This document shows, piece after piece, positions 1 to 35,033 of a DNA stretch of 35,033 nucleotides. The DNA comes from Chitinophagaceae bacterium T5-Br10_B2g13 (GTDB lineage Bacteria > Bacteroidota > Rhodothermia > Balneolales > Balneolaceae). Location of the stretch: NCBI GenBank assembly GCA_001564065.1, contig LKNA01000030.1:1-35033 (forward strand). The letters are read 5' to 3'. Position 1 is the first letter of the stretch. Each line of letters starts with the position of its first letter. The position numbers were made by a program, and so were the translations under genes. The notes under the pieces were generated by a model. That model was not told the DNA's origin and made no database searches. It saw nothing but the letters and a program-made list of their open reading frames with translations.

Positions 1-167
1 ATGATGTTATATTGTTGTTATTGCTTAACTTAATATAACACTATACCGTGACTTATCCGACACTTTTATTCAGTACTTACAGCGATTTATCTTCATTATT
101 TTCCCTGATTAAGAATCGAACTCAGGTATATAGGGTTTTAAGCCAACCGACTAAACCTGTGTAAAAC

Positions 168-194
168 AAAAAAAGGGACAGTTTTCACTGCCCC
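168..194 (-). terminator. Rho-independent terminator of eno
   Basis: Read on the minus strand, an 8-bp stem (GGGGCAGT pairing with ACTGTCCC, one G-U) with a GAAA loop is followed by seven T. It starts 27 bases past the eno stop codon, as expected for the end of that transcript. Confidence 0.85.
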
Positions 195-221
195 TTTCTT
201 AATAGATTGTGTGTTTAAATG

Positions 222-1523
<1,302 letters not shown>

Positions 1524-1579
1524 TTAGTTTATATGTATGTTTAAGTTAATGCTAAATCTATTCATCTAGAAATATAACG

Positions 1580-2266
1580 ATGAAACCAATACTGCTGTTC
1601 GATATAGACGGAACTCTGCTTCATGTTAAAAAAAATTTCCTCCATGAAATTATACATCAAATATTAACGGAGTTTAAACTCAGCAATGTTTCGCTAAAAA
1701 ATCGCTCTTTTGCCGGGCGCACCGACAGAGATATTTTTTCTGAACTGATTAAGGAGTATTCTCATGTTCGGGATCTGTACCACTCTGTATCGTCACGATA
1801 TATCAATTTGATGACCGATAATCTCTCGGATGATGATGTAGATATGATTGACGGGGTACCTGAAGTGATCGATTATGCCCGTCAGCAAAATTTAGCTATA
1901 GGCTTATGCACCGGTAACTTTAGAGAAGTAGCCTACGCAAAAGTTGGGGCTATTGGATTACAGAACACATTTCAATTTGGTGGATTCGGGTGTGATCATC
2001 ACGACAGAAATCACCTTCCCGGCTTGGCAAGTGAAGAGTTTAAAGAGAAATTCAAACAGCCGGCAAAATCTGAGCAGTTTATCGTGATTGGCGATACCCC
2101 GAATGACATTCGGTGTGCGCATCATTTCGGGGCAAAAGCGGTTGCAGTTACTACAGGAGGTTTTAAACAGAATCAGCTCAGGGACCAGAATCCGGATTTG
2201 ATATTAGACTCTATGAGTTCCCCGGAAAAGTGGCTGCCTAAACTTACCAGAGCCAGCCAAACGTAA
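1580..2266 (+). CDS. HAD-superfamily phosphatase (phosphoglycolate phosphatase-like)
   Basis: A 228-residue soluble haloacid-dehalogenase hydrolase. Motif I is FDIDGTLL with nucleophile Asp8 and acid/base Asp10. Motif II is the Thr in LCTGN. The acidic motif IV is GDTPND with Asp172 and Asp176. The inserted helical cap between motifs I and II is of the C1 type seen in phosphoglycolate phosphatases and beta-phosphoglucomutases. The substrate cannot be read from sequence; small phosphate esters such as phosphoglycolate are likely. The last 23 bases overlap the end of the convergent gene on the other strand. The ATG is preceded by an A-rich stretch without a clear ribosome binding site. Confidence 0.85.
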   Translation: MKPILLFDIDGTLLHVKKNFLHEIIHQILTEFKLSNVSLKNRSFAGRTDRDIFSELIKEYSHVRDLYHSVSSRYINLMTDNLSDDDVDMIDGVPEVIDYARQQNLAIGLCTGNFREVAYAKVGAIGLQNTFQFGGFGCDHHDRNHLPGLASEEFKEKFKQPAKSEQFIVIGDTPNDIRCAHHFGAKAVAVTTGGFKQNQLRDQNPDLILDSMSSPEKWLPKLTRASQT

Positions 2267-3116
2267 ATGTAATCTGGGGAGTGCCAAAAAATTTCTGTGG
2301 CTCAAAGAAATCCTCCAATACCAGCTGACCATTTTCCCACACATACGGGCTTTGGTTTGGACTGGTTTGCTGGCGAATTACAGGTTGTTTCGGTTGCATC
2401 ATCTGGATGCCGTCTGTGAAGTAGTAGAAATAGTATCCAAATTCGATGCTGCTCAATCTGGAAAAATTACTCCCGATATCTACACCAAGTTTTATCTCAC
2501 CGGTGGTGCCCCAATGCCAGTCGCCATCTCCCATTCCCGAAAAAATGTCATTTACACGCTCAGGTTGCGCAAACCGGATCAGTAAATCACCGTTATCTTC
2601 GATTAGCTCATACTCATTTCCGGTTTCACGGTAACCGTTGTTGTTGCGATCATCAAAATATGGATATGTGAATGCAGCGACAGGACCTGCTGAAGCGCTA
2701 ATAAAAAACCGGTAGTTCTCCTGGACCACATTTGGGAAAAGCCTCTGTCGAAAACCGGCCATCATAGGAAAAGCAAATCCTCTCTGAAATTTATTAGGCA
2801 CAATCTGCTGACCAAAGAAAAAGTCGGTAAAAGTCTGTTCACTTTCATCCCTCAAACCTGTTATGCCTAAGGAAAACATAATTTCAGATTGGGAGGCTAC
2901 TACTCTTCGATACTCTCCCCCCACGCCAAAACCAAAATTGTTCATATAAATATTAATACCGAACCCTGATCCATATTCATCAGTGAGAGCCATTACGTCT
3001 CTTTGCGTTTGAATGATATCCGGCTCTACAATTTGAGCATGTGCATCATTTAAGAAATAGAAAGAGATTAAAAATGTAATTAAGCCGACTTGTAGCAGTT
3101 GTATTGTTCTTTTCAT
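2244..3116 (-). CDS. Secreted outer-membrane beta-barrel-like protein, function unknown
   Basis: A 290-residue protein with a clear signal peptide: basic MKR start, hydrophobic stretch at about residues 8-24, and a cleavage site after AHA (residues 25-27). The mature part is rich in aromatic residues and glycine with alternating strands (IYMNNFGFGVGGEYRRV, ITFTFGWLW). It ends in an aromatic residue (Trp-Leu-Trp), as outer-membrane barrels do. I do not recognise a named family. It stands alone, convergent with the HAD phosphatase gene; the two coding regions overlap by 23 bases at their 3' ends and no terminator lies between them. Confidence 0.7.
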   Translation of the reverse strand: MKRTIQLLQVGLITFLISFYFLNDAHAQIVEPDIIQTQRDVMALTDEYGSGFGINIYMNNFGFGVGGEYRRVVASQSEIMFSLGITGLRDESEQTFTDFFFGQQIVPNKFQRGFAFPMMAGFRQRLFPNVVQENYRFFISASAGPVAAFTYPYFDDRNNNGYRETGNEYELIEDNGDLLIRFAQPERVNDIFSGMGDGDWHWGTTGEIKLGVDIGSNFSRLSSIEFGYYFYYFTDGIQMMQPKQPVIRQQTSPNQSPYVWENGQLVLEDFFEPQKFFGTPQITFTFGWLW

Positions 3117-3315
3117 ATTCGTAGATAGTTCTGAATAACTTAGTCTCTTAACGCATTAATCGTTAAATCCATTGCATCTAACAGTAGATTAAGGTCAATA
3201 ATTTTATTGAAAGATGCTTCTTTTGTAAAACGGTATTTGATTATTGTTGTATTTAGGCTTTTATTCAGGCAGAAATTTCTCTTTTTCATACTTCAATTCA
3301 ACCCTTAAGGTGATT

Positions 3316-3708
3316 ATGAGTACAGTCACAAAATATTTGGCTTATGGGCCAAACAAGACGCTTCGAAGAATTCCTTCTAAACTGTTTGAAGCTTTAGAAC
3401 CGAAGTTTCTATATAACTATAAATCTCCAGCAAACAACGACGAGATATTTGTTGCCGTTTACGAGCAGTATGAAAAGCAGATTAACGCAACAATTACCTT
3501 AACCGCTATCCTTGAGTGCAACGATGACCATACACGGATTGAGCTCAAAAAATCTGGCGGCAGAATGGGTTTTCGTGGTAGCTCTCTTTCTGAAGAGAGA
3601 AGCATCGAATCTGATGTTATAGATTTTATCATGGACTTTTCGAAACGTTTTGGTCTATCATTGCAAGAAGAAGTTGCTTCACCGGCTTCCGAAGAAGAGG
3701 AAGATTAA
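3316..3708 (+). CDS. Conserved-looking small cytosolic protein, family not recognised
   Basis: The product is 130 residues from the ATG at 3316, which has an AAGG five bases upstream. The frame also runs up to a TTG at 3244, giving 24 extra residues that look unlike a protein start, so the shorter form is chosen. No signal peptide or membrane segment is visible. The middle is beta-rich (IFVAVYEQYEKQINATITLTAILE), then a Gly/Arg patch (SGGRMGFRGSS) and an amphipathic helix, with an acidic tail ending EEEED. It could be a small fold of the DUF3276/DUF6054 sort, but I cannot assign it. It lies 6 bases before prmC, so the two are probably co-transcribed. Confidence 0.7.
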   Translation: MSTVTKYLAYGPNKTLRRIPSKLFEALEPKFLYNYKSPANNDEIFVAVYEQYEKQINATITLTAILECNDDHTRIELKKSGGRMGFRGSSLSEERSIESDVIDFIMDFSKRFGLSLQEEVASPASEEEED

Positions 3709-3714
3709 TATTCA

Positions 3715-4584
3715 ATGAGCAGCAATTCTGAAAAAGTGTGGACGGTCTTGTCCATGCTTGAGTGGGCTACAGATTATTTTGAAGAGAAGCGTGTTCATAA
3801 TCCCAGGCTCAGTATAGAATGGCTGCTGTCCCACGTGCTCGATATTAATCGATTGGATCTCTACCTCAAATTCGATCGTCCTCTCTCATCCTCTGAACTC
3901 GACCGGCTTCGTCCGCTGGTAAAGAGAAGAGGGATGCATGAACCGCTTCAGCATCTTACCGGCTCCACTGATTTTCTGGACTGCACCATCCATGTAAGTA
4001 AAGATGTACTCATTCCAAGGCCGGAAACTGAACAGCTGGTTGAACTGATACTCAATCAACATTCCGATTCTGAATCGCTTAACCTTTTAGATATAGGCAG
4101 CGGCAGCGGCTGTATCCCGATCGCGATCAAAAAATCACGTCCCAGCTGGAGCTGCACCGGAGTCGACATCTCGCCCGAAGCACTGAAGATCTCCTCAAAA
4201 AACGCAGAGTTTAACGATGTTAATGTCAACTTTTTGAAGGCTGACATAAACGATCTAAATGATCCAGAAGGGATTTCAACTCAGAATTGGGATATTATTG
4301 TTTCAAACCCACCATACATAACACATCCCGAAAAAAGTGAGATGGATCCACAGGTTGTAAACTTTGAACCTGAACTCGCACTTTTTCATAACGACCCCTT
4401 GACCCTCTACCGTAAGATATGTGAATTCGCCGCGCACTCAGACGCTAAACTATTTCTGGAGTGCAATGACAAATTTGCTGATGAGATTAAAGACCTCGCA
4501 GGTTCATTTTATCATCGTTCAGAGCTCCTGAAAGACTATGATGGTAACGACCGATTTGTAATTGCTCAAAATCCCCATAATTAG
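3715..4584 (+). CDS. prmC: Peptide chain release factor N5-glutamine methyltransferase
   Basis: PrmC (HemK) methylates the glutamine of the GGQ motif of release factors RF1 and RF2, using S-adenosylmethionine. The 289-residue length is typical. The N-terminal helical domain (about 1-85) docks the release factor and includes the family segment HEPLQHLTG. The SAM-binding motif I is LLDIGSGSGCIPIAI (about residue 124 onward). The diagnostic catalytic NPPY is at residues 198-201 in a VSNPPYI context. The upstream unknown gene is 6 bases away. Downstream comes the DnaA-box region and dnaA. Confidence 0.95.
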   Translation: MSSNSEKVWTVLSMLEWATDYFEEKRVHNPRLSIEWLLSHVLDINRLDLYLKFDRPLSSSELDRLRPLVKRRGMHEPLQHLTGSTDFLDCTIHVSKDVLIPRPETEQLVELILNQHSDSESLNLLDIGSGSGCIPIAIKKSRPSWSCTGVDISPEALKISSKNAEFNDVNVNFLKADINDLNDPEGISTQNWDIIVSNPPYITHPEKSEMDPQVVNFEPELALFHNDPLTLYRKICEFAAHSDAKLFLECNDKFADEIKDLAGSFYHRSELLKDYDGNDRFVIAQNPHN

Positions 4585-4654
4585 CGCTGCAACAACCACT
4601 TTTTCGCTTTCTTTAAATAGTTTCCACCGGAGGCCACTCATACATCACACACAA

Positions 4655-4663
4655 TGTGGATAA
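4655..4663 (-). promoter_or_regulatory. DnaA box 1
   Basis: Perfect consensus DnaA box TTATCCACA on the minus strand, the first of three identical copies upstream of dnaA. Confidence 0.8.
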
Positions 4664-4816
4664 CTTGTGGAAAAGTTTTTATTCCCGTCAGCTCAAAGTT
4701 TCCCTTAGACTAAATTAGCGTTATCGAATTGTTAAGCGGTGTCAAGCCAAATTTGGTAATTTGTTAAAATAAAATTCAATTTATTGCGCACCATGTATTT
4801 ATGGTATTTATAAAAA

Positions 4817-4825
4817 TGTGGATAA
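4817..4825 (-). promoter_or_regulatory. DnaA box 2
   Basis: Perfect consensus TTATCCACA on the minus strand, directly after the AT-rich stretch that could be the unwinding element. Confidence 0.8.
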
Positions 4826-4913
4826 CTTTGGGAAAACCACGTAAGATTTTTTTGATTTCAGCGGAATAAATTCACATTTTCTTTTCAGCTATTACGGCAG
4901 TCCTTTCAAACTG

Positions 4914-4922
4914 TGTGGATAA
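4914..4922 (-). promoter_or_regulatory. DnaA box 3
   Basis: Perfect consensus TTATCCACA on the minus strand, about 48 bases before the chosen dnaA start. It is close enough to control dnaA transcription. Confidence 0.8.
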
Positions 4923-4969
4923 CTGCTCAATATTTTTAAAACTACGAAAACCCCGGGAGGTTGTTAACG

Positions 4970-6415
4970 TTGAATACGCTTACCGCAGAAAATGCATGGA
5001 GTGAATGTTTAGAGATTATTCAGGATAATATCAGTTATCAGAAATACAAATCTTGGTTTGAACCCATCAAACCTATAAAGCTCGAAAACGATACTCTTAC
5101 AATTCAAGTGCCCAGTCAATTTTGGTATGAATGGCTGGAAGAGCACTACTATAATATGCTGCGGTCTACCATTGCCAAGGTATTAGGTAATGAAGGCAAA
5201 CTGGAATATTCAGTGCTGGTTGAAAAATCTGACCGTATGGAAGACAACCGATCCGTCAGGTTACCACAGCGCCCGAGCCCGCCAAACAGTCAGCAGCAAG
5301 TCAATACATTTTCTGATTATCACCCCGGCAAAATTGAAAATCCATTTGTTATACCGGGAATCAAAAAGGCCAACATTGAATCGAATCTAAATAACAATTA
5401 CGTTTTTGAGCGATACATTGAGGGAGACTGCAACAGACTCGCGAGATCTGCAGCTATGGCTATTTCAGAAAATCCGGGTAAAAACTCTTTTAATCCGCTG
5501 TTTGTTTATGGCGGAACGGGTTTAGGTAAAACACACCTCATCCAGAGTATCGGAAATAAAATTAAGCAAGACTTCGGGGATGAGTTTGCCGTGATGTATG
5601 TTTCATCAGAAACGTTCACAAACGAATTTGTACAGGCGATTCGAAATAACAGGGCGAGTGAATTCACCACATTTTATAGAAACATCGATGTATTGATTGT
5701 TGACGATATTCAATTTTTTAGCGGCAAAGAGAAAACACAGGAAGAGTTTTTCCACATTTTTAATGCGCTCCATCAGGATGGAAAACAGATTATTTTAAGC
5801 AGTGACCGTGCTCCAAAGGATATTCCCGATATTGAAGACCGCCTGATTTCCCGTTTCAGCTGGGGTTTAAGCGCAGATCTCCAAATACCGGAATATGAAA
5901 CCCGTTTTGCAATCCTTGAACGCAAAGCTAACGACAATGGCATTACGCTCGATCCGAATATTCTTGAGTTTATCGCCCACAATTTTAAATCCAATGTGCG
6001 CGATCTGGAAGGTGCTATTATAAAACTGCTGGCCACGGCTTCGCTAAAAAATGTAGACGAGATCGATCTTACTTTGGCAAAAAATGTGCTAAAGGATATG
6101 GTAAAAAGCTCGCACACTCAGATATCTATCGAGTCGATCCAGAACTATGTGTGTGAACATTTTGGGATCGACACAAATAAAGTTCGTGAGAAAACCCGTA
6201 AACAGGAAATTGTTGAGGCGCGACAAATCGCCATGTTCCTATCCAAAAAATACACGAAATCGAGCCTTAAAACGATCGGATTACAGTTTGGCGGGCGTGA
6301 CCATTCAACGGTTATCCACGCGATCTCTACGGTGGAAGAGCGGCTCTCAACAAGCCCGAAGCATAAGCGCATCCTCAGTGAACTGGAACAGAAAATAGAA
6401 GTAGCCAGTCTCTGA
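4970..6415 (+). CDS. dnaA: Chromosomal replication initiator protein DnaA
   Basis: AAA+ ATPase that binds DnaA boxes and opens the origin. The 481-residue product has domain I (about 1-85, AWSECLEIIQDNIS), a short linker, domain III with Walker A GGTGLGKT at residues 181-188 and Walker B VLIVDDIQFF, sensor regions (EDRLISRFSWG), and domain IV with the DNA-binding signature GGRDHSTVIHA from residue 441. A TTG start at 4970 is chosen because GGGAGG at 4955-4960 lies 9 bases upstream. The earlier in-frame TTG at 4961 directly abuts that site and would be badly spaced. No ATG is available near the N-terminus. It heads a plus-strand run with folB, folK and a nucleoside kinase. Confidence 0.97.
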   Translation: MNTLTAENAWSECLEIIQDNISYQKYKSWFEPIKPIKLENDTLTIQVPSQFWYEWLEEHYYNMLRSTIAKVLGNEGKLEYSVLVEKSDRMEDNRSVRLPQRPSPPNSQQQVNTFSDYHPGKIENPFVIPGIKKANIESNLNNNYVFERYIEGDCNRLARSAAMAISENPGKNSFNPLFVYGGTGLGKTHLIQSIGNKIKQDFGDEFAVMYVSSETFTNEFVQAIRNNRASEFTTFYRNIDVLIVDDIQFFSGKEKTQEEFFHIFNALHQDGKQIILSSDRAPKDIPDIEDRLISRFSWGLSADLQIPEYETRFAILERKANDNGITLDPNILEFIAHNFKSNVRDLEGAIIKLLATASLKNVDEIDLTLAKNVLKDMVKSSHTQISIESIQNYVCEHFGIDTNKVREKTRKQEIVEARQIAMFLSKKYTKSSLKTIGLQFGGRDHSTVIHAISTVEERLSTSPKHKRILSELEQKIEVASL

Positions 6416-6470
6416 CACGGAATTATTTATTGACCTGACAAATCTGTCTTACTACGCACTCTACTGATTT

Positions 6471-6851
6471 ATGCAAAACAATTCAGACGCCCCCGATGTC
6501 ATCACCATTAAATCCATTCAGTTTCATGGAAAGCACGGGCATGCTGAGATTGAGAGAGTTGAGGGGAACCGGTTTGAGGTAGATGTTACCGCTAAAGGTT
6601 TCTTTAAAGACTCAATCAAGAACGAAGAGTTAGACAAAACATTCGACTATTCACTTGCTGAAAAAGTTGCAGCAAAAGTAATTCATGGCCCTTCAAAAAA
6701 ACTGATTGAGACTCTCTGCCATCAAATCGGGGAAGAGCTATTCAAAACTGCCGAGTTCGTTAACGAGTTGAGTGTTACCGTTAGAAAATTAAATCCACCG
6801 GTAGCTACGCCCGCCGAGTATGCCCAAATAACCATGTCATGGAAACGGTAA
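6471..6851 (+). CDS. folB: Dihydroneopterin aldolase
   Basis: FolB converts 7,8-dihydroneopterin to 6-hydroxymethyl-dihydropterin and glycolaldehyde in folate synthesis. At 126 residues it matches the small tunnel-fold family. Visible marks are the N-terminal IQFHGKHGHAEIERVEGNRFEVDV strand-turn with the pterin-site region, the FDYSLAEKVA helix, the LIETLCHQIGEEL helix with the binding Glu, and the RKLNPPV motif near the C-terminus. It overlaps folK by 13 bases, so the next enzyme of the pathway is translated directly after it. Confidence 0.92.
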   Translation: MQNNSDAPDVITIKSIQFHGKHGHAEIERVEGNRFEVDVTAKGFFKDSIKNEELDKTFDYSLAEKVAAKVIHGPSKKLIETLCHQIGEELFKTAEFVNELSVTVRKLNPPVATPAEYAQITMSWKR

Positions 6852-7324
6852 TCGTAGCAATAGGTGCAAACCTTGGAGATCGGCTTAAAAGTTTCAAGTC
6901 AGCATCCAGGTTTTTACAAAACCTTTCTGTTGAGCCGATTGTAAAATCATCTATCTGGGAATCGGAACCGGTAGGACCTGCCAGATACACCTTCTTCAAC
7001 GGAGCAGCAAAAATAACCACCGGTGTACCCCCCGTTGAACTTTTGAATAAACTAAAATCGTTTGAAAAAGAAGCCGGGCGTACGCGCACAGAGCGGTGGG
7101 GGCCAAGAGTACTGGATCTGGACATCATTCGGTATGGAAACTTGGTGATTGATGAGGATACCCTTATCATTCCACATCCGGAATATCAAAAGCGCCTGTT
7201 TGTGCTTAAACCTATGTTGGAAATAGACCCGGATTGGGTGGATATTTCAACCGGAACACCTATTCAACAGCTGGTAGAAGGAGCCCCGCGCATGGAGATT
7301 GAAAAAACGGATAAAAGCTGGTAA
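6839..7324 (+). CDS. folK: 6-hydroxymethyl-7,8-dihydropterin pyrophosphokinase
   Basis: HPPK transfers pyrophosphate from ATP to 6-hydroxymethyl-dihydropterin, the product of the overlapping folB gene. The 161-residue length is typical. It begins with the family sequence IVAIGANLGDR, has SSIWESEPVG (residues about 38-47), FFNGAAKITT, and the signature RWGPRVLDLDIIRYG with the two Mg2+-binding aspartates, followed by IPHPEYQKRLFVLKPM. The 13-base overlap with folB indicates translational coupling. Confidence 0.95.
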   Translation: METVIVAIGANLGDRLKSFKSASRFLQNLSVEPIVKSSIWESEPVGPARYTFFNGAAKITTGVPPVELLNKLKSFEKEAGRTRTERWGPRVLDLDIIRYGNLVIDEDTLIIPHPEYQKRLFVLKPMLEIDPDWVDISTGTPIQQLVEGAPRMEIEKTDKSW

Positions 7325-7350
7325 TTACGACAAGGATTTAGCAAACAAAA

Positions 7351-7995
7351 ATGCCCAATCAATTTGATTTTATCGCCATTGAAGGCGTTATAGGAGCCGG
7401 AAAAACGTCGCTGGCAAAACTTATTGCAGAAAGCAGCAGCTCCCGTTTGGTTCTCGAAGAGTTTGAAGAGAACCCATTTCTTCCGCGGTTTTACGAAAAT
7501 CGTGAACGCTTCGCTTTTCAAACTCAGCTATCATTTCTTGCCAGCCGATTTAAACAGCAACAGAGAATGCTAAACCGCGATCTTTTTGACGGCGGCATTG
7601 TATCTGATTACATGTTTGAAAAAGACCGTATTTTTGCACGGCTGAATCTGGGTGAGGACGAAATGAACCTGTACGACAACATATACAATATTATGACCGG
7701 GATTTCTGCCAAGCCCGATCTTGTTATATACCTGCAAAGCAACGTAAACAGGTTGATGAACAATATTGAACAGCGCGGACGAGATTATGAAAAACACATC
7801 ACACCCGATTATCTTCAGGAGCTGAGTGACGCGTATAATCAATTTTTTTACCACTACAATAAGGCCCCTTTGATGATTATTAACGCTTCAGAAATCGATT
7901 TTGTTAATAATCCAAATCACTTGTCGTATATTAAAGAACAGATTTTCAATCAACCGATTCGAAGCAATACACACATTCATATTATACCCGATTAA
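7351..7995 (+). CDS. Deoxynucleoside kinase (deoxyadenosine/deoxyguanosine kinase type)
   Basis: A 214-residue P-loop kinase of the dNK/dGK family that phosphorylates deoxynucleosides for salvage. The P-loop GVIGAGKTS lies at about residues 12-20. EEFEENPFLPRFY supplies the acidic base (EE) and substrate contacts. SDYMFEKDRIFARLNL is the family form of the DR(E/S) motif, and the C-terminal RGRDYEKHI has the lid arginines. The exact nucleoside preference cannot be read from sequence. It follows folK by 26 bases and precedes the small membrane protein by 3 bases, so it belongs to the same plus-strand run. Confidence 0.88.
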   Translation: MPNQFDFIAIEGVIGAGKTSLAKLIAESSSSRLVLEEFEENPFLPRFYENRERFAFQTQLSFLASRFKQQQRMLNRDLFDGGIVSDYMFEKDRIFARLNLGEDEMNLYDNIYNIMTGISAKPDLVIYLQSNVNRLMNNIEQRGRDYEKHITPDYLQELSDAYNQFFYHYNKAPLMIINASEIDFVNNPNHLSYIKEQIFNQPIRSNTHIHIIPD

Positions 7996-7998
7996 TTA

Positions 7999-8211
7999 AT
8001 GATCCGCTGGTTACTTATAGCCCTTTTTATCTATTTGGTTTATAGATTGATCATGGGGCCAAAATCAAAACAGAAAAGAAAGACAACGTCGCCTTTTGAT
8101 CAATTTCAACGAGGTCCCTCTAGTCGAAAAAAAGGGCCCAACCTGGATCAAATTGAAGACGCAGAATTTGAAGATATAACCGATAAAGAGAAAAAGACTG
8201 ACAATTCATGA
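7999..8211 (+). CDS. Small single-pass membrane protein
   Basis: A 70-residue protein with one N-terminal membrane segment (about residues 3-19, WLLIALFIYLVYRLIMG). A basic stretch (KSKQKRKT) and a charged, disordered-looking cytosolic tail ending in an acidic region (DAEFEDITDKE) follow. It resembles the short DUF4834-type proteins of Bacteroidota, but I do not recognise it firmly. It sits 3 bases after the deoxynucleoside kinase, and its stop codon overlaps the next start (ATGA at 8208-8211), so it is probably translated from the same message. Confidence 0.75.
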   Translation: MIRWLLIALFIYLVYRLIMGPKSKQKRKTTSPFDQFQRGPSSRKKGPNLDQIEDAEFEDITDKEKKTDNS

Positions 8212-8753
8212 GTTTTGAAGAAAAACATAAACAAGGATACGAGCTTTTACACGAAAGAGATCTTGACAAAAGCCTTGATACTGCAAGGCAATTACAGAGA
8301 ATGAATCCGGATGCTCCGGAGGGATATACGCTTGAGGGTGAAGTGATGCAAAAGCTCAATCAATGGGATTCGAGCATTAAGTCTTTAACCGATGCCATTG
8401 AAAGAGATGATGACAATGGAAGGCTTTATAACCTGAGGGGATACTCGTACCTCAACAATGACGATGTTGAAAATGCACGGGAAGATTTTGAAAAGGCCAT
8501 CGACCTGGATAACCTGCCTGCAGCACACAGAAACATGGTTCTTTACAAAGTTATGGCCGGCAAAGGAAATGAAGCCATCACCTACTTATTGGACAGAATA
8601 CGAACGGAGCCGCGTGATGTAGAAAACTGGATTTTGATGGGCGACTTGATGAAAAAAGGCGGTCATGATGAAAAAGCAAAAACATACTATCAGCAGGCAT
8701 TGAAAATGGATCCTGAAAATGAGTATGTAAAAAATCTGCTGGAAGAAGAGTAG
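8208..8753 (+). CDS. Tetratricopeptide-repeat protein
   Basis: A 181-residue protein composed of helix-turn-helix TPR units. Good examples are DNGRLYNLRGYSYLNNDDVENAREDFEKAIDLD and the last unit ENWILMGDLMKKGGHDEKAKTYYQQALKMDPEN, with the Gly, Tyr/Ala and Pro positions of the consensus. There are about four to five repeats. It has no signal peptide, so a cytosolic scaffold role is likely; no enzyme domain is seen. The start overlaps the end of the small membrane protein gene by four bases, so the two may act together at the membrane (inference). Confidence 0.85.
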   Translation: MSFEEKHKQGYELLHERDLDKSLDTARQLQRMNPDAPEGYTLEGEVMQKLNQWDSSIKSLTDAIERDDDNGRLYNLRGYSYLNNDDVENAREDFEKAIDLDNLPAAHRNMVLYKVMAGKGNEAITYLLDRIRTEPRDVENWILMGDLMKKGGHDEKAKTYYQQALKMDPENEYVKNLLEEE

Positions 8754-8817
8754 ATCTTCCTGCTGCCACATTTCAATTAGAGTAAAGATGTGGTAATTCT
8801 TCGAATTAAATAACTAA

Positions 8818-11064
<2,247 letters not shown>

Positions 11065-11090
11065 GGTTCAATAAAGATTCTATTAGCTAA

Positions 11091-11125
11091 AGCCCGATTC
11101 GTTTTTAAACGGTTCGGGCTTTTTT
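11091..11125 (+). terminator. Rho-independent terminator of icd
   Basis: AGCCCGA pairs with TCGGGCT, with an inner CGTTT/AAACG stem and a small internal mismatch, then a run of six T. It lies 26 bases after the icd stop codon. Confidence 0.88.
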
Positions 11126-11182
11126 ATAGCCAATACAATACAAATTGTATTCTGGCATCTCTTTCAACAAAACATCAGACAT

Positions 11183-11219
11183 AAAAAAAGCCGTGACTTG
11201 AATGATCAAATCACGGCTT
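11183..11219 (-). terminator. Rho-independent terminator of secG
   Basis: On the minus strand AAGCCGTGA pairs with TCACGGCTT (9 bp), followed by a T run. It begins 26 bases downstream of secG. Confidence 0.88.
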
Positions 11220-11244
11220 AAATAAAATTCTAAATTAGAGTAGT

Positions 11245-11604
11245 TTACTCTTCAATGTCCAGATCTTCCTGTTGTGGAACAGCAGACTGTGTTTGGGACG
11301 GTACAGAAAATTCAGATGGATCAACGTTTTCCATTGCAGATTGCTGAATGGTGCTTTGTCCGCCATCACCGCGATCAATTGCAAAATTGGCCAGTACACT
11401 CAATCCAAGAAAGAGTGCTGCTAAAATTGATGTTGTTTTAGAGAGCAGATCCGCAGTTCTGCGTGCACCCATGGATGCACCGCCGGCCATTCCTGCCGCC
11501 AGTCCGCCTGACAAACCCTCTTTTTGTCCCGGCTGAAGCAGAACAACTACAATGAGTAAAAAACAAATTAGCGTAATAACCGCAACTATAATTCCGTATA
11601 ACAT
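11245..11604 (-). CDS. secG: Preprotein translocase subunit SecG
   Basis: SecG is the small accessory subunit of the SecYEG protein-export channel in the inner membrane. The 119-residue product has two membrane helices (about 3-23 and 56-75). Between them is the conserved cytosolic loop LLQPGQKEGLSGGLAAGMAGGASMGARRTADLLSK, close to the family QxGKGGGLSG pattern. The C-terminal tail is acidic and Gln-rich, as is common in this group. The gene is a single unit with its own terminator, 125 bases downstream of the SRAP-like gene. Confidence 0.93.
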   Translation of the reverse strand: MLYGIIVAVITLICFLLIVVVLLQPGQKEGLSGGLAAGMAGGASMGARRTADLLSKTTSILAALFLGLSVLANFAIDRGDGGQSTIQQSAMENVDPSEFSVPSQTQSAVPQQEDLDIEE

Positions 11605-11729
11605 ACTTTACAAAGACTTTTTCTTAGTTCAGAGAATCCTCAAGATAAAACTATTTCCTCTTTTTAAAAAGGCATTTATTGTATAACGAAACAGTCCAAA
11701 AATATTGCAGGCAGAGTATAAATCCGAAT

Positions 11730-12353
11730 CTATTTGGGGATTGGCTGGATCAACTTTTCGTCGTTATTTGATGGGTTATTTACCTTTTCGCTCACCCGAA
11801 GCACAGACAGGTCGGTAAGCAAAAACAGCTTCTTTGCTTTTTCGATAATTTCCGTTGTTTCTTCCTCTTTCTTGATCCCAAGCCATTTAAATGACAGCTC
11901 TCTGTTCAGTAAAACCGGCATTGTTTCCGACATTGGATTTATTAATACATTTGATGGAATGGTAATCAATTTGAAATAGCCTTCTTTGGTATTATACACA
12001 CCGGCCGCTACCATTAATGGATCATTGATCATCCGAACAAAAAAGGGACTTCCCTTCTCTTTGTCGTCTTTCCAGATATAAAAACCGCTTAAAGGTACAG
12101 CGCAACTGATAAAATCTTTTTTAGAAATCAGATTAGCTGCATTTTCAGATTCAATTGTAGTTTCTGAACTTTCTTCTTCTCCCCACCTCACTCTCTCAAT
12201 CGAATGCTCACCATCGCTCTTAAAAACAATTGGAATATGATGACCTGAAGATAAATTGTAGTGGGGTTCAAATATATTTTTCCGGTTCGACTCTAAATTA
12301 AAATAGTTCTCAATGGATTCTTTACCGGCAAAGAAAGCGACTCGTTTAGCCAT
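11730..12353 (-). CDS. SRAP (HMCES/YedK)-family protein lacking the catalytic residues
   Basis: The 207-residue sequence follows the SOS-response-associated-peptidase fold along its length. HYNLSSGHHIPIVF (31-44) matches the RYNIAPTQ region, VRWG (55-58) the RWG motif, SCAVPLSGFYIW (83-94) the RCLIPADGFYEW motif, and SETMPVLL (142-149) the HDRMPVIL motif. Active members crosslink abasic sites through Cys2, aided by a Glu and a His. Here residue 2 is Ala, the Glu position is Ile93 and the His position is Ser142. It is therefore probably unable to form the DNA-protein crosslink and may bind DNA or have another role. It is divergent from the CPBP protease gene. Confidence 0.8.
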   Translation of the reverse strand: MAKRVAFFAGKESIENYFNLESNRKNIFEPHYNLSSGHHIPIVFKSDGEHSIERVRWGEEESSETTIESENAANLISKKDFISCAVPLSGFYIWKDDKEKGSPFFVRMINDPLMVAAGVYNTKEGYFKLITIPSNVLINPMSETMPVLLNRELSFKWLGIKKEEETTEIIEKAKKLFLLTDLSVLRVSEKVNNPSNNDEKLIQPIPK

Positions 12354-12437
12354 AATTACACTCTTAAATTTTTTGTATTGTTTGCTATACAGATTCTATT
12401 ATTATAGAACAGACTAATATATAATAAGCGTTCAATC

Positions 12438-13301
12438 GTGAAAACCCTCTTTTTTAGCTCCTACGAAAATCGGCTACGCTCATTTTGGAGAATATTGATT
12501 GTTACCGCCATCCTGCTCACCTCCATTGCAGTTCTGGGGCTTTGGGGTTTTAGCGGATATGGGTTTACGATTGTATTGGCCTTCGTTATGATCGCAATTC
12601 TTTGGTTTGGTTCCCGAAAACTGGATCGACGGCCCATATCAGAGTACGGCATTAAATTTAAAAAAAGCTGGTTTATCGATTTTTTTGCCGGAAATGTGCT
12701 CGCCGCACTTGCTATGGGAGGCATAGTACTGATACACATTGGCATGGGTTGGGTTGAAATTCGGTTTGAACAGTTCACGCGACCTTCCGATGGATTTTAT
12801 CTTGGGTTGGGTTTAACTCTAATTTTCATGGCTGCAGTCAGTTTTTGGGAAGAGACTTATTTTAGAGGATATCTGATTCGAAATTTGCAGGAAGGACTGC
12901 ATTTTAAAAAATCCGGCAAATCACTTGCCGTTATCGCTGCCGTTATAGTATCCTCTCTGCTCTTTGGGTTAACACACCTCGGTAATCCCAATGCCTCCTG
13001 GATATCAACTTTAAACATATCTATTGCTGGAATGGTGTTCGCTTATCCTTATATTATAACCAAGAGTTTAGCCATTCCACTTGGAATGCATCTCTCCTGG
13101 AATTATTTTCAGGGCGCGGTTTTTGGATTACCGGTTAGCGGCAATCAATTTGAACATATGCTGATGGTTGCAGAGACTACCGGACCCGAAACTTTTACGG
13201 GAGGGAATTTCGGTCCAGAAGCAGGAGCAGCCGGTTTACTGGGGCTGATGATTCTGCTTACATTGAATGAAATCTACTTAACCGTTTTTTATAATAATTA
13301 A
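12438..13301 (+). CDS. CPBP (Abi/CAAX-type) intramembrane metalloprotease
   Basis: A 287-residue integral membrane protein with about seven to eight hydrophobic segments. It carries the CPBP motifs: EETYFR with Glu138, Glu139 and Arg143, His180 in the second motif (GLTHLGNP), and His218 in HLSWNYFQG. These form the metal-dependent active site of Rce1-like proteases in bacterial membranes. Substrates are unknown; some family members protect against self-bacteriocins. The start is GTG at 12438 with no convincing ribosome binding site. It is divergent from the SRAP-like gene, 84 bases away; a small TTCTAT/ATAGAA inverted repeat (12394-12409) lies between them. Confidence 0.88.
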   Translation: MKTLFFSSYENRLRSFWRILIVTAILLTSIAVLGLWGFSGYGFTIVLAFVMIAILWFGSRKLDRRPISEYGIKFKKSWFIDFFAGNVLAALAMGGIVLIHIGMGWVEIRFEQFTRPSDGFYLGLGLTLIFMAAVSFWEETYFRGYLIRNLQEGLHFKKSGKSLAVIAAVIVSSLLFGLTHLGNPNASWISTLNISIAGMVFAYPYIITKSLAIPLGMHLSWNYFQGAVFGLPVSGNQFEHMLMVAETTGPETFTGGNFGPEAGAAGLLGLMILLTLNEIYLTVFYNN

Positions 13302-13401
13302 AGTAAATGGCTGCCTGTACTATTCAGGGCTGAGCCATAAGCCGGACAGTTGGCCCGGTATTTTGAATTGAAATTTTGACTAAATAAGTGAGGATATAAC
13401 G

Positions 13402-14775
13402 TTGTCGTTTAATCAGTTTCGACTAAGTTCCGATATTTTGAAGGGGTTGAAAGATGTTAAGATTGAAAGCCCCTCACAACTACAAAAGAAAATTTTTAAA
13501 GCTGTTCAGGAAGGTTCCGATCTCGTAATTAATACCAAAACAGAGGATAAGCCGGAAGTTGGCTATCTAATTAACCTGTTGAACGAGATTGCTAAATCAG
13601 ATCGCCGGCAGGGCACTAAAGGGATTATTTTAGCCCCCGATAGTGAGCGCGCAAAATTTCTGGATGAATGGATCTGGGCCATTGGCTACCATGCGTCCAT
13701 AGAGAGCGCCTGCATCACTTCTGATGACGATCCAAAAAAACAGCTGAATGCACTATCTGCCGGGCCGGTAGTAGTTGTTGCTACTCCTTCAGAATTAGCC
13801 GGTTTACTTGAAGACGGCAAGATAATTTTCAGGGAAGTTCAGCAGCTCATTGTTGATCAGGCGGAACAGGTTGAAGACTGGGAGGCAGTCGACAATGTGT
13901 CAACGCGAATTATCAGTAAGTGCCAGCGTATTTTTACAGCTGCCAAAGACAGCAAAGAGCTGCGGAAAGCAGAAGACAGACTACTTACAGACCCTGAACT
14001 GGTAACGCTCGCTAAAAAATCTTCAGCCGATAAACCAGCTGAAAAAGCTAAAGAGCCTAAAATCACAAAAGATCTTACTCAGTACTACATCAATGTGCCC
14101 CCAAGGTCAAAGATCTCTACATTGATGGCTCACCTGGACAACAATAAAACAGATACTGTTGTTATTTTTACTGCATCCAGGAGAACCGCAGACCGTCTCT
14201 ATAAAATCTTGAGAAAGAGCAATCGAAGAGCAGTCAGTGTTCATCAACAATTAAATGAAGAGACTTTTAACGAACGTTTTAACCGATTTACCACAGGTGA
14301 TGTACAGCACCTGATTATTGGTGATATGACCGCAAAGGACCTTCCCTTAGAGCACGCAACACAAGTTATCAATTACGATGTGCCTGAAGATGTAAACGAA
14401 TACAAACTTCGTGCTGAGCTCGTAGGTGACGGCAAAGCGACTCGCATACTTTCTCTCGTATCAAAACAGGACAGAAATGATATTCAGGCTATATGTAAAT
14501 CGCTTGGATACGCGCCCGAAGAAGTTCCGCTGCCAAAAAGTGTGAAGGACAAAATATCTTCCGGTAAGAAAGGGAAAAAGAAAAGCGGGAAGCCCGGCAA
14601 GACCCGAAACAACAATCACAAAAAGAGTAAAAAGAAAGGCAGCAAACAGAGAGAGAGCAGAAAGCACCACGGACTACCGCGCCCAACTTTTGATCAGTTA
14701 GAAGGTGGGAGAACCGGTAAGAAGAAAGAAGAGAAAAAGGGTATTGTAGGGTTTTTTAAAAAGCTCTTTTCTTGA
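13402..14775 (+). CDS. Degenerate DEAD-box helicase-like protein with basic tail
   Basis: A 457-residue protein laid out like a DEAD-box RNA helicase with its key motifs lost. The Q-motif region with Gln28 is recognisable (LKGLKDVKIESPSQLQ). Motif I reads NTKTEDKP (44-51) in place of AxTGSGKT. Motif II is DQAE (151-154) in place of DEAD. Motif III SAT is replaced by TAA, and motif VI (Y334 onward) has lost the HRxGRxGR arginines. The RecA-like second domain (VVIFTASRRTADRLYKIL, VINYDVPEDV) is retained. A Lys/Gly-rich tail from about residue 388 would bind RNA. ATP hydrolysis is unlikely. Start: TTG at 13402 with GAGG 8 bases upstream. Confidence 0.8.
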   Translation: MSFNQFRLSSDILKGLKDVKIESPSQLQKKIFKAVQEGSDLVINTKTEDKPEVGYLINLLNEIAKSDRRQGTKGIILAPDSERAKFLDEWIWAIGYHASIESACITSDDDPKKQLNALSAGPVVVVATPSELAGLLEDGKIIFREVQQLIVDQAEQVEDWEAVDNVSTRIISKCQRIFTAAKDSKELRKAEDRLLTDPELVTLAKKSSADKPAEKAKEPKITKDLTQYYINVPPRSKISTLMAHLDNNKTDTVVIFTASRRTADRLYKILRKSNRRAVSVHQQLNEETFNERFNRFTTGDVQHLIIGDMTAKDLPLEHATQVINYDVPEDVNEYKLRAELVGDGKATRILSLVSKQDRNDIQAICKSLGYAPEEVPLPKSVKDKISSGKKGKKKSGKPGKTRNNNHKKSKKKGSKQRESRKHHGLPRPTFDQLEGGRTGKKKEEKKGIVGFFKKLFS

Positions 14776-14790
14776 GCAGTTAAAATTTTA

Positions 14791-14820
14791 AAAGTGGCTG
14801 AAATCAAATTCAGTCACTTT
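14791..14820. terminator. Bidirectional terminator
   Basis: A 12-bp stem (AAAGTGGCTGAA with TTCAGTCACTTT, one G-U pair) lies between the convergent helicase-like and symporter genes. It has T/A-rich flanks, so it can end both transcripts. Confidence 0.75.
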
Positions 14821-14822
14821 AT

Positions 14823-16316
14823 TTATTCGTCAAACATATCTTCAAATGCTTTTTTACTGTCCGGAGCAGGCTCTGTGAAGAGGCTTACCAGCCACGTAGC
14901 TAAAAAGGAGGCGAAAAAGCCCGGAATCAGTTCATACATAAATTCTTTGAGCCCCGGTGTAAGATACCATCCTATAGTAACAAGGGTACCGGTAATTAAA
15001 CCCGCAAAAATACCCGCCCTTGTTGTACCCTTCCAATAGAGAGCCAGGATTGAAGTTGGACCGATAGCGGCTCCAAGCCCGGCCCAGGCAAAAAGAACCA
15101 ACCAAAAGACCAGATCTTCTGCATAAAAACCAAAGATTAATGCCAAGACTACAATAAAGAATACCACAATCCTGCTGTAGAGAACCAGTTTCTCCTGTGA
15201 AACCTCAACACCTTTTTTGAAAATCTTTTCATAAATATCCCGCACCACGCTCGAAGCAGCTACAAGTAACTGTGAGTCGGCCGTAGACATAATCGCGGCA
15301 AATATTGATGCCAGCACAACTCCAAACAGAATAGGGTGGAGGTGCAGCTGAGCAAGCATTGGAAAAAGATTTTCAGTATCTGCGCCGGGTAGCATTTCTA
15401 CGTCGGGGAAATATGCACGCCCTGCAAGCCCTGCAAATACGGCACCCCATGCCATCAATACATTCCAGGTTGTTCCTACTACGGCCACATACTTAAACTG
15501 TTTAGGGTCGTCTATGGACATGTATCTGGCCAGAATATGCGGATTACCGGGCGACCCCAGTCCAATTCCCAAAAATCCAATGGCAGCACCAACAGATATC
15601 GCAAAAGGATCTACATACATTACATCCATTAAAGCCAAAGAGCTTAGCAGCTCCTGCAATCCGCCAAAGTTCATAATTGCTATAACAGGTAAAATCACCA
15701 GTGCAAGCATCATAAATATCGCCTGAAACATATCCGTGAGGCTCACAGCCAGAAACCCTCCTACTATTGTATATACAAGTACAATACCGGCTGTTAGCAA
15801 AATTCCTGTAGCGGTTTCAATTCCAAAACCGGATGCAAACGCTTTTCCGCCGGCCACAAATTGAGAAGAGATGTAGCCGATCATAAAAACCAGAAATATA
15901 ACTACAATAGTTATCCGGAGTTTTCCATCATGATCGCTAAATCTCTCTGCAAAAAAGTCCGGAATGGTGATGCAGTTACGGTTTTCAGTAAAGTTCCTGA
16001 GTCTTCGTCCGTAATAGAGAAAGAGAAATATTTCTACAATAATATAACCCAGTACGGCCCAAACTGCCGATGGGCCCTGCGCGTATGCCATTCCCGTAAC
16101 ACCAAGAAGAAGCCATGCGCTGCGTCCCGAAACAACCGCTGACAGAGCCACTACAAATCGATTCATTTTCCGCCCGCCAATAAAGTATTCCGAAATTCCC
16201 CTGGATGAGAACCTGGAGGCATAAATTCCAATGCCAATAATCAAAAGGAGGTAAGTGACAAATGCGATTACGGCACTCGAATCAAATGAAACGGAGATTA
16301 GCTGTGTTTCATCCAT
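14823..16316 (-). CDS. Sodium:solute symporter (PutP-like, SSS family)
   Basis: An inner-membrane Na+-coupled uptake carrier of 497 residues with about 12-13 hydrophobic segments. It is closest in pattern to the sodium/proline symporter PutP: SGRSAWLLLGVTG (TM2), SEYFIGGRKMN, GLGSPGNPHILARYMSI in the middle, and AAIMSTADSQLLVAASSVVRDIY with the Na+-site Ser/Thr residues. Proline is therefore a reasonable guess, but the substrate is not proven. The start codon lies inside the end of a 31-residue membrane-peptide gene (8-base overlap), so the two are probably translated together. Glutamate dehydrogenase, encoded upstream on the same strand, would fit amino-acid use. Confidence 0.9.
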   Translation of the reverse strand: MDETQLISVSFDSSAVIAFVTYLLLIIGIGIYASRFSSRGISEYFIGGRKMNRFVVALSAVVSGRSAWLLLGVTGMAYAQGPSAVWAVLGYIIVEIFLFLYYGRRLRNFTENRNCITIPDFFAERFSDHDGKLRITIVVIFLVFMIGYISSQFVAGGKAFASGFGIETATGILLTAGIVLVYTIVGGFLAVSLTDMFQAIFMMLALVILPVIAIMNFGGLQELLSSLALMDVMYVDPFAISVGAAIGFLGIGLGSPGNPHILARYMSIDDPKQFKYVAVVGTTWNVLMAWGAVFAGLAGRAYFPDVEMLPGADTENLFPMLAQLHLHPILFGVVLASIFAAIMSTADSQLLVAASSVVRDIYEKIFKKGVEVSQEKLVLYSRIVVFFIVVLALIFGFYAEDLVFWLVLFAWAGLGAAIGPTSILALYWKGTTRAGIFAGLITGTLVTIGWYLTPGLKEFMYELIPGFFASFLATWLVSLFTEPAPDSKKAFEDMFDE

Positions 16317-16404
16317 GATTTTTTGAATTGCGGGTCGCTAAATAGATGGTACCGGAAATAATTAATGCCGGCAGAATAAACATGATAAAATAGAAAGAAA
16401 TCAT
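16309..16404 (-). CDS. 31-residue single-helix membrane peptide, putative symporter accessory subunit
   Basis: On the minus strand ATG at 16404 opens a 31-codon frame ending TGA at 16311-16309. The product is a hydrophobic helix (FYFIMFILPALIISGTIYLA) and a short polar, basic tail (TRNSKNHG). The last 8 bases overlap the symporter start at 16316. A promoter-like TAGTTTTG lies about 27 bases upstream (16438-16431). Tiny one-helix subunits encoded just before a Na+ symporter are known for NSS carriers (MetS with MetP) and are annotated beside some SSS carriers. By position and build this peptide fits that class. No sequence family is firmly recognised. Confidence 0.6.
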   Translation of the reverse strand: MISFYFIMFILPALIISGTIYLATRNSKNHG

Positions 16405-16430
16405 AGCTGGTTTGATTTCAGTTGCTATTT

Positions 16431-16438
16431 CAAAACTA
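16431..16438 (-). promoter_or_regulatory. Possible TAnnTTTG -7 element
   Basis: TAGTTTTG on the minus strand matches the TAnnTTTG element of Bacteroidota housekeeping promoters and would start transcription just upstream of the small peptide/symporter pair. The -33 element is not clear. Confidence 0.4.
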
Positions 16439-16530
16439 TTTTACTCCACATCGTAACTTTATTTATTGAATCACGTAGCAGAGAATAGATGATGTTTTGG
16501 TTAATGACAGAAAACGACTGTCTCTAAATT

Positions 16531-16573
16531 AAAAAAACCCGACACTGTGAAAAGTGTCGGGTTTATTTTTTTA
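16531..16573 (-). terminator. Rho-independent terminator of the glutamate dehydrogenase gene
   Basis: AAACCCGACACT pairs with AGTGTCGGGTTT (12 bp) around a short loop, with seven T downstream on the minus strand. It directly follows the stop codon at 16574. Confidence 0.92.
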
Positions 16574-17980
16574 TCAAGGAAATATTCCCATTCCCCTGTA
16601 CATAAATCCAACCTTGTTTATTGCACTGATAAAGGCTGCCGTTCTTAAATCAACGTCATGTTGTTTTCGAATCTCATTGATTTCGTTATAGGCATTCACC
16701 ATGGTTTCCTCCAGGCCGGAGTCAACTAATTCGCGTTCGCCTCCACCTTGTGCCAGTACAGCAAGTTCATCATCCGTAAACTTGCGATCAGAAACCGTTT
16801 CAATAACCGAGAGAATCTTCTTGTAGCTATTTTCTTCAAAACGTTTACCCATTCGCCCAAACCTTACATGCTGAATATTTTTCAACCACTCAAAATACGA
16901 CACTGTTACACCGCCTGCATTTAAGTAATTATCCGGAATAATCAGTGCTCCGCGTTGCTTTATTATTTCATGAGCTTTATCAGTTGTAGGGCCGTTTGCA
17001 GCCTCACCAATGATTTTAGCTTTTACATTTGGCGCATTGCTTTCGGTAATCTGATTTTCTAACGCCGCAGGAATTAAAATGTCGCACTCTTCTTCCAAAA
17101 CTGCGTTATTCGATTTCAGCTGTGTAGCTTTGTCATAGCCGGATACTCCTCCATTATTCTCTTTTTTATACGACACGATATCATCCAGGCCTATGCCGTT
17201 CTCATTGTAGATCGATGCGTCATACTCGGCCACACCAATCATTTTTGCTCCGGCTTCAATCATATACTTAGCGGCATGGTAACCTACATTACCCAAGCCC
17301 TGAACAATAAATGTTTTACCATCAATTCCCTTGTTAAGACCAAGAGCCTTCATATCTTCCGCATTGCTGCAGGCTTCTTTAATACCAAAGTAAACGCCTC
17401 GTCCGGTAGCTTCAGTTCGTCCGCGAATACCACCCTGGCCAACAGGCTTACCTGTCACACACCCCTCAGCATTTATATCACTGCTAAGCTGGCGGTACGT
17501 GTCAAAAATCCAGCCCATCTCTCTTTCACCGGAACCCATATCAGGAGCAGGCACATCATTTCCGGGGCCAATGAAATTTTTCTTATATAGTTCAAAAGTA
17601 TAGCGCCGGGTAATACGCTCAAGCTCTGTAACTGTAAACTTCTTAGGATCGATCTTAATACCACCTTTGGCGCCACCAAATGGCACATCTACAACAGCAC
17701 ATTTATACGTCATCAGTGCTGCCAACGCCATCGTTTCGTCTTCGTTTACCATCGTACTGTAACGAATACCACCTTTGGTTGGCATTTTATGATGGCTGTG
17801 CTCAACACGATATCCATCAATCACTTTGATTGACCCGTCGTCCATCTCAACCGGGAACTGTATATGGAGAACATCGTTACACGCTTTCATCTGCGCCAGA
17901 AGACCTTTGTCTATCTTGGTGTAGGCCGCCGCGCGATCAAAAGCCTTATTTACCTGTTCGTAAAATTTATATTCACTCAT
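16574..17980 (-). CDS. gdhA: Glu/Leu/Phe/Val-family glutamate dehydrogenase
   Basis: Interconverts glutamate and 2-oxoglutarate plus ammonium with NAD(P). The 468-residue product has the substrate-site segment HHKMPTKGGIRYS, the catalytic-lysine motif VDVPFGGAKGGIKIDP, the GPGNDVPAPDMGSGEREMGW loop, TEATGRGV, the nucleotide-binding GLGNVGYHAAKY, and DILIPAAL...NAGGVTVSYFEW. It is about 40 residues longer than the usual 420-430 because of extra sequence before the last helices (around ERELVDSGLEETMVNAYNE). Hexameric and cytosolic by family. The enzyme links nitrogen assimilation to the 2-oxoglutarate made by the isocitrate dehydrogenase encoded upstream in the window. Confidence 0.95.
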   Translation of the reverse strand: MSEYKFYEQVNKAFDRAAAYTKIDKGLLAQMKACNDVLHIQFPVEMDDGSIKVIDGYRVEHSHHKMPTKGGIRYSTMVNEDETMALAALMTYKCAVVDVPFGGAKGGIKIDPKKFTVTELERITRRYTFELYKKNFIGPGNDVPAPDMGSGEREMGWIFDTYRQLSSDINAEGCVTGKPVGQGGIRGRTEATGRGVYFGIKEACSNAEDMKALGLNKGIDGKTFIVQGLGNVGYHAAKYMIEAGAKMIGVAEYDASIYNENGIGLDDIVSYKKENNGGVSGYDKATQLKSNNAVLEEECDILIPAALENQITESNAPNVKAKIIGEAANGPTTDKAHEIIKQRGALIIPDNYLNAGGVTVSYFEWLKNIQHVRFGRMGKRFEENSYKKILSVIETVSDRKFTDDELAVLAQGGGERELVDSGLEETMVNAYNEINEIRKQHDVDLRTAAFISAINKVGFMYRGMGIFP

Positions 17981-18060
17981 TATATATCTTTATCTAGTTA
18001 TGGTAGTTGAATATTGCAATACTTGAGACCTTCACTTCCAAATCTAAGTGAGGTATTGAT

Positions 18061-18579
18061 TTAAAGGTCCTGCTCAAATATAATCTTCCATTTGTCCGGT
18101 GTAAAGTTAAGATCTACAACAGCCATACTTTGTATGTACAACTTACTTATTGACTCTAACTCTCTCCTGATATTCCCCAATTCAATTTCTTCACATTTAT
18201 GATTTCCATATAGAAGTGAGATATGAAAATCGCTCTGTTTGCAGAATGTACCGTTAAAAACCCGGTTCACTGGAACACTGAACTTGTTGAGCATCACTTC
18301 ATCATCGATGGTTAATACTACTTTTCGATAGGGGTGATCTCTGCACTCCATTTTTTTGACATCAACATGCACCTGATTTAACTCTGCGCAAAGCCTGCTT
18401 GTAAGTCCAATAACCTGCCGGGTAGATAAATCGGGAACAGTTGAAAGTGTGATGTGCGGAAGAAAGGGTATGCTGTTGTACTGTTCTGCTACATCAGAAA
18501 TAACCCTCGAAAAAAGATGAGACTGATCAGAGCCCGGCAGCAACCATACTGCCAGCCCTGATGTTTTGGGTAATTGCAA
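18061..18579 (-). CDS. 2H phosphoesterase, cyclic phosphodiesterase-like
   Basis: A 172-residue protein with the two HxT/S motifs of the 2H superfamily: His42-Ile-Thr44 and His119-Ile-Ser121. The contexts LAVWLLPG near the N-terminus, PFLPHITLS and FHISLLYG resemble plant-type cyclic nucleotide phosphodiesterases (CPDase), which open 2',3'-cyclic or ADP-ribose 1'',2''-cyclic phosphates, more than the ThpR RNA ligases. The substrate is not determinable. No ATG is available: an in-frame TAA lies directly before TTG at 18579, so that TTG is taken as start. It follows the GlsB-like gene by 18 bases on the same strand. Confidence 0.75.
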   Translation of the reverse strand: MQLPKTSGLAVWLLPGSDQSHLFSRVISDVAEQYNSIPFLPHITLSTVPDLSTRQVIGLTSRLCAELNQVHVDVKKMECRDHPYRKVVLTIDDEVMLNKFSVPVNRVFNGTFCKQSDFHISLLYGNHKCEEIELGNIRRELESISKLYIQSMAVVDLNFTPDKWKIIFEQDL

Positions 18580-18597
18580 TTATTATATGCGTAATCT

Positions 18598-18870
18598 TTA
18601 AGCTTTTGCTTCAATATTGTCTTCGGGATGAAAACTGAACACATTAACCAAAAACAGAAAGGCAATTGAACCGATTGCCGCGTAAACCAATGGAGCAAAT
18701 AACCCTATAGAGATCAATGCCGCGCCAATAATAACTGATCCGAGTGTTCCGCCGATCAGATTACCAACCATGCCAATTCCCTGCTTTATCATAATCAGAT
18801 CCATGACATATCCTACCAGAAGTCCAATCGAAATTAACCAATAGATTGTTACACCGTTTAACTCTTCCAT
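18598..18870 (-). CDS. GlsB/YeaQ/YmgE-type small membrane protein
   Basis: A 90-residue hydrophobic protein with three membrane segments. The family's Gly pattern is visible in WLISIGLLVGYVMDLIM, the following MVGNLIGGTLGSVIIG, and a third helix. This resembles the transglycosylase-associated/GlsB stress family, whose biochemical role is not settled. The ATG at 18870 is preferred; the frame also runs to a GTG at 18909, but that start would sit inside the palindrome of the divergent dinB control region. The downstream 2H phosphoesterase gene is 18 bases away and probably co-transcribed. Confidence 0.65.
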   Translation of the reverse strand: MEELNGVTIYWLISIGLLVGYVMDLIMIKQGIGMVGNLIGGTLGSVIIGAALISIGLFAPLVYAAIGSIAFLFLVNVFSFHPEDNIEAKA

Positions 18871-18882
18871 TCTTTCAATGCT

Positions 18883-18890
18883 TATATTTG
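18883..18890 (+). promoter_or_regulatory. Possible -7 element for dinB
   Basis: TATATTTG matches the TAnnTTTG element and is placed 57 bases before the dinB ATG. The start point would fall in the adjacent palindrome. No clear -33 element is visible. Confidence 0.35.
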
Positions 18891-18891
18891 T

Positions 18892-18919
18892 ATTACCTTT
18901 CAGTGGCACTAAAGGTAAT
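18892..18919. promoter_or_regulatory. Palindromic operator candidate between glsB-like gene and dinB
   Basis: ATTACCTTT ... AAAGGTAAT is a perfect 9-bp inverted repeat. Its centre (CAGTG-G-CACT) is also self-complementary, giving 13 pairs with one extra base. It lies between two divergent genes and next to a possible promoter element, as a repressor site would. Confidence 0.5.
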
Positions 18920-18946
18920 AAATTCTATTTTTTTTACCCATATCAG

Positions 18947-20104
18947 ATGCACAAAAGTTTACGATCTAACAATGACCCTCCCGTCCGCAAGATCATTCAT
19001 GTGGATATGGACGCTTTTTATGCATCAGTGGAGCAGCGGGATCATCCGGATTATCGTAACAAACCGCTTGTAGTGGGCGGTTCACCTCAGGGGCGCGGCG
19101 TTGTTGCTGCTGCCAGTTACGAAGCCCGTAAATTTGGGATTCACTCTGCCATGCCGGCTTCAAGGGCGGTCAAACTTTGTCCAAGTGCTATATTTGTAAA
19201 ACCAAGATTTGACGTTTACAGAGAAGTGTCCCACCAGATCAGGGAGATCTTTTTCGACTACACCGACCTTGTTGAACCTCTGTCTCTGGATGAAGCCTAT
19301 CTTGATGTAACTGAAAACCTGAAAGGAAATCCTTCTGCCACACTGATTGCGCGCGAGATTAAAAAAAGGGTGAAACAAGAGACCGGGCTCACGGCTTCGG
19401 CCGGAGTGGCATCCAACAAGTTTTTGGCAAAAATTGCGTCTGATCTTGACAAGCCGGATGGCTTGAGCATTATCACACCTGACGAGGCGGAGGAGTTTAT
19501 CGAAAAACTACCCATTGGAGATTTTTACGGAGTTGGTAAAGCAACACAAAAAAAGATGCTGTCGCTCGGTATTAAAACAGGAGCGGACCTGAAGATGTGG
19601 GATGAGATCGACTTGGTGAAGCAGTTTGGCAAATCGGGCCATCACTACTACCGCATTGCCCGCGGTATTGACAATCGGCAGGTTAAGCCCAATCGCATAC
19701 GAAAATCGATCGGGAAAGAGCGCACCTTTTCTGAGGATATTTCCGACCTTGAATGGATTGAAAATTTCCTGGATGAGCTCTCCGTGAAAATCGCCGAATC
19801 CATGAAAAAACTGGATGCCACGGGCAAAACGATAACGCTGAAAGCCCGATACAAAAATTTTGAAACCGTAACCCGAAGCAGCACTTTACACCACTTTACC
19901 AACGACCCTAAAGAGATTTCCAAAATTGCCAAAATACTCCTGCAGGAGACGGAAACGGGTGCACGGGAAGTACGCCTGCTGGGGATCTCAATCTCATCAC
20001 TGAATTTGACTGAGGGTGGAGCGAGCGGTGAACAGTTGGAGATTCCTTTTAAAGAAAGAAATAGAAAGATTATCAGTAACTTCGTTGATGATCACAATAC
20101 CTAA
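18947..20104 (+). CDS. dinB: DNA polymerase IV (Y-family translesion polymerase)
   Basis: Error-prone polymerase that copies past damaged template bases. The 385-residue product has the Y-family catalytic acids: Asp20 in VDMDAFYASVE, and Asp115 and Glu116 in SLDEAYLDVT. It also has the steric-gate region, the thumb helix-hairpin-helix (FYGVGKATQKKMLSLGIKTGADL), the little-finger segment SIGKERTF, and a C-terminal beta-clamp motif (QLEIPF). ATG at 18947 is chosen; an upstream in-frame ATG at 18878 would add a 23-residue stretch not typical of the family and would overlap the control region. It is divergent from the GlsB-like gene. Confidence 0.95.
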   Translation: MHKSLRSNNDPPVRKIIHVDMDAFYASVEQRDHPDYRNKPLVVGGSPQGRGVVAAASYEARKFGIHSAMPASRAVKLCPSAIFVKPRFDVYREVSHQIREIFFDYTDLVEPLSLDEAYLDVTENLKGNPSATLIAREIKKRVKQETGLTASAGVASNKFLAKIASDLDKPDGLSIITPDEAEEFIEKLPIGDFYGVGKATQKKMLSLGIKTGADLKMWDEIDLVKQFGKSGHHYYRIARGIDNRQVKPNRIRKSIGKERTFSEDISDLEWIENFLDELSVKIAESMKKLDATGKTITLKARYKNFETVTRSSTLHHFTNDPKEISKIAKILLQETETGAREVRLLGISISSLNLTEGGASGEQLEIPFKERNRKIISNFVDDHNT

Positions 20105-20119
20105 ACTTTATAGTCAATC

Positions 20120-21298
20120 ATGCCCAAACGTACGATCATCAAAGCACTCACCGCTTTATTGATACTGCCCCTGATCCTATCCTGTTCAACCAAAAGCGAC
20201 ATCGAACTGCCTGAGGATATTCGGGAGCTGGATAATCTGACTGTATATCCGATTGAAGAGAGCACGGACTACGAAATGAGCCTGAATGAAATTGCCAGAA
20301 TTGACGATTCCGGCGAAGTGCTGCTCGGCCGGATTTCTGACGTGCGGACTGATGGTGAAGGGCGAATATTTGTTGCCGATGACTCCGAGAAAAGAATCAA
20401 TTTATACACGCCGGATGGAGAGTTTAGCCAAAGCGTTGGCCGAAGTGGGCAGGGGCCCGGTGAATTTGAAACTGTTCATAATTTAATGATCGATGAAACA
20501 CATATTTACGCTCAGGATTTCAATAAACGCATGATTCACTCCTATTTGCTGAGTACGATGGAATTTGATAAATCGATACCATTGATGAGTGAAAATCAGA
20601 GGTCTGTGTTGCCGGAAGGATACTTTCCGGGTGGCTTTCAGGTGCTGCCCGATGGTCAGTTTTTGTTCTACTACGGGCAGTCATTTGGGAGGAACGACGA
20701 CGAGTCTGAGCAAAGAATGGATCTAATATACAGGGCAGACCGGGAGGGTCAGCTGTCTGCAGAACCCATTCTGGAACTGGAGACAGTAGATCCTATTGTT
20801 CTGCGTACGGATAATAGCATTAGCGTTTTTGGAGCGCCGTTTTTAGCCAGAGTATTGAATTCATTTTCACCGGTACAAGGGATTGTGGTTAATCGGACTG
20901 ACCGATTTTTGTTTAAAATATACGATGAGAATGGAAATTACCGGCGGGCGTTTTATTATCCATTTCCGCGAAAGGAGTTAACCCGTGACGAAGCTTTAAA
21001 TCAGTATAACAACGAGGGGTACAGGCGGGCCGTCAGGAGTTACGATTTGCCGGAAACATGGCCAGCAGTCAGGGAGTTTTTGATTGATGATGAAGGCCGT
21101 TTTTGGGTAACAACAATAGTTGATAACCGGGATTTCGTTGAGTTGTGGATGTTGGACGAACAAGGAAAACTGTTGGCTAAAGAAACCCTCCCAACTTCTC
21201 ACAACCTCAAGCATGTTCAAAATGACACTCTTTATATGCTTGAGGAGAGCGATCTGGGATTGATTGAGATTGTAATCTATCAACTCTCATTAATTTGA
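20120..21298 (+). CDS. 6-bladed beta-propeller lipoprotein
   Basis: A 392-residue exported lipoprotein: basic start, hydrophobic stretch and lipobox LILSC with Cys22 as the lipid-anchored residue. The body has propeller-like strands with the repeated pattern seen in ISDVRTDGEGRIFVADDSEKRINLYTPDGEF and the GRSGQGPGEF loop, typical of the NHL-like family common in Bacteroidota and Balneolota. The binding partner is unknown. It follows dinB by 15 bases but probably has no functional tie to it. Confidence 0.8.
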   Translation: MPKRTIIKALTALLILPLILSCSTKSDIELPEDIRELDNLTVYPIEESTDYEMSLNEIARIDDSGEVLLGRISDVRTDGEGRIFVADDSEKRINLYTPDGEFSQSVGRSGQGPGEFETVHNLMIDETHIYAQDFNKRMIHSYLLSTMEFDKSIPLMSENQRSVLPEGYFPGGFQVLPDGQFLFYYGQSFGRNDDESEQRMDLIYRADREGQLSAEPILELETVDPIVLRTDNSISVFGAPFLARVLNSFSPVQGIVVNRTDRFLFKIYDENGNYRRAFYYPFPRKELTRDEALNQYNNEGYRRAVRSYDLPETWPAVREFLIDDEGRFWVTTIVDNRDFVELWMLDEQGKLLAKETLPTSHNLKHVQNDTLYMLEESDLGLIEIVIYQLSLI

Positions 21299-21326
21299 TG
21301 ATGAGAATGTTTCAAAACAACGTACG

Positions 21327-22322
21327 ATGGACCCGTTAACTCACGGCCTGGTCGGGGCAACCGCTGCACAATCCGGAGCTGATAAAGATAAACTGAGACC
21401 CGCAGCTTTTACCGGTGCTCTGTCTGCCATGATGGCCGATCTGGATTACTATATTCACATTCCATCCGATCCGCTTTTTAATATCGAAATACACAGACAG
21501 TTCAGCCACTCACTGATTTTTATTCCTGTTGGGGCACTCATTGCCTCGGTTCTTCTATGGTTTTTTTTAAAGAAATATCTCAGTTTCAAAGAGCTCTATT
21601 TCTACTCCATTTTAGGTTATGCCACAGCCGGACTCCTGGACGCCTTTACCAGCTATGGTACTCAGCTTCTCTGGCCATTTCTTGATACTCGTTTTGCCTG
21701 GAACCTGGTCTCAGTAGTCGACCCGATTATCACTATCGGTTTGATTCTATTTGTTGGATTTGCTCTTCTGAAAAAACAAAAAATGTACGTCTGGTTCGCA
21801 GGAGGCTGGCTCGCCTTATTTCTGCTGTTTGGATGGATTCAACATCAGCGGGCTACTTCAGCTGCCGAGTCTTTAGCCGAATCCCGTGGACACTCCATCG
21901 AAGAGATAGTGGTGAAACCCACAATTGCGAATCAGCGGGTTTGGAGAGCCAATTACATTGCCGAGAATATTATTTACACGGATGCCGTTCGCACCGGCCT
22001 GATTTCCGGAATTAATATTTACGAAGGAGAGTCTGCTCCGCGAATTATCATCGAAGAGGATTTTTCACAGTTTGAGGGCACGGTGATGTACGAGGACCTT
22101 ATGCGATTCAAGCATCTATCCGATAATTTTTTGATTCGTCACCCCGACTATCCCGATGTGATTGGCGATGCACGCTACTCGATGCTTCCAACCAAACTCA
22201 CTCCGCTCTGGGGAGTAAAAACGGATACAACTCAAACCGACACACATCTTCCCTTTCTCTACTTCCGTGATGCAAGTGAAGAGGTTCGTGAAAGCTTTAT
22301 GGATATGCTGCTGGGTAAGTAG
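21327..22322 (+). CDS. Membrane-bound metal-dependent hydrolase (YdjM/DUF457 family)
   Basis: A 331-residue protein with about four to five membrane segments in the N-terminal half. It carries the family's metal-ligand pattern: MDPLTHGLVGA at the start, DLDYYIH (residues about 38-44) and HRQFSHSL (about 56-63), with Asp in VVDPI. The C-terminal half (from about residue 195) is soluble and probably faces the periplasm or cytosol. The biochemical activity of this family is poorly known; some members are induced by DNA damage. It lies 28 bases after the propeller lipoprotein gene. Confidence 0.8.
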   Translation: MDPLTHGLVGATAAQSGADKDKLRPAAFTGALSAMMADLDYYIHIPSDPLFNIEIHRQFSHSLIFIPVGALIASVLLWFFLKKYLSFKELYFYSILGYATAGLLDAFTSYGTQLLWPFLDTRFAWNLVSVVDPIITIGLILFVGFALLKKQKMYVWFAGGWLALFLLFGWIQHQRATSAAESLAESRGHSIEEIVVKPTIANQRVWRANYIAENIIYTDAVRTGLISGINIYEGESAPRIIIEEDFSQFEGTVMYEDLMRFKHLSDNFLIRHPDYPDVIGDARYSMLPTKLTPLWGVKTDTTQTDTHLPFLYFRDASEEVRESFMDMLLGK

Positions 22323-22404
22323 GTGAGATTTTTAGAAACCCTGCTACAAGTTTTAAAATAGTGAGGATTCAATTTTAAATCGTTGCCTTTGGCCATCGAT
22401 CCTT

Positions 22405-22434
22405 CCCCTCCTTGCCAAGGAGGGGAGTTTTTTT
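22405..22434 (+). terminator. Terminator-like dispersed palindrome
   Basis: CCTCCTTG/CAAGGAGG forms a strong stem followed by seven T. It ends the preceding gene unit and also matches the palindrome family found at 34263-34283. Confidence 0.7.
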
Positions 22435-22474
22435 ATTCCTTTTATAAAAAATAACACCGTCCCTAAAACTATTT

Positions 22475-23101
22475 GTGGGTTTGCCTCGTCTTTACACTAA
22501 ACGCAATGAAAATCGACCTCGAGGTTTGAAAAATCAGGATGATTCATATTTAGCGAAGTACCTGCAAAATGGACATAGAGCCTCTTTTCAGGTAATTGCC
22601 GACCGGTGGTATCCGGCGATCTACCGTTTTGCCTACAGCTATTTTGGCAACAGGGATGATGCGGCCGAAATAGCACAGAAAACACTGATCAAAGTTCATG
22701 AAAACATCCGGTCGCTAAAAGAGGTTGCATCTTTTAAATCGTGGATCTACAGGATCGCCAATAATCTCTGCCTGGATGAGATGAAACGGGCCGGTAGACG
22801 AAAATCAGAACCCCTGAACCTGATTCCGAAAGAGCAACAATTTTCTGAGTCGACACCGGCGTTAGAAATCGAGACAAAAGAGTTAAACTCGCTTATTCAG
22901 CAGGCACTGAACCAGCTGCCGGAAGAGATTCGAGCCGTGGTCATCTTAAAACAGTTTGAAGAGATGACATTCAGTGAAATTGGCGATGTCCTTCAAATAC
23001 CGGAGGGAACAGCCAAAACAAGAATGTACAAGGGATTGAGTCAATTAGGCTCAATTCTGAAACAGTGGAATATTGAAACCGACTATCTGAACAATGATTG
23101 A
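22475..23101 (+). CDS. ECF-type RNA polymerase sigma factor
   Basis: A sigma-70 family extracytoplasmic-function factor of 208 residues. Region 2 is FQVIADRWYPAIYRFAYSYFGNRDDAAEIAQKTLIKVHENI with SFKSWIYRIANNLCLDEMKR. Region 4 with a helix-turn-helix is LPEEIRAVVILKQFEEMTFSEIGDVLQIPEGTAKTRMYKG. The gene for a probable membrane anti-sigma factor follows with an 8-base overlap. The start is uncertain: GTG at 22475 is given, but TTG at 22526 would give a more usual N-terminus (KNQDDSYLAKYL). No ATG is in frame. It most likely directs its own operon, including the duplicated-domain secreted protein. Confidence 0.88.
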   Translation: MGLPRLYTKRNENRPRGLKNQDDSYLAKYLQNGHRASFQVIADRWYPAIYRFAYSYFGNRDDAAEIAQKTLIKVHENIRSLKEVASFKSWIYRIANNLCLDEMKRAGRRKSEPLNLIPKEQQFSESTPALEIETKELNSLIQQALNQLPEEIRAVVILKQFEEMTFSEIGDVLQIPEGTAKTRMYKGLSQLGSILKQWNIETDYLNND

Positions 23102-23753
23102 TAAAAAAACAGAACAACAATTGATGGATTATCTCTTTGATGAGATGACCTCAGAGGAACGGAAAAAGTTTGAGCAAAAACTTCAAGGCAATGAAGAGTT
23201 GCAGGAAAAATTGAACGACCTGAAGGCGACTCAATCAATCCTTTCCGGATATAGTGATGAGTTGGATCAGAATATTCCTGCTCCAGAGCCGACTCATCTT
23301 CAGATTGAAACAGGTTGCAGTTCAGATAACGGACGAATCAAATACGGCTGGATTGCAGCGGCAGCTGTTGTTCTTATTGGGATTTTAATTGGGTTGTTTG
23401 GGGCAGTACAGTTCGGTCAGACCGATCAGGGGTATTACCTGACGTTTGGGAATCCACCGGTTCAGGCTGAACAGGCCGGAATTTCTGAAGTTGAGCTGAA
23501 CCAAATCGTAGCCCAGATCCAAACGGAAAATGCACTTATGCTGAACTCAATGATGGAGCAAGTTCAGCAAGAGCAGGCGGTTCAATTCAACGAATCCCTG
23601 ACCGCCCTGGCCGATTACTACGAAGAGCGCCGGAACAGGGATCTGATGCTTTTTACAGAGGGACTGCTTCAGCTGGAAGAGTCTACCGCCAATCGTATTG
23701 ATCGTACAAACCGGGCTTTAAACGGAATTATCTACGCGCTGAGTAACGAATAA
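23094..23753 (+). CDS. Putative membrane anti-sigma factor
   Basis: A 219-residue protein with an N-terminal helical cytosolic part (residues 1-80, start MIDKKTEQQLMDYLFDEMTSEE) of the kind that holds sigma factors. One membrane helix lies at about 85-107 (WIAAAAVVLIGILIGLFGAV). The C-terminal part is helical, coiled-coil-like and Gln-rich and would face the periplasm. It has no HxxxCxxC zinc motif, so it is not a ZAS-type factor. The 8-base overlap with the sigma gene and a 21-base gap to the secreted protein imply one operon. Confidence 0.7.
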   Translation: MIDKKTEQQLMDYLFDEMTSEERKKFEQKLQGNEELQEKLNDLKATQSILSGYSDELDQNIPAPEPTHLQIETGCSSDNGRIKYGWIAAAAVVLIGILIGLFGAVQFGQTDQGYYLTFGNPPVQAEQAGISEVELNQIVAQIQTENALMLNSMMEQVQQEQAVQFNESLTALADYYEERRNRDLMLFTEGLLQLEESTANRIDRTNRALNGIIYALSNE

Positions 23754-23774
23754 CGAACATTAAAACCTACTGAC

Positions 23775-25046
23775 ATGAAAGCATTTAATATTTTTGTATG
23801 TACACTTATTTTTCTTGCACTCTCTTTCAATACCGTACTCGCCCAGGATGAGGCCCTGCAGCGAGAGATGCGAATTGCGGAGAGTATTTTAGGAGAAATC
23901 TTTACCGGCGAGGTGCAGTCGCCAATCCCTATTAGCTGGGCCCGAACTGCCCACGTCAGTTCGGAGTATATTCCCGGTTACGGAGTTCATCTCAGTGCAG
24001 GTGAGAATATTTCGTCAGGCTCGATTCGTGTTTCAGGAACAGTACGTATCGAACGAAAAGATGGAGATAATGAAACCGTTGAGAGCCGCTCATCGAGTGA
24101 GGAAATAGAGAAGAAAATAATGGAATACATCACTCAGTATGCATCCACAATGCAGAGTTTACAGGAAGATGAAGTGCTTAGGATTTCATACGGTTTAAGG
24201 CGCGCCACCGACGGTTCTATTGCGATCTTCACAGGACTGCAGGAGTACACAATGGATATTCCAAAGCTTAGCTTTGTTGTCAAATCTGAAGATCTGAGGC
24301 AACACCGCGAAGGGAGAATTTCTGACGAACAACTTATGGATCGGGTTGAAAAACAGGATCTGAGTGAACTGCAGGATATCCGGGATTTCAATATTTTTTC
24401 TACAGTTTTGGAAGCTTCTCTCAACAGCGCCGATACAGAACAGCTGCGTGTAAATCGTAAGCCTGCTTATGATTATCTGCCGGGGCTGGGTGTGCATTTT
24501 CACGTAAACATTTCCGGCCGGTCAGGCTTCAATTTCGCCCCGCTGTTTGACATGGCGCGCGAAATTGACGGACTCGATTTTGACGACGTTGATATCAACA
24601 TAGATCTGGGAAATATAAGCAGTGGTGAAAGCAGAGAGGGCAGATTCTCGTTTAGAATCCCCGACAGTCTGGGGTTTGAATTTAATCTCGACTCACTAAA
24701 TATCAACTCGGAAGAGTTTCAAAAACGAATGGCAGAAGTTCGTGAAAGAAGTGAGGAGATGCGTAAACGGGGTGAGGAAGTACGCAGCGAAATTGAAATT
24801 CAAATGAGTCAACAGAACAGAGCGGATCTCTCCGCGGATGTAGAGAAGATCAAATCGGCGCTGATTGAAACGATCCGTGATTATGGAAGTACGCTCAGCT
24901 CATTGCAGAGCGATGAGTTGCTGCGAATCACCCTGAACTGGAGCGGACGCAATGAGAGCCTGCCAAGGCAGACAGTGGTGAGAATTACAAAACAGAATTT
25001 ATTAAACGGTGCTGAACCGGTTATGGAAGATCTCAGCCGCAGATGA
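23775..25046 (+). CDS. Secreted protein with a duplicated domain, function unknown
   Basis: A 423-residue protein with a signal peptide (hydrophobic residues 4-20, cleavage near VLA-QDE). The mature part contains two copies of one unit. Copy 1 has YIPGYGVHL at 65-73 and IMEYITQYASTMQSLQEDE(V)LRISY from 115. Copy 2 has YLPGLGVHF at 234-242 and LIETIRDYGSTLSSLQSDELLRITL from 363. Charged helices at 310-350 form a probable coiled coil in copy 2. I do not recognise a named family. As the third gene of the sigma/anti-sigma operon, it may be the periplasmic input or the product of that stress circuit (inference). Confidence 0.72.
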   Translation: MKAFNIFVCTLIFLALSFNTVLAQDEALQREMRIAESILGEIFTGEVQSPIPISWARTAHVSSEYIPGYGVHLSAGENISSGSIRVSGTVRIERKDGDNETVESRSSSEEIEKKIMEYITQYASTMQSLQEDEVLRISYGLRRATDGSIAIFTGLQEYTMDIPKLSFVVKSEDLRQHREGRISDEQLMDRVEKQDLSELQDIRDFNIFSTVLEASLNSADTEQLRVNRKPAYDYLPGLGVHFHVNISGRSGFNFAPLFDMAREIDGLDFDDVDINIDLGNISSGESREGRFSFRIPDSLGFEFNLDSLNINSEEFQKRMAEVRERSEEMRKRGEEVRSEIEIQMSQQNRADLSADVEKIKSALIETIRDYGSTLSSLQSDELLRITLNWSGRNESLPRQTVVRITKQNLLNGAEPVMEDLSRR

Positions 25047-25072
25047 TGCGTGAGATGACCTCTCGCAAAAAG

Positions 25073-25110
25073 AAAGCCTCATTCGGAGCAATCCAAATGA
25101 GGCTTTTTTT
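25073..25110 (+). terminator. Rho-independent terminator of the sigma operon
   Basis: AAAGCCTCATT pairs with AATGAGGCTTT (11 bp), followed by a T run, 26 bases after the last gene. Confidence 0.9.
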
Positions 25111-25148
25111 ATTAGTATACCGGTCAGCTTGTCCGGGGCATGTAATCT

Positions 25149-25583
25149 CTAGCCATTCAACTTGTGATCAAGTGTAATTTCGCAATCCAATACTTTAGAA
25201 ACCGGGCAGCCTTCTTTGGCACCATTTGCTATTTCAGCAAATTCATCTTCTGATATTTCCGGGACTGTGGCATCCAGTTTTAAGTTGATTTTTGTGATTG
25301 CCCATCCTTCACCATCTTTATCCAACGACAGATTTGCATTAACATTAATTTCATCTGCAGTGTAACCGGCTTTACCAAGTTCTACACTGAGCGCCATTGC
25401 AAAACATCCTGCATGCGCCGTTGCAATCATCTCTTCGGGATTTGTGCCTTTTTTGCCATCCTCATTTTCGAACCGAAGTTTAACTGAGTAAGGCTGCTCA
25501 TCAAAAGCGCCGCTTTGTGTGGTTAGTGTTCCTGAACCTTCCAGTCCTGATCCTTTCCAAACTGCTTTTCCTGTTCTTTTCAT
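25149..25583 (-). CDS. osmC: OsmC-family peroxiredoxin-like protein
   Basis: OsmC reduces organic hydroperoxides with two reactive cysteines. The 144-residue product has both: Cys60 in the AHAGCFAMALS helix and Cys126 in EGCPVSKVL. The N-terminal strand set (GKAVWKGSGLEGSGTLTTQSG) and GTNPEEMIA match the OsmC subfamily rather than Ohr. It is monocistronic, divergent from the efflux adaptor gene. Confidence 0.92.
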   Translation of the reverse strand: MKRTGKAVWKGSGLEGSGTLTTQSGAFDEQPYSVKLRFENEDGKKGTNPEEMIATAHAGCFAMALSVELGKAGYTADEINVNANLSLDKDGEGWAITKINLKLDATVPEISEDEFAEIANGAKEGCPVSKVLDCEITLDHKLNG

Positions 25584-25770
25584 AGTCTCTTTGTTTTTGT
25601 GATTCGATGTTATCCGATTTCATTGATAGAAAAATAATACCGAAAATTTCGTTCAAAAATTCAATTAACCCTATTTGTGTGTTCCATTAGCCGAAAATTT
25701 TATTCTACTGTTAATCACTGTTTTTTCAGTCACTTTTGAGTCATACTATCAAACCTTATTCCGGTATACG

Positions 25771-25786
25771 GTTACTCAGAAGTAAC
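25771..25786. promoter_or_regulatory. Small inverted repeat between osmC and the efflux genes
   Basis: GTTACT-CAGA-AGTAAC is a perfect 6-bp inverted repeat inside the 259-bp gap between the divergent osmC and adaptor genes. It could be a repressor site; no regulator gene is adjacent. Confidence 0.3.
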
Positions 25787-25842
25787 TTTAAGCGCCATAA
25801 CTCGTAGAGCAAGATAAATCTAAAATTATTTGGTGTTGAGTT

Positions 25843-26961
25843 ATGGCAAAACAAAAATTAAAAAAACGACTTTGGATTATTTTAGGAGTGATCATCATTT
25901 TTGGAGGTGGATCATTCTACTACCTGAATGGACAATCCTCCGGTAACGAGATCAAAGAGGAGCCGCATGTTGTTGCGGAAATCGGCACGGTTGTAGAGAA
26001 AGCGCTGGCCGTAGGCACTATCGAGCCGGATAATGAAATTGAGGTGAAATCGAAGATCTCCGGTGTGGTAAGCCGAATCTATGCACAACCCGGTGATTTT
26101 GTTCGTGAGGGTGAACCGCTGATTGAAGTTCGGCCCGATCCAACTCCTCTGGAGCTTGCTGAAGCCAAACGAAATCTGGAGCGAACCGAAATTGAAAAAG
26201 AGAATCTTGCCAAAGAGCTGCAAAGAATGGAGACTCTCATGGCCAGGAATTTAGTCTCACAACAGGAGTACGACCGTATTGCTCAGCAGTTTGAAGATGT
26301 AAAAGTACGGGAGCAGATCAACAGAGAACGACTGGAGCTGCTGGAGAGCGGACGAATTATGATGGGTGAAACTCTGATCGAATCGGTAATCAGAGCACCG
26401 ATCGATGGCTTTATTCTCGAAAAAATGGTAGACGTCGGTGAGCCGGTTGTCCCTCTCACATCCTATCAGGCCGGAACTGCTTTAATGAGTATTGCCGGAA
26501 TGGATCAGCTACTCTTTAAGGGAACAGTGGATGAGATTGACGTGGGTAAAATGCAAGAAGGAATGACTGCCGAAATCAAGATCGGTGCGCTGCCCGGACA
26601 AATTGTGATGGGTGAGGTTGCACGCATCTCCCTGAAAGCAAGACAGCAGGATAACGCCACCGTATTTCCGGTCGAAATTCGAATTACCGATACACAGGGA
26701 GCTGTATTGAGAGCCGGGTATTCGGCCAATGCAGATATTATCATTGAACGGGTGGAAAACATTGTGACCATTCCGGAGAGAGTTGTGATTATGAGAGATG
26801 GAAAATCCTTTGTTGAAGTTCCGGGTAATCAACCGGGAAGCCGGATTGAAAAAGAGATTGAGCTTGGTCTGAGTGATGCTATTACTGTGGCAGTTCTGGA
26901 TGGCATGGAAGAGGGTGAAAAAGTTCTGGAACGGCCAACAAAAACATTAACCGTAAGATAA
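25843..26961 (+). CDS. HlyD/MacA-type efflux periplasmic adaptor
   Basis: A 372-residue membrane-fusion protein linking an inner-membrane pump to an outer-membrane channel. It has one N-terminal membrane anchor (about 9-27), a lipoyl-like half (GVVSRIYAQPGDFVREGEPLIEV), an alpha-helical hairpin with coiled-coil pattern (about 105-165), and the second lipoyl half (SVIRAPIDGFILEKMVDVGEPV). A beta-barrel domain (GTVDEIDVGKMQEGMTAEIKIG) and a membrane-proximal domain follow. The two MacB-like permease genes follow directly, so this is their adaptor. No TolC-like gene lies in the window. Confidence 0.9.
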   Translation: MAKQKLKKRLWIILGVIIIFGGGSFYYLNGQSSGNEIKEEPHVVAEIGTVVEKALAVGTIEPDNEIEVKSKISGVVSRIYAQPGDFVREGEPLIEVRPDPTPLELAEAKRNLERTEIEKENLAKELQRMETLMARNLVSQQEYDRIAQQFEDVKVREQINRERLELLESGRIMMGETLIESVIRAPIDGFILEKMVDVGEPVVPLTSYQAGTALMSIAGMDQLLFKGTVDEIDVGKMQEGMTAEIKIGALPGQIVMGEVARISLKARQQDNATVFPVEIRITDTQGAVLRAGYSANADIIIERVENIVTIPERVVIMRDGKSFVEVPGNQPGSRIEKEIELGLSDAITVAVLDGMEEGEKVLERPTKTLTVR

Positions 26962-27014
26962 CCGGCTGATTTTTTTATAGGCCAAAACCTGTCAATACTA
27001 GCTCAAAAAAGCTC

Positions 27015-28244
27015 ATGACCCTTATAAATCATATCACCGAACTTTTCCGGAATCTAAATCAGCAGCGGCTGAGGAGTTTCCTCACCATTTTCGGCATCAT
27101 GTGGGGCACGGCTACACTGATTCTGCTGCTTGCATTCGGAATGGGATTTCGGGATCAAACCGTGCTGAACATGCGCGGCATGGGCGATCAGTTGGCTATT
27201 ATGTTTCCCGGTCAAACTACGAAAGCGTTTGAGGGATACGGCATTGGCCGGCCAATCCGCTACCGTGAATCGGATGCCCGCCTGCTTCAGGATCAGATTG
27301 CAGATATTGACGTTGCCACTCCTGAGTACATGAGCGGGATTGAAATTAAAAACGGTGATAAGAGAAGAAATTCCCAGGTTGGCGGTGTTTACCCGGTTTA
27401 TCAAGATTTGAGAAATGTATTTGAAGAACCCGGCGGGCGATGGCTCAATGAGAATGACATTGAAGAGCGGAGACGCGTCATTTTTCTGGGAAACCGACTG
27501 GCGGAAAACCTTTTTGGCGAGGAGGATCCGGTAGGTAAACAGGTGTTTGTACGCGACACGCCGTTTACGGTCATCGGTGTATTGCAGGATAAGATTCAGA
27601 ATTCATCCTATTCACAGCGGGATATGGATAGATCTTTTATTCCTGCCACTACCTTTTCGGCGATGATGGGAACCGATCAGATCAACAATATTTTGTATGT
27701 GCCACGGGATCCGGCCCTGGCTAAACAGGTTCAGGACCAGGTGTATGAAGTGATGGCCAGAAAACACAGGTTTGATCCATCCGACAGGGATGCGCTGGGT
27801 ATCTGGGACACCAACGAGTTCTGGGAATTTATTAACGTACTGTTTTTAGGAATCAACGGGTTTCTGGGACTCATTGGGTTTTTCACCCTTGCCGTAGGTG
27901 GTATTGGAGTAGCGAACATCATGTTTGTGGTAGTACAGGAGCGGATGAAAGAAATTGGCATCCGAAGATCAGTCGGGGCAAAACGGCATCATATCATGGG
28001 ACAATTTTTTGTAGAGACCTTTATGATAATTGGAATGGGCGCGGCTGCGGGATACGGAATCGGATGGCTGCTGGTTGAAGCAACTCAGAACATCCCGATC
28101 AAAGAGTTTGTAGGGGCCCCTTACTTCTCCCCCGAAGTTGGCCTGATTGCCTTTGCGGTACTTGGATTTGTAGGATTTGCCGCAGGACTGCTGCCGGCCT
28201 GGCGCGCTTCCCGGCTCGATATTGTAGAATGCTTACGGAGATAA
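27015..28244 (+). CDS. MacB/FtsX-type ABC transporter permease 1
   Basis: A 409-residue permease: N-terminal helix (about 18-42, RSFLTIFGIMWGTATLILLLAFGMG), a periplasmic MacB-type core domain (about 45-260), then three C-terminal helices. The conserved segment AVGGIGVANIMFVVVQERMKEIGIRRSVGAKR is the FtsX family coupling region that contacts the ATPase. It is 40% or more alike by eye to the next gene and looks like its tandem paralogue. No nucleotide-binding domain is fused, and no ATPase gene is adjacent, so the partner must be encoded elsewhere. Confidence 0.9.
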   Translation: MTLINHITELFRNLNQQRLRSFLTIFGIMWGTATLILLLAFGMGFRDQTVLNMRGMGDQLAIMFPGQTTKAFEGYGIGRPIRYRESDARLLQDQIADIDVATPEYMSGIEIKNGDKRRNSQVGGVYPVYQDLRNVFEEPGGRWLNENDIEERRRVIFLGNRLAENLFGEEDPVGKQVFVRDTPFTVIGVLQDKIQNSSYSQRDMDRSFIPATTFSAMMGTDQINNILYVPRDPALAKQVQDQVYEVMARKHRFDPSDRDALGIWDTNEFWEFINVLFLGINGFLGLIGFFTLAVGGIGVANIMFVVVQERMKEIGIRRSVGAKRHHIMGQFFVETFMIIGMGAAAGYGIGWLLVEATQNIPIKEFVGAPYFSPEVGLIAFAVLGFVGFAAGLLPAWRASRLDIVECLRR

Positions 28245-28248
28245 AACC

Positions 28249-29493
28249 ATGTGGATAGCACTTTTTAGAGAATTTTTTAGCGACTTAGGAAAACAGAAAC
28301 TTCGATCGTTTTTAACGATCCTTGCCATTGCATGGGGTACGCTTTCCGTAGTTCTTCTTTTGGCATTTGGGCGCGGTTTAGGCAACAGTATGACGGAAGG
28401 ACTACTCGGGGCCGGAAATCAGGTAATTGTAATTTACGGTGGCCAGACCAGCATGAATTATGAAGGCCTTGGAGTAGGCCGCCCGATACGGTTCACGGAA
28501 GATGATGTCGATTTAATCAATCGGGTAGTGCCGGGAATTGCTTTTTCGAGCCCGCAATATGGCCGGTGGGGTGCTCGGCTACAGCACGGTGAGGAGATCA
28601 CAAATACATTTATGGAAGGCGTAAATCCGGACTTTGAAATTATGCGGACCATGTATCCTGCTGCGGGCGGTAGGTTCATCAACGAGCGTGATGTGGATGA
28701 ACAGCGCAGGGTTCTTTTTTTAGGAGATGAGATTGCCACACAACTTTTTAAGGACGAAGATCCGATTGGCAAACAGGTAAAGCTGGACAACATGCCGTTT
28801 ACCGTTATCGGTGTAATGAAGCCTAAAATGCAGACATCTATGAACAACGGGCCGGATGCCAACCGGGCAATCATCCCGTACACCACGTTCAGGAATGTTT
28901 ATGGAAACAGAAATGTCGGATCCATACTGATTCGCCCTGAAGATCCGTCACTACAAGAGCCGATCAAAACCGGAGTCGTTTCTCTGCTCTCATCGAAGTA
29001 TAAATTTGATCCTGCTGATGAGCAGGCGATTCCGATGTGGGACTTCATCGAGCAGGAGGAGATGAATCAAAAAGTAGCAACAGGATTAGAGATATTTCTC
29101 TTTACGGTTGGTTTTTTTACGCTGATGATCGCCGGAGTTGGAGTTGCAAATATCATGTTTGTGGTGGTGAAAGAGCGAACTAAAGAGATTGGGATCAAGC
29201 TGGCTGTGGGTGCGCGAAAAATTCATATCATCATTCAGTTTATTTTTGAATCGCTCTTCATCTCCTTTCTGGGTGGGGGTATCGGTCTGGCAATTTCATC
29301 GGTCATTGTTTTTGGAGTGTTAGCCATGGATATGACCACAGGTGCCGGCGAATTCCTCGGTAAGCCGCAAATCTCTGAAATGGCTGTGATCATAACGGTT
29401 GGCGTGCTCGGAATCATAGGGCTTCTGGCAGGAATTTTCCCCGCATTGAAAGCTTCCAAAGTAGACCCGGTAGAATCGCTACGTTACGAGTAG
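28249..29493 (+). CDS. MacB/FtsX-type ABC transporter permease 2
   Basis: A 414-residue second permease, 4 bases after the first. Same build: N-terminal helix (RSFLTILAIAWGTLSVVLLLAFGRG), periplasmic domain with the shared YEGLGVGRPIRFTE stretch, three C-terminal helices, and the coupling segment AGVGVANIMFVVVKERTKEIGIKLAVGARK. The pair may form a heterodimeric channel with the adaptor. Like its neighbour it lacks an ATPase domain. Downstream, 232 bases separate its stop from the upstream end of the next open frame. Confidence 0.9.
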   Translation: MWIALFREFFSDLGKQKLRSFLTILAIAWGTLSVVLLLAFGRGLGNSMTEGLLGAGNQVIVIYGGQTSMNYEGLGVGRPIRFTEDDVDLINRVVPGIAFSSPQYGRWGARLQHGEEITNTFMEGVNPDFEIMRTMYPAAGGRFINERDVDEQRRVLFLGDEIATQLFKDEDPIGKQVKLDNMPFTVIGVMKPKMQTSMNNGPDANRAIIPYTTFRNVYGNRNVGSILIRPEDPSLQEPIKTGVVSLLSSKYKFDPADEQAIPMWDFIEQEEMNQKVATGLEIFLFTVGFFTLMIAGVGVANIMFVVVKERTKEIGIKLAVGARKIHIIIQFIFESLFISFLGGGIGLAISSVIVFGVLAMDMTTGAGEFLGKPQISEMAVIITVGVLGIIGLLAGIFPALKASKVDPVESLRYE

Positions 29494-29544
29494 TGTATAT
29501 AACCTGGCTTCGATTGATAACTTCTTTTCGTTAAAGCAAAAAAA

Positions 29545-29620
29545 TCCCTCCTTCTTAAGCAGGGGATTAAGGTGTGGTTAAAACTAGATTTTGAGTCTAA
29601 TTCATATTCGAACTCAGGTT
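29545..29620. repeat. Dispersed palindromic repeat, copy B
   Basis: A CCCTCCTT-containing unit starting with CCCT...AGGGG and continuing into GGTTAAAACTAGATTTTGAG and CGAACTCAGG aligns loosely with the stretch at 34161-34240. It sits between the permease and porin genes. Confidence 0.5.
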
Positions 29621-29733
29621 TTTACCTTTTTGATGTTAACATTGACTTAACATTTAAAAAACAATTTGGTTATATCTTCTTGTGCAAAAGAACACTGCCA
29701 AAAAGCCGTTAATTTTACCGTTATTTGATCTCT

Positions 29734-30816
29734 ATGTACTCTACCTTTAAAACCATTGGAGTTTTTGCGCTATTTCTTTTTTTACCCGTCACGCTTTCAG
29801 CACAGTCTGCTGTGAACGATCTTGGATTTAGCGGACAGTTTTTCTTTTCATATGAGCGAACGTTTGAGAATATAGATGTAAACAATGAATTCCAGTTAAA
29901 GCGCGGTTACATCACATTTCGAAGAGATATTTCCGATCGGGTAAAAATTCGTTTTACACAGGATGTAACCGTTGATCAGGAAGGTGACGGAGAGGGTGAT
30001 ATTGAACTACGGCTTAAATACGCCCTGGTAAATATCGCGCTGAACGACTCCCGATTGATTAAAAATTCGAGTATCGAATTTGGGGTTGTTAATCGTCCCT
30101 GGATAGACTTTGAACAGGATATTAATGACTTTCGAAGTCAGCGCTCTATGTTTTTAGACTACTATAATATTCTGAGTTCAGCCGATTATGGAATTACGTA
30201 TGCCGGTCAGCTTGGTGAGGATCTCCCTGAGTCTGCACAAGCGGGTATTCGGTCTGCTCCGGGCCGGTATGGCAGTTTCAGTATTGGGGTTTACAATGGA
30301 GGCGGCTATGCGGCACTTGAAAAGAATAACAACAAACTGATTGAGGGACGACTTTCAATCAGACCAGTGCCCGATTTACTTCCGGCTTTTCAAACTACTG
30401 TAGTGGGAGCCTTAGGTAAAGGAAATATCCCTGAAAGTCCTGATTTCAGCCTGGGTGCCCTTGCACTTTCATACGAAACCAACACATGGATCGGGATACT
30501 GCAGGGCTTTACCGGAATCGGTGATGGCGCCGGCAGTTTTGTAGATCAAAGTTTTGAACCGATCGGGCTGATCGGATGGAGCGCATTCAGCGAATTTAAA
30601 CCGTTTGAACTACCGGTCAGTTTAACCCTTCGATATGATGAGCTGAATAACCGTGATCAATCTGAATGGCATACCAGGAAATTTGTAACAGGCCTGGCCT
30701 ATGTATTCTCTAACCGGTCCAAAATTATCCTGGACTACGATAGAAGCTGGTACAATGAAATTGACGGCACGCGAGCCGTGGACACTATCGAGATCATCAC
30801 AGAAGTACGGTTTTAA
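29734..30816 (+). CDS. Outer-membrane porin-like beta-barrel (OprO/OprP-like)
   Basis: A 360-residue protein with a signal peptide (hydrophobic residues about 8-21, cleavage after LSA). The barrel is of the phosphate-selective porin type: strand pattern FSGQFFFSYERTFENIDVNNEFQLKRGYITFRRDIS, a long run of alternating strands, Arg-rich stretches (RPWIDFEQDINDFRSQRS), and a terminal VDTIEIITEVRF ending in Phe. The ATG at 29734 is preferred; a TTG three codons upstream (29725) is also open. Substrate selectivity is not known. It is probably its own unit. Confidence 0.75.
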   Translation: MYSTFKTIGVFALFLFLPVTLSAQSAVNDLGFSGQFFFSYERTFENIDVNNEFQLKRGYITFRRDISDRVKIRFTQDVTVDQEGDGEGDIELRLKYALVNIALNDSRLIKNSSIEFGVVNRPWIDFEQDINDFRSQRSMFLDYYNILSSADYGITYAGQLGEDLPESAQAGIRSAPGRYGSFSIGVYNGGGYAALEKNNNKLIEGRLSIRPVPDLLPAFQTTVVGALGKGNIPESPDFSLGALALSYETNTWIGILQGFTGIGDGAGSFVDQSFEPIGLIGWSAFSEFKPFELPVSLTLRYDELNNRDQSEWHTRKFVTGLAYVFSNRSKIILDYDRSWYNEIDGTRAVDTIEIITEVRF

Positions 30817-30915
30817 AATCTGTTTACATCTCAACGAGAATTCTCCCGAACCCACTCTAATAGTTGTAAATTAACAGAGCATTTTTTTACATCAGAATAG
30901 CTCAAAAAGGTCTAT

Positions 30916-30952
30916 TTTTGAGAGGTTTATATCTCGAAATAACCTCTCAAAA
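30916..30952. promoter_or_regulatory. Inverted repeat in the TonB receptor leader
   Basis: TTTTGAGAGGTT and AACCTCTCAAAA form a perfect 12-bp inverted repeat with a 13-base spacer, 8 bases before the ATG at 30960. A TAnnTTTG-like TATTTTTG (30913-30920) overlaps its left arm. It may be an operator at the start of transcription or a hairpin hiding the start codon. Confidence 0.5.
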
Positions 30953-30959
30953 CAGATCC

Positions 30960-33752
30960 ATGAAGTTAGTCAACATTCTCCTTATCGGTTTAATTATATC
31001 CATTGGCACGACCGATATTGTTGAGGGACAGCAATCTGCGGCATTTCACATCTCCGGCACTGTTCTTGAAGAAGATGAAAACAGTCGGGACACCATACCG
31101 CTTGAGGGAGTGAACATCCAGCTATTTTCGATGCCGGACAGTGTACGGGCCGGTGGTGCTGCCTCAAATCGGGAGGGAACATTTCGAATACAGAACCTCA
31201 ATTCAGGAACCTACAAGCTTATTTCAAGCTACCTTGGCTTTCAGCGTGTAGAACTGGAGGTTGAAATCACAGACTCCTCCATTGAGGATCTCACTGTTAT
31301 CATGAAACCCTCACTTCTGGAGCTTGAGGAGTTTCAAGTTCAGGCGCGGCGTCCACGTGTAGAAGTCCGTGGCGACACAACTGCATTTTACGCAGACGGC
31401 TATCAAACCAACCGGGATGCCAATATTCAGGATCTCGTTACCCGCATGCCCGGCTTTATAATAGTAGACGGTGTGATCCAGGCTCAGGGTGAAAATATTG
31501 TTAGTGTACTGGTTGATGGCGAGGAGTTTTTCGGGGATGATGCGGCTCTCGTTTTGCAAAACCTGCCTGCTGAAATTGTGGACCAGATCGAGGTTTTTGA
31601 CCGGCAGAGTGAACAGGCCCGGTTTACCGGCTTTCGCGACGGCAACACAGACAGAACATTGAATATTGTCACAAAAGAGGGAATGAATCGCGGGCAGTTC
31701 GGGCGGCTGAATTCCGGCTACGGCTCACAGGAGCGCTATATGGCCGGTGGAAACTACAACTACTTCCGAGGCTCCGAACGTTTATCCGTTATCGGGATGA
31801 CAAACAATGTAAATCAGCAGAACTTCTCCAGCGAGGATCTGCTTGGCATTTCAGAAGCAGGTGGCGGCAGGCGTGGAAGAGGTGGAGCAACTCGAAACTT
31901 CAGAGTTGGAAGTCAGAGCGGCATCAGTTCCGTTCACTCCACAGGAATCAACTACAACAACAACTGGAACGACCGAACCAAGCTGAACGCGAGCTACTTT
32001 TTTAACCTGACCGACAATACGCAAGACCTTCAACGCGAGCGTCTCTACCTGACCGGTTTTTCGGCAGATCAGCAATATGATGAAGATGTCAGAAGTACAA
32101 GTGATGACTACAATCACCGGTTCGACATGCGCCTTGAGCACGAATTTGATGAGAACCGCTCTTTTATCTTTTCACCCCGCTTCAGCTTTCAGAAAAATAG
32201 TTCAGAACGCCTTAGCGATGCATTTACACTGGGGCCAAACAATCAGCTGATTAACGAAATCAATCAAATTAACAGCAACAGCCAGACAGGCTACGATTTT
32301 TTCTCATTCATGCTCTATCGGCATCGATTTACCAAGGAGCGCCGTACCTTTTCAGCAAATGTGAGAACCCGTTTTAATGATCAATCCGGGGAGAGGTTTC
32401 AGCTTGATGATTCTCGATTTTATGATGGCGATGAAAACCGGGTAATTAATGATCAACAAACCCAGATATCCAATGGCGGCTATTCACTATCCGGAAATTT
32501 TTCATATACCGAGCCGGTCACAGAGAACACCCAGCTGATGCTTAGCTACCGACCGGGTTTTGACAGCAACGACTCCGTCCAGGATGTATTTCAGTTTGAT
32601 GAGGCTACAAACAGCTATAGTTTTATCGATCCGGCTCTGACCAACCGTTACGATAACCGGCTTTTAACCAATGAACTTCGCAGCAGCTACCGGTTTGGAA
32701 ACGACGATATCAACGCAAATGTAAGTGCCTCGTGGGAGCACACATCGCTGACCGGTAACCAGGAGTTTCCGGTTCAGACAGAGATCAATCAAACATGGCA
32801 AAACTTTTTACCGGGTGCATTTTTTCGCTACAACTTTGGCCGCAGGTCAAATCTCCGGCTCTCCTATAACGCAAACACTCGCACACCCTCAGTTCGTCAG
32901 CTTCAGGATGTGATCAACAATAACAATCCACTCCGGCTTACAACGGGGAATCCCGACCTGGAGCAGCAGCTGGATCATCGCGTTACACTCAGGCTTCGCT
33001 TTACCAATCCGGAAGAGGGGAAATCCTCGTCGGTTTACCTGTCGATGACACTGACCGACAACTATATCGGGAACCGAACCTTTGTTGCACAGGAGGACAC
33101 TCAGCTGGATGACGGGGTTATTCTGAGACAGGGAGCACGGCTTATTTCTCCCGAAAATATCGGGAGTGCTTTGAGCCTCTCTTCGCGCTTTAGCCGGAGT
33201 ATTCCGTTTGATCTCATCTCCAGCAATCTAAACCTAAACGCCGGTGTCAGCTATAATCAGCGTCCTTCATTTATTGATGAATCCAAAAATATCACGGATA
33301 CGTACCGATTAAATTCCAGGGCACTGATCAGCAGCAACATCAGCGACCGGGTTGATTTCAGGGCATCCTACAGCGCTACGTATAACATTGTGGAGAACTC
33401 CATTCGGCCGGAGCTCAACAACAACTACTACACCGGGCAGGCCACCGGTTCATTCAACGTCATGCCTTTTGGCGGACTGGTATTGGAGAGCGATTTTAAT
33501 TTCCGCCACAATTCAGGGCTCGGTGATGATTTCAATCAAACCTCAGCTTTCTGGAACGGATCGATCGGGTATAAGTTTCTGTCGGATGAGTCAGCTCAGT
33601 TCCGGGTAACCATGTTTGATATTCTTGCTCAAAACAACAATATCAACCGGAATATCCTGGAGGATTACATCGAGGATTACCGCTCCAATGTTCTCTCCCG
33701 CTACGTGATCTTCTCCTTCAGCTACCGGTTTCGGTCGTTTCCAAACCGGTGA
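30960..33752 (+). CDS. TonB-dependent receptor, PF14905 beta-barrel type
   Basis: A 930-residue outer-membrane receptor. It starts with a signal peptide (residues about 1-24, ending EGQQ) and a carboxypeptidase-like regulatory domain (about 30-115, SGTVLEEDENSRDTIPLEGVNI ... GTYKLISSYLGFQRVELEVEI). The plug follows (about 150-240, DLVTRMPGFIIVDGVIQAQGENIVSVLVDGEEFFGDDA, RTLNIVTKEG), then a long barrel of about 22 strands ending SFSYRFRSFPNR. The ATG at 30960 is used; the frame opens earlier at a TTG (30918) inside the inverted repeat. No SusD-type lipoprotein gene is next to it, so it is not a standard glycan PUL pair. The ligand is unknown. Confidence 0.88.
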   Translation: MKLVNILLIGLIISIGTTDIVEGQQSAAFHISGTVLEEDENSRDTIPLEGVNIQLFSMPDSVRAGGAASNREGTFRIQNLNSGTYKLISSYLGFQRVELEVEITDSSIEDLTVIMKPSLLELEEFQVQARRPRVEVRGDTTAFYADGYQTNRDANIQDLVTRMPGFIIVDGVIQAQGENIVSVLVDGEEFFGDDAALVLQNLPAEIVDQIEVFDRQSEQARFTGFRDGNTDRTLNIVTKEGMNRGQFGRLNSGYGSQERYMAGGNYNYFRGSERLSVIGMTNNVNQQNFSSEDLLGISEAGGGRRGRGGATRNFRVGSQSGISSVHSTGINYNNNWNDRTKLNASYFFNLTDNTQDLQRERLYLTGFSADQQYDEDVRSTSDDYNHRFDMRLEHEFDENRSFIFSPRFSFQKNSSERLSDAFTLGPNNQLINEINQINSNSQTGYDFFSFMLYRHRFTKERRTFSANVRTRFNDQSGERFQLDDSRFYDGDENRVINDQQTQISNGGYSLSGNFSYTEPVTENTQLMLSYRPGFDSNDSVQDVFQFDEATNSYSFIDPALTNRYDNRLLTNELRSSYRFGNDDINANVSASWEHTSLTGNQEFPVQTEINQTWQNFLPGAFFRYNFGRRSNLRLSYNANTRTPSVRQLQDVINNNNPLRLTTGNPDLEQQLDHRVTLRLRFTNPEEGKSSSVYLSMTLTDNYIGNRTFVAQEDTQLDDGVILRQGARLISPENIGSALSLSSRFSRSIPFDLISSNLNLNAGVSYNQRPSFIDESKNITDTYRLNSRALISSNISDRVDFRASYSATYNIVENSIRPELNNNYYTGQATGSFNVMPFGGLVLESDFNFRHNSGLGDDFNQTSAFWNGSIGYKFLSDESAQFRVTMFDILAQNNNINRNILEDYIEDYRSNVLSRYVIFSFSYRFRSFPNR

Positions 33753-33770
33753 TGAGTGAAAGTGTATTGC

Positions 33771-34105
33771 GTACCTGCCGGCACGCTGAAGGTGAGGAAG
33801 GCACTCTTTTTGATCTACCCATGTTATGTCCCTAATGGGACAAAGGCAATCAATGATTAGCGGTCTTCACCAGTTGAAACCAGTTAACCGAGCCTATCCG
33901 TTTAAATTGACATCTGTTTCTAAAAATCAGGAATTTTCCGTTTTGTAATAACTTTTTATGAAAAGATGTCCCCTACCTATCCAGACTATAAACGTGTTTT
34001 CTAATCTTATGATGAAAACGATTCGATATTTCGAAAATGTCCCGTTAGGGACGTCACATGGGTAGAAGTACGATTGCCCTAATATCTGCAGCGTGCCGTA
34101 GGTAC
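33771..34105. repeat. Long imperfect inverted repeat, MITE/REP-like
   Basis: The left arm starts GTACCTGCCGGCACGCTG (33771) and the right arm ends with its near-complement CAGCGTGCCGTAGGTAC (34105). Further in, the left arm has CTACCCATG ... GTCCCTAATGGGAC (33815-33841), matched by GTCCCGTTAGGGAC ... CATGGGTAG (34039-34064). Each GTCCC/GGGAC pair is also a small hairpin. The arms differ at a few places. No open frame for a transposase lies within. This resembles REP or MITE-type elements. Confidence 0.65.
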
Positions 34106-34160
34106 GAAACAAACACAATCACCTATTAACTTGAGTTCGATTATTGAAAATTGAATGTAA

Positions 34161-34240
34161 AAGTCCCCCTTATTAAAAGGGGATATAGAGGTGATTAAAA
34201 TCTGAGTTTTAAATCACTTCCAAGTTCACAAATCTGAGTA
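34161..34240. repeat. Dispersed palindromic repeat, copy C
   Basis: CCCCTT ... AAGGGG palindrome followed by GATATAGAGGTGATTAAAATC and a TCTGAG-containing tail; it parallels the unit at 29545-29620. Confidence 0.5.
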
Positions 34241-34256
34241 CGGTACATTGAACCAC

Positions 34257-34290
34257 CCCTGCCCCCTCCTTACAAAGGAGGGGAGACTTA
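34257..34290. repeat. Dispersed palindromic repeat, copy D
   Basis: CCCCTCCTT-ACA-AAGGAGGGG (34263-34283) is a perfect 9-bp palindrome followed by GAGACTT. The same palindrome occurs at 22405-22425 followed by GAG and T's. Confidence 0.6.
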
Positions 34291-34389
34291 ATTCCAAATT
34301 TCTTATCTCAAACTGACTTTACCAATTGTTCTTTAAGTCGGCTCACAAAAACCTTATCCATTTACAGGCACATAGTAAATCAGCGCCAA

Positions 34390-35033
34390 TCAACTAAACA
34401 GCTCTGAACTTAAATACCGATCACCGCGGTCGCAGGTGATGCAGACGATGACTCCCTCGTCTAACTTATCTGCAATTTTGAGCGCGGCCGTTAACGCACC
34501 ACCGCTGCTCATTCCGGCAAATATCCCCTCCTCTTTGGCCATACGCCGAGCCATTTCCGTAGCTTCCTCCTGACTCACATCCACCGTTTCATCTACACGT
34601 TCGGCTTCGAATATCTTTGGCAGATATTCGGGTGACCATCGTCGAATTCCCGGAATCGAAGATCCCTCCGTAGGCTGAGTGCCTACAATTCGTACATCCG
34701 GATTCTCAGATTTCAGATATCGAGATACTCCCATGATAGTTCCGGTGGTTCCCATAGCTGATACAAAGTGAGTAATTTCCCCCTTCGTATCGCGCCAGAT
34801 TTCCGGACCGGTCGTCTTTTCATGCATCCGGTAATTGTCAGGATTGGCAAACTGGTTCAACTGAAAATATCCATGCTCTTCGGCCATCTCTTCGGCAAGC
34901 TGGCGGGAGTACTCAATGGTCTTTTCAGCCGGAGTGAGTATTACCTCAGCACCGTACGCCTTCATCGATTTTACCCGCTCCTCCGTGGCGCTTTCGGGCA
35001 TCAGCAGTTTGATTTCCAATCCCTTCATCGCGG
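34390..35033 (-). CDS. cysM: Cysteine synthase (CysM type), C-terminal part, cut by the window edge
   Basis: O-acetylserine sulfhydrylase family enzyme that uses pyridoxal phosphate to make cysteine. The frame runs through the edge, where the codon before the apparent start ATG at 35028 is GCG, as in the family's KGxxxKLLMP context. Visible are LEIKLLMPESATEERVKSMKAYGAEVILTP, FVSAMGTTGTIMGVSRYLK (the phosphate-binding glycine loop), GTQPTEGSSIPGIRRW, EGIFAGMSSGGAL, and CITCDRGDRYLSSELF. That last segment marks the CysM rather than the CysK branch. The N-terminal third with the PLP lysine lies outside the window. No clear terminator follows the stop. Confidence 0.9.
   Translation of the reverse strand, partial: AMKGLEIKLLMPESATEERVKSMKAYGAEVILTPAEKTIEYSRQLAEEMAEEHGYFQLNQFANPDNYRMHEKTTGPEIWRDTKGEITHFVSAMGTTGTIMGVSRYLKSENPDVRIVGTQPTEGSSIPGIRRWSPEYLPKIFEAERVDETVDVSQEEATEMARRMAKEEGIFAGMSSGGALTAALKIADKLDEGVIVCITCDRGDRYLSSELFS

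Follow-up and report, generated by a model that had tools for sequence, protein, structure and literature searches.

A DEAD-box pseudohelicase conserved in the Balneolaceae has apparently lost its ATPase site

The 35,033-nucleotide stretch of DNA analyzed here (the window) encodes a DEAD-box protein whose ATPase activity is, on the evidence of its motifs, lost. The explanation that we favor, and hold to be reasonably but not strongly probable from the sequence comparisons below, is that the protein is a DEAD-box pseudohelicase that came from the duplication of an RhlE-type helicase, was fixed in the Balneolaceae and is kept for a role in RNA metabolism as a scaffold or adaptor that needs no ATP. 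The gene occupies positions 13402–14775 of the forward strand, on which all of its features given below lie, as an uninterrupted frame of 457 codons with a TTG start and a TGA stop that encodes 457 residues; the window holds no alternative in-frame start 5′ of the TTG. Pfam matches to DEAD (1.4e-11) and Helicase_C (5e-11) both exceed the curated cut-offs. An earlier, sequence-only reading of this gene was right in its overall observation that an intact 457-codon frame encodes a DEAD-box fold in which the ATPase site is destroyed. Its interpretation stands in part, as a pseudo-helicase under selection is what we find, while the motif II string DQAE is not the lesion it was taken to be.

The protein has the expected two RecA-like domains. 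Domain 1 (residues 1–204; 13402–14013) carries the Q motif and motifs I to III, and Gln28 of the Q motif, which the earlier reading had picked out, is present in the window protein, as in 57 of 60 homologues. This set comprises 60 distinct full-length sequences from loci L001–L090, and omits loci L091–L146, which are largely the same genes, and two contig-edge fragments (L025 and L066). Motif I had been read as NTKTEDKP; the loss of the P-loop holds, but alignment to intact paralogues places the counterpart of AQTGTGKT one residue further on, at TKTEDKPE (residues 45–52; 13534–13557). The Walker A pattern [AG]x4GK[ST] occurs in 0/60 homologues, and in 20/60 the P-loop region is also shortened, with a gap at residue 51. 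All homologues scoring above 295 bits are without AxTGxGKT, and the top P-loop-bearing sequence scores 292 bits. Motif II is indeed DQAE in the window protein (residues 152–155; 13855–13866), as had been noted. The same string is found in only 23/60 homologues, however, with DEAH in 15/60, DEAD in 1/60 and other strings in the remainder. As Walker A is gone from all 60 and DExD/H is still retained in 17, motif II appears to drift in a protein that is already without a P-loop, and we reject DQAE both as the key inactivating lesion and as a diagnostic mark. For motif III, the alignment puts the position of SAT at residues 180–182 (13939–13947), where the protein reads AAK and not the TAA proposed earlier.

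Losses in the rest of the protein follow the same pattern. The motif Ia arginine R81 is lost in 59/60 homologues and the GG at 107–108 is gone too. In the degenerate motif V region (residues 303–317; 14308–14352), R312 is lost in 60/60 and G313 in 59/60. The earlier reading had listed none of these losses in motif Ia, the GG or motif V. The motif VI remnant, LRAELVGD (residues 336–343; 14407–14430), keeps its first arginine; H336 is lost in 60/60, R340 in 59/60 and R343 in 58/60. The arginines of motif VI had been described as missing, which is true of R340 and R343 but not of R337, the arginine of HR, kept here and in 57/60. Set against an active DEAD-box helicase, the protein thus has the two RecA domains and the Q-motif glutamine, and is without motif I, the DEAD of motif II, the ARGxD of motif V and the HRxGRxxR of motif VI. 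The RhlE proteins of the family (n = 29) have 128 fixed positions, and only 20 of these persist at 95% or more in 57 homologues. We considered a cryptic enzyme that binds nucleotide in a different way, through Q28 and D152. The persistence of Q28 (57/60), of D152 (56/60) and of DExD/H (17/60) speaks for such an enzyme; the missing Walker A, the shortened loop and the near-complete loss of the later motif VI arginines speak against it, and we judge it very unlikely.

The host genome is a metagenome assembly of 258 contigs, 97.6% complete and with an estimated contamination of 8.87%, and gene decay or a fault in assembly therefore has to be weighed as an explanation. Identical losses are seen in orthologues from the isolate genomes of Rhodohalobacter halophilus JZ3C29 (L005), R. 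sulfatireducens WB101 (L009) and Gracilimonas mengyeensis (L054), so that sequencing or binning error is not their cause. The frames are open, and the absence of Walker A and of the motif V arginine is shared by every homologue across genera. Comparison of 19 congeners gives 171 pairs, and for the 12 closest of these dN/dS (Nei–Gojobori) is 0.07–0.12, far from 1; the values are approximate because dS exceeds 1 in all of the pairs listed. From these observations, together with the conserved tail and ribosome binding site described below, we reject decay or assembly error, to which we give almost no chance, and conclude that the pseudohelicase is under strong purifying selection. The earlier reading, which had argued against simple decay and had proposed selection and shared losses as checks, is borne out on each of these points. 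One orthologue (L039) has a tail end unrelated to the others, probably through a frameshift in its last codons, and is the one sequence that would favor decay.

Selection appears to hold the second RecA domain and the tail rather than the ATP site. Domain 2 (residues 226–380; 14077–14541) is the better conserved half, with 37 positions at 97% identity or more compared with 8 in domain 1. Of these 37 positions, 22 are not equally fixed in RhlE and are thus newly fixed in the family, among them I230, P233, R235, S259, R265, R292, E333, D360, P372 and E374. Over the same genomes and pairs, dN of both RecA domains (0.05–0.20) is of the same order as that of active RhlE (0.02–0.16), and across congener pairs the tail of the pseudohelicase is steadier than the tail of RhlE.

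Of 92 Balneolaceae genomes, 81 carry the orthologue, which is matched at E ≤ 1e-90 in 79 and present as a contig-edge fragment in two (G002 and G081). None was detected in the other 11 family genomes (G001, G076, G086, G095, G096, G097, G099, G100, G101, G104 and G105). Most of these are incomplete or small; G097, however, is 98% complete, and the protein is therefore not essential in every lineage. Outside the family, 0/36 other genomes of the order have a match at E ≤ 1e-90, the best (in G110, 9e-87) having intact motifs. A sample of 395 genomes from the phylum, with at most four candidates scored per genome, gave 45 matches at E ≤ 1e-80, all of them from Balneolaceae, and 0/349 genomes outside the family have one; seven of these 349 are also among the 36. 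A scan of named genomes at E ≤ 1e-80 gave 56 loci (L091–L146) with 36–82% identity in the best segment, and the carriers include Rhodohalobacter halophilus, R. sulfatireducens, Fodinibius roseus, F. sediminis, Gracilimonas mengyeensis and Balneola sp. EhC07. The remaining 23 loci of that scan, mostly from other phyla, show 21–26% identity and have intact P-loops.

The gene order secG–mscS–SRAP–CAAX protease–pseudohelicase is conserved over 61 loci in 61 genomes. SRAP is seen at 46 of these loci, secG at 39, the CAAX protease at 38 and mscS at 33, counts taken over loci many of which end early at contig ends or short flanks. In the window, where mscS is absent, the neighbors are the CAAX-type (Rce1-like) membrane protease (12438–13301, forward strand), the SRAP protein (11730–12353, reverse strand) and secG (11245–11604, reverse strand; Pfam SecG, 7.8e-17). 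All three were named through Pfam, which gave no RNA-related neighbor, and we report them as context with no role in function implied. The pseudohelicase is a family trait, inherited vertically at this one locus. A divergent genus, g28 (L073–L075), keeps most of the gene order, with SRAP not detected, and at the same locus has a very divergent pseudohelicase on a long branch that has lost Q28, D152 and R337.

Besides the pseudohelicase, the host genome encodes L002 (29% identity) and L003 (22%), both of them DEAD-box proteins whose motifs are intact. In a tree of 44 rows from which the motif columns were left out, the 20 homologues included split off as a single group (100/100), which falls together with the order's RhlE proteins (99/97); a union with Balneolaceae RhlE is neither rejected (AU p 0.36) nor shown. 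Descent by duplication from the order's RhlE-type helicases is the best explanation of these results. The active RhlE proteins (L002, L026–L032, L076, L081–L090 and L170–L188) have a TTG aligned with the start of the pseudohelicase in 29/29 family sequences and 8/8 others, and no Shine–Dalgarno (SD) sequence.

Structure prediction returns two RecA folds, as the earlier reading had expected, in the same overall fold as RhlE/CshA-type helicases; with a pTM of 0.48, the relative placement of the two domains is uncertain. The linker between them (residues 205–225; 14014–14076) is predicted at low confidence, with pLDDT below 50 over residues 205–224. In Balneola and Gracilimonas orthologues (L041–L049 and L077–L080) this linker is long and acidic, with repeats of the type KLEEASVxVVLNPE.

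The residues of a DEAD-box core that canonically contact RNA are the arginine of motif Ia, the GG, the GD of motif IVa, and the T and RG of motif V. Most of them are lost here, which makes RNA binding by the helicase core doubtful, and the mean net charge in the 60 homologues, –8.4 for domain 1 and 0.0 for domain 2, does not favor it either. RNA binding through the canonical core is thus not upheld. The tail (residues 381–457; 14542–14772), which is predicted at low confidence, is a plausible RNA binder, as the earlier reading had proposed for it. It is basic, with 36% K+R in the window protein and a mean of 34% among the homologues, and it carries two motifs, LPRPTYDxLSGGR and a final GxxGxxKKLF. 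In the window protein the first of these is LPRPTFDQLEGGR (residues 425–437; 14674–14712). Both are found by pattern in 55/60 homologues, and an end of the form [KR]xxF in 59/60.

The extreme C-terminus, KGIVGFFKKLF (residues 446–456; 14737–14769), is predicted to be helical over residues 449–456 and to be amphipathic, with a hydrophobic moment of 0.74, taken as the best 11-residue window within the last 18 residues. Across the 60 homologues, the mean moment is 0.69 and the net charge +2.2, compared with a mean of 0.44 and a 95th percentile of 0.63 for 284 control C-termini, a set that includes mutual orthologues. When these 18 residues are shuffled, about 5% of the shuffles on average match the moment of the helix, and its amphipathicity is thus modest. 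The 22-residue tail end matches nothing in the PDB sequences up to an E-value of 10. The end of E. coli MinD, EEEKKGFLKRLFGG, and that of the window protein, KKEEKKGIVGFFKKLFS, are both basic, amphipathic and placed at the extreme C-terminus; the likeness is one of short motifs known here from sequence, and we claim no homology. PMC11964227 describes the use of short linear motifs by the helicases and RNase E of other bacteria, and a membrane-targeting helix in RNase E. Membrane tethering is probably the role of the terminal helix, with docking on a protein also possible.

A similar terminal helix, with sequences such as KPAKGVWGIIKSF and GIWGKIKNLF, is found at the end of active RhlE proteins, both in the Balneolaceae and in the order's other families. 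Because the helix is shared, the pseudohelicase could share a dock with RhlE, be it the membrane, a ribonuclease or the ribosome, and act there as a regulatory subunit or competitor that tunes the recruitment of RhlE or pairs with it. The common descent of the two proteins and the finding of an RhlE paralogue in 19/19 congeners fit this alternative; the genes are not co-localized, and we consider it rather unlikely.

Under the scaffold reading, an RhlE-type helicase would have been duplicated, and the copy would have lost its ATP pocket and then been kept by selection. Domain 2 would serve as a docking surface and the basic tail would hold RNA, while the terminal helix would tether the protein to the inner membrane in the manner of MinD or dock it on a partner shared with RhlE. 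The protein could in this way place RNA or ribosome precursors near active machinery without unwinding. Taken together, these features suggest a scaffold or regulator and not an engine.

The ribosome binding site that the earlier reading had called good is real, and is unusual for the genomes of the host family. An SD core, AGGA (13391–13394), lies 11 bases 5′ of the start codon in the window, identified by its sequence, its conserved position and a pairing energy of –7.3 kcal/mol with the 16S tail. AGG[TAG] is found at –10 to –12 in 59/60 homologues compared with 2/27 RhlE paralogues. Pairing with the 16S tail has a mean of –9.0 kcal/mol (range –5.6 to –15.1), with 56/59 homologues at –7.0 or below, compared with a mean of –1.7 kcal/mol for RhlE (n = 29). 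Orthologous neighbors reach –7 far less often: SRAP in 1/46, secG in 2/39, the CAAX protease in 4/38, mscS in 0/33, the aminotransferase in 0/22 and SSF in 1/12. For the CAAX protease, SSF and random positions, the value assigned to no pairing inflates the means, and only the counts at –7 or below are used; this value was capped at 0 for rpsU and for the gene counts that follow. By this measure, SD sequences are no commoner than chance in G080 (18/155 genes; 16% of random positions), in G023 (18/126; 21%) or in the window (3/30; 18%), with genes called by a program that prefers ATG and so misses the TTG at which the G080 orthologue starts. The SD of the pseudohelicase is thus a conserved oddity in SD-poor genomes.

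An SD of this kind raises the possibility that the pseudohelicase is a 30S assembly factor whose translation is increased by ribosomes with an exposed anti-SD tail, such as 30S subunits that lack bS21. According to PMC9976891, the proteins bS21, bS18 and bS6 sequester the 16S tail in Bacteroidia, and strong SDs respond when bS21 is lost. The fixed position of the SD agrees with this proposal, as does the finding that in three of seven Balneolaceae (G042, G065 and G080) rpsU is preceded by an extended SD, of –14.9 to –17.0 kcal/mol. Utp25, a pseudohelicase of the DEAD-box type in the small-subunit processome of yeast (PMC9539457), offers a precedent. Against it, rpsU is without an SD (0 to –2.0 kcal/mol) in three Rhodohalobacter genomes, including that of the window (G000, G011 and G023), and in one Fodinibius (G048), and the pseudohelicase keeps its SD there regardless. 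A simple link to bS21 is therefore weakened for Rhodohalobacter, where the pseudohelicase SD is also only about –7 kcal/mol, a value reached by chance at about a fifth of positions. Within the window, this SD ranks third of 30 with a longer 16S tail and first of 30 with a shorter one. Furthermore, anti-SD sequestration is known from Bacteroidia and only assumed in Balneolaceae, and we regard this assembly role, like the regulation of RhlE, as a minority alternative to a scaffold. The split in the rpsU SD itself suggests that the proposed autoregulation by bS21 was gained or lost inside the Balneolaceae.

The elements above can also be combined, in a version that we think improbable and offer on sequence grounds: a membrane-tethered, ATP-dead DEAD-box protein, its SD/TTG leader translated by 30S subunits with an exposed anti-SD (immature or bS21-less), would hold ribosome or RNA precursors at the membrane, next to active RhlE. 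If true, this ribosome-state switch would mean that a bacterial pseudohelicase takes part in a feedback loop that controls the assembly of the small subunit.

Accounts of how DEAD-box proteins work usually rest on clamping and release driven by ATP. In the present case, an entire family of mostly salt-loving bacteria has a fixed DEAD-box paralogue that appears incapable of ATP-driven clamping by any known mechanism, which provides a natural case for asking what the DEAD-box fold does without ATP. Its conserved SD in SD-poor genomes is likewise a handle on the SD as a regulatory code outside rpsU, and the role of the protein is open to experiment because orthologues occur in cultured isolates.

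The nearest parallel for the SD is the rpsU of Bacteroidia, which keeps a strong SD in genomes that otherwise do not use SDs (PMC9976891); the pseudohelicase differs in being another gene, in starting with TTG and in pairing more weakly in most cases. For the protein, both features that mark Utp25 and Deinococcus radiodurans PriA as pseudohelicases are seen, namely a helicase fold with motifs lost and conservation under selection. D. radiodurans PriA is the only PriA of its lineage, whereas the pseudohelicase described here is an extra paralogue. Both cases came from our search of the open-access literature (pseudohelicase; inactive or degenerate bacterial DEAD-box; Balneolaceae helicase), whose listings showed no bacterial DEAD-box pseudohelicase. 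PMC4504706 describes PriA as a bacterial protein with a lineage-wide loss of helicase motifs and retained binding roles; it is a DNA replication-restart protein and not a DEAD-box protein. Utp25/Def of the eukaryotic small-subunit processome is described in PMC9539457 as conserved, with a DEAD-box fold, vestigial motifs without a DEAD and a disordered accessory region; unlike the protein here, it is eukaryotic, its disordered part is N-terminal and it is essential in yeast. UTP25 models are absent from the Pfam matches of the window protein (E up to 1), Pfam being the one means by which this sequence relation was compared. What is new here is the set of family-specific residues in domain 2, the basic tail with its amphipathic helix and the SD at a fixed position before a TTG start.

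RhlE and CshA helicases are the best curated matches, and they share the fold and, for the RhlE of the order, the terminal helix; the pseudohelicase differs in having no P-loop, motif V or arginine fingers. The NCBIfam scores (CshA, 137.2 bits against a cut-off of 646; RhlE, 108 against 743) fall far below the equivalog level. Additionally, the frame of another DEAD-box paralogue runs across a single stop codon in each of three genomes (G005:C4:369560-370810, G023:C2:404316-405584 and G006:C18:44273-45559).
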